Assembly: GCA_032821775.1 (NCBI GenBank)
Contig: JAVLRN010000010.1
Location: 1,984,001-2,048,000 of the forward strand
Length of the DNA stretch: 64,000 nt
Reading direction: 5' to 3'
From: Sanguinoderma infundibulare
Lineage: Eukaryota > Basidiomycota > Agaricomycetes > Polyporales > Polyporaceae
Shown here: positions 1 to 64,000 of the stretch, in pieces
Layout of the letters: the number at the start of each line of letters is the position of its first letter
Position numbering within the stretch: position 1 is the first letter of the stretch
Program-made: the position numbers and the translations under genes
Notes under the pieces: generated by a model
Told to the model about the DNA's origin: nothing
Seen by the model: the letters and a program-made list of their open reading frames with translations, nothing else
Databases searched by the model: none

Positions 1-2292
1 CACCTTACGTGTAAACCGCAGAAATGTGAATTTGAAACCCAAGAAACCGAGTACTTAGGTCATATCATCGCCCCCAGATTTATCCGTATGGATCCGGGAA
101 AGATCAAAGGCGTTACCGATTGGCCAGTTCCCACGTGCAAATGTGATGTACAAGGTTTTCTCGGATTTGCAAACTTCTATAGACGGTTTATCAATGACTT
201 CTCGAAGATTGCTGGACCGTTGAATCGTCTCACGGGTCTTAATGAATGGTCCTGGACTATCGAGCATCAGCTCACCCTTGAGGGAATCAAGTGTGCAATC
301 ACTCACGCCCCCGTGCTCGCCATACCAAATGACACGGATCCCTTTAAGGTAGAATGCGATGCTTCGAACTTCGCGATTGGAGCTGAGCTCTCGCAGAAGC
401 AGGACGGACTTTGGAAACCTATTGCCTTTTTATCACATTCCTTACAACCTGCACAACGTAACTACGAGATTTGGGATAGAGAGATGTTGTCGGTTATCAC
501 CGCAATTCAGGAGTGGCGTCACTTCCTCCAGAATGCGCGTGAATTCGAGATTCATAATGATCACAAGAATCTTGAATATTTCCGTAAACCACAACGACTA
601 AACGCTCGCCAAGCGCGTTGGTCAACTATTCTCTCGAATTACCATTTCAAGTTAGTTCATAAACCAGGTCGTACTATGGGCAAAGTAGATGCATTGTCTA
701 GACGTGTGGACCACGAAACAGGTCCCATAGTTAACGACTACACTATGCTCAAAGAACACTGGTTTGCAGCCTCTCATACGATAGACGGTGCACACAATAT
801 AAAGGAAATGTGTTTGACACACGTTAAACTTTATGACCGCTCTGTCATTGAGAAAGTAGGAAAAGATAACGATTGGGAATTAGCCGAGGACGGCTTAATC
901 TACAGGAGAGGGAAGATGGTCATTCTGAATCATTTGGAACTCCACGGACGTGTCATCGCATCACATCACGATTTGATCGCAGCTGGACACCCAGGTGCAA
1001 TCAAGACACAAGATCTAATCTCAAGATCTTATTGGTGGCCTTCCATTCGGAAAGACGTAATCAAGTATGTCGCCGGATGCCACACATGTCAGCGTGTCAA
1101 GATCGATCGTCAACCATGTGCCGCACCACTCAATCCTAACCCCATTCCTGATCAGAACTGGCAATTCGTTACTATGGACTACATGACTGGACTTCCCAAT
1201 TGCAATGGACATGATGCTATTCTAGTCTTCGTCGATATGAAGTCAAAGGACTACATCGCCATTCCCTGCTCAAAGACGTTAGACTTGGAAGGACAAGCTA
1301 GACTCTTCATCAAACACGTGGTCGTTCCCCACAGTCTACCTAAGCGCATATGGTCGGACCGAGGCCCCACACTCGTGTCATCCTTCACCAAGGAAGTTTA
1401 CCGTCAGTTAGGGATAAAAGGCAACCCCAGTACAGCCTATCATCCTCAGACAGATGGTCAGACCGAGCGCATGAACCAGGAGATCCAGACGTATCTACGG
1501 ATCTTCATCAATCACAGGCAAGACGACTGGGTTGAATGGTTACCACTAGCCGAGTTCGCCTACTGATGTAGAGTACAAGCATCCACAGGGATGTCCCCTT
1601 TCTTCATGACTCACGGTCATCACCCCAACACCGGAGTCGAGACACTACAGGATGGCATCAACGAGTCCGCCAAGCAGTTCGCTGAGCGAATGCAACGCAT
1701 TGGGAAACAGGCCGAGCAAGTGTTGGAGATAGCGCAAGGCGCCATGAAGCGACACTACGATAAGCATTGTCGACCAGCACGAGAATACAAGATAGGCGAT
1801 AAAGTATACATAGACGCATGAGACTTCCCCACCGATCGTCCCAACAAGAAGCTAGAGGATAAGCGCTACGGCCCTTTCCGGATAGCTGAGAAGATCAGAG
1901 CTAGTGCGTATTGCCTAGAGTTATCACCTAAATGGAAACTCAAACATCCCGTGTTCAACGAAGTACTTCTCACCCCTGCACGTGACCCCGAATTCCCAAA
2001 CCAATCCAAGACTAGTCGAGATGTACCTACTCTTCTAGAACCTGAACAGGAAGTCGAAGCAATCTTAGAATCAAAGATTGTACAAGGGTCCGATCGCGCT
2101 CGACAAGTTCATTACCTGGTCACATGGTGTGGACTTACACGTGCCGATCGAGAATGGGTCCCATCGGATGCAGATACACTTCGTACCAAAGAAGCCAAAA
2201 AGCTTATCGCCGCTTTCCACCTCGCCAACAAGTTTGCTCCACGCATACACACTCGTTTTATACTCTCCGCCACGGACAAGGATGATAAATGA
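1..2292 (+). pseudogene. Ty3/gypsy chromovirus pol, 3' part (RT end, RNase H, integrase, chromodomain), with two in-frame stops
   Basis: One reading frame runs from base 1 to the TGA at 2290-2292 and enters from outside the window. In order it encodes the end of reverse transcriptase and the connection region (FLGFANFYRRF), RNase H (VECDASNFAIGAELSQ), the integrase zinc finger (H-x-H plus CHTCQ, about 965-1095), the integrase core (TMDYMTGLP, SDRG, and NQEIQ for the third acidic residue) and a C-terminal chromodomain (about 2050-2230, YLVTWCG...EWVPSDAD). Chromodomains mark chromoviruses, which use them to target integration. Two TGA codons (1564-1566 and 1819-1821) interrupt the frame without any shift; homology resumes in the same frame after each. 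This is therefore a lightly decayed copy that cannot make full Pol unless the stops are suppressed. gag, protease and the 5' LTR lie outside the window. Confidence 0.93.
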
Positions 2293-2695
2293 TACCTTTA
2301 CGATACAGACTCTTGGAATTATTGGACTGAACTTTACGATACCTGGAAATCTAAGAATCCTAATGCTACAAATAAACAAGATAGTCATATATTACGATAT
2401 ATTCGAATGAAAGCCCTAGACTAATCCATTATATCAATTCCCTTTAATAGTCATTGCAGATGTGAGGAGATCCTGCGTGGAGATCCCCGTATTATACCAC
2501 CTTAGAGGAATGGCATTCCTCAAAACGAACCCTTAGCAGTAATGGTATTACGCCCTTCGATCCACTCGTTTACTTTTTCAGAAGGACCTTTAGCTCACCT
2601 TAATTATCCGATGACCAGAATCACTAGGAAATCTCAGGTAGTAACGACTAAAACCTTACCTATTACTTCATCAGCATCCAGAGGACTTGATGCTA
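2293..2695 (+). other. Retroelement 3' untranslated region, no gene seen
   Basis: This AT-richer stretch lies between the pol stop codon and the polypurine tract. Only short chance reading frames are present. It belongs to the internal 3' end of the chromovirus. Confidence 0.6.
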
Positions 2696-2943
2696 AAGAG
2701 GGGGGTAATGTTACGAAATCACGCTTACTTACGATTACTCATCCTTAGTCAGTCCTTACTCAGCATATGCCGATCGGACATTCCATGACATTCTAGCGCC
2801 TTCCATAGGATTACTCATGTATCACATGTAGGTTAGTCAGCTAGGTGCTGTATGTCTATATAAACAGCCACTTTGGAGCTGGGGATCCTCAGCTTCGAGT
2901 TGGTATTCACCCTCCCAGTCTAAGGCTTATTGCTAGTCTGCCA
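2696..2943 (+). repeat. Polypurine tract and 3' LTR of the chromovirus
   Basis: A polypurine tract (AAAGAGGGGGG, ending near 2705) is followed by TGTTACG at 2709, the expected LTR start. A TATA-like CTATATAAAC lies at about 2854-2863, as expected for an LTR promoter. The 3' boundary is uncertain because the 5' LTR is outside the window. The best TG...CA end is near 2943, giving an LTR of about 235 bp. The flanking unidentified gene starts only about 130 bp downstream, so the LTR promoter lies in its upstream region. Confidence 0.6.
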
Positions 2944-3070
2944 CTGGCCGTATCAATCGGTGCGGGTCCTCGGGCGGCGCCTGTGGATGGAGGATAAGCG
3001 CTCGTCCAAACATGCGCATACCGTGACGAAATGGGCAGTAATCCTGCTTCCGCACTTCACCCTTTCCGCC

Positions 3071-4172
3071 ATGGCCGAGTCGCATTGCTTTGTAGCTGCT
3101 CGATTCAAGCCCGAGAGTTCTGCTTACTGGATATCTCCATCTGGTCAGGCTGTGGCCTCAAGTATCAAGGCTCGATGGTTCTTAGCTCTTTTTGTGTCTC
3201 CTGTGTCGTTGAACGAGCGTCGATTTCCATATCTTTTCGCCGTCTCGTCAAAGCCGTCCCCCTTTCCCCGTGTTGATGCCTCACTCACTTTGGGTCCAAA
3301 AAAGGCTCTTGACACTGGTACCATCGTCGGCGAGGATGCGGACCTACTCATTTCCGACCGACATTGGCCCACACCTGAACCCGAAATCGACAAGCCGCTA
3401 TACGTCCACATCCTCCCCAGGCTCCCCATCAACAATACGTACTTCTTTACCCCTTCATTCGAGCAGCCATACTTCAAACTCGCACCGGAAAGCTGGCAAA
3501 AGTTCGTCGATACCCGCCAACGCTGTCTTCAATCGGCTCGCCAGTACACCGAGCACGCCCTCGCCACACTCGATTACGAAAAAGTCCGCCGAGATTGGGT
3601 TGAGCTTCCTGCAGCGCCGCAGCCTTGGTTTGGATTTGTGGGGTATCTGGGCGACCCTCATTCATACTTATTCGATTTCGACCCTGAGGAGCCACCCTCT
3701 TGGGACGCCGAGGGGTCAATCTACAGCGAGCTCATGCTTTATAACCAGTACGTGGGTTTCGTTTACCTGCGCGATCAGCCACGTCATTGAAAACGATTTG
3801 TGCAGAATATGCAATGATTACTCGTGGAAGGGTGTGGAGACTACCATCGCATGGGTTCGAGAACTGCGGGAGGTATGTTCATTTGATCCCACCACCGCTG
3901 GTTGGATGCATATGCTCATTTCTTCGCAGAAGCGGGCATTGCGAAGAACCACCGCTGGTTGGATGCATATGCTCATTTTTTCGCATAAGCGGGCATTGCG
4001 AAGAGGAAGTTCAGCAGTCGCATCCTCTGTGTCTACCCCTGTCATTCCATGTGAACCTCAGTTCGATGACGAGCTGAAGTCAATCGCGGTGACCTTGTTC
4101 GCGATGCCGAATCCCCACGATCCCGAACAGAATCCAGTGGTCCCTCCGTCAGACTGCTCATCGAATTGCTGA
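3071..4172 (+). CDS. Unidentified protein, three exons, 328 aa
   Basis: I do not recognise the family. Proposed exons are 3071-3747, 3806-3872 and 3930-4172; the lengths keep frame and give 328 residues. The ATG at 3071 sits in a strong context (CCGCCATGG). Intron 1 (58 bp, GTACGT...TGCAG) joins LMLYNQ to ICNDYSWKG, and intron 2 (57 bp, GTATGT...CGCAG) follows VRELRE. The middle of the protein is rich in Trp, Tyr and Pro (WFGFVGYLGDP, FDFDPEEPPSWDAEG), which argues for a real folded domain. No signal peptide or membrane segment is evident. The last exon contains part of a 57-bp tandem duplication that also covers the intron 2 acceptor. The N-terminus is the least certain part: an in-frame ATG also lies at 2987. 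Confidence 0.65.
3891..4004 (+). repeat. 57-bp tandem duplication (two copies) spanning a splice acceptor
   Basis: Copies at 3891-3947 and 3948-4004 differ at a few bases. The period is exactly 19 codons, so frame is kept. The first copy carries TTCGCAG, the proposed acceptor of intron 2. In the second copy the same site reads TTCGCAT, so the AG is lost. Confidence 0.9.
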
Positions 4173-4771
4173 GGGCCGCAGAATCTTACTGTCGGTATTC
4201 CGGTATGTCTCGGTACATTACTCCATTTGGTATGTTCAGATTGAACCGTCCTGGCGCTCCATGCTCTTGCGTTTTCTTCTGTAATCCCCACCTAATCCTC
4301 TTCTGTTCCAGGATCGAGAGAGCATGGTATGAAAAACACTGCTCACGTGGGCGTCGTGCACCCCAAATCAATGCCGCCACGCTGCGCAGTGTGCATTCAC
4401 GCGACGGCGGTCGTACAAAGGCCGGACTGTCTGGAGGCAAAGGTCGAGTTCGTCTGTGTCGGAGCAACACGAGCGTGAGCGGCATGGGCTCATCCAAGGT
4501 TGGCGGCGGGGGTGCGAGTAGAACAGCAAGAATCTCGGCCACTCACGCCCGTTGTGGCAGTATTGTACATACAGGTCGAGTGTATGTGTTCATAACAAAA
4601 CTCTGATCCCCGTCATGGCTTGTATATCAGCACATTCCGGAGCCATCTAGCGCCCATGTCGACTATATATCGGGAAGGTGGCCAAATATGGCACGCGCGC
4701 GCCCCCGACCGTTCTATGTTTTTGCAGTCAGCTGGAACGTGAACGTTTGGACCCCCACCATAGCTACGGCA
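4173..4771. other. Intergenic, no gene seen
   Basis: This is the space between the unidentified gene and the CK1-like gene. Reading frames of 80-146 codons exist on both strands but show no recognisable domain and no consistent splice structure. A TATATATCGG stretch near 4664-4673 lies about 100 bp upstream of the kinase start and could serve as its TATA element. Confidence 0.4.
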
Positions 4772-5938
4772 ATGTGGAAGGACTACGCACATTCCTTCGA
4801 GGTCTGCGATAGATATGAAGTGACTCATCATTTGGGTGAAGGCGCCGCTGGTGTGTCGCAAGACGTCTTTCAGTATCTGGCAGCACTAACGGAGGGACTG
4901 CACAGGAGACGTGTGGCGAGCCTTCGACAGTATCACTGGGTTGCCCGCTGCTGTCAAGACGAAGTCGATACGCGTGTCAGGCGATCTCCCAAAACTTTTG
5001 GAGTACGAGGGCATGATCTACAAACTTCTCCGCGGCGCACCCGAGGGCATTCCAACCGTGTTCTGGTCTGGCGTTTCCGAAGACAGCTACGTTATCGTCA
5101 TGGACCTCCTCGGACCAAACTTGGAGTCTCTACGGCGATTTTGCAGAGGATCGTTCACTACGCGGACGCTGTGCATGCTAGCTCAACAGATGGTACGCGT
5201 CCGTGCGGTGCGTCGCTGCATATAATAGGGGCTGACCTTGTTTCTGTGCTCACAGCTCACCCGTTTACAATTCATACACTCGAGAGGAATCGTTTCCGGC
5301 GACTTGACACCATCAAACTTCGCTATGGGCCCTGCCAACAAAGAAGACTGCTTGTATCTCTTCGACTTCAGTCATGCCCAGCTCTTCGTCAATCCGACGA
5401 CAAACGAGCACATCCCTTTCCGCGAAGGTCGCCATGCCTTCGGTACTGCTAGGTATGCGAGTGTCGCGGCTCATTGCGGTCACGGTGAGGCTACGTGCAT
5501 GACTATACTGCCATTTTTTCTCTGACTCTGCGGTGTTCAGAGGTGTCCAGGAGGGATGACATAGAGTCGCTCCTCTACGTCCTGGTCGAATTGCGTTACG
5601 GCAGGCTCCCATGGAGCAGCCTTTTCCGTCTAGACAGACCTCTGGATACTCAGCGAATAGGCGAGATGAAGGGCGGACAAGAATTCCGCGACTTCCTATC
5701 CACCGCCTTGCCGGAATTTCGGGCGTACTACGACCACTTTAACGGCCTTTCGTTTGGTCAGACGCCAGATTATGAGTATCTGAAGGGTCTCTTCCGCGAC
5801 CGTATGAGTACCGAGGGTTGGAGCTACGATTGTGAGTTTGACTGGGTAGACGGGTCTTCCCTTGAACGTGGGACGCTCCTCCCAGAGGAGTACGTTATCC
5901 ACACGGACTTCGTAGATCGACCTGCTTTAAATCCTTGA
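4772..5938 (+). CDS. Casein kinase 1-like protein, divergent and possibly a pseudokinase
   Basis: Four exons (4772-4850, 4906-5192, 5256-5484, 5541-5938) keep frame and give 330 residues. Introns are 55, 63 and 56 bp with GT-AG ends. Kinase features in order: the glycine loop GEGAAGDVW at about residues 22-30, the ATP lysine in AVKTK, MDLLGPNLESL in place of the hinge region, the catalytic loop GDLTPSNFAMG, the metal-binding motif FDFSHA, and the CK1 signature GTARYAS...SRRDDIESLLYVL with LPW. The CK1 group phosphorylates Ser/Thr, often at acidic or primed sites. Odd points: the lysine two residues after the catalytic Asp is Thr (DLT instead of DxK), His-Arg before that Asp is Ser-Gly, and DFG is DFS. 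Activity is therefore doubtful. CK1-like genes with altered motifs are common in Agaricomycetes. Confidence 0.9.
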
Positions 5939-6542
5939 TAAAACCGTCTTCGACGGGTGTATTTCGTATTGGAGTTATGGCACGAGTAGTCTTCTGTACG
6001 TATGCAATGCGTACGCCCAACTGTTGTATCCGCGAAGTCTACTGCCATCTTCGTCAAGCCTCGAGCTCCGCACAGCGCTCCATGAGCCCGCCGACCGTGG
6101 ACGGTTGCCGATCACGGACGATGAAGGATACATATATGATGCATGCGACAATGAGAACATATGATGGTTCATGTATATGCAAGGGCCTCCGCGAGCAAAC
6201 CCGTAAGTAACAGTACAGGAGTAGTAACTGGAAATCGAGGAATCGAGTACGTATCAGGGCTGGGTAATATGGAGATCGCATTCATCTGCAACGGCACATG
6301 GAAAAGTATCTCGTATGCATCACACCGATGCACCGTCATCTAGAACGTCACCTTTGCCGCGGAGGCCCTTCGCGCTCGCGTCCGCCAGAGGCTCGCGTTC
6401 GTCCTCCATCACCCAACCTTCCCAACGTCCTCGATCACCTCCACGCGAGCGCTCCGGGCCCGCCTCCTTATCCTCTTAATCGACCCGACCAGTTTCGGTG
6501 GCGACCAGGGAGCCAGGACCCGAGCTGTCCTCTCCTGACAGT
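5939..6542. other. Intergenic between convergent genes, nothing seen
   Basis: The CK1-like gene and the first HET gene converge here. I see only short unsupported reading frames, so this is mainly two 3' untranslated regions. Confidence 0.4.
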
Positions 6543-9207
6543 CTACTCGCTGTCATCGTGACTTCCCTCGACCTCTCCTTCAGCGTCCCGCCGTCTCCAG
6601 CACGTATCGATCCCACGCCGCTCTCCTCCGTGAGGTGGCCCGACAGGCAAGGACGATTCAGAAGATGGGGATGTGGTGTCATGGATGACCTCGACACGCG
6701 CGAGGTAGTAGCCCAAGCCCGCATCTTCGAGGTCGAGGTTGACTGTGTACGTCCGGGCTTCTCCCAGGCTCAGCGTGACGCTCTTGTTCCCGAGGCTGCC
6801 TTGCCACCCCCGTGCCCCCAACGCGAAATCGGCCCAAGAAACGGCTGGGGCGTTGGCATCCGCCCGACGGATGTCCCTGGGAGGGATAGGAAGACGCCTC
6901 GGCGACATCCGCACATGGGCGTCGATGGTGAGCTGCTGATTAACCTGTCGACGTCCGATGCGCGTATGACTGTTCGGCCGGAAGTTTTCGAGGGTATGCT
7001 GGTACTCTATGGTGATGGTGTGCTCGTGGTTGGACAGTGCAAGCCGGTGAGTTCGAGGGTGCTCCCGATTCGGACCTCGAAGCTCGGCGGTGTACCCTCC
7101 TGCATGTAGAGCGACGTGGGTTTCCTTCGTGAGCATCAAGTGGATTGTTTCGTGTATCAGGTAGTGAATATCCTCCAACTCCGAATCGGCGCGGCCCGGG
7201 TTGGAGATGTATACCGTCTTGAGCTCTATACTCGACCGACAGCGCTCGATCGCGGCCGGCGTCAGGGGGAAAAGCTCGACGGCCGCAGTCGAGGACTGTC
7301 GATTCGGGGACTTGATGTCCACATATCCGCAGCGCAAGTACTCGATGCCCGACTGCGACAGTGTGTAGCACACCCGTCCCAGAAGCTGTCCCGGGAAGGC
7401 CTTACATTCGCACGCAAGGATCGCCAAGTACCATTCGAGGGGTGGGGGATCATCCGAGTGTTCCCTTGACTCGGCGGGAAAGTAATGGGAGAGGGGTATG
7501 ACAGGTAGCTGAGTGCGGATACCGTGGGGAGAAGAATTGTAGTCAGTGGGGGGAAAGTGGAAGGGCTGGAGTCGCCGAGAGACTTCATCACGCGGAACCG
7601 CTTCAAACGCGTCGCCGCCACCCCGGAAGTGGTCGGGGGAGTTGTCGAGAAAGGACTCGCTATTATGCCAAATCAGGAACATCACCCGCAGAGACTTGAG
7701 CACAGACGGAGTCGGATCGTCGAGTATCTCGGGATGCCGGTAAACCTTCAAGCCCAAGTCGCTGTTTCCCCAGACGAACAAGGTCTGGTCCGGGATGCGT
7801 CGCATGATCTCCTCCTGCAATCGTCGGAATGCGCGCGCTCCCTCGCCGTAGAGCGTAGCCATGTTGATATCGAAGATCCCCAGCAGCGAGTACGCCCGGT
7901 CCTCCACCCTCGTCGTCCGTCGCCCTGACGCCCACGAGAGTCGCTGGGCGACGCTGAACTCGTCGAGTGACTGCATGTGCAGCAGCGCTCTATAAGCGAC
8001 GCCGGTGATGTCCTCGACAAGGACGTGAAGAGTATGTTTTGACCCGATGGGAGTCCAGTCCCGGCAGAGAAACACGACATCCAAAGGGGCGATGAGCTCC
8101 TGGAGCGTCCATCCGCGCGTGAACCACCTGCTCCGGTGGAAGCTAGAGCCGTTCGTCCAAGGGTTTTCTTCCGCATCCACATCCGCAAGGAAGGCATAGC
8201 AAACCTTCGCTCGCCGGTACCAGAGGTACATCGAGTTGATCGCCTCGGAGAGCTCTGAGCTGCTAGATTTGTCGATGCAGGACGAGTCGATCCAGATCCA
8301 CTCGTAACCGTTCTCTCGCGCGACTCTGCACGCCTCCCGGATCTTCGAGTCCTTGACGAGTGTCGGGTGATCCCAGAGAGAATTTCCAGGTTCTTGGTTC
8401 GGACGGTGCACCCGGGGCGGCCATGTCTGTGGCAGCGGCAGGGGAGGTGTATGGACTTGCGGGATGGGGAACGCCTGGGGCGGGCGCTATGATATTTATC
8501 AGTGTTAGATCTATTTCAAATTCGACACATGCGAGCACAAAGCCAAGTGTTCGCACCTGGTACATTGGTGGTGTATTGGCAACGAGAGGAGGGGGGCGGT
8601 TCGGGAGTGACAGCATTTGCGACGACGTCAGGGGAGAACTCGGCTCGGGCCCAGAGATGGCAGACTTTGGTGTTGTAGAGCGGCTCGTACTGGGTTTCTT
8701 GACCGCACGCCGGAGAGCAGAGCGAAACCGAGCCGTGGATACCTGGAGCGGACTGTGCCTCTGCTGGTCGTTGACAGGCGAAGACGTTGGAGGTATCGCC
8801 GGCTGCCGCGGTGCCGCAGAATCATCTTGTGCGGTCGGCCTGGGCGGAGCTGCTGCTGCGACTGAGCGCCAAGGCGGTACGGTAGCGAGGTCGACTGAGG
8901 GCTCGGGGTTGGAGGAGTGGATCGTGGGATTCACTGGATGAGGAGTGTGGCCAGGTGGCGTGGTAGCTGAATGTGTGGATAAAGGCTTGGTGGAAAGGTC
9001 TAGCCCTGAGCGATGGTCGTCCGTAGAAAGGGATGTCTGATGAAAGCCACGATAGTCGTACAATGCCTGGATTTTCTTGAGTTGCTCGTAGGTCTGTTCG
9101 CCACCCTCGGCTTCGGAACGCCACGTATGTGACAGTATGGCATATTCAACCTCGTCCAGGTCGAGGAACTCCTTAAACTGGCCCGTCCGTGTGTTGAGGA
9201 GGCGCAT
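6543..9207 (-). CDS. HET-domain protein 1 (heterokaryon incompatibility type), about 864 aa
   Basis: Two exons on the minus strand, 9207-8557 and 8486-6543, joined by a 70-bp GT-AG intron in phase 0. The N-terminus MRLLNTRTGQFKEF leads to HET box 1 (YAILSHTW). Box 2 (WIDSSCIDKSSSSELSEAI) and box 3 (SRWFTRGWTLQELIAP) follow after a linker of about 190 residues rich in Pro, Ser and Thr. SLLGIFDINM...YGEG and RRLQEEIMRRIPDQ close the domain. HET domains act in fungal non-self recognition and can trigger cell death when two incompatible nuclei meet; the partner here is unknown. After the HET domain lies about 200 residues of variable sequence, then one copy of a C-terminal module shared with the other two HET genes (about 7130-6650), then an acidic tail. 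It is a tandem paralogue of the next gene, in the same direction. Confidence 0.9.
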
Positions 9208-9614
9208 CTCAGCAGGAGAAGGAGACTTATAAGGAGGTCTTTGGTAAGGTGCGCAATCGATTATCAACAAAACACTTACGAATGGATGGCCAGGGGAGGA
9301 AGGTTCGGGTGTATCGAGTAGACGACGTGATGTAAACGGACTATGGGGGACAAAAGCTCGTAGGCTGGGAGATTGACGACAGGAAAGGGTGGCGAGTCAG
9401 TCAGAACAGTCGCGTCAAAGGGCCGCAGTCACCATGTGGCGCATGACACATTACCGAACTCCGCGCCTCCGCAAATGCTCCTGCGAGCCGGACACAGGCA
9501 AGGAACACCGTCCCATCAAACCGACCTGCCTTCTCCACCCTCGCAACGTAGCGCTCCAGGTACAGTACTTCCCCGGTCCATATTCCAGTCACAGTCGTAC
9601 TCGGGGTCCCGCGC

Positions 9615-10110
9615 CGTCGGCGTGTTCCATCTCCGCCTCCGTCGACCGACGAACTGGATCGTCGGCATCGATCCTACCAGGAGGCGCGCCGTCCTCTCCG
9701 GTGCGCGTCCTAGTCCTTCTCATCCTCCCTCACCCGTTCGTCGGCCTTCCTCCCAAGTCATTGCGCTCTCCTCCCTGCAGCTTCTTGACAGCCAGCGGAG
9801 CGGCCAATGCCTCCGGGTTGTTGCCATCTCCACCCTGGCAGAGACTTCCAGTATCCGTATCCGCATCGGCGCTCGCACTCGTACCCGGGACCTCGTCGTT
9901 GGCGTGTTCGCCCTGCGGCTCATCCGACTCACCGACTGGGCCCAAGGGTTCGACCGTCCCAAGTCGCGCGTCGCCATCTCCGGTGCGCTCAAGACCGCCT
10001 ACGCGGTTCTCGTCCTCCACCACCCGTCCGTCGCTGTTCCCGCCCGAGTCGTTGCGCTCTCCTCCTTGTGGTGTCTCCACAGCCGGAGGAGTGGCCGCTG
10101 CCGTCGTGTC
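9615..10110 (-). repeat. Imperfect tandem repeat, unit about 282-291 bp, over the 3' end of HET gene 2
   Basis: Two diverged copies, about 9615-9810 and 9897-10110, share blocks such as TTGCGCTCTCCTCC (9761 and 10052) and GCGTGTTC (9620 and 9902). In the protein the copies appear as PQGGERNDSGG and LQGGERNDLGG near the C-terminus. The lower copy continues past the stop codon at 9730, so the repeat once extended further than the present coding region. Confidence 0.6.
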
Positions 10111-12051
10111 GTCGGCGCGAACGTCAACGATTATGGAGTAGGTTGAAGGTCCCGCAAGCTTGAACACGAGCGCCACAATGACTGCAGTCTGCGCGCTCGG
10201 TGTGGTCAACGTAACGGCTCTTGTATCGAGTCGATGGCTCCAATCAATACCTATGACGTCAGTCCACGTGTTTATTTTCGATTCTGTCTCTTCAAGTTTG
10301 TCTCCACCGGAACTATGAACGGGCCGCGACATCTGCACGTGGGCTTCGATGGCTAACAATTCACCGTCATGCTTCAGAGCATGCTGGACCTCTACAACAA
10401 TAGTGTGGTCGTCCTTGGAAAGTGTGAGCCAGTGGGTGGTCGGGTGGTCCGGGTCCGGTCCTCGGAGGACAGTCGTGTACCCTCGGGCGAGCAGCGCATC
10501 ACGAGTCTTCGTCTCCAGCACCAGGATGATCGTCGTGTGTGGCCGAGACCAGGCGGCCTCCGCCGTCCAGTCTGCGCGGTCGGGGTGGGAGATGTATACC
10601 GTCTTGGGCACTATTTCCGAATGACAGCGCTTGATGGTGGAAGGTGACAGGGGGAAGAGATCAGGCAAAGGTGAACCATGCTCTGGTGTAGGAGAGATCA
10701 TCACGTATCCAGGGTACAAGTGTTCAATACCAGAATTGGATGCAGCGATGTAGCAGATCCGACCGAGAAAATGACCAGGGCGATCCTTGTGTTCGCAATC
10801 GAGGATGGCTAGGTACCACTCGGATGCTCGACCCACGTGGTAATTTGTCGAATTCGGAGGAAGATAGGACGAGAGCCGAATCACGGCTACTTTTGTGCGG
10901 AGGCCATAAGGGGTAGACGTGTATTTGATGGCGGGAAGAAGGGAAGGTCGATGCTGATTAGAGATATAGGCATTCGAAGTCACTTGGGTGATGCTTCCAC
11001 AATCCTGGAAACTCGACGGCTGAGTGGCGAGCAAGGATTGGTCACCCGATTGATACACGTAGCATTGAATGCGCGGAGAATCCTGTTCCAATCCACCAAT
11101 CGGGAGTTCTTGGAGAATCTCGGCGCCTAGGTACGTATCCTGCCATGCGAAGATGCTCCGGTCAGGAATCCGCCGAACGATCTCCTCCTGCAATCGTCGG
11201 AAAGCACGATTGCCCTCGCCGTACAGCGTGGGCATGTTGATGTCGAAGATACCCAGCAGCGAGTACGCCTGATCTTCCTCCCTCGTCGTCTGTCGTCGTG
11301 CCGCCCACGAGAGCCGCTGAGCAACACTGAACTCGTCGAGCGGCCTCTCGTGCAAAAGAGCTTCGTGACTGATACCGGTGATCTCCTCGACGAGGCCCAC
11401 TAGGTCGCGCTTGGATCCAATCACCTGCCAGTCCCCGGAGAAAAAAACGACCTCGAAAGGTGCGATGAGCTCCTGGAGCGTCCACCCACGCGTGAACCAG
11501 CGGCTCTTGCGGAAGAGTGATTCTTCGGCCCGATGGTCACCTTCGGCTGGTACGTCGGCGAGGAATGCGTAGCACACCGTCGCACAGGCGTACCACTTGT
11601 ACATGGAGTTGATCGCCTCGGACAACTCGGAGCTGCTCGTCTTGTCGATGCAGCACGAGTCGATCCAGAGGTACTTGTACCCTTCCTTCCGCGCGAGCGC
11701 ACATGCATTGCGGACCTTCGGCGAGAGCCTCGGATCGTCCCAGATGGATGGAGTCTCAGGATGGTGCGGGAATGGGGTAGAATGTGTTAGGGATGGAGGT
11801 GCGTGTGCGTCGTCTATGGAAGAAACGGAAGAGGGTGCATCGGGTTGGTTGGGTGCCTCGGCGGATCCGGATAAAGGCGAAGCTGAGGAACGCAGCGGTC
11901 GACCATCCTCGTCGTAATACGACTTCTGGATTTCCTGGAGTTTCTGATACGTCTGCTCCTTCCCCTCCCAAGTGTGTGATAGGATTGCGTATGAGGTCCT
12001 GAGGGGATCTATCTCCTCGAACAGTCCGGTGTGGACATTGATCACCCGCAT
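9730..12051 (-). CDS. HET-domain protein 2, 773 aa, single exon
   Basis: An uninterrupted reading frame starts at the ATG complementary to 12049-12051 (MRVINVHTGLFEE). The HET boxes are YAILSHTW, YLWIDSCCIDKTSSSELSEA and SRWFTRGWTLQELIAPFEVV, followed by AYSLLGIFDINMPTLYGEG. Box 1 and box 2 are separated by a short low-complexity linker (about 60 residues). The region after the HET domain aligns throughout with HET protein 1, including KTVYISHPDRAD and one copy of the shared C-terminal module (about 10545-10110). The tail is acidic and repetitive. Its role is inferred from the family: non-self recognition or programmed cell death. It lacks the intron found in the other two HET genes. Confidence 0.93.
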   Translation of the reverse strand: MRVINVHTGLFEEIDPLRTSYAILSHTWEGKEQTYQKLQEIQKSYYDEDGRPLRSSASPLSGSAEAPNQPDAPSSVSSIDDAHAPPSLTHSTPFPHHPETPSIWDDPRLSPKVRNACALARKEGYKYLWIDSCCIDKTSSSELSEAINSMYKWYACATVCYAFLADVPAEGDHRAEESLFRKSRWFTRGWTLQELIAPFEVVFFSGDWQVIGSKRDLVGLVEEITGISHEALLHERPLDEFSVAQRLSWAARRQTTREEDQAYSLLGIFDINMPTLYGEGNRAFRRLQEEIVRRIPDRSIFAWQDTYLGAEILQELPIGGLEQDSPRIQCYVYQSGDQSLLATQPSSFQDCGSITQVTSNAYISNQHRPSLLPAIKYTSTPYGLRTKVAVIRLSSYLPPNSTNYHVGRASEWYLAILDCEHKDRPGHFLGRICYIAASNSGIEHLYPGYVMISPTPEHGSPLPDLFPLSPSTIKRCHSEIVPKTVYISHPDRADWTAEAAWSRPHTTIILVLETKTRDALLARGYTTVLRGPDPDHPTTHWLTLSKDDHTIVVEVQHALKHDGELLAIEAHVQMSRPVHSSGGDKLEETESKINTWTDVIGIDWSHRLDTRAVTLTTPSAQTAVIVALVFKLAGPSTYSIIVDVRADDTTAAATPPAVETPQGGERNDSGGNSDGRVVEDENRVGGLERTGDGDARLGTVEPLGPVGESDEPQGEHANDEVPGTSASADADTDTGSLCQGGDGNNPEALAAPLAVKKLQGGERNDLGGRPTNG

Positions 12052-14743
12052 CGCTGTTCCGCCCCCGAGCCTGCCTAACGCATAGTAAACGGGTCAATTT
12101 CGAAGTCGGATTTGCGCTGAAAACAAGTCGGGCTTACCCTGGTCGCTGGCTTATGTGCGGACCGTCGATCTGTTGCAATGAGAGATGGGAGAGGTTGAAG
12201 GCGACGCCGACGGCCTGATGAAGCGTAAAGTCAACTCCATTGTCCTCACTAGGATGCAGTAGTGGAAGACTCACGGTAGGGGATGGGAGAGCGGCTGAGG
12301 ATGCTCTCGCAACGTGCACCGCCGTCTTGTATCCTGCCCGGCGACGGGGCATGTGGTCCGACCGTCCTGGAAGCGGTGGTGTTCGGATCTCGAAAGATGT
12401 TGATGACGTTTGACACAAGTTCCATGCATCACACAGCGGGCACACCCAACGTTCTTCTGAGAATGGGGACTAAATGGGTAAGCCGAACAACATACATGGG
12501 CGTTGGACGCGGCTCCTGTTGCGAAACGCGCATAGGAAGCCAGATATGGCACACGGATAATACCGGGCCCTTATCAGCTCACGATAGACACGACCACGGG
12601 ACTTTGCTCAGACAGCATAAAATGCGACGCTGCTCTCGTCGTACACCGCCGGAAATGCGATGAAAAGTATGCTCATCTTCCAGAACATCTACTAGCTTCT
12701 GTATATTTCCTAATACAGTCAGCTTTAGTTCGGAGCCCTGGATGATGACGAAGGGGCCTCCGCGCACTCTACAGACACATCGAGAGTCCATTTCGACATC
12801 CGCCAGCCCGGGACCGAACTTCTGCAATAACCGGAGCGCTACCACATACACCCCGACTGCAGTCAGCCACAGCCGTCGTTCCACCCACGTCGACCCACCA
12901 CAACAACAGGCATTGACAGAACTCTATCACCTCGAGGTAGGCGTAAATGCTGATCGGGCTAAATTGCTTACACACACGGCCGCCCAGGAGCATCTTGGCA
13001 ACCATGTTTCCAACTTCATGCATGATCAACAAGATGCAGAGCGTTCCCCGCGACATGGAGCTGCCCCTTGGGTACGACATGGCGCAGATACAGACGCGGA
13101 CGCGGACGTCGTAGCTTAATCGAAGCGACGCCATCTCCACCGTCCGGGTCTCGAGGGATATGGGCTTGCGTGTCTCCCGTCAGGATTCCCAGGTATATGC
13201 GGAGATGCAATCACCTGCAGCATGATGGGCGTCGGCAAATATGGACAGAACGAGAGCACTGGGCTCGGGACGAACCTGGGGATTTCTTATCTTGATTGGA
13301 CGTGCAGGTCCAGTGCACGAAGCAGGGGACTTCGTGATGACGCAGCCCAACCGATCGCAAGACGCCCTTTTGTTCAGCACCCTTGACCGGATACAGCGAG
13401 AGAGCTTGGCTCAGCCACGGCGGAGAGGGACGTCGTGGGACGAAGCCATGCTGATGCGGAGTCTAGGCGAAGTCCTCCCTAGCACTAGCTGACCATTCGT
13501 GAGAAGTCTACGAAAACCATACAAAGATTAGCTACCACGCCTTCGACCACGATGACTATACATGACTAACCGTGCAGAGACGAGGAAGAGGTCATGGAAA
13601 CGTTCCACCGGGTGCGCAGCACCTAACGCCGGATCGTCTTCAAGATCATACTCAGGAAGAGCACAGATGCGTACACACCTTCGCCGGATGACATGACCAA
13701 CACTAAACACGGATCGACTCGACTCCTAGATCCGTCGACGACGACAGCATCCGTGACGCTGACCTCGTCAAGCGACAGCCATGGGCCGGCGAAGGAGGAC
13801 CGCATAAGGGCACCATGACATATCACTCGTAGCTCATGTACTCGAGCCAATCGTCCAGTCGACGGGCGACAGGTCGACCGGCTTCTGAGAGGAGTTCCTC
13901 TGGTGCGCGAGCGCACCGCAGGCTGGTTTCCGACACCACTGTAGGATCCATGATGGAGGATATGGGTGGGTGTGATACAGTCTTCATACTGTACGAGAAC
14001 GGTGGGGAAACAATGAACATAAGGAACATTTCACGGCGACGTACATACCTGACCCCACAGCGCTTTCGGGGATTTATCGTAGCTATCACCTATCGGCGGA
14101 CCGTCTGCAATGCTTCGTCCATGACTACCAAACTCGCGTTGCCGGCCCCATCGCAGTGTGTTGGAGGGCTTCCGTCAAGGTGGGGACCAGCCAAGGGAGG
14201 TCGTTCGAGAGGAGTCGTAGTGGCGGAGAAGACCCCTCGTCCGTTCTTCTCGGACGGTCGTCACTACCCGAAGACACACGGGCGCTTCCAGACCGCTGGA
14301 TCTCTCGTCTCTTCCTGGGTCATGTACGCCTATAAGCTAGTCTCCTATGCTCATGCTGGCGACGGATCTTTGTCTCCCTAGTCTATCTCCTCCTTCTGGC
14401 AAGGGAGAGGTGATAGAAGTGAAATCCTGGTCCTTGCTGGGTACCGTCACCGGTCGCACAGTGCACCGGCCAAGTTCGTTGCCCTCTCTATCCCAGCGAA
14501 GTGCAAAGGCTTCGAAGCCTTGAAGCCTCAAGTCTCTCGACTTGGCGCACGCCGCGGCAAGAATCTGCGTGACCTGCAACCAGTCCGGGGACATGCTACG
14601 CTAGTCGACTTCGCACTATAGATGCAGCCTTCCGGCTCACGGATTACTTGGACAAATCCAGCCATGATCGTCTTGTGAATCAGAGCCATGCTCACACTAA
14701 GCCAAGTCTCACATCAAACTATCTGAACGTTCTCTCACTGACA
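12052..14743. other. Long region without a defensible gene; possible membrane-protein relic on the minus strand
   Basis: No reading frame here could be assembled into a convincing gene. On the minus strand, short hydrophobic pieces (about 12580-13140, for example GTLCILLIMHEVGNMV) and a start-like MDPTVVSE (about 13949) faintly resemble basidiomycete DUF6533-type multi-pass membrane proteins, but they are out of frame with each other and interrupted. A minus-strand frame at 14337-14594 (85 codons) has no recognisable homology. I treat the stretch as intergenic with a possible decayed membrane-protein gene. Confidence 0.25.
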
Positions 14744-15562
14744 CTAGGATACCTGCCTCTGCAGGACCGTAGCGTATGATGCCCGAGGGCCCGCTTCCTC
14801 AACGGATTCCCAGATCTCATCCTCGCCCCCAAGCTGAGCATCCCCGTCCCACTCCCACTCCTCGTCCTCGTCCTCCAGCACGATCACTCGACGGACCGTC
14901 TCGACGAGCTCGTACTCTCTCGCCGCACCTAGCGCAACCGAATTAGCACCCTTCCCCCGACCCCAGCCGCACATCCCAATCAAAACAGAACAAAACACGT
15001 ACCCCGCACCTTCATCGGCTTCGCGATATCCAGAATCGCCACCTCCGCCCGTTCTGGACCGTACCTCCCGTCCCCGTCACCGTTCCCAGCACACTGCAGC
15101 CCCCCTTCTCCTTCCCGCGCATCCTCCTCGTCCCCATCCCCGCGCCCCTCGTCGCCCCACCCGCTCTCCGCCTCCGCGTCCCCCTCCAACCCCACGCCGC
15201 ACACATACCGCCGCGTCATCCACGTCCTCCCGTCGTCCCTCCCCGCGTTCCGGCGCCTCGGGCTGTGCTGCCGGTATGACCTGCTCGCCCGCTTCCACGG
15301 CTTCGCCTCGATCACGTTCCGGTCGTGATCCTGCCCGCCGGACGCCGTCAGCCTCGGACCATCACGACAACACGACAACACCGCACGGCGACACCATGAC
15401 ACGACACGGAAGAGGGAAATATATGCAGGGGCGGCGACTTACGACAGGGACCTTGCGGTTCAGCTGGCCGACGGTGGCGAGGACGACCTTGCCCGCCGTG
15501 CGGGAATCGCGAGAGATCGGGCGCACGATGACCTTGGGGGCGCGGTTGTAAGCGGAAGGCAT
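14744..15562 (-). CDS. Unidentified acidic protein, three exons, 210 aa
   Basis: Exons 15562-15443, 15330-15003 and 14928-14744 sum to 633 nt in frame; the introns are 112 and 74 bp with GT-AG ends. The N-terminus is basic and strand-like (MPSAYNRAPKVIVRPISR, then VVLATVGQLNRKVPV), the middle is rich in Gly, Asp and Glu (low complexity), and the C-terminal third is very acidic (VLEDEDEEWEWDGD). No membrane segment, signal peptide or catalytic motif is visible. I do not recognise the family. The splice phases, ATG context and an upstream TATA box support a real gene. The next gene in the same direction starts about 2.6 kb further upstream. Confidence 0.65.
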
Positions 15563-15714
15563 GGCTGTTTACGGCGAGCAGGCGAGGAGGACGAGGACGA
15601 GGATGAGGACAAGACGCGAAGGGATGACGAGGCTGCGGTAGAGGTGTGGATGCGGGTCGAAGGAGCTGGAGCTGGTGAGTGACTCTGGCTTGATTGTACC
15701 CGCTCGGTCCCGTC

Positions 15715-15727
15715 CTTTATATACGCC
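15715..15727 (-). promoter_or_regulatory. TATA box of the unidentified 210-aa gene
   Basis: On the minus strand the sequence reads GGCGTATATAAAG, a near-consensus TATA element about 155 bp upstream of the ATG at 15562. The spacing is reasonable for a fungal core promoter. Confidence 0.6.
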
Positions 15728-16382
15728 CGAATCCGTTCGCGATATGCCGCAGTCCCCGCAAACGAATACTAAACGTTCAATGGCGTGGCGTGGCGTGCCG
15801 CGGCGGGTTTCCCGGGTGTCTGTGAAGGTGATTCGCGGCGAGCGGGTACGGGTCGGCTGAGACGGCGGTCGACATCGAACCGCGTCGCTTTTGCACCTGA
15901 AACATCGGTGCATGGTCACTAGTTCACTCCCTGTCGGCCTGGGGTTACTCGTTAGTCGGTCCCGACATCATGCATCATGTCCGGTTATCCTCAAGCTTCG
16001 CAAAGATAGCCATTCGAATACAATACACTAGATTCTCCATCCCCCCGACACTGCAGAGGGCGGTGAGGTGCAGATCGACGCTTATTAGATACAGGTGATG
16101 GTGCCGATGGAGTAATGGCTGCGTACACGTAGATGGCTTGAGCATCACAGCTACGGTTCGTAAACAAGGCGTGCGTAATAAACAACAGCGTGAGGTTGAG
16201 GCAAAAACAGAAAAGCGACAGTGTTCCGATCGTGCAGGGTTCGTGCAGGGTTCGTGAACGCGAAAACAGTATCAAGAGGAAGGGATGTGCCGACGAAAGA
16301 GAAAGAGCGTGGTACACGTAGACCACATACAACGTCAGTCTCCCTGAGAATGTGAGCCTAACATACGGCAGAGGTTCATAAT
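15728..16382. other. Intergenic, no gene seen
   Basis: This stretch holds the upstream region of the 210-aa gene and the 3' region of the tail-anchored gene. Minus-strand frames of up to 113 codons lack domain or splice support. Confidence 0.4.
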
Positions 16383-18182
16383 TTAGAAACGCGTCGCGAC
16401 GACGAGCCCGATGCCCATCCCCGCGCAGAACGCGCTGACGAGCGCGAGCCCCAGACCAAACGTGTACCCGACGCCGCGGTTTACTCGGTTCTCGCCACGC
16501 TTCTCCTTGGCAGCACGCGGGGAGGACGGTCTCCGCCTGGGCACATCCTCACCGGACTTCCACCCGAGCGAACGCGCGACGCGCGTCCGCAGCGCACCCA
16601 GCAGCGAGAACGAGAACACGACGAGCGACGGCAGATGGAGCGGGTCCAAGGCCGCGTTGCACGAAGAGGGGAGAAGGCCCCGGCTGTCTGAATCGGCACT
16701 TGCAGCTGTGGCCGAGAACGAAGACGACCGCTGCTGGCCGGTCAATCGCGTGGACCGCGGGCTCAGGCGGCGCGGAGGCTCAGAGCGCCGCCGTCGCCGC
16801 AGGTGGAGCGCGACCTCTTGTGAGAGCGAGTCGTTCAGCTCCCATTGCGCCTCCCACGCCTGCTTGTCAAACCATCCCTCATTCGACTTCAGTTTTGAGT
16901 TACGCTCTGGGTTGACATCGCTGCCCGCGTCAGACACGCCACTGCGCCGATGCGGCATGGGCGGTCTCTGGTGGATGGACGTCTCGGCACTCCAGTGCAC
17001 GCGCTCGACGGCGCGCTCAACCTCGCGCCAGCGGAGGAAGCGAGCAGCAGCTTCGGAGCGGAGGGTTGCGAGAGTGGTCGGGGTGCGGAACAACCCTGCG
17101 CGAAGGGCGGCGATGGAGGACGGACGAAAGGCCGAGAGATGCGATGATGAGGCTCTGCGCGCCCGTTCGTGTGGGGAAGAGGCTATGTAGAACGGGGATG
17201 ATGGGGGGAGAAGGACGATGGGAATGTGCGTGCTGAGGGATTCTATGATGGATTTCTCGACCGGTGAAAGTGCAGCTGGAGGGTACGCGTCAATGACGCA
17301 TTGCTGCGGACAGGAGTGGGACTTACAAGGCGCAGCGAGCATGACCAGAGCAGTGTACAGCGGGGAACAAGACGACGAGAGTAGGTGGGCGAGTGTGCCG
17401 CTAGGTGGGTGATCGTGGTTCAATATGTTGAGTACTTCTCGGAACGGATAGTGGATCACTGGGAGGACGCGTTCCACAATGCTCTGCGCCTAAACTGAGT
17501 CAACACCTGGAGCGCGAGACGAGGCCGGACAACGTACCTCTGAATTGCTATCGTACGGCGGAAGTTCGACAATCTCGACATTGCGCGCAGGCTCAATTCG
17601 CTCGAGGCCGTGCCTGTCCCTGTGCTCGACCCAATCGGTGGAGACGTGCAAGACGGCCTTCCGCTTTCCGCGCGCACTAACGCTCTCATAATGGACCTCC
17701 TCCCAAAGGCCGACCTCGACAACATCCTCGTTATCATCGACAAGTTGCGAAGCGACGGCACTCATGTCCAAGCCTCTGGGTCCGAGCAGCAAGAGCCGGA
17801 CATCGCCCAGGGTCTGGCCGTAAGCGGTGGAATGTCGAGAAGGAGAAGGGAGCATGAGGGAAGGGATGACAAGACCGCTGGTCGAGTCGCCGAGCTCGTC
17901 TTCAGGTTCTGAATGGTGGTCTGGATGAGGCGGCGAGGTCGGTCCAGAGGAGAAGAGGAAGGAGGAGCCAACTGAAGGGAAGGACGAGACGGAGTCGCCA
18001 GAGGGGCTGCCAGGCTCTGACTGGAACGCGCTGTGGGGGCTAGAGGGCCGGAGGGGAAAATGGGCGTGGCGATGGTCGTCCGGCGTGTATGCGGGCTCGG
18101 GGTGGAGGGAGACGTCGAGATGGCTGAGCCCGCGGAGGGTGGACACGCTGGTGCTCGATTCGTGTTCGTGGAGGGAGTCCAT
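16383..18182 (-). CDS. Unidentified protein with a C-terminal membrane anchor, 583 aa
   Basis: Exons 18182-17538 and 17489-16383 are joined by a 48-bp intron in phase 0 and give 583 residues starting MDSLHEHESSTSVSTLRG. The first 120 residues are Ser/Pro-rich and probably disordered. A folded part then begins with DVRLLLLGPRG, and hydrophobic strands such as TALVMLAAP and IPIVLLPPS follow; the pattern recalls an alpha/beta nucleotide-binding fold, but no Walker motif is clear. The last 25 residues (GLGLALVSAFCAGMGIGLVV, then ATRF) form one strong transmembrane helix with a very short tail, as in tail-anchored proteins inserted after translation. Topology would place most of the protein in the cytosol. 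Family and target membrane are unknown. It diverges from PIF1 over a shared upstream region. Confidence 0.75.
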
Positions 18183-18840
18183 GGTGAGCAATGTTCTGCA
18201 AACGTAAGGTGAGCGGCTGTGTGTGTTTCGATGGGAGGACTGATTGGGGCCAGCGATTGCGCTGGTATGAGGTGCAGCCTCGCAGTCGCGCGTAGACTCG
18301 CGCTTGACAGTCGAGAGAGTACTCTGGGAGACAGGACACCCCAATGCTCGCGAATGCTTGTTCGTTGTCTGCGCTACGTTCACAAGACGCCGCATACGAC
18401 AGCAACACAAGAGTCATCGGGAATGGAGCTGCTCACCTGCCAGTGTGTCCGCGGGGCAATATGGGTCGGATTCGACGAGATGCTCACGAATACGTCTCCG
18501 AGCGACGTCCTCGACGGTGTCGTACGACGTGCGGTGGATGCGGTTAGACTGGGCTGGGATGGTGGTGGTGAGGAGAGGAAAGTGTGAGGGAGAGGGCGTG
18601 CAGATCGCTCGATTGGGATAGGAGCGACGCTCGCCCGACAGAGCACGCCACTGATGCCATTCCATCTTATCAGATAAGATTTAACCGACTCGCACAGCAC
18701 GTGACAAGACGCGACAGGCACAAGCGCGCGAACGCGACTCGTTTGTTGGTGGCTTGATCCTCGTCTTGTACCCCAACGACGTCCTCCCCCCTCTCTTCTC
18801 ACGCGCGGGGCTGGCTCACCACTAGGAACAGAGGGGAGAG
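18183..18840. promoter_or_regulatory. Shared upstream region of two divergent genes
   Basis: These 658 bp separate the start codons of the tail-anchored gene (minus) and PIF1 (plus). They must hold both promoters. No convincing TATA element or known operator is evident. Confidence 0.5.
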
Positions 18841-21057
18841 ATGGCAAGGAGCGCCGTCCTCAGCACCACAACCGCGAACACAAAGAAGCGCAAGTCCACC
18901 GGTGGGCTCGACGCGTCGGGCAAACAAGATGATTCAAGCAACAAACGCCGCAAGACCCTCGACGCCTTCTTCGCTCCCCAGGTGACCATGAACTCCCCGA
19001 GGAAGGACGGAAATGGTTCCGTAGAAGTCGCCGCACTCAACGCCGAACAGCGACGTGTCCTCCAGATGGTCGTAGATGAGGGCAAGAACGTTTTCTTCAC
19101 CGGCGCAGCGGGTACGTTCACCACGTCCTCTCTTCCGAGGCGGCGCTGTTTCATGGTTTGCGAGAAGGCTCTGGGAAATCGCTGCTATTGCGTGCCATTA
19201 TTTCCGCGTTCAAGAAGAAGTACTCGAAGAACCAAGCCGTAATCTCCGTCACCGCAAGCACCGGAATGGCCGCGTCCAACATCGGAGGTGAGTGTCAGTC
19301 TTCGCCAGATGCGCTGTGTTATCTGAGCTCTATGGAAGGCATGACAATACATTCCTGGGGTGCTATAACACCCGGCATGCACAACATTGACCGACAGATT
19401 AGCTGCATCAAGACCTGCAAGCCCGCTTTCAAGAGATGGAAAGATACCAAAGTCCTCATCATCGACGAAAGTTAGTCCAATTCGTCGTTTTCGTGCCGGA
19501 TGCGCCTTTTCTCAGCTGTGAGATAGTATCAATGGTTGACGGAGGGCTGTTTGATACTCTTGCCAAACTTGCCGACCAACTGCGTAGTAACAAGAAGACG
19601 GACAGACCGTTCGGCGGCATCCAGGTGTGAAACGGCTCCGCATATATGCTGCGATTCTGTTCGGCTAAGCCATGCTTCCATAGCTGGTTGTCACAGGTGA
19701 CTTCTTCCAGCTGCCTCCAGTCACCAAGCCCGGCACAGAGCCCTTCTTCGCGTTCGAGAGCGAGTCATGGAAGAAGTGCATCGACCACACCGTCACTCTA
19801 ACTCAAGTGTACCGGCAGAAAGATACCCGTAAGGCCACCTGCCCGCTCATACCTTGTCTGCATGTCCCAGCTCACCTGGTCATATAGAATTCGTGGAATC
19901 GCTCAACGAGCTCCGTCGGGGCAACATCTCCACTTCGGCACAACGGACCTTCACATCCCTCTCGCGCCCGCTCCCACCTCTCCCGTCTGGTATCTTACCG
20001 ACCGAGCTCTACCCACTACGAGCGCAGGTGGAGCGCGCCAACACTGCTCGGCTTGCAGCCCTTCCTGGGTCTGTCCACGCGTTCGTTGCCCGCGACACCG
20101 GCACGCACCAGAAGGTGCTTGAGCAGATGGTCGTGCCCGCCCGACTTGCATTAAAGGTCAACGCGCAAGTCATGCTAGTGAAGAACGTAGACGATAAGCT
20201 CGTCAACGGTAGCGTTGGACGTGTGCTCGGGTTTCACACCATCGCGGCGTGCGCAGCGAGCGCCGGGACCCCATCGTCGTTCCAGGAGAGGGACCTGAAG
20301 CCCTTCAGTGGGCTTGGATCTTCCGCCTCGAAGCTGAAGTCTGGCTCCACATCTGGGTCTAGCTCCGCATCTGGGTCAAGCTCGCAGGAGTCCACTGCGA
20401 GTAGCTCGTCGTCGAAGGCCAACGGCGCGGTGCGCAACGTGCAGCTCGGCACCGACGGGCGGACTCCAATCGCGCTCTGCGGGAAGACTCTCGCAGACAA
20501 GGAGAACGCTAGGGCCGACCAGGCAGATATCAAGCCTGCGTCGGCGAAGGGCAAGGCGAAGGACGAGGAGCTTTACCCCCTCGTCGAGTTCCGCACCCAA
20601 CAGGGCACGGAGGTTGTGCTCGTCGTCCGCGACGAGTTCCGCGTCGAGGATAACGAGGGGAAGATCCTCGCGCGGCGTGTGCAGGTGGGTTGCGTCTCAC
20701 TCCGGTTTGTCGAAACTCGAGAGCCGTCGGCTGATGCGGATTGGCTTTGGGGGACGCAGGTGCCGCTCGTGCTGGCATGGGCGATGTCGATCCACAAGAG
20801 CCAGGGGCAGACGATCGAGCACGTCAAGATCGACCTCCGGAGCGTGTTCGAGAAGGGCCAGAGCTACGTCGCGCTCTCGCGCGCGGCGTCGCTGGACGGG
20901 CTGCAGGTGCTGGGCTTTGACCCGAAGAAGGTGCGTGTTGCGAACGGGCTTTCGAATTTTCTCCGGGGCGTTGACAAGGGGAACGCAGGTCAAGGCCCAC
21001 CCGAAGGTCATCGAGTGGAGTTCGAGTTTAGAGGTCGCTGCCCCCGCGGATGCTTAA
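18841..21057 (+). CDS. PIF1: PIF1-family 5'-3' DNA helicase, 625 aa
   Basis: Seven exons (18841-19111, 19168-19287, 19339-19470, 19527-19624, 19684-19828, 19888-20930, 20989-21057) sum to 1878 nt in frame, with introns of 51-59 bp. Superfamily 1B helicase motifs in order: Walker A GAAGSGKS (split by intron 1), Walker B DEISMVDG (split by intron 3), motif [33 protein letters not shown], and the C-terminal [13 protein letters not shown] with [19 protein letters not shown]1 helicases unwind G-quadruplexes and RNA-DNA hybrids and act in telomere and mitochondrial DNA maintenance. The N-terminus is basic with KKRK and NKRRK clusters (nuclear signals), followed by KTLDAFF, which resembles a PCNA-interacting peptide. 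A Ser-rich insert of about 80 residues (near 20320-20560) lies between helicase motifs. The gene looks intact. Confidence 0.95.
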
Positions 21058-21410
21058 TTTGTTGCGATGGACTACTTCGTATGAATAACGATACTGAGCG
21101 AAACTTCAACTATGTCCCAGTAATGCGTACTGTATACCAATGCACTAGTTGAAATGACCGGCCACCGTACATGTAATCTCGCCGTGTCTCTTGTGGGCGA
21201 AGCTGAACCTCCCGCCGGGCGTGCGCGCGCTTGTGTGCGACCTGGGCGTTTGCCAGACTATCCGACCTTGTCCTGCACTACGACGACCGTCCGTCCGACT
21301 CCCTGCAATCCGCTTACTCTCAAAGTCGCTTCTAACTGTGAATCTCGGTTGCGTCATACGCCTCGGAAACTCGTCACTACCTTATCTCAAAATCACCAGT
21401 AACCGGCAGG
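21058..21410. other. Intergenic, PIF1 to NOSIP
   Basis: These 353 bp hold the PIF1 3' untranslated region and the NOSIP promoter. No gene or clear element was seen. Confidence 0.45.
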
Positions 21411-22847
21411 ATGACGAAACACAGCAAGAACAACACCGCGTCCTCGATCTTCTCCTACGCCGAGTACAAGAAGCTCGACTACGGCACGAAGCGCGTACGT
21501 GACCCTTGCTATCGTATACGCTGCTCATGGACGTGCGAGCCGCGCAGCAACGTCTAGGGAACGAGTCCATGCGCCGCTTCGACGCGTGCGCACTGTGCCT
21601 ACAGCGCGCGCGGGACCCCGTCGCGTGCCAAAAGGGGCACTTGTTCTGCAGGGAGTGTGCGCTGACAGACTTGGGTGCGTTTTGATGGTGTTTGCTTTTG
21701 GGAGAGCGGTGCCCCGTGGTGTTGGGGTTGGGGGAGGATGGTGGAGCTGACGAAGCGGGCCACGCACGTTCTAGTGACGCAAATTAACGATATCAAGCGA
21801 CAGAAGGTCCGCCTGGAAGCGATGAAGAAGGAGGCGGAGGAGGAGAGGCAACGCGCAAAGGAGGCCGCGAGGGAGCGTGTGTTGCACGAGTTCGAGAAGG
21901 GGCAGCTCGGGCTGGCGGCGACGTCGATCATCTCGACGTCCTCTGGGCAGGTGGACTCTTCAGAAGGTGAGTCCCTTTCCCTACGAGGGGCTCCTATGAC
22001 GCATGCTGGGATGATGCTGAAGGCATGGCATGTCTCAGCGCGAGGGACGAAACGCAAGTTCGAGTTTGACACGAGCGCGGTCGAGACGCTCTCGCGCGAG
22101 GCCGAGGAGGCGGCCCTCCGCGAGATCGAGCGCGAGCAGACGGAGGCGTTGAAGAGCAAGCTGCCGGACTTCTGGCTGCCGTCGCTCACGCCAACGTACA
22201 CGTCCAGCGGCCCGCCCACATCGCTCTCGGACGTGAAGCTGCAGACGACGTGCCACGGGGGGAATCCTGTGCACTCGCTCACGTACGTTTCTCTGGTTCG
22301 TTTGGTGGACAATTTAGGCTAATGGAGAGCGCAGGCGGAAGAACATGATCTCGGTGAAGTGGTCCTTCGACAAGTCGTCAAGCGCCATATCCGCAAAGTC
22401 CGCCGAATCCACGCCCGCGACGGAGGGTGGGGAGACCCCCGATCCGAAGGCGAAGGAGCCCCGCGACGACGAACGGCCGCCAATATGTCCGTCGTGCAAG
22501 AAGCAGCTGTCCAACAACACACTCATACACCGTGCGTGTCCGCTGTATCGGTATCAGCTTCCGGACATCGCGTTTTCGAGCTGACGGGTGCCTGCGGATA
22601 GTTATGAAACCTTGCGGGCACGTTACGTGCAAGACGTGCACGGACACGCTCGTGACGCCCGCGAAGCAGTGCATCGTGTGTGATGCGAAGCTGGGGGAGA
22701 AGGACGTTATCGAGCTCGCGCGGGAAGGTATGGACGATTGGGTCGCTGTCTATTGGTCGCTGATCGAGAGCGTGTTTCGCAGGCACGGGGTATGCGGCGG
22801 GCGGTCTTGCGGAGACGTCGAAGCGGGGTGTCGCATTTCAAGGCTAA
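21411..22847 (+). CDS. NOSIP: NOSIP-type zinc-finger/RING protein, 316 aa, intact parent copy
   Basis: Exons 21411-21494, 21548-21674, 21775-21966, 22039-22282, 22335-22531, 22602-22727 and 22783-22847 sum to 951 nt in frame. Exon 1 gives the family start MTKHSKNNTASSIFSYAEYK. Exon 2 carries the N-terminal NOSIP zinc finger (C-x2-C, GHLFCRECAL). Exon 3 is a charged coiled-coil helix (KKEAEEERQRAKEAARE). Exons 5-6 form the C-terminal RING/U-box-like domain (CPSCKKQL, PCGHVTCKTC, CIVCDAKL), and the end is GVAFQG. In animals NOSIP is an E3 ubiquitin ligase that also associates with the spliceosome; a conserved nuclear role is likely but inferred. A second copy lacking exon 1 lies 5 kb downstream, fused to a HET gene. 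Confidence 0.93.
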
Positions 22848-22958
22848 GGGTGGTTCGTGGGGTTTCATGGAGCGTCGCAATTCATTTCTGCTGCGCGACG
22901 TACCGCCCATTCTTTGGCATGAACAATGTTGTTTGACCAACTGCAGAGGTAATCCCCA

Positions 22959-23276
22959 TACTGTTCAGCACGATTAACTTGAAATAGCCGTTCAGCAAAT
23001 AATTGTCAATTCGTTCAGCGTCCACTGTGTTTTAGGTTTGCACTGCCCAGTCCACTGACGCTCAGGTGTGGGATTACATGCGGACATCTCGAGGTAGTGC
23101 TTCCCCAGTGATACGTCGTCGTCGTATTCGACAACATAAATACGTTGGAGGCTCCTTCATCCCTGCCAGCACACGCCCCACTACTCTCCGCCCTCGAAAG
23201 GTACGTATTCATCCAACATTGTGCGTCATCAAGTGTTGAATTGACCTTCAACCATCTTCGTCAGTCACTGGTGTCG
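22959..23276. other. Intergenic upstream of the HET-NOSIP gene
   Basis: Beyond the end of the duplicated NOSIP 3' flank (about 22958), this stretch contains the presumed promoter of HET gene 3. No clear TATA element was recognised. Confidence 0.4.
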
Positions 23277-26200
23277 ATGAGGTTAATCAACACAGAAACA
23301 GGGGAATTCGAAGAGTTCCCTAATCTCTCCTCAGCGCCCCCGTACGCCATTCTATCACACACCTGGGGGAGCAATGAGCAGACATACCAAGAGGTCAGGA
23401 AGATTCAAGAGCGATGCCGCCGTCTTTCTCGTGTCTCTGTCTCTGCTGCCGCCCTGGCGCCTCCAATCAACAAACCGTTGCAATCTCCGTCAGGCGGTGA
23501 GCTTCGCTTTGACCCACGTCGTGACCAGACCCTGATCTCGTGCTTGGACTTCCAGAGCTGTGGCCGACGACCCACCGAGACCATGCCGTCCCATTCCCTG
23601 ATCTCTCTAGCCCCCCGCACCACGACACCACTCTTCCTTCTCGCGATCCCCCGCAGCCCTCGCAGACCTCAGATCGCGACGCCGACGATGTTCCACCCAC
23701 CTGCGTCGCTCTGGTAGGCGGCCGTGTCCTCTCCATCTGGGATGAGGACTCTGGGCTCTCGGAGAAGATCCGGAAGGCATGCGAGATGGCGCGCCGCGAC
23801 GGCTACCGCTACCTTTGGGCAGACTCCTCCTGCATCGACAAGACGAGCAGCTCGGAGCTGTCGGAGGCGATCAACTCAATGTACGATTGGTATCGCGGCG
23901 CTCAGGTCTGCTATGCTTTCCTCGCGGACGTGCCGTCGGATGACGAACTGGCGGCCCCTGACTCCAAGTTTCGGAAGAGCCGATGGTTCGGTCGCGGGTG
24001 GACGTTGCAAGAACTCGTCGCGCCACGATGCGTCGTTTTCTTCTCGCAGGATTGGAAGCGCCTGCAGACCAAGGATGGATTGGCCGGTCTCATTGGCGAG
24101 ATCACAGACATTGATCGCGACATCTTGACCCACAAGAAGTCCGTTGATGGGGCTAGCGTTGCGGATCGGATGCTGTGGGCTGCGGAGCGCGAGACGACAC
24201 GGATCGAGGACCGAGCGTATTCGCTGCTGGGAATCTTCGGGATCACGATGTACACACTCTACGGAGAGGGCGAGCAGGCGTTCAGAAGGCTGCAGGAGGA
24301 GATTCTGAGGCGTATCCCTGACCAGAGCATCTTTCTAGGGGGGTATCTGACCTTGGAGTCCCCCGCGAGCCTGATACTCCGGCAAGCGGGAAGAGTCTAT
24401 CTCTGGCGTTTACGGCGTTCGTTTCTCGCCTCGTCTCCCAGCGGATTCGAACACATCCGCGACATGGTGGCATCCCCAATCGTTCAAGCATCCCGTGCGA
24501 CCATCCAATCTCTGCAGCTCCCAGCCATGGAATACACGTTCACCCCACATGGCATCCGTACACAAGTTCGCCTCTTACCCCTCCGACCATTTCCACAGAT
24601 CCGTCTTACAGCAGAGGAGAAGGGCGAATGGTACCTCCTCATCCTAGGATGTACGTACGACGAGCATCCAGAACGAATTTTCTGCCGACTCTGCAATGTA
24701 GTCCCTTCCGAAACGTCCGGTTTGGACTTCCTTCACCCTGCATGGATTCATCTTCCGATCCGGTCAGATCCTGTCGATGTCTTCGTCCTTTCCCTGAGCG
24801 ATTTCCAGGCTTACGACGCAGAACTTCGGACCCGGACCGTCTATCTTCCCCACCTGACACGAACCACTACTACACGTTGGACGACGGGCTCTGATCTCCC
24901 TGTCACCCTGACATTCCCGGATTGGGCCAAGGCTGCTATGGAAAGACGCGGATACAGTGTACGAGGATCCACCATTCAACAAGATCACCCTGATTCCCTT
25001 TCGGTCACGCTGTCCAACCAGTCACTGACGATCCACATTGAATTCCGACACACGACATTCGTAGATAGACGTGACGATCCCGGGTGGCTCATAGTCAAAG
25101 CCCGTATCTGGGCCTTGCCACCGCATGACTCTAAGGTCCAGGATGGGGGCGATGTGCCACGGCAGAATGTCACACCATATGCTTCCCCCAATGTCTGGAG
25201 CGTTGATCGGAAGAAGTCTTTGGATCTGACCCCCAGACAAGTGGCACTGGTCACAGCAACCGAAGACACAGTAACACTCCGGCTCTGGTTCGATTGTGTA
25301 ACAAACGATCATTATGGCCTCGGCGTGGAGATCTTCGAGAACGCTGGTGGCCCAGTCCCGTCCGATAACTCCGAGCCCTATGGCGAAGGTCTTCGCTTGT
25401 TACACACGAGCATCAACTTCACCTTGCTAGGGTCCGTTCAACGCGCGTTGCTTGCTCAAGGTTATACTGCTCGCGATCTCCGACCCGGAGGGTTAGACGC
25501 ACATGGCCGCGATACTCATTCCCTCTCCATTGCTCACTCCGACTTCACCATCTCCGTCAGATACTTCCACAAACTCGGGGAGCGAAGGTCCTGGCAAGAG
25601 TTGGAAGTTGTGGCATGGGTCAGCTTGGAGGCCTTGGAGGGTTATCAAGATGGTCCGTATGCAGTGGGGTGGGAGGATTCGAACGGATGGTCCTGGCACC
25701 TCGGCGAGGAGGAAGTTGCGCTCACCACTCCATCCGGAGATCCACTAACGCTATGCTTGGGTTTGGACCTTGCGTGGCAGTCGGAGTATGATCTGCGCAT
25801 TGCCATTTCCCCCGAGAGACGTCCCTCTCAACCCAAACCTACGGAATTGCCCCTCAAGGGACTCCACAAAAGCCCGGTCCGCTTGACGCTCCCAGGGCAC
25901 GTCAAACGTGCTTTGCAGGCGCAAGGATATGAAGTCGACTTCCAGGACCCAAATCAGGACGCCGAACATCGTTGCCTTACCCTCTCCAGTGCTCACTTCG
26001 TCATTACCATCACGTACTGGCAGAAGTTGACCAACATCAACGACGAAGATGGGGACGACGAAGATGGGGACGACGAAGATGGGGACGACGAAGATGGGGA
26101 CGATGAAGATGGAGACGACGAAGATCGGGATGACGAAGATCGGGACGACGAAGATCGGGACGACGAAGATTGGGACGACGAAGATCGGGACTGTGCAGAT

Positions 26201-27771
26201 GTGGACGACGAAGATGGGGGGGACAGTCGTCAACGTCTAACTTTCCGAGCATGCATCGAGCTGAAACCCTTCCTTTCGAGCGCTATCAGCTCCGTAGCTG
26301 ACCCACGGGACAATTCCTACGTTTTGAAGTGGGAGGATGAGACCTGGTGGAAAGGGCATCTCAAGAAGAAGAAAGTGAGGTTCACGCCAACTACGGGAGA
26401 GGAGCTGGTCGTGGTGCTCGGCTTTGACCTCATGTGGTACTCCGAGTACTCTCTGGTTGTCGAGGTCGTGCATAACCGTCCCACCCATCCCCCACATCCG
26501 CAACGTCTAGGGAACGAGTCGATGCACCGCTTCGACGCGTGCGCACGGTGCCTGCAGCGCGCGCGGGACCCCGTCGCGTGCCAAAAGGGGCATTTGTTCT
26601 GCAGGGAGTGTGCGCTGACGGACTTGGGTGCGTTTTCATGCCGTTTGCTCTGGGGAGTTGGGATGGAGGAAGATGGTGGAGCTGACGAAATGGGCGACGC
26701 ACATTCTAGTCACGCAAATTAACGATATCGAGCAGCAGAAGGTCCGCCTGGAAGCGATGAAGAAGGAGGCGGAGGAGGAGAGGCAACGTGCAAAGGAGGC
26801 CGCGAGGGAGCGTGTGTTGCGCGAGTTCGAGAAGGGGCAGCTCGGGCTGGCGGCGACGTCGATCGTCTCGACGTCCTCTGGGCAGGTGAACTCTTCAGAA
26901 GGTACGTTCCTTTCCCTACCACGGGCTCCCATAACGCATGGTGGGATGATGCTGAAGGCATGTCTCAGCGCGAGGGACGAAACGTAAGTTGGACTTCGAC
27001 ACGAGCGCGGTTGAGACGCTCTCGCGCGAGGCCGAGGAGGCGGCACTCCGCCAGATCGAGCGCAAGCAAGCGGAGGCCTTGAAGAGCAAGCTGCTGGACT
27101 TCTGGCTGCCGTCGCTCACGCCAACGTACACGTCCAGCGGCCCGCCCACGTCGCTCTCGGATGTGAAGCTGCAGACAACGTGCCATGGTGGGAATCCTGT
27201 GCATCCGCTCACGTACGTTTCTCTGGTTCGTCTGGTGGACGGGTCAGGCTGATGGAGTGTGCAGTCGGAAGAACCTGATCTCGGTCAAGTGGTCCCACGA
27301 CAATTCGTCAAGCGCGATCTCCGCAAAGTCTGGCGAGTCTACGCCAGCGACGGAGGGTGATGAGACCCTCGATCCGAAGGCCAACGCGCCCCGCGCCGAC
27401 GAACGGCCACCAATATGCCCCTCGTGCAAGAAGCAGCTGTCCGACAACATGCTCATGCATCGTGAGTGTCTGCGGTATCAGGTTTCGAACCTTGCGTTTT
27501 CGAGCTGACGGGTGCCTGTGGGTAGTCATGAAGCCGTGCGGGCACGTTACGTGCAAGACGTGCACGGACACGCTCGTGACACCCGCAGAGCAGTGCATCG
27601 TGTGCGATGCGAAGCTGGGGGAGGAGGACGTCATCGAGCTTACGCGGGAAGGTATGGACGGTTGCGCTGCGGTCGATTGGTCGCTGATCGAGGGCGTGTT
27701 TTGTAGGCACGGGATATGCGGCGGGAGGTCTAGCGGAGACGTCGAAGCGGGGCGTCGCATTCCAAAGCTAA
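23277..27771 (+). CDS. HET-domain protein 3 fused in frame to a NOSIP copy (predicted chimera, 1371 aa)
   Basis: Exons 23277-23496, 23556-26627, 26710-26901, 26969-27212, 27265-27461, 27526-27651 and 27707-27771 total 4116 nt in frame. The start MRLINTETGEFEEF leads to HET box 1 (YAILSHTW). After a Pro/Ser linker containing a 59-bp intron come LWADSSCIDKTSSSELSEA and RWFGRGWTLQELVAP. Three tandem copies of the C-terminal module follow (about 24893-25360, 25411-25820, 25870-26480); the third is interrupted by an acidic repeat. At 26501 the sequence switches, in phase, to NOSIP exon 2. All later NOSIP exons have the parental lengths (127, 192, 244, 197, 126, 65 nt), GT-AG sites and zinc ligands, ending GVAFQS. 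If intron 26628-26709 were not spliced, the protein would stop at 26722 after a truncated finger. The fusion is inferred from sequence; a separate downstream start is the main alternative. Confidence 0.8.
26041..26220 (+). repeat. 15-bp in-frame minisatellite, 12 units, encoding Asp/Glu-rich DDEDG/R
   Basis: Units of the type CGACGAAGATGGGGA repeat 12 times with drift towards CGGGA in later units. Each unit is five codons, so copy-number change keeps frame. It is inserted in a loop of the third C-terminal module of HET protein 3. Confidence 0.97.
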
Positions 27772-27882
27772 GGGTGGTTCATGGGGTTTCATGGGGCGTC
27801 ACAATTCATTCCTGCTGTGCGACGTACCGCCCATTCTTTGACATGAACAATGTTGTTTGACCGGCTTCAGATGTAATCCCCA
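26501..27882 (+). repeat. Segmental duplication of NOSIP exons 2-7 plus 3' flank (parent 21548-22958)
   Basis: The copy begins at CAACGTCTAGGG, the first bases of NOSIP exon 2, and ends at AATCCCCA beyond the stop codon. Parent and copy align throughout. Coding exons have identical lengths; introns differ by small indels (100 vs 82, 72 vs 67, 70 vs 64 bp). Coding changes include several amino-acid substitutions but no stop or frameshift. Confidence 0.93.
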
Positions 27883-28841
27883 GTGAAATCCCCGTCTATT
27901 CACAGCGATTGCCAGTCATTCTGGGCAATTGCCATCATTTTCCATCTGTTTCCAGCCATTCTCGGCCCTCGATAAAGCTATTTTTGTCTCGAAATTGTCA
28001 GTCTAGTTGTAGTTTCTGCCATTGGTCTATAACAACTTCGTCCGAGTTATACAACTATGCCGGGCGCTTCGTGCAACCCAACCTCGAAACTGCAACTGGG
28101 CCCACTTGTTATACAGCACTTCCACTCGTTCGCCCGTCTCGCCGCATCCGGTGGCGAGCCCACCGATGACATCACTGACCTGACGGATGTGCTCTTAAGG
28201 CTCGGACGACCGCCTTTCCTTCCCTGCCTCTGTCTCTTTCAACTTCCCCCCACCATCTACCCGGTCGATGGCCTCTCAGCTTCACTATATCTGCACATAC
28301 ATCCCACCCAGACATCAACCTGTAACTCTTTATCGCACACGTCTCGGGGAACAGGGGTCTTTCCTTTGCAAGGTACATTTTCAACTCGGAAATGTTCGTC
28401 AGTAGGAGCACCAGACGTGGGTGCATGACCTCCCTGATGCGCAAGGCACAACCCGTCTATGGAGCCCTCTGCATGTCCACTCTCAAGGTGCGTAGCCATT
28501 CACGGAACGCGATACAGTCCCATCGCCCGCGATATGTAGGTGTACGAGATGAACGTGAACCACGACAATCGTGACGTAACTACACTCCCTTCCTGTACGG
28601 AAAGTTAGTACTGGTCATAATCTATTCGAATACGAAGGGTCTACGCACCCATCACCGTCTCCAATTCCAACGAATACTGCCTCGCCGCATTGCTAAATCT
28701 CTCTAGCTGCTACGCGGCCTCAAATGCAGGATGCGAATGCTAAGGTTGTGCTACTAACCTTGTTCATGGGCCTAACGCCAGGTAGCGTAGGCTGACAGCA
28801 CTTAGGCATCGACTCCGGAGGACTGGAGCCGTCTACACACT
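27883..28841. other. No gene seen
   Basis: Short reading frames on both strands (up to about 120 codons) lack recognisable motifs or consistent splicing. This is the start of the repeat-rich half of the window. Confidence 0.4.
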
Positions 28842-28944
28842 CACTTGCAAGTGGGCGGTATATTATACCGGCCCCACTTGCAAGTGCGCGGAGACGCCCA
28901 CCCCACTTGCAAGTGCGCAGGCACGCCCTGCGCACTTGCAAGTG
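28842..28944. repeat. Cluster of four perfect 12-bp palindromes CACTTGCAAGTG
   Basis: Identical palindromes start at 28842, 28875, 28904 and 28933 (spacing 33, 29 and 29 bp). The spacers are GC-rich and differ from each other. Regular spacing of an exact palindrome suggests protein-binding sites or a minisatellite. Confidence 0.9.
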
Positions 28945-29254
28945 CGCCCCAGCCCCTCCGCCTCGTGACCCCTCCCTCCCCTGCCCGCGTTCGCCCCCCC
29001 TCCCCCTATTACCTCCCTCCGGACCTTTGTAGATACGTTTTCGGACAGAGCGTCATCCTGTAGTAAGTACGGCTGTCTAAAGTAGTATAGAGAAAATGTC
29101 AAAAATATACGCATTGATCGTACTCGAACCAAGGGACTCACGTGTGCATCAGAAAGAAGACCATCAGTACCGTTCAGCCATTCAACCTTGCTAAAGGGAG
29201 GGGGAGGAGGTAATAGATGCAGTCAGACGTGCAAACAATCCCCGCGTGCCTGCG

Positions 29255-29410
29255 CTGATGCAAGTGTCCCGCCCGCGCTGATGCAAGTCACTGTGCCCTG
29301 ATGCAAGTCACTGTGCCCTGATGCAAGTCACTGTGCCCTGATGCAAGTGTCCCCCTCGCGCCCGTGCTGATGCAAGTGTCCCCCGCGCGCCCGCGCTGAT
29401 GCAAGTGTCC
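29255..29410. repeat. Minisatellite built on CTGATGCAAGT (seven copies)
   Basis: CTGATGCAAGT starts at 29255, 29278, 29298, 29318, 29338, 29366 and 29395. The central copies have an exact 20-bp period (followed by CACTGTGCC); the outer ones have GC-rich spacers (GTCCC...). Related copies recur at 33621, 33651 and near 34311, so it is a dispersed repeat family. Confidence 0.93.
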
Positions 29411-31168
29411 TCGCGTGAAGCCATCCACGATGTCGAGCTCGAGCTTGCAGCACCCCCATCAGTATGCGAACGGGATGCCCTTGGCCTTCGTGGAAAACGG
29501 CGAGCGAGACGACGTGAATGAGCGGCGCCCCAAGTCGACGACGTTTCCAATCGGCTTTGGCGAGGGTGAGGTCGACGGAAGAAAACGAGAGGTTGGACAG
29601 ATGCGTCTTGCGCAGGGCGAATGTCAAGCATGGGGGGTGTCGGACAGACGGCAGATAGGGCAGCCCGAGGGGAGGGGAAATGGTCCAGGGCACGGAGAGC
29701 GGGGCAGTTCTGGCAGCGAATGTGTCGAGCGGACCACGTGCGATGCAATGCTTCTCTGAGACATGACTGATGGCGATCGACAGCTCCCGAAGACCGCGTC
29801 ACCAAATGCAGATGCAGTGGGAGAAGGGACGGCATACTTGGGGACAGACACAGATGTTGATGGTCGTCCAGACGGTATCGCCAGTCCCAGAACTCGGGGC
29901 ATGCAGGAGACAACTTTGGCTGTCAGGATCGGTGGCGGTTGGGATGCAGATGAGTGAACACTGACCAGTGAAACCCGTGATGACATAGATGGCGATGATG
30001 AAGAGAATGTCTTCTACAGGCCCCGAGAAGCAGCCGAGGAACAGTTGACCTGCAGAGGTTGAAGGGCATTGGCGAGGACCGAGAGAGAGTGGTCAGAATG
30101 GGGTGCACTGGTGTAATACTCCTCCCAGGAGGTAGAAGTTCGCTATGGTCGTGATCTGGGACGCGACGGTCCACCAGGAGCAATGCAGGTTGAGAGCATG
30201 AGTGTAGAGCAGTATTGGGCATGACCCAGGTCAGCATAGAGTTACGAACCAACTTCTCAAGGGTTGGAGGATGATCCGCAAGGTCTCACGAGGTTGATGA
30301 TGCTGATCGCATGGATCTCTCTGTTGTTCTAGAATGCAGTCGTTAGTAACAAAGATAACGCAGCACTCACGATCTGATCGCACAGCAGGCACTATTGATC
30401 GAGGGACGGGCTCCGATCCCCTGATCAATGGATGTGAGGTAATAGCGTCTGTGGCTGTACAAACTCGGGATTTCCTATTCAACATCGCAAGAAGTGTTTC
30501 GCATACATTTCACTACCAGTCAAAGCATATCACGCGATACGCCTTCAGGCCCCCAACACAAATGTGTTTGCATCAAAATCATACAGGCTTCCCAGCATAT
30601 GCTTCCATCTGTGAATATATCAGCCTGTCGATGCAACCTCGACTCGACGCCACCACACCACGTACCGATTCTGAACCTTGCAAGCCACTTTACTCGACGG
30701 CTTAACCTTCCTGGAGGCCTGCTCATAGCACAATGTGTGAGTATCGAATAGGGTGTCAATAATAGCAGCCAGTCTCGCACTGGCATGGACATGAATATCG
30801 CAAGGTTTTCTTGCAGCTCCTGGACGAAGCAGCCATCTCCGCATTCGCGGAACCCGGCGGCCTGCATCGCCTGATTGTACATCATGGTTCAAGGTGGGGA
30901 TAAACGTGAAAATCAGCAAGCGGCAACAAGGTGGAAGGGGACTAAGGAGAACAGTGAAAACAACTGCCCTCGAGTACAAGGGCCATGCACAAATGAGGGG
31001 GAAGCAGATGATGCGCTTGAGTGGCCGCAAGAACGATTGGGTGCACGCGGCTGTGGCGGTGAGGAGGATGTCCAAGAGCGATCTCGAGGCCGCTGCATTG
31101 CAGTCTAAGTTGGGTGTGCAAGCGAGGACGCAGGAGTCGGACAGGCCCTCAGGGCGCGTATGCTGAAA
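29411..31168. other. No gene supported
   Basis: Minus-strand frames of 100-210 codons here contain hydrophobic stretches, but I could not build a multi-exon model or see a domain. One may be a decayed membrane-protein gene. I report nothing firmer. Confidence 0.3.
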
Positions 31169-31306
31169 GAGCAGATGGGGAACGAATGGGGAACAATGAA
31201 AATGTACACCAAAAGAGCAGATTGGGAACGGATAGAGAACGACGAAGATGTACACCCAAAGAGCGGATTGGCAATGGATGGGGAATCCCGAATGTCAATT
31301 CAATGA
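31169..31306. repeat. 46-bp tandem repeat, three copies
   Basis: Copies start at GAGCAGATGGGG (31169), GAGCAGATTGGG (31215) and GAGCGGATTGGC (31261). The first two are close to each other; the third diverges in its second half. Confidence 0.7.
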
Positions 31307-31866
31307 AAGGGAGTGATGGGAAGGGACAGGGATAGCTTAAATGAGAAAGTAGAAATACGTACTTTGCCAAACTCCTGGTACGAAAACTCGTACCGGTCTC
31401 TGCAGCCTGCTTTGAAGATCGAGGCAAAGACCTGTGGTATGTGTCAGACTGCTGTGAGCTTCATGAAATCTCAATGCTTACCTGGTAATGCTTCATCGGC
31501 AATTCAATATGGACGGCCATAGCTGCGCATAGTGGCAACAGGAGTGCAAGTTCGGTGTGAAGTCTCGAGTGAGCAAGAGGCAACAGCAATCTGTTCAGCA
31601 TCGAGGATGCCTGTGAGCTCAGCCATTAGAGTTTCGTGGGTGCTTTGCGGCCACGACCCAAGTATCCCACGGCTTTGATATATACCTTACGACTTACAAT
31701 TCGACCTACCAGGTTCACTTGACTTAAACACCAGTTATTCTGCTCACCACGGTATGTCCTTCCATGCTGCCCTCTTGTGCCATTGGTCACCTCGCCTGGC
31801 ACACTCATACTGTCACTTCTTCGCTGAGCGCAACATTCGGCCCGCAGCTCCCACCGTTCCACTTGG

Positions 31867-32520
31867 ATGAGCTGTGCTCGTCAGAATTTGGCCATCATCA
31901 TGAACCTCTGTCACGGCCGTAGCCTCTGGAAACAACTCAAGATGAAGGGCCCCATCACTGACAACCAGCATCTCCAGGCGTTGTTCCTCGGGATCATCGA
32001 TGCAGTGAGAGACCTGCACAGGGTCGGGATCTACGACTGCAATCTCAAGCCCTAGAACATCCTGCTCGGCAGCAAAGGCGCCACGGAGGTCTTCCATGCA
32101 GACTTCGGGCTCGCCAGTCGGAGCAAGTGCTACAGCGCCAGGTGTGGTACACGGGCGTACATGTCACCCAGACAGTCTCTTCCCGATCCTAGTTCCCATC
32201 TGCAGGCCCACCAGCACTCTCGCAGAGCTTCTCGACATGAGGGCCAGCCAGCGCTGGAGTTCAGCAGACAGCCACGCCCTGAGCTCGGTGGACAGCGACA
32301 TCTGGGCCCTCGGCATCATCCTCCTCCACCTGGTTAGCGGCACTGTTCCTTGGCCAAGCGCATCCCTGACTGAGCCCAACTACGCCGCATTTGTTCGCAA
32401 TCCAAGGTACCTCCTTGAGGTCCATTCAATCTCGCTGGGCCTGAATGAAATCATCCGGGGAATGCTCCACGTGAACCCTCGTATCCGGATGAGTCTGTCG
32501 GACGTGCAGCAGAACATCTC
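31867..32520 (+). pseudogene. Ran1-like Ser/Thr kinase relic, catalytically dead
   Basis: The kinase-like text starts LCHGRSLWKQLKMKG and continues to DFGLASRS, then in another frame SDIWALGIILLHLVSGTVPW and NEIIRGMLHVNPRIRMSL. This matches the fungal Ran1/Pat1-type kinase group. The catalytic loop is ruined: where the right-hand copy has YHRDLKPEN this one reads YDCNLKP followed by TAG (32053-32055). HRD has become DCN and the frame is stopped. The glycine loop is absent. It is a broken copy of the gene at 63358-64000. Confidence 0.85.
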
Positions 32521-33552
32521 AGAGCTCGACATGTTTTTCTGTGACGTAAAACCCAGTTGGCTCGACAATACCAGTATCTCAGCTGCTGTGCCCTGGCATT
32601 TCCGATGTCCTGCAGATGCGTCTGCCTGCCCTTCAAGCCCTCCTTCTACATGGGGGGCCATCCCCACATGCGCACCTGTGCACGCTCGCCCACAGAGATG
32701 GCAATGGCTTTCTCGGTGGTGCACGAGGGCTAGATGAAGTGCAGCTTTGCGATCTGGTGAGCCTTGTCGACCGTGCTGGCGGGCCCCGACCCTGTTCAAG
32801 ACGCTCTGCTTGAAATCCATGTCGCTGCCAGCACTGAAGACTTACTTGATATCACAGTTGGCAGACACCAAATTGATGCCAATGCCGCCGCACTTGATAC
32901 TACATCCATCTCAGCAGCACGTCTGATGACTCCATGCAAATGCCACTCAAAACTCACCTGATGACACTCTGTCACCTCCCGGCTCATCCTGCCATTGAAC
33001 CTCAGGCTCCTGATCCCATGCCGCAAGAAAATCTGTTCGCGCAGGCAAAGCATCGATGGCCCTGTCACAGCATGCTGTTGGAAGGACTCGGTTAGCATAA
33101 GTAATAACCGAACAATGAGATCGAATGCCGAGGGTAAACTGCTCAAGCGCCCAAATGTTGCGAGGATGAGTGGCCGGATTTGGAAATACCACGTGCTTAG
33201 CCGGAGGGCCGAGATGGGCCAGCTTCTGAAATAAGCACATGGAATGCCCAAAGATTGCAAGGATGAGTGGCTGGATTTGGCATTGGCACCCGCTCAGCCT
33301 CTCTCGTGATGGTGACCGTGCCGCTCGGGGGCTCCTATCATACGCCGTGGAGAGATACCTAGAATCAAGAAAACCCCTCAAACTGTTCAGGAAACCATGG
33401 TCTGAGGTCGCTCACTTCCTCTCTATTTTACTGGTTGCGCGAGCTGCATTCCTTGGCAACCTGTGTACTTTGATATTCTGTCGTTAACATCACAATTACT
33501 TGTGGACCAAAGAACTCACTTTGTTCAGAATTGGTAAGAGCACTGCTTGATT
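31867..33552 (+). repeat. Left copy of a kinase-bearing repeat (inverted relative to 62170-64000)
   Basis: The sequence aligns with the reverse complement of the right end of the window in several blocks: the kinase part (31890-32500), GGCGGGCCCCGACCCTG (about 32779-32795), and about 33075-33552 (GCTGTTGGAAGGACTCG to GATTCCTATT). The arms are clearly diverged and have length differences between the blocks. The block near 33150-33290 also has an internal tandem similarity (AGGATGAGTGGC at two places). Confidence 0.85.
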
Positions 33553-33620
33553 CCTATTGCCGGAGGAGTGTACGGGAATCGACCAGCATGTAGCACGACA
33601 TGATCCCTCCACACCCCGCC

Positions 33621-33665
33621 CTGATGTAAGTCACCGTCCACGCGCCCGCCCTGATGCAAGTGTCT
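33621..33665. repeat. CTGATG(C/T)AAGT repeat, two copies 30 bp apart
   Basis: CTGATGTAAG at 33621 and CTGATGCAAG at 33651 with GC-rich spacer, the same motif as the minisatellite at 29255. It borders the ABC-transporter fragment on one side; a related TATGCAAGTGACC lies near 34314 on the other. Confidence 0.8.
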
Positions 33666-33689
33666 TGCCCTGCTGCAGCGTGTGATGGC

Positions 33690-34310
33690 TGCATCGCGTT
33701 CGACCGCTGTACTTGAATGATGATATATCCTCCAGCACCTTCTGCGACGCGTTCCATCAGTTCGTCTTCATCGACGCCGAGTTCGAAAGCTGGAAGTGGT
33801 GGCTCACCGGCCATCTCAATGACAGCAGCAGACGACCTGTCAGAGACCACAATCCCCTTTTCATGCCCATTCAATTGTGATTGCTTTGCGGGCACCCATG
33901 AAATGACCACGATTGGGCGGGAAGGCGGCTACATATCATGAGTGTGACCATCCGTCCCCTCAACAAATCCCCTTTGAAGCACTTATCCACAATCCACCGT
34001 GCCGTATGCATGTCCAGCGCCGCGAGCACGTCGTCCAGCAGCAAAATCTCCCCACGCGAGGACACTGCCCTCACCAGCGTAATCTGCACCTTCTGGCCCC
34101 CGCTCAGCATCAGCCCGTTCTCCCCGACCTCCGTCAGGTCCCCTGCGTCGAACAGGGTGAGATCGCGCTGGTGTGTACACTGCTCGAACACGTTCTGGTA
34201 CCGCGCCTCGTCGAACGGCGCCTCAAACAGTATGTTGTCTCTGATCATCTCGTTCTGCACCCACGACCCCTGTGCCACATACCCAACTCCCCTCCGCACT
34301 CCTATGCAAG
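33690..34310 (-). pseudogene. ABCC-type ABC transporter nucleotide-binding domain fragment
   Basis: On the minus strand the text reads GYVAQGSWVQNEMIRDNILF, then GLMLSGGQKVQITLVRA (degenerate signature LSGGQ) and EILLLDDVLAALD (Walker B, D-loop). This is the middle of the first nucleotide-binding domain of a multidrug-resistance-type (ABCC) exporter. Walker A and all membrane segments are missing: upstream the sequence runs directly into a GCAAGT-type repeat. In the signature the usual Arg-Ile has become Val-Gln, and the frame shifts after the D-loop. It is an isolated relic bounded by the same minisatellite family on both sides. Confidence 0.8.
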
Positions 34311-34599
34311 TGACCGTGCACATACCCACCCTCATTGTCAACTTCTCAACGCTTGGTCATGTTGCCAATCAATCTCAACGATGTTGCTACTCTGACCCCC
34401 CTCGTGTATCCACAGATGCGCTCATTGGTATGAGTGAACTCATACCATTACCAGCGCACTGGCTCCACCGGGCGCACGTGTCCCCACCGGCAGACTCATT
34501 GCGATCGGCGGGTTAGTACCCATAGGCATTCTGAGAGGCGCGATACTCGCTTGTGCCGGCATCCCCATGCCCTGCAGCATGTCAGTCAAACAGAAGTTG

Positions 34600-37500
34600 G
34601 AATGTGCGGGAATGATTACCTCGTAGATGATAGGCGGGAATGTCGCCTTCGCCTTGTCTCGGAGACGTTCCCAGCGGTATGCTTGTCTACATGGGGTCAG
34701 TCTAATGCATCGCAATGGTAGAAGGTGGACACGAACCTGCACGCGTATGCAGCCGCACCAAGTTCGCCCATCGCCTCTCACACCATGGCGCAGTCCTGCC
34801 ACTCCTTGAGGTCGTGTTCATATGAGTTGATCATACGAAACATCTCTTCGTGAGCAGTGTTCACTTCTTCTGTCCAGTGTGCCTTCTGCATGCTATACCA
34901 GAACCAGTGCGCACGCAGGCCTGGCAGAGGTCAGATGAATGGACGACGACGCTGGATGTGAACTGGTTTACTTACTGTCCAGCAAAAACTTCGCTATCCC
35001 GGCAGTGTCCCTTCGGTTAACAAACGAGAAGTCCCCCCAGATCCAAGATGGCAATTTCTTGCTGTCTCCCAGCTTCCATTCGACGTCGAGGATGGTGAAA
35101 GCCTTACAATTGTCCTCGGTCAGGCGCTTGAACTTGGGGTCGTTCTCCGGCATTCCGAGCAGCAAGAGCATCCGCTGAACTGACCGGTAATGTTCCTTCG
35201 CCCTGTTGATCGTGGTCTTCTTTCCAGCAAGTCGACAGTCCCATTTGATGTTCTGCCGGACACCGGAAACCTGTGCATGTCGATCCTTCAGTGTGGCGTG
35301 GGTGGTGAGGTGCATTCGGAGGTCATCGAGCGCTTCCATCGTGAAGCCTTCGCGAAGTGACCGCTCCCATTGCATCGCTTGCTGCATTGCTGTGTGGCTA
35401 CGAATGAGCTGGTGGTAGTTGGAAGGCAGCAGCAACATCGCTTGCTCGAGCTGCGCTAGCAGATCCGCATGGATCCCATCATTCACCTTGTTGCATTGCC
35501 ACCTCTTGTTTGACATGGAGGTAGTCACCGTGGGTGCGGTCGATTGCATTGCGGCCTGAGCTGCACCAGGAACAAGCATGGATGATGCGGCTTTGTCTAT
35601 ATCCATGGGCTCATTGGGGGCGTGGCGTGGGAAGTGAGCAGTGGTACCCTTCTTGAGGGTAGGATGGACCATAGTATGGAGGGCAGCATCAATGCATGGT
35701 TGTACATACTGCTGGTACCCCTTCTCAGTTGCTTTGACACGCGCGCAGAACTCTGCGACCTCCTTAGCAAGTACAATCCTCTCCTTCTCTGTCCCGTCGA
35801 ATGCGCGAATGCGTTCTTCGAGGTCTGGTCTGGGTAAACGAGGATAAGCATACATCCAGCTGGGCTACATAATCGCGACAAACCGAGCGTTGTCCAATTG
35901 CAACAGTTCCTGGATGGCGTTGACCAGTCCCACTCCGCCACGGTCGCCATTCTGACTGTGCTCCTCAACCATTGTCACGGCGATCTGGGCGGAGGTTAAT
36001 GCTGCTCAGACGTTCAGTACTCGGGTCTTGACATGACGGCAAATGGGCAAGGCAACATACCAGCATCCCCCGGCGGCTTGTATGGATAGTCAGACTCCAG
36101 TTCATGGTGCTTCTTGATGTTAAGCACCTTCTTCTTCCAGGCCCTTTCATGCTCTCGCCACTCCGCAAGCAGACACTCGCCGCCCTCGCGCTCCGTGGTG
36201 ATGGACTCCTCCACTGTAGCCAGGTACTCTGTCACCGCCTGGAGGTGTTCCTCGCCCCTCTCGTGCTTCTTGGTGAGCTGCGTCACTGAAACTCCCGTCA
36301 GACGACCGCAACTTATATCAACCAAGGACGACATACCCATGCCGTGGATGCGCTGCACGTTCTGGTCGTTTGAGAGGTCATTCATTGTGTCTTTGCGATG
36401 ACCCACTGACATCTCCTTGAGGCGACGTGACATCGGCGAGATGATGCCCCAGTTGCGCTCGTCCCATTCGCTGTCGTCCATGCACACGCCCGGAAGCAGA
36501 TGAAGGGAGAACTTCTTCTGGCATTCCTTCGTGTGCATGGGCAAGTGGTACTTGCCAACACCAGCCCGAATGTTCAGGAGTTCTGCCGAGACGATTGATG
36601 CGAGCTCCTCGATCATCTTCTCCGTGAACTCGACATCTAAACATGACTTGAAGTTGATGATGTATTGGCAGATGATGTCATAACATGCGATGATGAGTTT
36701 GAGATTGAGGTAACGTTGCAGCGCGGAAATGACGGTGAAGTCGACGTATAAGTACCTAAACCGAGACGTCAGAATATGCAACTCCAGGTAGTGAAAGTTC
36801 CAGCCTACTTTTCTCCCCCGTTAAGGTTAATGATGCCACCTGGCAAAACAATCATATGTTGACATAGCAAAGCGACGATGCCGGTAATGTTACCCTTGTA
36901 TTTGCCATAGTCCATAGCTCCAAACGTGTTGCAGGTCGAGGGCTAGATTGTTCATTCAGTAAGGGCTGTGCACGAGATTGGTACTACAAACCTCTGGTTT
37001 TGGTGGTGGAGCCTTGGCGAGGAACTTCTTGAAATCATTGCCATTCATGAAATATGCCATGCCGCCGGTGAGCGGAAAGTCGTTAGGGTCCGATCTTGGT
37101 GCCTTCTGGTTGAAATGGAAGTTGCTGTCAATGGCGAAATGGAGTGCATCGATGTACCTGCCAATTGTCACCCGTTGAGGATGCCGTTGAAAGAGCGACT
37201 CAGCGGTACACTTACTTGAAGTCGTCCTCACGATCCTCCCATCCCTCACGCATGTTGATGCCTGGTTGAGGACACACAGGGCAGAGAGAAGCGAGGCTTC
37301 CTGGGGATAGGTACAGGACGGGTTGCTGCCTCGCACGCTGACATGCACGAAGGAAAGCAAACTCATGCATCGCATTGTTGAACTCGCAGTATCGTTCCTA
37401 TGGAGGAAATCAGTATAAATCACAGCCACAAGAGAGCGCGGTGCACCTTCATGTCCTCGGAGCACACGGCATCCGTAAAATGCTTCAAATGTGCCACATA

Positions 37501-38561
37501 GTCCTGCACGTTCATGTGTGCCACCAGACTCAGGCTATGGAAGGCCTCCAGCGTGGAGATCGTGATGGCCGTCCATGGTTCCAACCAAGTTGCTGGTCAG
37601 AGTCCCACCTCCAACAGCTGAATCGCAGGGGAAGCGCACGGTGTAGGACATTGACAAAACAAAGCAGGAACATCCGTCTGCCCGTGCTCATGCATGATCA
37701 CCATATTCTTCATTTGCTGGAGTACGTCGGCGGTGCCGCTGGGATGTGCGGAAATAGACGGACAACATTCCCCATCGTGACCAAGGTAGAGCACAAACCC
37801 GAGCTCTGGCAGGGTCGCTTTGACCCAGAGATGGCATTTCACACACCACTTTCGGATACGATCAAAAGGTCATGATTGGTGAGCAGTGAGGACGCAGCTG
37901 GAGCATTGAGGGCGGGAGAGGGGACAGTCCAGACAGCAATACAAGGCCCCTTCAACCCCTGCAGAGGGAGAGAGGGCTCGGTGGCAGGAACTGCAGCTTG
38001 ACGTGTCTGTCGGAGGGGCTTCTCGTGCATACCACGCTTGCTCAGCTGGCCAGGCGTGTCTTTTCATAAAATTGTCCAGACGTTCTGAGGGCTAAGAAGT
38101 AGATGAGAACTGAAGTCGGCAGATTAGTGTCGCAGCGACGTACCCTGTGCCTGGTTGATCGTGCATTGACGTCCTCATCGCTACTCGCCTCATCCTCCTC
38201 GTCCTCCTCGGCATCTTCTACTGTCGTCTTGGGTGCAGGACATCTGGGGCGAGTTGCGGCGGCAGGCGCACGACTGCCTGAAGGCATTGATGTCGTGTTG
38301 GGGGAGAGTGTCGATGGGCCTGGCATCGCAGATGCAGATGTTGTGCTGAGGTTGGGGAAGGGAATAGGGGCACCTGGAGCAGCCGCATCATGCTGTCGAT
38401 GTGGCTTCTTTGGGGAGAAGTCGAACACTGATGCAAAAAATTTTGCAGTGCGATGAGGAGGCGACTTTGGAGCGTCTTTCTGGCCGTCAGAGTCTACTTT
38501 CACCCTCTTGCACGCAGTGAAACCCGGGAGGGACAGACCCGGGATCCTGGACTTGCGCATG
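34600..38561 (-). CDS. KDZ-type transposase gene (Kyakuja-Dileera-Zisupton) with CxC2-like domain, probably defective at the end
   Basis: A multi-exon minus-strand gene starts near 38561 (MRKSRIPGLSLPGF). A Pro/Ser and acidic N-terminal region is followed by a CxC2-like cysteine cluster (SSCSSCHRALS, YCCLDCPLSRPQCSSC; about 38000-37870). Next come CEFNNAMHEFAFLRACQRAR (about 37370) and the KDZ catalytic region: FAIDSNFHF, GAMDYGKYKG, CYDIICQYI and DDSEWDERNWGIISPMSRR (about 37100-36400), which supply candidate D, D and E residues. A charged helical C-terminal part follows (35855-34968). KDZ enzymes move large DNA transposons in fungi. In my reading a TGA at 34780-34778 interrupts the last exon (before EAMGELGA), so the copy may lack its C-terminus. 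Exact exon borders were not all resolved. Confidence 0.75.
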
Positions 38562-40471
38562 ACATAGATAGATGTGAATTTTGAGCGAAAGAGCCGGGAG
38601 CAGGCAGACAGGAGGATCGGCAGGTCAGCGGGTTGGTAGAGGTAGGCAATCAGGGCAATGGGCAGCATGTTAAGTGCGCGGGCGCGGGGAGATGGCTGGA
38701 TTACAGCCAAAGGGCAACCGCGCCGGTAACCTCGGATGCCCAAGTCCCGCCAAAGGCCACAAGACGATGCGATCCGGATCGATTCCTTCATCCCAGTAAC
38801 GATACATGCAATTGTCAATGATCTATGTATGACGACACCTGTTGTGAGCACTGCGCACCAATCAGCTGCCAGCAATTGCGATCTATGATCACAGGCGATG
38901 GACAGGGGAGAAGGGAAAGAACGGGAGAATGTCGACGGTTCCTGCAAGCATATGGACCACAACGATGTTGGAGCAAAAGCAAGGAATAGGTGAAGTATCA
39001 ATCCCGCGTGAGGCGTAGAGCGCGCTCGTCCTTTTGTAAGAACCTGGGTATATGCCCAGGTCAGTAAGAAAATCCAAGTGAGCCGAAGAGGCCCGCGACG
39101 CACAACTCCAGCAACAAGACTGGACTCACTGCTATAGTACCTCTGATCCTCCAAATCCCACTCGTCTGTTCCTTCATTGTCCCCATCACTGCTTGAGTTC
39201 AGAGAAGCCTCCTCCAGGACTCTGGGCAGGCTAGTGGCACTCCGGTACCTCTCTGGAGTTGCATGCAGAGTCAAAGGCCCACCCTCGTTCAGGATGGAAC
39301 TATATCTCCGATGTGGGACGTCTGTGGGATATTGCCTCAAGGTGTCGATGGCCAACAACAGTCTTCATGCCATGTCGTTGGAAATGACGCCTGGGCTTGC
39401 ACTGCGAACCAGGCTCTCGTGATCCCATTCATACAGGGTCTGTGAGATGGACCGGGGGAGGAGGTGGGGGGCAGAGGAGATGGTTGGCGTTTAGTTGTGA
39501 TCCCTGAGAATGACGCAGCTTGACGCAGGACATGGAGGCCACCAGCGAGGGATGGCGAGACCAGGTTCCAACAGTCAAACTGACTGGGAGCACACAATGA
39601 GACATCTCAAGGAGCAGCATGGACCGAACCGAGACATCTCTCTTGCCAGACATTGGAGCCGTGTGGCCTACAACGTCCTGGAGGGTGCTTGTGGACCTGC
39701 AAAAGGGGAGATATCTATCAGCAGTATCGCCAATGAATGAAATAGTTTGCAATGGGACTCACCATTCCGTGCCAAGGTCTCTCATGTATCATTGGACAGG
39801 GCTGGAAAAGTGAATTGGAGGTGGCCGAGGCCTGCTATTCGAGAGGGCTGAGAGTGAAGTTGCCGCTGCATCCAGCGAGGAGCCGAGAGACCAGTGTCTC
39901 TTCTTCCACTGCTACTAGATGAAGCGTCGGAGATGGACGGAGTTGCAAAGGCTGATTAGACATGAGGCCTGAGGGTCAATTGCGTTGAGAGCTGAGCGTG
40001 TATGCCGCATTTCTGGGGTATAAAGCGCCATAACAGCACCCTTCGCAGAAGCAAATGTTGGATCACGTGATAATCGGACTTCATCAATCAAGGCACTGAC
40101 TCCCGAGGCCTCCTATCGCTCCTCCTGACATCCATTGTGTATCCGTTCTATTCCTCCACCTGGCATCTGTTGCACATCCCTCCTCTTCCTCCCTTCCCTT
40201 CATACTGCCTGTCTTGTCCTTTCACCTACAGCCTCTGTCATTTCCCAGACCTAGTTGTCCTGCCAGTTGGGTGAGGTGTGGCAACCTGCACCCCTTGGTT
40301 CGCTTCCTTATCTCTGCTTTCGTCATGGCGATGTCCTGTGTAAACCATTACTGAATAATATTTCTACTTTACAGCACAAACAATCATTTCTACTTCACAG
40401 CGCAAACCGTGCAACTTTGAGTCAGGCTCCTCGAGCTCACCATTGTTTATGGTTCAGACTTCTGAGTATGC
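38562..40471. other. Region upstream of the KDZ gene, no firm gene
   Basis: A minus-strand open frame reaches to 39358 and holds an acidic stretch (SDGDNEGTDEWDLEDQ) and hydrophobic parts, but no domain or splice model is convincing. It could be a further exon of the KDZ gene or a decayed neighbour. The 39430-40470 part shows only short frames. Confidence 0.3.
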
Positions 40472-43171
40472 TTGGCCCCCAGGCATGCGGAAACGAAGTC
40501 GAGAAGACCTACCGGCCCCTATCCAGGAATCCCGCCCCCTGCCTCGCCTTTCGACCCCTCCGTCGTTGTCCCACCCTCTGGTCCGCCTTCCTGCTCTCCT
40601 CCAAACTATCCAACTTCCACGACATCCACACCACAGTTACCCCCACCCCACCAGCGTCCTTTCCCCACTCGTCACGTCCCACAAAGAATCCTCCACATCT
40701 CCCACTTCATGAACACGGTGTCTCTTCAAATGTCTTCATCTCACGCTTCTCATCTGCGCTCAAAGTTTCCCTCGTTCAAACGGATCGTCCAGGCCCAGTC
40801 AGCCCAAGATCCACCCACCGAGCCTCTGATGAGTCAAGCTCAGCGTGCAGAGTATGTAGTGCCTCTGATTATGCGAGTCGAGTCTGAATTGACCAGAGCC
40901 TGTATAGCTCCGCAAATCACCCTCAAACCCCCATCCACGAGCCGTCATCAAGCACGGCCTCCTCCGCTGTCCGTTTGCCCAGTCCTGGCCCTCCCCCCAT
41001 TCTGAAAGTTACATGCAAGGGAAAAGGTGAGTGTGCACTGCTTGGTAGTATCATGAAATGCTGACATTCATCCCTCTTCAGTATCCATGGTCTGCAAGGC
41101 CCACAAGGCGAAGGTTGCAGCCCGTGGGATTTTCGACCGGATGGTGATCACATCGCCCAACATGGACTATGTGCCTCACTACCCAGTCGAGTCCAAGGTG
41201 GTCAATACATACAGTGATGGCCGGTGGGGGAAACACGAATACTCCCGGTGGCCCCAAGATCTGGTTTAAGGCATGTGGCATGCCGCCTGCATCCCGGCCC
41301 GACCAGTTGCACCAGACCTTCCACCCGTTCTCTGGGAGACTCTCCTTCCTGAGACCCATTGGGTCGAGGATCGCAGTATCGGGTTTAATGGGATCGGGTA
41401 CATCACGCCAGAGACGCGGGACACTCTTGTTACCACCTCGGAGAGTGCGATTCATCGTTTCGAAGCGATGGACACACCTGAAAATGTCAAGAAGTATGGC
41501 CGTCTTCTTGTCGTCGTCCTGCGTCAAGTGGTGGACCGTATGCGTTACTATCCGGTCATCGCTGGCGTGGCCATTGCCGTCGCTGCACATGTTCAGCGTG
41601 TTTGTCTCGAGCTGGCAGGACTGAAGACATATGCCGAGGTGGTTGTTGGTCATCTGGAGTCAGAGTGGGACTTCTGTATGGACATCCTGCCGGTGGTAGG
41701 GGCCTTTGTCAGAGAAGGGTCTGATGCTCAAAACTGCACACGCATCGGGCTACCCACCTGGTTTCTTCACCCTCTGACCCATGCAATGCCTGTGTGAAAT
41801 GTAGTCGAATGCAGCCACCCCTCATTTGTGCCATCAGAGGTGCTTTCTGACCCACCTATTGCCCAAGACCCTCGACGCCTGGCCGGCATTCCGAACCTAA
41901 CGGGCAACTGGTTGAGTTCCATGCTGCTGCTCGTGTCTGAGCACGTCGTGGGGACTCACCTCGGGCAGTTATCCCTTGCTGAGGTACCCTGTGTCCCGGA
42001 AGATGACTCAGGGCCTGCGTCAAAGCGACCACGGTTGGACCAGTGGGGGACCTTGACTATGCCCGCACCGAACCTGTCTCCACCCAGCGGTCCAAAAATA
42101 GCGAGGCAAGGTCGGAAGCGCCAGCAGGAGGCTGAAGGCTCTCCTGCATCCGTCGCTGCTGAGGTTCAAGCATTGTCATCTTTCACGCAAGAGACTCCCC
42201 ATCCATCCAAGTCCTTGACACTCTCCCCCTTCTACGAGGTTGCACCAGTTTGGTTGTCAGCACTCCGGGCCATCTCGCCCATGCCTCGCATGCCTAATTC
42301 TGCCATGTACTTTTACCCGCCACTGTTCCTGCTTGATAGTGTTTCATCGCTAGCCCAACTCCCTCCCAACTGTCAGCATCCTGAGCAGGCCCGTTCTGAT
42401 GAGAAGGTTCACCGCTATCTGCACAACCTAGTCCGGATCCGAGAGTTTTGCTGGGTGCGATTGTTCAATGTGACAATCGCCACTGACCCACTCACCATCG
42501 CGGAGTGGCACGTGGCGCTCTGGGGAGACTATCAAGTCAGGACACACACCCATTCCAAAGCTCATGCTCCTTGGGATCAGCGATGCAAGATGCAACGTCA
42601 GGAGGAGTGCTGGGGCATCAGTCATCTGTTTGGGTGAGTTGGTCATCTGGTATCATACCGCAGCGACGAGGTTGTCGACTTTGAAGGCTTGGCGGTTGAC
42701 TTCAAGACAGCAGCGACCAACCAGGTCGTGTGATCACGTCTCCTCTGGGAGACGCACGAAGTCAATTTTCGGGCAGAGCTCTTAGCCCTTGATACAGTCA
42801 TGGTCCAGAAGTCATTGTGGTCCTTCAGATTATGCATGGAGCGTGAATTTTTCGTGTTGAGGGTCTGGGGTCCTCCCTCGTCGATCATGAGTGTTTTTCC
42901 AGGAGCGCAGTTGGACGATTATCCCTTCTGATGGTATTCACTGCCAGGCGAGCAGTGGACGGCATGCCGTGACACACTTTGGCATTTCATTGCCGTCATC
43001 TCATCTTGGCCCGACTGCCCAGATGAGATTGCCAAGGGTCTTCCAGAGGATGCGCTCGAGGAGGACTTTACTCGCATGCAAGGCCTCGCTGTGACCTTCT
43101 ATGTACATTCATTTGTGAAGACCTATACGCGCCTGCCAGTGCCACTGATTCCCTTCCCAATTCTCCCGTAG
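40472..43171 (+). CDS. Transposon-neighbourhood protein A, multi-exon, function unknown
   Basis: Coding stretches joined by short GT-AG introns run from about 40472 to the TAG at 43169-43171. They contain a Pro-rich start, AQRAEYVVPLIMRVESELTR, then LPETHWVEDRSIGFNGIGYI...AIAVAAHVQRVCLELAGLKTY (41273-41793), IPNLTGNWLSSMLL, and a C-terminal part FRAELLALDTVM...GLAVTFYVHSFVKTYTRLP. Proteins of this layout recur beside KDZ-type elements in Agaricomycete genomes (my recollection of the family, not a search); none has a known role. Splice borders such as 42636 (GGGTGAGT) and 42664 (CCGCAG) are supported by frame. The start codon and first introns are uncertain. No catalytic motif is visible. Confidence 0.6.
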
Positions 43172-43404
43172 CGGTAATCAAAGGACTGTACATAACATAC
43201 TTGCGTTCCCATTGGATCTTAGCGGACTTTGTGCTCATAGATGTAATATAGACTTCCGTAGATAAAATGTCGGTGGCATATTAAAGCCTTGTCAGAGTCG
43301 GAACAGTTTGTCCGAGTTGCCATGGGAATAGGTATCTTCTAAATTAGTATTCTAGCCCTATAACATCGCTTGTAGGCACCTTTCTAGGGTCATTTCATTG
43401 CGCA

Positions 43405-46400
43405 CACTCTCTCCCTCCTCGTTTTATCGAACTCGTCAGCCACGTCATCCTCTTCGAAGACCAAAAAGCCTGGCCTCTTCACTGCAGACAAATGTGCATG
43501 GTTGACGAAGTGGTTGGCGGATCCTGACATCCAAAGTATCATCGCCGAACGTGCACAGACCGCCGACAATGGGCAAACAAACTACCTGGTGAGAGCAGCC
43601 AATGTCCTCGAACTGGAGTTCAAGAAGACATTCACCGCGCCTTTCCCCGGGGAAACCGATGAGGCGTACAATGGGCGGAGCAAGCATGCGCACTGTAAGG
43701 TCAAACATGCACCTCCGGAGAGTCGGAAGGAGTGGAACAAGCGGATGGAGAACCTTCGCAAGGTACGTGACCCGCATGGATTCCTCGCGATGCTTCTCAT
43801 CATGAAATTCAGAATATACACCAGTTCGTCACCCAGCAAGTCCTTGTCAATCCCAAACGCAAGTCGCCATCCCCTGCGATCCCAGTGCCACAGATCGAGA
43901 ACACATGTAAACTTCACACCATCACTGCATTCAACATTTTTCAAAGCCACAGACATCCAAAGGAAGTGGACAAAGGCGGTGCCACTGAGACTGCAAAGTA
44001 TCCTATCGATGCCATCTGCTCTGAGGCCGCCAGGGTCTGGCAGAACATGACAGAGGAGCAGCGTGCGCCGTATGAGCAGGAAGCTGCCTGCCGGAATGAA
44101 GAGCGTGCAGGTACACCTGCGCAGGCATCTTCGCTCCATGGTGATGAGCCGCGTGGGGCTCCCTTGTGTGTTGCTTTGCGCTGGTTCAACGGCGAGTACT
44201 GACTTTCGTATAGGATGGCTGAAAGCATTGCCTTTTGGCTCCAGCATGTCTTGAGTATGCTACAGACCATGAACTGGGGGGGCTTTATCTGTGTCGGAGG
44301 GCCGGACGTGAACGGGGAGACACAAACTTTCATGTGAGTGCTTGACATTGCCCTGGCAAGACTAAGTTGACGCTATTTCAGAGAATCTGTTGGGGAGAAC
44401 CATTACAGCCAGACCCTGCTGGAGACCATGACAGTGTCGGCCAAATGGAGCGGCATTGAACTCGAAGCTATGACGAACATATGGCTTGAGCAAGTGAAGA
44501 ATCGTAAGTTTATTGTTTCGATCCAGCCACTTGCACGCTGCTGAAGTAATTACCAAGGGAGTCCCATTCCAGACAACTCAGAGTCATATGCATGGCACTT
44601 CGTCCATGGTATGTCACCTTGCAAGCTTTAGGTCATGTGCTCACGTATCATCTAGCTTTGCAAATGAAACAGAATAACCCGTCAGTCAGTGGGGCGGAGC
44701 ATTTGGCATCTTCGCTCCTTCAAAGTACTCCACTACTCTATCATTCAGTTGTTGATGACTAACATACTGCGTAGGGCCCCCGAGTACTCTGCAGTTGCCA
44801 GCGCCCATGCTGAGCGACAGGAGTGACATCTGGGGGCAAGTCATCAAGACCGCATCGGCATCTGGGCCTCCCTCTTCCGATGAGGTAGAGGTGTTGCTGG
44901 GCCCAATCCTGTTGCCCACACCAATGTCGGCGCTGGATGGCCTTGTCGGGCAGAATGCAGATGCCTCAACGCGCTCGTCTCCCTCGGCCGATGAGGTAGA
45001 TTTCATGTACCTCAATGAACATGGTCATTACGGCATGACCGCCTACAGCTGGGGTGAACCATCAGAGACCCAGGGTCCTCTGGCTGAGCCTCCTACCCCA
45101 ACAATCGGTGCATGCATTGCTCAATTCTTATCACTGTTTTCTGATGTCATTTCCAGGGGAGTCATCTCAGGACCAGGGTAGTTTCCCCACATCACATTTG
45201 CACACTGCCCTGAGTGGTCCCCAAGAGATACCTGTAAATAGCATAGATACTGGGGCTGGACCGTCGGACGGAACTCAGCCCACTGCACTGAGTGGTCTGG
45301 AAGAGATACCTGTAGATAGCGTAGAGACTGGGGCTGGACCGTCGGATGGAAGTAAGCCTGACGGTACCAAGGTTGCCAGCAGAAGGGGAGGACCGAAACG
45401 GCAAGGTCGTAAGCGAGGTCATCCTAGGTCCCCTTCCGGCGTACTGGTGCCCGACGCCAATGGAGCGGAAACACGATCCAAGTGAGCGAGCAAGCCTTTG
45501 GCGAAAGTGCTGGCTGGAGGCGGCTGGAAGACGAGGGCGTAACTTTTGGGGTGTGCATAGAATAGAACTTCTGTTGGCAAGCGTGATTGGAATGACACTG
45601 CGACCCTCAAGTCGAATTCAGTTTCGGGTGAGGAAATACTGAAAAAATTCGAATAGCTCATGTCACAGCATCTCGTCACGCACAGAAAAGCAGCCTCGAG
45701 CTCCACCTCCAATGGGTCGTCATCCCCCAGTCATTGCCTTCCATCGCTTTACCTCTTGATGTGCTTCACCCACTCCTCGACCTCTGTCGCTGTCGCCTCT
45801 TACATGCTTGATCCTCTTCTGCCCCCAATGAGACTATGTCGTACTGCGTTTTGGGTCCGCGTGAGTTGCCAATAGTCCATGATCATTGCGAGTCAGAAGC
45901 TGATCCACCTTTGTCGCAGCCATACGGCATGCCCATCTGGCGCATGGTTCCCTTTCGCCTGGGTATCAAGCTCGACACTCACGATCTCTCCTGGCTCAGA
46001 ACGGCCAGCGAGTGCCTATATGGAAACTACATGTTTGAACGTTTCAGGCATGACCTCAACGATTGGGCCATCCTCAAGTGGGGAGACCGGCTCGACGTCC
46101 CAACTAACGTGCCTGTTCTCCTCATTCGAGTGGTGCACACCGGCCGTTCGCTCCCTTTCTTCGGGCTCGAGCTTGAGGGTATCTACTGAGACCTCGGGAT
46201 TCCCCCGCCCCCACCCGGCCTTCACAAGAGGGACAACAATGAGGAGTTCAATGCCGTTCATTGTGCCAGAGCCTTTGTTTGGGGTGCTGTAAGTGCAGTT
46301 CATCATTCCCTGGGCTCTGCGCATACTGAGCTTGGCACTAGTTCGGAGCGGTGCCAGAGGTTCATCACATCGCCTTCGCCGAAGACAACACTGTCACCAT

Positions 46401-46904
46401 CAGTCGGCACTTCTGGTTGTGGCAGAACACGTTCGCTGGACGTCCAAGGCTTGAGATGTGGCACATTGATACCCAGGAGTGGGAGATTGTGGACATGCAC
46501 GCTTGTCTCTACCTCGACCCGGACTGCGACACCCTGTTGCTAAAGCTGCCTGAGGAGACACACACCACCGGCCTTGGTCGCGAACTTGCCACGATGGAGA
46601 GTGTTCCCCATCCGGTTACTCCGCCACCCCTGGGGTACAAGGTGCGTATTTACAATGACATTTCTTCTCGTGCAGTACAGTGACTAGCCTGTGCCAGAGC
46701 TACAAGTACCTTGTGCAGGGCATCAATGCTGCGTACGACGTTGCGGTGCCGTCCGCATTCTTGAAGGAGGGGACTCAGTTGGCTTTAGGTTTTACTGTAG
46801 ATGATTTCCAGAAGTTGGGCCATGCCATCGGGGGGCTGGCTGGGAAGCGTGCTCGGGAGGAGGGGTTGGATGCCAACCGCGTCACTAAGAGGAGCCGATT
46901 GTGA
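43405..46904 (+). CDS. Transposon-neighbourhood protein B, multi-exon, with an HMG-box-like segment
   Basis: A mosaic of coding stretches in the same direction as protein A. The N-terminal part includes KPGLFTADKCAWLTKWL and VLELEFKKTFTAPFPGE. An HMG-box-like segment follows (TAFNIFQSHRHPKE...ARVWQNMTEEQRAPYEQEA, about 43915-44100), then WGGFICVGGPDVNGETQTF (44278-44336), an acidic, Ser-rich middle with a 26-residue tandem duplication, and a C-terminal part (45836-46189, 46339-46640, 46696-46904) ending KRAREEGLDANRVTKRSRL. HMG boxes bind DNA, so a DNA-binding role is possible. At least six introns are needed and not all borders are certain. Part of the C-terminal region resembles the end of protein C (59118-61718). 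Confidence 0.55.
45203..45358 (+). repeat. 78-bp in-frame tandem duplication in protein B
   Basis: CACTGCCCTGAGTGGTC at 45203 and CACTGCACTGAGTGGTC at 45281 begin two copies of 78 bp (26 codons). They encode TALSGPQEIPVNSIDTGAG and TALSGLEEIPVDSVETGAG. Confidence 0.92.
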
Positions 46905-47361
46905 TTTGCGGCGTGTGTGGTTAGATATGTTAGAAGCAAAATTTGGCAACTCTGATTAAGACACATTGACCGCCAGTTCTAGAACAGTTGTCCCTGGTTT
47001 CGGGGTGTTCAGAATGGCCTTAGTTCGCACTTGGACAAACAGAATAATCAGCTATCCATAACTGTGGGGCCGATGTGATGGCCATGTGCTCCCATCACCA
47101 TTACTACCCTTCAGCGCACATGAATGTGGAACAACCAGACCCTGGACGATCAGATGGCCGTGTCGGATCCACAGCAATACTGTATCGCTGAACTGCGGTT
47201 ACAAGATATTCATCAACTCGCGAGTATGTGGGCCAGCGCCCCCTGGATCTTTTTTTGAGGCTCCCTGAGGTCCTTTCCAAGGCTTTCGACTTCCCATAAA
47301 ACTGCATCATCAAGATGCTTTTCCCCATTTCCCTCGATCACCCTTCTCTCCCAACTCTATC
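46905..47361. other. Intergenic between proteins B and C, left of the retroelement insertion
   Basis: Before the retrotransposon landed, this stretch was continuous with 59113 onwards and formed the upstream region of protein C. No gene was seen in it. Confidence 0.5.
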
Positions 47362-47366
47362 ACTCC

Positions 47367-48461
47367 TGTCATACGCGGTGTATGACTGATCTGTTGGACA
47401 GGTACAGGCTGGCAGGAGAGCCGGTTCAGCACCGGAACTGCCTTGGCTCTGAAGAGCCTATCTTTAGGTTCAGAGAGCTGCCGGGGCGAAGGGAGGACAG
47501 GGAGTCAGTCCAGGAAGGACCTGGCAAGGAAGGCGAGAGCTCAAGGTGCAGGATGCGTGCCAGGCGCAACACGATCTAGCATGGACTCTACATGTACTCT
47601 CTATTCGTTTGCTATGGTGCACAGATGATTTGGTTCTTGGCACATGACCTGAAAAGGGCTGACTAAGGTTCAAGCATGATGACTGATACATATTACTGTG
47701 CACATGCTCAGTCAGCGCAGGTTTTTCTTTTTGTATGATGGGACTTTATTGTTATTTGGGAATGACTATTATACTCTATCCTTTTATCCTTTGAACATTT
47801 CCACACTACAAACTTTGACCTATTATTCCTCATACTTAATTGTTTGAGGATAACTTTTACCCTAGCCTATGGTACTTGAGAATATTCTCAGATATATAGC
47901 ACTATGATTGTGCATATTTCATGGTATGGATATGTTATTCCCATGCTGATTGGTGAACTATTGTTTATTCCTTTATTGTCCATAGGATTATTTCTCACAG
48001 CCTGTATATACTCATTGTCCAAGGACAATGAGCACTTTAACAGTATTGTGCTATTTTTAGATACAGTATTGTGTCTATAGCCTATTGTCCAGACTTAGCA
48101 CAATAGCACAATAGCCTGTTTATGTGTATTTGGTTCTAGGTAGCTACTAGTATATAAGGACCTCAGCTGGGTCCCCCAAAAATGACAATTTCAGTTCTCC
48201 TCAGACTGAAGTCCCACCTCTGACAGGTGTTTCTGGTGCAACTAAGCACAATAGCCTTCTCTTCTGAGAGTTAGAAAGCCTCTGACAGGCTTGCTCTCTA
48301 TTATCCCCCCCCTTCCTTACCCCATCCTTACCTATCATCCCCCATACCTCTGATCACTATCACGAACACCTGGAGGAATATCTGACCTAAAGTCTGGTCC
48401 GATTACTTCAGGCACATATTATCTAGTAGTAGTTTCTATTAGGTAGTTTGTGCGTATCTCA
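47367..48461 (+). repeat. 5' LTR
   Basis: Starts TGTCATACGCGG, followed at once by its partial inverse GTATGAC, and ends TATCTCA. A TATA element (TATATAAGG) is at 48151. Short open frames inside the LTR are identical in both copies and are not genes. Confidence 0.95.
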
Positions 48462-48464
48462 AAT

Positions 48465-48482
48465 TGGAGCCCACCACGAGGG
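48465..48482 (+). other. Putative primer-binding site
   Basis: TGGAGCCCACCACGAGGG begins three bases after the LTR end and starts with TGG, the complement of a tRNA 3' CCA. I did not assign the tRNA. Confidence 0.55.
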
Positions 48483-48805
48483 GTTTGTGATCAAGACATC
48501 TCACTTGTCTACTCCAATCCCTTTCATATTCCACCATACCATCAAGACCATTAGGTGACTTACTCAGCAATTTACCTTTTGCTGAGTCAGACCTAGACTC
48601 AACCTCCTCTACACCCTCTATATCTCATATATCCTCCGACCAATTATCCCTGCCCAGTTCTCTGGCTATATCAAGGCAGTCAAGCATTAGTCAACGGCAG
48701 GCTAGTGCAAGCACTAATCCATCACTTATACCAGTGACAGTGCTGCCATCCTCAATACCCAGTATATCCATCTCACAGATACCACCTCCATCACAGACTG
48801 CTGTT

Positions 48806-49834
48806 ATGGCTACTCGCTCTGCAGCGGATATGCCACAGCGTGGTTCTAACAAGGCCCCCAAAACTTTTAAAGGAAAACCTCGCAAGGTCAAGGATTTTAT
48901 TCAGGATTATGAAGACCTTTTAGACCATAACAATGTCACGGACAAAGCCAAACAGTGCACATATATTCACCGGTATTGCAGCCGGGATGTGCGCGAAATA
49001 CTGGAGACTTTGGATAATACTGACTGGACAATTATGAAGGAGCAGATTTTGAAGTTGTTTAATGCTGACCGATATGAAAAGCGTTACAGAAAGAAAGACC
49101 TTTCAAGCTTTATAAAGAAGGCAAGAGCTAGGCCAATGAGTTCACTCAGCAAATTCAGAAATTATTATAGGGATTTTCAGAAGATTGCAGGATGGCTCAA
49201 GTCAAAAGGTCAAATCTCAGCTGAAGAATATCAGAAATGCTTTTGGAAAGGCATTCCCAAGACACTTCAGGTCCGGCTTGAGGCAGCCTATCACCAGGAA
49301 GTCAGCAAACATGATTACAAGCAACCATTTGAGGTGAGCAAGTTAGTCAAGATAATAGAAAGAATGTATGGTCGAGACCGGTTTGATGCAGACTTATCAG
49401 ACTGGGATGATGAAGATGGAGACATTGGTTTGGACAGCTCAGAATCTGATTCTGATTCAGACACAGAAGATAGCGATGAATCAGATAATGAGTCTGATTA
49501 TGAGCCTAAACACAAGGACAAGCTGCGGAAAACTCTCAAGTTAGTGCGAAAGCAGAGAAAGGCACGCCAAGTAAAGTTTGACACTTTACCCAAGACTATC
49601 CCTAAAACCACACGGCGCACATATGAGCCTGGTACCCAGGATGATGTTGAGGATCTCATTATTAGGCTTCAAAGCATGTCTATTGATGATCCAAAATATG
49701 CATCACTTTTCTACCGAGCATTCAAGCTGGACAAGGATATTGCACTTATTCTCAAGTCGCCCAAAGGTGCCTCACCTCGCTCATCACCTAAGTCCTCTAT
49801 GCCTTCAGCAAGGCCCAATAGCATAAACAGCTGA
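48806..49834 (+). CDS. Gag (capsid-like protein), 342 aa
   Basis: The first in-frame ATG at 48806 gives MATRSAADMPQRGSNKAPKT. The capsid-like region includes FKGKPRKVKDFIQDYEDLL and YCSRDVREILETL, followed by an acidic stretch (about 49400-49510). The frame stops at TGA 49832-49834, just before the zinc knuckle (CYGCGAQGHGLNDC, CCHC), which is encoded in the same frame in the next ORF. In related retroelements capsid and zinc knuckle normally sit on one protein, so this TGA is either a suppressed or reinitiation stop or a nonsense mutation. Gag assembles the particle and packages the RNA. Confidence 0.9.
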   Translation: MATRSAADMPQRGSNKAPKTFKGKPRKVKDFIQDYEDLLDHNNVTDKAKQCTYIHRYCSRDVREILETLDNTDWTIMKEQILKLFNADRYEKRYRKKDLSSFIKKARARPMSSLSKFRNYYRDFQKIAGWLKSKGQISAEEYQKCFWKGIPKTLQVRLEAAYHQEVSKHDYKQPFEVSKLVKIIERMYGRDRFDADLSDWDDEDGDIGLDSSESDSDSDTEDSDESDNESDYEPKHKDKLRKTLKLVRKQRKARQVKFDTLPKTIPKTTRRTYEPGTQDDVEDLIIRLQSMSIDDPKYASLFYRAFKLDKDIALILKSPKGASPRSSPKSSMPSARPNSINS

Positions 49835-49840
49835 GAGGAG

Positions 49841-51631
49841 ATGAGATGCTATGGCTGTGGTGCACAAGGGCATGGGCTAAATGACTGTGTTGCACTGAAG
49901 GATCTCACGACCAGCGGAATTGTCAAGCGAGACGGAAATGGGAGGTATGTGATGGGAGATGGTGCAAGGATTATGCGCAATGGTGATGAACCACTCACCC
50001 GTGCAGTTCGCCGCCTTCAGGGAGCTCATGGTAGCTCAAACTTTGTGGCTTTAGCAGCTCAAGCACCCATAGATCATTGGGAAGGGTCAGATGCAGAGGA
50101 CGATTACCAGTATGTATTCCCTGTGGAACATGCTCCCAAAATGGCAAGGGAAGCGCGCAAAGAGCGCTTCGAGGGAGTATTTCCACCACCACGTCCAAAT
50201 TGGGCAAAGCGCACTGCCCCAGAGAAATCCAAACCTCCAGGGATCCGTCCGGCTGATATGACACCTCAAGTGTCCCAGCCCAAGCCAGTTGAGACTCACA
50301 AACCCACATTTGACCCCTTAAATGATGAAGACATAGTCATGAAAGATGCTACATACAGAGCTCCCAGAAGACAGAAGGCTGATGAACCTAAGGTGGAGGG
50401 AAATGCCCGGAAACCCTTAGTTCAGTCACAGATTGCAAAGCAAGCAAATCCGAGCAAAATCCTTGACAGGATTCTCAAGACTCCAGTTACTATGTCAGTA
50501 GGAGAGGTTATAGGGACCTCCCGGGATGTATCTCAGCAGCTGCAGGATTTAATGAAGGTTAAAAGACCTATCCCAAGTCAAGGGGTAAAGGAAAACCCTC
50601 CAATTCCCACTTTGTTGGCCTATCAAAGTCCATTAATCAGGATTAAGGTATATTTCAATGGGCAGCCAATATCAGCTATAGTGGACACAGGATCCGAAAT
50701 GAACATTGTCAGCAGTGAATTGTGGAAAAGGGTAATCCAATTACCCTTGAACACAACAATAAAGCCAAGAATGTTATCTGCGAACAATTCCGTATCCACC
50801 CTCATGGGAATTATCAGAGGTGTTGTATTGACCTGCGAAGAGGCCCAGACTGAGGCTACCCTGTGTGTTTCCGAAAATGCACCTTTCGGATTATTGTTGG
50901 GCAGGTCTTGGCAGAGGGACAATTATATTTCTATTGACGAAAGGGAGGAAGGGACATTTTTATTGTTCAAAAACCCTATAAATACAGACCTCGGAGTGCT
51001 GAAACTCCTTGCCCAACCAGCACACCAGTCCCGCACCTCCTATCACATTGCCGCTGACAGCCCCGACCCCTCTGACACCTCTGACACCCTCGAAACCCCC
51101 GATATGACCTCCTACTTTATCCGCGATGACGATTCGATGGCCCTGGCGGCCCCCGAACAGCACTATGTAGGCGGGGTCCTCGAGCAGACCATGTACCCCG
51201 GCTATTTCGGCCACTATCAAGGCTGCTACTTCGAAGACTGGTACATTCCCGCGACCACCTTCTCCGGCACGGTCTCCGACGGCTTCAACAACTCCCCAAA
51301 GCACTCTATTACGCGTCACGGACAGGTCTACGTACGTTTTTACCCTACTGAACACCTCAATTCACGTCCATCACGTGCGCTCGAGATACGAGACCCACGG
51401 CGCCTCCAGGCGGAAGCGCCCGCGTCCTCGGATCCCGACCGCCACCTCTCCCTGGACTCTCTTCCCTCCCTCGTCTCTCTCTCTCCCGACACGACTCCCG
51501 CTTCGTCCCCTATCCACTCTCCTCATCCTACTCGCCTCACCCCTTCCTTCCTCGCCATGACTGGGCCCAAGGGTGAAGACGATGACAACGACAATGACAA
51601 TGCCGAGCCGAAAATGCGCAAGACAGGCTGA
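49841..51631 (+). CDS. Zinc knuckle and aspartic protease ORF, 596 aa, with a foreign-looking C-terminal third
   Basis: ATG 49841 lies two codons after the Gag TGA, in the same frame. Residues 3-16 form the CCHC knuckle. The retroviral-type protease is centred on AIVDTGSEMNIV (about 50675) and continues to FGLLLGRSWQRDNYISIDER. From about 51000 the base composition changes from AT-rich to GC-rich, and the protein becomes unlike other Gag-Pol sequence (TSYFIRDDDSMALAAPEQHY, later Ser/Pro-rich, ending in an acidic tail). The protease would cleave Gag and Pol during particle maturation. The stop TGA at 51629-51631 is again followed two codons later by an in-frame ATG. Confidence 0.88.
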   Translation: MRCYGCGAQGHGLNDCVALKDLTTSGIVKRDGNGRYVMGDGARIMRNGDEPLTRAVRRLQGAHGSSNFVALAAQAPIDHWEGSDAEDDYQYVFPVEHAPKMAREARKERFEGVFPPPRPNWAKRTAPEKSKPPGIRPADMTPQVSQPKPVETHKPTFDPLNDEDIVMKDATYRAPRRQKADEPKVEGNARKPLVQSQIAKQANPSKILDRILKTPVTMSVGEVIGTSRDVSQQLQDLMKVKRPIPSQGVKENPPIPTLLAYQSPLIRIKVYFNGQPISAIVDTGSEMNIVSSELWKRVIQLPLNTTIKPRMLSANNSVSTLMGIIRGVVLTCEEAQTEATLCVSENAPFGLLLGRSWQRDNYISIDEREEGTFLLFKNPINTDLGVLKLLAQPAHQSRTSYHIAADSPDPSDTSDTLETPDMTSYFIRDDDSMALAAPEQHYVGGVLEQTMYPGYFGHYQGCYFEDWYIPATTFSGTVSDGFNNSPKHSITRHGQVYVRFYPTEHLNSRPSRALEIRDPRRLQAEAPASSDPDRHLSLDSLPSLVSLSPDTTPASSPIHSPHPTRLTPSFLAMTGPKGEDDDNDNDNAEPKMRKTG

Positions 51632-51637
51632 AACACG

Positions 51638-53420
51638 ATGGAGGAGCTGGAGGAGGGGGAGGTAAGGATGGAGATGGACGAGGAGGACGAGGAGGACACA
51701 AGGGAGGAGGAAAAGGCGGTAGATGACCGTAAAAACGTGAGCCCCCCTTTTTTTCGACCCTCCGCGCATTCCCCAGGGCGAGGACGTGTTCAACACGGCC
51801 TCGACCCCATCCTTTTCCCTCTCCCCTTTCCCCACTCACGATCTGAGGCTCACGCAGCCCCAGACGAATGGCCAGGAGTCCGTCGCCACGACGTTCAAAG
51901 CCTCAATGGCTCTGCCCACGACCACGATCTTCGCCGGTGCCCAGGGGGACGACTACCCCCTGGAGCACCCAAACAAGGGTGCTGCGACCCCCCCTGCGTC
52001 ACCCGAGCCTCCCACTCCCCTCCACTTCGCTGCGCTCACGGATGCACCGTGGCGTATGCCCCCTCTCTGCCCCCGACACGTCAACCAGCCCCCGCAGTCC
52101 ACGAGCGGGCAGCCGTCCAGCCTCGCTCCGGAGACCAACGACACGGACGCCAGCGGGCAGGATCCCCGCTTCAGCGTACCCTTCCTCCTCCTCGATACCC
52201 CCGGGACTGGCCCGCGTCGCCTCGACCTCGACAGCGACGACGAGGACAACTTCCTCGCCACGCCGCCACCCACGCCAGACCCCGCACTCTTTCTCAACCG
52301 CCTGCTCGCTCGTTCCCCTCCTCCGCGCCCTCTCGATCACCTCGAGATCGCCCTCGCTCACCTCCGGGAGTCGCTCAGCATTTCCGACCACGACCACGTC
52401 AAGACAGTCGACCCTGCCCTCCAGCAGGACGGCAGGGGCGACTTCCGCGACCCATTCCCCAACAACGACGCTCGCGCGCAGGCCGCGCAGCTCCCCCAAC
52501 CCCGCCGCACGCAAACCACGTATCTACGTGGCAGCGGCCCCGACTTCTCCACGATCCCTGGCCTCACGCGTTCGCCCGACGACCACCGCCACGTCCTCAA
52601 GGACGACTCAACGTTCCCAGAGCTCCCGCCGCTGGATCTTCGCGGCGGTCGCGGCCTCGACCTCACGTTGGAGGGGTCCGCGGCCCCCAATCCGCAGCCC
52701 ATCCCCGACAACGACGACCAGTCCTCGTGCCTGGGCAGCCCCCCACGCATCATCATCCACCCGCTGCCCATCAAGAAGCCCCGACTCCCCAAGTGCCCTC
52801 CAGGCGAGGACACTCGGCTCACACGCCGCACGGTACCCCTTCCCCTGACTCTACTCTACCCGAGTGCGTCCATCAGTGACGACTACGACTACGACACCGA
52901 CGCAGAGGACGACCCCATGCTCGACGCGGACGACCCCGACGCTGCTCGTGACCAGCAAAGCTTGGTTCACAAGCGGCGTCAGCACAAGATGGACGTCGTC
53001 CACGATACGCTCCCAACAACCACGTTGGAGCTTCCCCATCGTCCCCCTCATCTTCGTACGTCCAATCCGCTTTGTGCTTCGAGCTCGTGCGCCGCGCAGG
53101 CCGCGTCCGCTCCCGCCACATCTTCCCTTTCCGTCTCTTTGCTCCCGCCTCCGGTTCCCGTCTTCTTCGCCGCCGCTGGACCCACGGTTGGATCTTCCGA
53201 CCCCGATTTCCCTTCCCACGTCACTCCACGACCCCCGGAAGAGCACGACGCTCGCAGTCCATCCCCCACCTCACGCGCGCAAGCAGACACGTACACGGAA
53301 TTGTTCGTCAACGGCGAGGTACGAGTTTTCGTCGAGCAAGTGTTGTCCGAGGCCCTCCAGAGCTGCGCAGATGACCTCTGCGAGTTCTTCAAGGACGAGT
53401 TCGAGGTCTTCGCCGAATAA
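51638..53420 (+). CDS. Extra ORF between protease and RT, Pro-rich, function unknown (about 580 aa if spliced)
   Basis: ATG 51638 opens MEELEEGEVRMEMDEEDEED. A possible 40-bp intron (51737-51776, GTGAGC...CCCAG) joins it in phase 0 to a long frame that ends at TAA 53418-53420. The product is very Pro-, Ser- and Asp-rich, and its last 45 residues look folded (YTELFVNGEVRVFVEQVL, then DLCEFFKDEFEVFAE). The stretch is strongly GC-rich, unlike gag and pol, and overlapping long frames on both strands are a side effect of that. No viral or cellular family is recognised. The intron is at the short limit for fungi; without it the first frame would run to 52879. It may be captured host sequence or a lineage-specific Gag-Pol extension. 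Confidence 0.5.
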
Positions 53421-53910
53421 GGTATGTTTCGCCTTTCCTTTTCTCTCTCACACACAATCCGAGACCCCTGTCCCCAGGGAAGAGATCTCCGCACACAAGA
53501 GTGGCGCCACGTTCGGGCTGCATCGTCCCAGTACGTTACGGTTTCCCGGTGATCCTGTTCCGCTGCTACCTCCCCACAGACCCACACATCCGTCTTCTCG
53601 AGTTTCTGCCTTGAGCTCCTTTCCCGCTATGTCCCTCCACCTTATGTCACCTCCTGTATGTTTCGGTTGCGCGTCTGTGACGAGCGCTATGGCTGGCTGT
53701 GCCGCGCTTTCCCTCATTATCTCCTGTCGTGCATATGTGCATCCCTCAGCGCTTACCTACTGTCCATATATGGTGTTTAGTGATTTTCGCAATGTATATC
53801 CTGGCGCTTTGATAGCCCGCCCATACCCACCCTTTTCCGTGTGCACTCCAGCACCTCCGCAAGCCCTTTTCGGTGGCAACCAAGGTAACACTGACTCTTC
53901 CTTTTGCACT
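53421..53910 (+). other. Linker between the extra ORF and pol
   Basis: This is GC-rich at first, then mixed. Intron-like signals (GTATGTTTCG at 53422 and CCCCAG near 53478) are present. The pol frame is open throughout, so translation upstream of ATG 53911 cannot be excluded. Confidence 0.35.
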
Positions 53911-56900
53911 ATGCACCCTCTCCGCACTGAGGGCAGTGCAATGCCAAGTGTGGGGCGGGCAGATGAGCATCTGCAGGAGGAAGGACTTAGCAGTAATTTC
54001 GGGCATAACCCTAGCCTAGGGTTACCGATTTTTCGGTCAAACTTCTGCATCTTTGAAGGATCTAAGGACCTATATTCAGCTACAAGCAGTGTAAACACAG
54101 CCTTCAAGCGTGTAGACCAGAAGGTAAAGCCAGTAGCTGGTACAGTGCCTGAAGAATGCAAGGTTACTAGGCGCTTTCCAGAAAATCCATTAAAGTCCCT
54201 ACTGCCATTAAGTGCAAATATACCAGATTTCATTCCAACAGCAAAGCTGACTCAGGAGCGCATTGACAAAATCAATATCAACCCAGATGGATATCTATGG
54301 CCTGAAGAAGAGAAGCTGTTCCTCCATATTCTCAGACTTAATGAAAAGTGCATTGCATTTGAGGATAATGACCGCGGTACACTCCGGGAGGATTACTTTT
54401 CACCATACATTATGCCAGTAGTCCCTCATGAAGCCTGGAAGCTGCCCAACATTCCAGTACCTCCAGGAATTAAGGAGAAGGTCATTAAGATTATTCGGGA
54501 GAAAATTGCTGCAGGAGTTTATGAGCCGAGTCAAGCATCCTATCGTTCACGGTGGTTTTGTGTGCTGAAGAAGAATGGAGACTTGCGATTGGTCCATGAC
54601 CTTCAGCCGCTTAACAAAGTCAGTATAAGAGATGCAGGAGTACCACCTATCCTGGATGACTTTGTGGAGCCATTTGCAGGATATCAATGCTACACAGTGT
54701 TTGACCTATTTTCTGGATATGATGCACGCATTGTTGATCCACATAGCAGAGACATGACCTCTTTCATGACACCTTTGGGACTTCTGCGAATCACCTGCAT
54801 GCCTCAGGGATATACCAATTCCCCCGCAGAATTCCAGAATTGTATGACTTTTATCCTACAAGATGAAATCCCTCACACTGCAAACATATTCATTGATGAC
54901 CTCCCAATCAAAGGACCCAAAAGCCAGTACCTTGATCAGGCGGGAAATCCAGAGACTATTCCTGCGAACCCTGGCATCAGGCGGTTTATATGGGAACATG
55001 CGTTGGATGTGCATAGGATTTTTCACAGATTATCACATGCAGGTGCGACAGTTTCAGCAAAGAAAATGCAGATCTGCAAGCCTGAAGTGATCATTGTTGG
55101 CCAAAAGTGTAGTTCTAAAGGGCGACTCCCAGAAGATGTCAAGATTGAGAAAGTTCAGAAGTGGCCAGCACTACAGACAGTCAAGGATGTGCGAGGCTTT
55201 TTAGGGTTATGCGGTACAGTGCGGATCTGGATCAAGGGATATTCAGAAATCTGTCGGCCTTTGACAGAACTCATCAGAAAGGATGCGGAGTTTATATGGG
55301 ACCAGAGGCGTGAAGGAGCTTTTCAGCGACTCAAGCAGTTAATCTCCTCTGCACCAGCACTACACCCTATAGACTACAACTGTAACAGGCCAGTTTACAT
55401 ATCAATTGACTCCAGCAATATTGCAGTTGGGTTTATTCTTTCTCAAGAGGATGAGAGTGGTCGGCGAAGGCCAGCGCGATATGGATCCCTTCCATTCAAT
55501 GAGCGAGAGTCCAGGTATAGCCAACCCAAGCTAGAGCTGTATGGATGCTTTTGTGCACTGCGACATTGGAGGCTGTACCTTATTGGCATTAAAAAGTTGA
55601 TACTTGAGGTCGATGCGAAGTACATCAAGGATATGCTCAATAATCCTGACCTTCAACCAAATGCCACTATCAATCGCTGGATTCAGGGAATACTTCTCTT
55701 TGATTTTCAGCTACAGCATGTCCCTGCAGACAAACACAGAGGACCTGATGCCATCTCAAGGAGGAGACCAACAGATGAGGAAAGGCAAGAGGCTAAAGAG
55801 CTGGATCAGTGGATGGATGAGACATCACTATTCCTTATGTGGAAGGATTCCATAACCCCCACACATTCTGAAGTGCCAGCTCTACATGCGACAGACAGTA
55901 AACAAGAGCAGGCACTCCACAACATTCAGCATTTTCTTGAGACCTTAGAGACTCCATCATTTCCATCTATCCAAGCAAAGAGGCGATTCCTACAGCGAGC
56001 AACTCAGTTCTTCATGACTGCAGGAAAGATGTATAAGCGGCGCAATCAGAAATCACCTTTAGCAGTGGTCCTTGACAGCGATCAGCGGTATAGCATCCTC
56101 ACAGAAGCTCATGAGAAGCTGGGTCACAGAGGAGTCTATGGCGTATTCCATCATGTGCGCGAGCGATTCTACTGGCCTAATCTATTTCAGGATGTCAAGC
56201 ATCATGTAAGCACCTGCCATCAATGTCAACTGTGGAACACCAAGCGCATAGAGGTCTCTCCCACCATTCGCACACCTGTCACTCTTTTTTCTCAGATTTA
56301 TGTGGACATCATGTTTATGCCAAGTGTCAATGGATATAGGTATATCATTGCAGCGCGCGATGACCTCTCACATGCAGCTGAAGGTCGTGCACTGCGAAGG
56401 ATCACTGCGAAGACCATTGCCAAGTTTCTATGGGAGGAAATCATCTGTCGGTATGGACATATTGCAGAAATTATCACGGATAATGGTACGGAGTTTAAGG
56501 GAGCAACTGAGCGACTGCTGAAGCGGTATGGCATTCCTCAAATCAAGATATCTCCCTATAATAAACACAGCAATGGCATTGTCGAACAAGGCCATTTTAC
56601 CATCCGTGAAGCAATCCTGAAAGATTGTCAAGGAGATATTCAGCAATGGCCAAAGAAAGTCCATCTGGCATTTTTTGCAGACCGCGTTACCACACGGCGG
56701 TCCACAGGATTTAGCCCTTTTTATTTGCTTCATGGTGTCCATCCCATTCTCCCCTTCGACCTTACAGAGGCTACATTCATGATCAGCGCGTACCAGGCAG
56801 GATTATCCTCAGCAGAACTGCTAGCCTTGAGGATGCGGCAGCTAGACAAGTGTCCTCAAGACCTTAAGCATGCAAGCGATACTATACTTCGCTCTAGAAT

Positions 56901-57273
56901 CAGGTCAAAGGAACAGTTTGAAAAGCGCTTTAGGCACAGGCTGAAGAAGCTACCCATCCAGCCAGGTACACTTGTCCTCATGCGAAACTCAGCCAGGGAT
57001 GCAGGCCTTGTGGACAAGTATACACCAAGGTACTCTGGACCATACATAGTACACCGGAAGACAGTGCATAATGTCTACATCCTGACAGAACTGGACGGCA
57101 CATTCCTTCGGCAGGGGTATGCTGCATTCAGAGTGATTCCCTACAAGCCGAGGTTGCCCCGAGATCTATCAAAAGATTCAGCATCTGATTCAGATGAAGA
57201 TGAAGATCTAGAATCTGAGATCAACAGCGAAGCAAGCAGATCCTCAGAAGACTCTAATGAATGGTTCGCATAA
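53911..57273 (+). CDS. Pol: reverse transcriptase, RNase H, integrase, 1120 aa
   Basis: The start is taken at ATG 53911, the first Met after the GC-rich insert. RT shows WFCVLKKNGDLRLVHDLQPL, FDLFSGYD, MPQGYTNSPAEFQ and the active site NIFIDDLPIKG (F-I-D-D). The connection region shows VRGFLGLCGTVRIWIKGY. RNase H shows ISIDSSNIAVGFIL and PKLELYGCF. Integrase shows a zinc finger (H-x4-H... then CHQCQ, about 56110-56230) and a core with YVDIMF, IITDNGTEF and IVEQGHF, consistent with D, D and E. The tail is acidic (SDSDEDEDLESEINSE) and no chromodomain is seen. The frame is intact to TAA 57271-57273. It is not in the Gag/protease frame, so pol needs its own initiation, splicing or frameshifting. 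Confidence 0.95.
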   Translation: MHPLRTEGSAMPSVGRADEHLQEEGLSSNFGHNPSLGLPIFRSNFCIFEGSKDLYSATSSVNTAFKRVDQKVKPVAGTVPEECKVTRRFPENPLKSLLPLSANIPDFIPTAKLTQERIDKININPDGYLWPEEEKLFLHILRLNEKCIAFEDNDRGTLREDYFSPYIMPVVPHEAWKLPNIPVPPGIKEKVIKIIREKIAAGVYEPSQASYRSRWFCVLKKNGDLRLVHDLQPLNKVSIRDAGVPPILDDFVEPFAGYQCYTVFDLFSGYDARIVDPHSRDMTSFMTPLGLLRITCMPQGYTNSPAEFQNCMTFILQDEIPHTANIFIDDLPIKGPKSQYLDQAGNPETIPANPGIRRFIWEHALDVHRIFHRLSHAGATVSAKKMQICKPEVIIVGQKCSSKGRLPEDVKIEKVQKWPALQTVKDVRGFLGLCGTVRIWIKGYSEICRPLTELIRKDAEFIWDQRREGAFQRLKQLISSAPALHPIDYNCNRPVYISIDSSNIAVGFILSQEDESGRRRPARYGSLPFNERESRYSQPKLELYGCFCALRHWRLYLIGIKKLILEVDAKYIKDMLNNPDLQPNATINRWIQGILLFDFQLQHVPADKHRGPDAISRRRPTDEERQEAKELDQWMDETSLFLMWKDSITPTHSEVPALHATDSKQEQALHNIQHFLETLETPSFPSIQAKRRFLQRATQFFMTAGKMYKRRNQKSPLAVVLDSDQRYSILTEAHEKLGHRGVYGVFHHVRERFYWPNLFQDVKHHVSTCHQCQLWNTKRIEVSPTIRTPVTLFSQIYVDIMFMPSVNGYRYIIAARDDLSHAAEGRALRRITAKTIAKFLWEEIICRYGHIAEIITDNGTEFKGATERLLKRYGIPQIKISPYNKHSNGIVEQGHFTIREAILKDCQGDIQQWPKKVHLAFFADRVTTRRSTGFSPFYLLHGVHPILPFDLTEATFMISAYQAGLSSAELLALRMRQLDKCPQDLKHASDTILRSRIRSKEQFEKRFRHRLKKLPIQPGTLVLMRNSARDAGLVDKYTPRYSGPYIVHRKTVHNVYILTELDGTFLRQGYAAFRVIPYKPRLPRDLSKDSASDSDEDEDLESEINSEASRSSEDSNEWFA
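53945..53958 (+). promoter_or_regulatory. Candidate central polypurine-tract-like site
   Basis: CAAGTGTGGGGCGG is identical to the 14 bases at 58003-58016 next to the 3' LTR. It lies at the start of pol, roughly mid-element. Confidence 0.45.
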
Positions 57274-57397
57274 GCGCTGCCCTGGCCAGTCAAGCGGCGC
57301 AGTGCCTACCTCTCATATAATCCTTGCCTCCGTCGATACCTTTCTCACCCAATCCCCCCGTCGTTCTCAGCTGCGCTGACACTCGTCCTGCTTTACT

Positions 57398-58036
57398 ATG
57401 CGTTACTCCATCACGTTTGCCCCTCAAACCTGCATCATGGTCCATGCCTTCAGTCCAAACACAGACCTTAGGCCCTTCATTGCGCGACGAATCCCTCTCT
57501 ATCCCTCCAGCCGCTTCGCCATGCCGGCAAACATGGTCTGCACCACTCACAGTGAGTCCACCAGCCTGTGGACCCTCTTCCCCTTCGGCCCAGACGCCAA
57601 CACCACCCTCCACTTCAACTCCATCTTTTACCTATCTAACTATCGCCACTTTCATATCGACATCCCTGCCCTCTGCGTCTTCAATGACCCCGCCGACATC
57701 ATCTTTCAACATGGCGAGCGGTACTTCGTCGTCCCTGGATGGATCTTTGAGGACGGGCAGACCATTGGAGATGGTGACTCCTTGAATGGTAGCGGTGAAG
57801 GTGCCTCCATGACCTCGTCTGGTCCCATCCTCTCCTCCGCCGACTTCTGCCTGCCAGTGCGCAGCTTCAATGCGGACGACCTCCCACTCGAGCTCAGACT
57901 CCTTCGCTTCCTCCCTCTCCAACTGGCTCAGTGGCTGGTTAGGAAGCGCTATGAGTACGTGGTCCTGTTCTTCTCAGCCTTCGCAACGGGGACGTTGCAC
58001 TTCAAGTGTGGGGCGGTTGTCATATGCGGTGTATGA
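57398..58036 (+). CDS. Extra ORF in the position of env, function unknown, 212 aa
   Basis: ATG 57398 opens a GC-rich frame that runs through the polypurine tract and ends at TGA 58034-58036 inside the 3' LTR. Distinct parts are FHFNSIFYLSNYRHFHIDI-like aromatic sequence, DPADIIFQHGERYFVVPGW and, near the end, a hydrophobic segment (YVVLFFSAFATGTLHF). There is no clear signal peptide, no dibasic cleavage site and no heptad repeats, so an envelope role is not supported. It could be captured host sequence. Coding is inferred from composition and frame length alone. Confidence 0.5.
   Translation: MRYSITFAPQTCIMVHAFSPNTDLRPFIARRIPLYPSSRFAMPANMVCTTHSESTSLWTLFPFGPDANTTLHFNSIFYLSNYRHFHIDIPALCVFNDPADIIFQHGERYFVVPGWIFEDGQTIGDGDSLNGSGEGASMTSSGPILSSADFCLPVRSFNADDLPLELRLLRFLPLQLAQWLVRKRYEYVVLFFSAFATGTLHFKCGAVVICGV
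58003..58017 (+). other. 3' polypurine-tract-like site
   Basis: CAAGTGTGGGGCGGT directly precedes the 3' LTR start TGTCATATG. It is the expected site for plus-strand priming. Confidence 0.7.
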
Positions 58037-59112
58037 CTGATCTGTTGGACAGGTACAGGCTGGCAGGAGAGCCGGTTCAGCACCGGAACTGCCTTGGCTC
58101 TGAAGAGCCTATCTTTAGGTTCAGAGAGCTGCCGGGGCGAAGGGAGGACAGGGAGTCAGTCCAGGAAGGACCTGGCAAGGAAGGCGAGAGCTCAAGGCGC
58201 AGGATGCGTGCCAGGCGCAACACGATCTAGCATGGACTCTACATGTACTCTCTATTCGTTTGCTATGGTGCACAGATGATTTGGTTCTTGGCACATGACC
58301 TGAAAAGGGCTGACTAAGGTTCAAGCATGATGACTGATACATATTACTGTGCACATGCTCAGTCAGCGCAGGTTTTTCTTTTTGTATGATGGGACTTTAT
58401 TGTTATTTGGGAATGACTATTATACTCTATCCTTTTATCCTTTGAACATTTCCACACTACAAACTTTGACCTATTATTCCTCATACTTAATTGTTTGAGG
58501 ATAACTTTTACCCTAGCCTATGGTACTTGAGAATATTCTCAGATATATAGCACTATGATTGTGCATATTTCATGGTATGGATATGTTATTCCCATGCTGA
58601 TTGGTGAACTATTGTTTATTCCTTTATTGTCCATAGGATTATTTCTCACAGCCTGTATATACTCATTGTCCAAGGACAATGAGCACTTTAACAGTATTGT
58701 GCTATTTTTAGATACAGTATTGTGTCTATAGCCTATTGTCCAGACTTAGCACAATAGCACAATAGCCTGTTTATGTGTATTTGGTTCTAGGTAGCTACTA
58801 GTATATAAGGACCTCAGCTGGGTCCCCCAAAAATGACAATTTCAGTTCTCCTCAGACTGAAGTCCCACCTCTGACAGGTGTTTCTGGTGCAACTAAGCAC
58901 AATAGCCTTCTCTTCTGAGAGTTAGAAAGCCTCTGACAGGCTTGCTCTCTATTATCCCCCCCCTTCCTTACCCCATCCTTACCTATCATCCCCCATACCT
59001 CTGATCACTATCACGAACACCTGGAGGAATATCTGACCTAAAGTCTGGTCCGATTACTTCAGGCACATATTATCTAGTAGTAGTTTCTATTAGGTAGTTT
59101 GTGCGTATCTCA
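58018..59112 (+). repeat. 3' LTR
   Basis: It has the same length as the 5' LTR (1095 bp). I found two base differences: the seventh base (C at 47373, T at 58024) and one in AAGG(T/C)GCAGG (47546, 58197). It ends TATCTCA at 59112. Confidence 0.95.
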
Positions 59113-59117
59113 CTCCT

Positions 59118-61718
59118 ATGTCTCGCTACCATATCGTCGAGCTCGACCTCTCAAACGGCAGCAAGTACTCTGTCGAGCTGTGGACGCTCTGCCACATCAA
59201 TACCAAGAGTCGTCTCATTTTTCCGGCCGTCTGTCCTCGCTGCTGCGTTCCTGGTACGAGCTTCAACTTGTTCATGACCTATGCCGACAGGAAGGCGGGT
59301 CTATGGAGTGCTCTGGTATGTGTTCCTGATCATTGACCATCACGAATGCCGCATCCTGACTTGAAACCTGTAGTGCCATGGCTGTGGCAAGGTGCACATT
59401 CCGGAACAGACCGGACCTCCGGCAGACCTGCACACTCTGATTGAGGAGCGGGTTCAGCACAAGGCTGCCACGAAAGCATCCCAGGTCTCTGAGAAGCAGA
59501 AAATGAAGGTGCGCAAGGACACCATTGCCTCAGTCGAACAGCTGCTAAAGAAGGAGGCAAAGGTCATGAAAGTGGCAGACAAGATGGCGAAAGCGGAGAA
59601 GAAGGCAGAGACAGCGGCAAAGCAGGCGAGGAAATGCGACACAGCTCACCTCAAACATCTTCAGAAGGTGCACGAGGATGCGGAGAAGGTGAAGGCGTGC
59701 AAGAAGCACTCCTCTAAGGTATGGCTCTACATTGATGACTGTCACCACCTTCGCTGATTTAGTGGAACAGGCCATGCCAGCTGCCAAGAATCGATGGATT
59801 GAATTCATGATCTGGGCCATGGTTAGTCCTTGTCTTGTACATGTCTGAAATGCGCCTGATGAGACGATTTCAGCCTGAGGCGTCGCCACTGGCTGAGACA
59901 GCAGACATCACTGACGCCTCGCAGGTCAAGGTGCTCGATATCCCAGAGGTCACATGCCACCTCGACAAGGATGGATCTTCGGAATACTGGTACTTGCGCG
60001 ACACTCGCTGGACTATCATCTCAGCGTCGGCCCAGATCAAGAGGGTGCCGGGCCTTCTCGTCCGTAACTACATCGTCAAGCGCTGCCAGGGTTTTGGATC
60101 GCACGTCCACCTCCTTCAAGACGGAGCCACATCTACGGTGAAAGGTCACAAGGAGGGGCTCAAGGCCACTCAGAAAGTCCATGTTGAGATCACCGCTGTA
60201 GGGTCCCCTACGTGCCCTGTGCCCAGAATCTTCGCATTCTGCATGGTTCCCTCTCGTACCGATTGGTCACCACCGTATGCACCATACACAACTCGGGTCC
60301 TCGGCCTTCCGCATTGTGCAGGCTCTTTGGCTACCACGCGTATCTGCCGCGCAGTTACCATGCATCGTGCGTGTCCCCCTTCGACTGCACGGCTCCTCTT
60401 CCTCGTGGCCCGGTTACGCATATGGATTACGGGTGCCCTCGCACTTTGGGATCGTTCGGTACATCCTCGATCGTATGCACATCTCATTACATACACAGGA
60501 CATGCGGTGGCATGGCACGGTGCCTTGCGGCTAGGCCTCCGATCGGTTTAGTATGATGCGCAGCTATCTTCAACACGGTCATGATGCGTCGATCACGGTC
60601 ACGTGTTGTACCTGGCATGTACAGGATTCCTTGGCTCTTTTACGATACTGCACATTTCAGCTCACGGTTGATAGGTAGTTCTGTCGCAGGTGTCTCTCGG
60701 ACTCTCTTTTAGGTTACAGTACGGTTCCACATGGGCTCTGTAGCTATGTTTCAGAGCTGTGGTAGGCTAGTGGTGTTTGTGCCACTGCGCGGTATGCGCA
60801 GTGTGTCCCCTTTGTACTTAGTTTTGGATTGGTGTATGGATTCCACAGGTTACCCCGGGCCTCAGTTCTCTCTTTGTACCTGCATGTGTGTGATCTCTCT
60901 CTCTCCGGGCTCAGTGCAGCCTCTACGCATCGACTTCGAGACTCTCTTCGTTCAGTATATGTGTGACCACGCGTACTCCACATCGTTCATCTTCCGCAGT
61001 GCCCGTGCGCACCGATCGTACCCACATCGTAGCTACCACATGGTAGTTGGTCTACGTGGCTGCACCGTAGTTGAGTCCTCCTCTGTCCTACTGTTCAGTG
61101 GCCTTTAGGCTTGCAGCACACCTGTACCACCTCGCATCTATCTGTCACGGCCTATCCTATCCACGCGTTGATCCTCTGGTTCTACGTGCAGGTTCCCCGT
61201 GCACATTACACCGCCCGGCCGGCCCTTGCTGCTGAAGTTCATGTCATCGTTTGGGTGGAGGTACGTGCCGGATACCTTATTCTTGATCACCTGCTGACAA
61301 CATGCATGGAAAAGACGATGCCCGCACGCACATGTTCTGAGGTGCATTGGACGCTAAGCATATGCTTACACTGACCTCAATCCCTCAGCTTCGAGCGGCG
61401 CTCGAGGATGACGGAACCGACTGCATCGAGGTCTGGAACGTCTGCACCACGGACTGGGATGAGTACGGGGTGGGCGACGCTTTCCCAGTGGAGTATCACG
61501 ACACGGTCCTCATCCAGAAGCCCGATGTTGAGGGGCTGGAGTTTTTCAGCATGGAGGTCGAGTGTCTTGCTAAACGCGCTCCCACTGCCCCTGACCTGTC
61601 CGACCTCGCGAACGCTAGCCATGCGCTTCAGCAGCGCGTCCTCCCGCAGTCTGCCTCCAGTGACGTGACAGCTGCGTTGTCCGGTGCCACTTCTAGTGTG
61701 CTTAACATGCTGTTCTAG
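59118..61718 (+). CDS. Transposon-neighbourhood protein C, multi-exon, function unknown
   Basis: Clear early exons are 59118-59315 (MSRYHIVELDLSNGSKYSVE, with CPRCC), 59374-59718 (CHGCGKVHIPEQ, then a Lys/Ala-rich coiled coil), 59771-59821 and 59874 to about 60197 (VTCHLDKDGSSEYWYLRD, VRNYIVKRCQGFGSHVHLL). The last exons are about 61192-61257 (ARPALAAEVHVIVWVE) and 61387-61718 (ALEDDGTDCIEVWNV...ending SVLNMLF). The paired CxxC motifs split by intron 1 suggest a zinc-binding N-terminus. Between 60198 and 61190 no exon could be fixed; that gap is far longer than the other introns. The LTR retrotransposon sits only five bases upstream of the ATG, so its own promoter has been displaced by 11.7 kb. 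Confidence 0.6.
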
Positions 61719-62169
61719 TTGCATCCGAAAATGGTTTTGAGTCAATTGTAATAGTCCTGTCGTAGTCTACGTTTGCTGGTCTCGTAATGCGCTTCGTATC
61801 AGTAGAACACGGGGTGCATTCAGGCGCGCACCAGAGCCCGAGCGATAGACACACGATCGGCGCAGATGAAATTTTGTGAATGTGGGATACATTGATGTGC
61901 AACCCTCTGATAGAGGTCGTCCATTCCGCACTTTTCCCTGGCACAGAGGAATCCAAGTCTGTCAAAGCTGAATTGTGCAGGCTAAACGTATACGGTGCGC
62001 ATCGAATGAGCATGCGGAGCGGTGAACTGATCACGCACCTGAAAGGAAACACACGTTCTTCAAGTCGCGCTCAGACACACCCCGAATGACCAGGAACATG
62101 TTCGGCTCGCTCATCATCATGCTCCGTGCTGGTCTAGCGGATGCTTGACTGCCATACACTACTCTGGAA
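61719..62169. other. Intergenic, nothing firm
   Basis: A minus-strand frame at 61702-62052 (116 codons) overlaps the end of protein C and has no recognisable domain. I see no other feature. Confidence 0.35.
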
Positions 62170-64000
62170 ATAGGAATCAAGCGGTGCTCTTACAAATCCT
62201 GAACAAAGTGAGAGCTTTGGTCCTCAAGTAACTATGATGTTAACGACTGAATATAAAAGTACACAGGTCGCCAAAGCACGCAGCTCGCGCAACCAGTAAA
62301 ATAGAGAGGGAGTGAGCCACCTCAGCCTGTGATTTCCTAAAGGGTTTGAGAGGTTTTCTTGATTCTCTGGATCTCTCCGCGGCGTACCATAGGAACCCCG
62401 GAGCGGGATGGTCACCATCGGAAGAGAGGCTGAGCAGGTGCCATTGCCAAATCTGGCCACTCATTCTCACAATGTTCAGGCACTCCATGTGCTTATTTGG
62501 GAAGCTGGACCATCTCGGCTGAGCATGTGGTATTTCCAAATCTGGCCACTCATCCTCACAAAATTTGGATGCTCGAGCAGTTTACGTTCGGCGTTCGATT
62601 TCAGTCTTCCGTTATCACTTATGCTTATCGAGTCCTTCCAACAGCAAGCCATGACAGAAGTCCTATCGGATTTTTTAAGGAAGGTGATTAAGGTACGGAT
62701 GGGAGCGGGGATGGCGGTTGTGACAAAGGTTCATCAGGATTTGCGCAAACTAAGAATGCTGGTGGTGACATGAATTTCAAGCGATGCGTCTTGAGCAGGG
62801 TCGGGGCCCGCCATTTTCCAGTAGCCGGTATCCTTTCCAAAGGATAGGGAAAAGCAACATATCAACATTGTGTAGAATATCGAGGCAAGAAAACATTGGG
62901 TTAGCATTTTATGAGCATGTTCCTGGCCAGCAACTCGGGCTGTGCTTGCCATGACGCGGTCTTACATGTGCGATCTTGTCCCATCAGCTGAAAAGCCGGA
63001 GACGGTCACTCGCGGCGCATGCGAAGAGGGGCTGGAGCCTAGGAGAGGTACCTAGGATGATGTTCGCCAGGAATAGGGCGCTCGCGGGATGCATCCACGA
63101 TCGCATTCTGCAACTGCAATACTTATGAGAGAAGAAGCCGGTAACAATTGCACCCGCACATGGACATGTCTGCGACGCGACCAAAAGGATGAAAGCGCGA
63201 CCCAGATGTGTACATGAAGAAGAGGACTTGGGAGGAAAGAAGGGGAACGGGCAGTGGGAAGCGCAGGGGATGGAGGTGTGTCATAATGGAGGTGTGTCGT
63301 AGAGTGGAGTAAAGCACGAATGAGATACTGACATCATCGAGCCAACTGGCTGTTACATCACAGGAAAACGGGTGGAACTCTCTTCCACCGCACGTCTGAC
63401 AGACTCATCCGGATACGAGGGTTCACGTGGAGCATGCCCCGGATGATTTCATTCAGGCCCAGCGAGATCGAATGGACCTCAAGGAGGTACCTTGGATTGC
63501 GAACAAACGCAGCGTAGTTGGGCTCGGTCAGGGATGCGCTCGGCCAAGGAACAGTGCTGCTGACCAGGTGGAGGAGGATGATGCCAAGGGCCCAGATGTC
63601 GCTGTCCACCGAGCTCGGGGTGTGGCTGTCCGCCAAACTCCAGTGCTGGCTGGCCCTCATGTCAAGAAGCTCTGCGAGAGTGCTGGTGGGCCTGCAGATG
63701 GGAACTAGGATCGGGAAGAGACTGTCCAGGTGACATGTACGCTCGTGTACCATGCCTGGCGCTGTAGCACTTGCTCCGACTGGCAAGCCCGAAGTCTGCA
63801 TGGAAGACCTCCATGGCACCTTCACTGCTAAGCAGGATGTTCTCAGGCTTGAGATCACGGTGGTAGATGCCAGCCCTGTGCAGGTCTCTCACTGCGTCAA
63901 CGATCCCGAGAAACAACGCCTCGAGATGCTGGTCGTCAGTGATGGGGCCTTTCATCTTGAGTTGTTTCCAGAGGCTACGGCCGTGACAGAGGTCCATGAC
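62170..64000 (-). repeat. Right copy of the kinase-bearing repeat, inverted relative to 31867-33552
   Basis: Read on the minus strand it follows the same order as the left copy: kinase, GGCGGGCCCCGACCCTG (62794-62810), then the block ending at ATTCCTATTTCC near 62170. It contains extra sequence (about 62830-63340) not matched on the left. It runs off the window end, so its outer border is unknown. Confidence 0.85.
63358..64000 (-). CDS. Ran1-like Ser/Thr kinase, partial, better-preserved copy
   Basis: Entering from beyond the window end, the minus strand encodes LCHGRSLWKQLKMKGPITD, the catalytic loop YHRDLKPENILL, DFGLASRS and GTRAYMSP, then (in another frame) SDIWALGIILLHLVSSTVPW and IIRGMLHVNPRIRMSL. 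HRD, K, N and DFG are all present, unlike the copy at 31867. The frame change between YMSP and the F-helix could be a 49-bp intron (GTACATG...CTGCAG), but splicing it removes the YMSP segment, so activity is uncertain. Ran1/Pat1-type kinases control the switch from growth to meiosis in yeast; whether this one has such a role is unknown. The glycine loop lies outside the window. Confidence 0.65.

Follow-up and report, generated by a model that had tools for sequence, protein, structure and literature searches.

Integrated decoys of plant NLRs work as sensors that trigger cell death. For fungi, a study of Sordariales NLRs reports a CHK-2 kinase as a putative integrated decoy (PMC12258605); in both systems, as in the gene described here, a domain of a host gene is joined to an immune-type protein. 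A further point of comparison is the BH protein of Podospora anserina het-B, in which, according to PMC10890737, a lectin-fold domain sets specificity; the protein has an N-terminal HET domain, as here, and its C-terminal domain is perhaps of similar fold. On the NOSIP side, PMC4278855 describes the mammalian protein as an E3 ligase whose U-box is split, and a NOSIP chain is present in PDB entries 8c6j and 9fmd. The acquisition of sensor domains by immune-type receptors is usually inferred long after the event. In the present case a single genome holds the donor and the recipient, the joins, and sister genes that stayed unaltered, so that the birth of a fusion becomes datable and testable.

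Comparison with known HET and NOSIP proteins

The locus lies in a 64-kb stretch of contig C10 (the window) of a genome of 48.9 Mb in 87 contigs. The chimeric HET–NOSIP gene found there, with an intact frame and intact splice signals, is genuine. In HET domain and tail modules it resembles Polyporales HET proteins annotated in databases with HET plus PF26640; 36 aligned relatives showed 34–46% identity, the strongest named matches coming mostly from Ganoderma. Unlike the fusion, none of 120 such relatives listed out of 602 carried a NOSIP, RING, or U-box domain in precomputed Pfam lists. Another extra domain was seen in 3 of the 120 listed (F-box-like before HET, RNase H after HET, and NACHT-like before HET), which may be real fusions or gene-model joins. 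P0225 from Trametes versicolor (873 aa) has an F-box-like domain at residues 53–118, then HET at 214–324, and is possibly another link between HET and ubiquitin; P0203 from Trametes pubescens (978 aa) has an RNase H domain (802–945) behind HET, possibly another C-terminal capture. Either could instead be a gene-model join. A HET protein with an added domain is of a known kind; NOSIP as the partner is new.

The copy shares exons 2–7 and both fingers with ordinary NOSIP but is without the N-terminal motif and is attached to HET. Its integrated domain is derived from a host gene, with 88.5% DNA identity to native NOSIP. The fusion differs from the NLR integrated decoys in having no nucleotide-binding module, neither NACHT nor NB-ARC appearing among Pfam matches up to E 1, and in that a decoy role is here putative.

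The initial annotation knew of no HET-RING/U-box fusion of this kind. In one word-based search, residues 1040–1371 were compared with a database of 5.8 billion proteins, under the length limits set for a 1371-aa protein. No HET–NOSIP protein was found among the 7989 scored candidates, which were those sharing most words with the query, so that rarer relatives may be missed. The idea of a widespread HET–NOSIP architecture was dropped, as only 2 of the 7989 scored candidates matched, an 835-aa protein of Athelia and a 765-aa protein of Termitomyces, and neither has a HET match. Aimed searches of open PubMed Central papers yielded no HET–NOSIP protein and no paper on NOSIP in heterokaryon incompatibility, on a HET-RING finger gene fusion in fungi, or on a fungal chimeric gene with a HET domain; for the HET domain together with E3 ubiquitin ligase, the one paper retrieved was a review of plant TIR signalling.

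Structure of the HET–NOSIP gene

The features of the native NOSIP gene and of the fusion gene are as follows (window coordinates).

21411..22847, +, native intact NOSIP, 7 exons, 344 aa
23277..23496, +, HET exon 1, start codon at 23277; start and donor identical in sister genes L043 and L044
23497..23555, +, HET intron 1 (GTGAGC..TTCCAG), model; acceptor where ~170 bp of the sister genes are missing, reading frame preserved
23556..26500, +, HET exon 2, HET part: remaining HET domain, a central region, and three modules of predicted beta-sandwich fold
24905..25357, +, tail module 1, approximate limits, beta-sandwich by prediction
25388..25843, +, tail module 2, modelled alone, mean pLDDT 90.7
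25865..26482, +, tail module 3, bounds approximate, split by an acidic 15-bp tandem repeat
26500..26503, +, HET/NOSIP join, GCA common to both parents
26501..26627, +, NOSIP exon 2 copy, 127 bp, finger ligands kept
26710..26901, +, NOSIP exon 3 copy, 192 bp
26969..27212, +, NOSIP exon 4 copy, 244 bp
27265..27461, +, NOSIP exon 5 copy, 197 bp
27526..27651, +, NOSIP exon 6 copy, 126 bp, C-terminal RING-like ligands kept
27707..27771, +, NOSIP exon 7 copy with stop TAA, 66 bp counting one base past the stop
27772..27882, +, copied NOSIP 3' flank, DNA match to parent

Native NOSIP passed the zf-NOSIP profile (PF15906) with 46.4 bits against the Pfam cut-off of 30. Its best match was from Dichomitus squalens (88%), followed by Trametes and other polypores, at 82–87% for most of these next matches, which makes the host of the genome probably a polypore. 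The gene adjoins the HET gene starting at 23277, and its site looks ancestral, because a nearby minus-strand frame (17490–18413) resembles the part of a Termitomyces protein that follows NOSIP (54% over 137 residues).

The HET domain of the fusion scored 57.9 bits (PF06985, Pfam cut-off 22.5), and the HET part of exon 2 shares 79% protein identity with L043. When the predicted fold of tail module 2 was compared with known structures, a weak resemblance to the actinoporin/fruit-body-lectin fold was seen, below the level of trust; fold comparison of the whole 981-residue HET part gave no trustworthy match. Two local differences from the sister genes were noted. About 170 bp of both are absent at 23541–23546, where a new intron acceptor preserves the frame, and an acidic (DEDGD) 15-bp tandem repeat, present in neither sister gene, is expanded in module 3 at about 26040–26215.

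Most structural claims of the initial annotation stood. It had placed an in-phase change from HET to NOSIP exons 2–7 at 26501 and predicted a 1371-aa product; the two frames agree at the join with no stop, and the spliced model gives the same 1371 codons, the join falling at residue 1056 and being resolved only to about 3 bp (GCA in both parents). The intact parent was also found as described at 21411–22847; it has 7 exons and 344 aa. Over 21547–22958 versus 26500–27882 parent and copy match at 88.5% of DNA positions, far beyond chance. The copy exons have exactly the lengths of parent exons 2–7 (127, 192, 244, 197, 126, and 66), with GT donors and AG acceptors present, and 78 differences at 949 exon sites include no indel and no stop; 0 of 10 splice sites were lost. 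The drift of introns and residues that had been noticed shows in three intron indels and 30 differences in 316 residues (286 identical). Preservation of the zinc ligands likewise held, with no finger ligand changed and H108R the only change at a Cys or His of the parent among the 30 differences.

Preservation is less complete elsewhere in the copy. NOSIP exon 1, with its conserved N-terminal motif, is missing; at 18 of its 28 positions all of 114 orthologues have the identical residue. Five changes fall at residues found in 118 to 120 of 120 orthologues; L44, P177, and N276 are present in 120/120, and L44R lies in the CxxC of the first finger. The fusion scored 23.2 bits with zf-NOSIP (PF15906), below the cut-off of 30, over profile positions 31–72 of 75; the tail gives weak finger matches in Pfam, and HET alone passes its cut-off. 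Because exon 1 is gone and residues invariant in 120 relatives are changed, normal NOSIP function of the copy is unlikely.

Sister HET genes and additional NOSIP copies

The unit of NOSIP plus HET was found twice more on C10 (L043 and L044), with HET starts about 81 and 54 kb from that of the window gene. Both HET frames are intact (1146 codons) and have an ordinary 83-residue tail where the window gene has NOSIP; a fusion common to the sister HET genes was therefore rejected. Among the sisters, all with open frames, N/S is 3.0 to 4.05 in the tail modules versus 1.22 in the HET core. This part of C10, at about 1.67–2.23 Mb and including the window, is a dense HET cluster holding 32 of the 150 scored matches (251 candidates in the genome).

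Besides parent and fusion copy, the genome holds three NOSIP copies and two exon-4 fragments. All three copies are broken, with a stop in 3/3, a frameshift in 2/3, and truncation in 2/3: that of L043 has two stops in the parental frame and four frameshifts; that of L044 carries a single stop and lacks its 5' part; and L045, with a single stop and a single frameshift, is missing its 3' part. Apart from the native gene, no unbroken set of exons 2–7 other than the fusion tail occurs among the NOSIP matches recovered. An exon-4 fragment (L046:2413–2547 and 6598–6733) lies inside a 4.2-kb tandem unit, whose minus-strand frames we take to be phosphotransferase-like.

Origin of the inserted segment

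Comparison with the sister HET genes showed that the last 83 codons of the window HET gene and the DNA following them, about 390 bp, had been replaced. The replacement (26501–28529) is a patchwork of at least four pieces: the NOSIP copy, part of a dispersed repeat, and two fragments of local origin. Downstream of the NOSIP copy the order is as follows.

27879..28268, no strand assigned, dispersed-repeat fragment, whole-length matches on C2, C3, and C4, partial on C11
28269..28382, no strand assigned, fragment, 90% to C10:951236–951349
28385..28529, no strand assigned, fragment, 77% to C10:2052702–2052845
28530..28823, no strand assigned, original HET downstream sequence resumes, 90% to L050, beside the L043 HET gene

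The plain segmental duplication originally proposed is not what is seen: a patchwork replaced the HET tail. The two joins examined have three shared bases (GCA, HET/NOSIP) and four (CCCA, NOSIP/repeat), which would fit microhomology-driven repair with template switching. By such break repair, or an equivalent patchwork insertion, one HET gene of the three sisters may have lost its 3' end and received in its place NOSIP exons 2–7 with their 3' flank, a piece of repeat, and the two fragments of local origin. The join would have hit the start of exon 2 in frame by luck, frame agreement having by itself a one-in-three chance. The HET promoter would then drive one transcript for a 1371-aa protein, predicted to comprise the HET domain and recognition-type tail modules followed by a NOSIP tail lacking its N-terminal motif. 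If functional at all, that tail would more probably change HET binding than serve as a normal ubiquitin ligase.

Selection and age of the copy

Pairwise comparison of copy and parent, which the initial annotation had suggested as a check, gave dS 0.235, dN 0.046, and a low dN/dS of 0.195, but divergence preceding the insertion leaves selection after fusion unproven. This ratio was dropped as proof of selection on the fused gene because the copy branch is too long. Changes were polarised with broken NOSIP copies and set against a neutral expectation of 2.35–3.0 replacement changes per silent change. With L043, 28 silent changes and 18 replacements fall on the copy branch (p 1e-5 to 3e-7) and 15 and 12 on the parent branch (p 0.005 to 0.0007), both well short of the neutral number of replacements; the broken L043 copy itself, with 11 silent changes, 19 replacements, and 3 changes that create stops, is compatible with neutrality. 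With L044, the copy has 23 silent and 16 replacement changes over the common part; with L045, which covers 21548–22089 only, it has 3 and 6, near neutral. Exons 2–3 versus 4–7 of the copy (2 silent/4 replacement versus 23/14) do not differ significantly (p 0.22).

The divergence of HET since its split from the sisters, 0.063 silent changes per site, was taken as the upper age limit of the insertion. The parent NOSIP branch (0.066) matches this rate (p 0.88), and the copy branch, at 0.123, exceeds it (p 0.006). About half or more of the silent divergence of the copy would therefore be older than the insertion, presumably accumulated as a working NOSIP. More than about 2 to 10 unconstrained silent changes, depending on the ratio, are rejected at 5%, and the age limit allows about 14. 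Because the data allow fewer such changes than the age limit does, the fusion is either far younger than this limit or has had a partly constrained tail.

A point against full NOSIP constraint is that columns with at least 90% conservation among the 120 orthologues hold 8 of the 19 residues derived in the copy, versus 2 of the 11 derived in the parent (p 0.25); 8/19 about equals the neutral share of conserved columns, 149/316. Site patterns among the NOSIP copies were mosaic: with L044 as outgroup, 14 sites group copy with L043, 10 parent with L043, and 7 parent with copy, and with L045 the counts are 4, 8, and 2. A single tree ordering the copies was dropped for this reason, and the pattern suggests past gene conversion, which would muddle dating.

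Interpretation of the fusion

We favour, with moderate confidence, a genuine chimera, known from a single genome and born by patchwork replacement of a HET tail, most likely young and still being tested by selection. Of the two readings initially offered, a new recognition-to-ubiquitin pathway or a fresh chimera under test by selection, the second fits best. The first, in which the HET protein would steer ubiquitin transfer through an active NOSIP finger, is very unlikely and gained no support: both sets of zinc ligands are kept and mammalian NOSIP is described as a ligase, but the conserved exon-1 motif is lost, zf-NOSIP falls short of its cut-off, and L44R and other changes strike residues invariant among orthologues. 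Most improbable of all is that the join at 26501 was made in assembly, because the copy, which matches the parent at 88.5% and L043 at 87.6%, is distinct from both; no other NOSIP copy found has its sequence, and past the insert the HET downstream DNA follows as expected.

What the tail does, if the gene is expressed, admits two further readings. A HET protein with lectin-like modules may have taken up the neighbouring NOSIP as tethered bait and so become a non-NLR protein with an integrated decoy, the tail being kept so that HET senses agents acting on NOSIP, ubiquitin, or the splicing machinery and then triggers cell death. If true, a decoy would have been caught soon after birth, with the intact gene that it mimics alongside and sister HET genes without the tail nearby. 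The survival of frame and splice signals in this copy while other NOSIP copies decayed, the rejection of a long neutral phase, the fast divergence of tail modules among open-frame sisters, the adjacency of native NOSIP and HET, and the CHK-2 precedent all point this way. We nevertheless regard the idea as tentative and rather unlikely, since the fusion is known from one genome only, its changes at conserved residues follow a neutral-like pattern, a nucleotide-binding module is absent, and the NOSIP copies of both sister units have decayed. That neutral-like pattern would also suit a HET gene, working or dead, whose NOSIP tail is removed by splicing, left untranslated, or carried as silent ballast that has yet to decay; the insertion may be very recent, and zero to few unconstrained silent changes fit the data. 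As no stop separates HET from the tail, however, any transcript left unspliced at the join and reaching 27771 encodes it, and we consider a mere passenger distinctly unlikely.

Other elements in the window

Two direct copies of 1095 bp, at 47367–48461 and 58018–59112, are 99.8% identical. They have TG..CA ends, CTCC lies at both outer flanks, and they are probably the long terminal repeats of an 11.7-kb retrotransposon that inserted recently. An inverted pair of about 680 bp (31898–32581 and 63321–63999) is 90% identical, and a second inverted pair (33062–33575 and 62152–62657) is nested within it.
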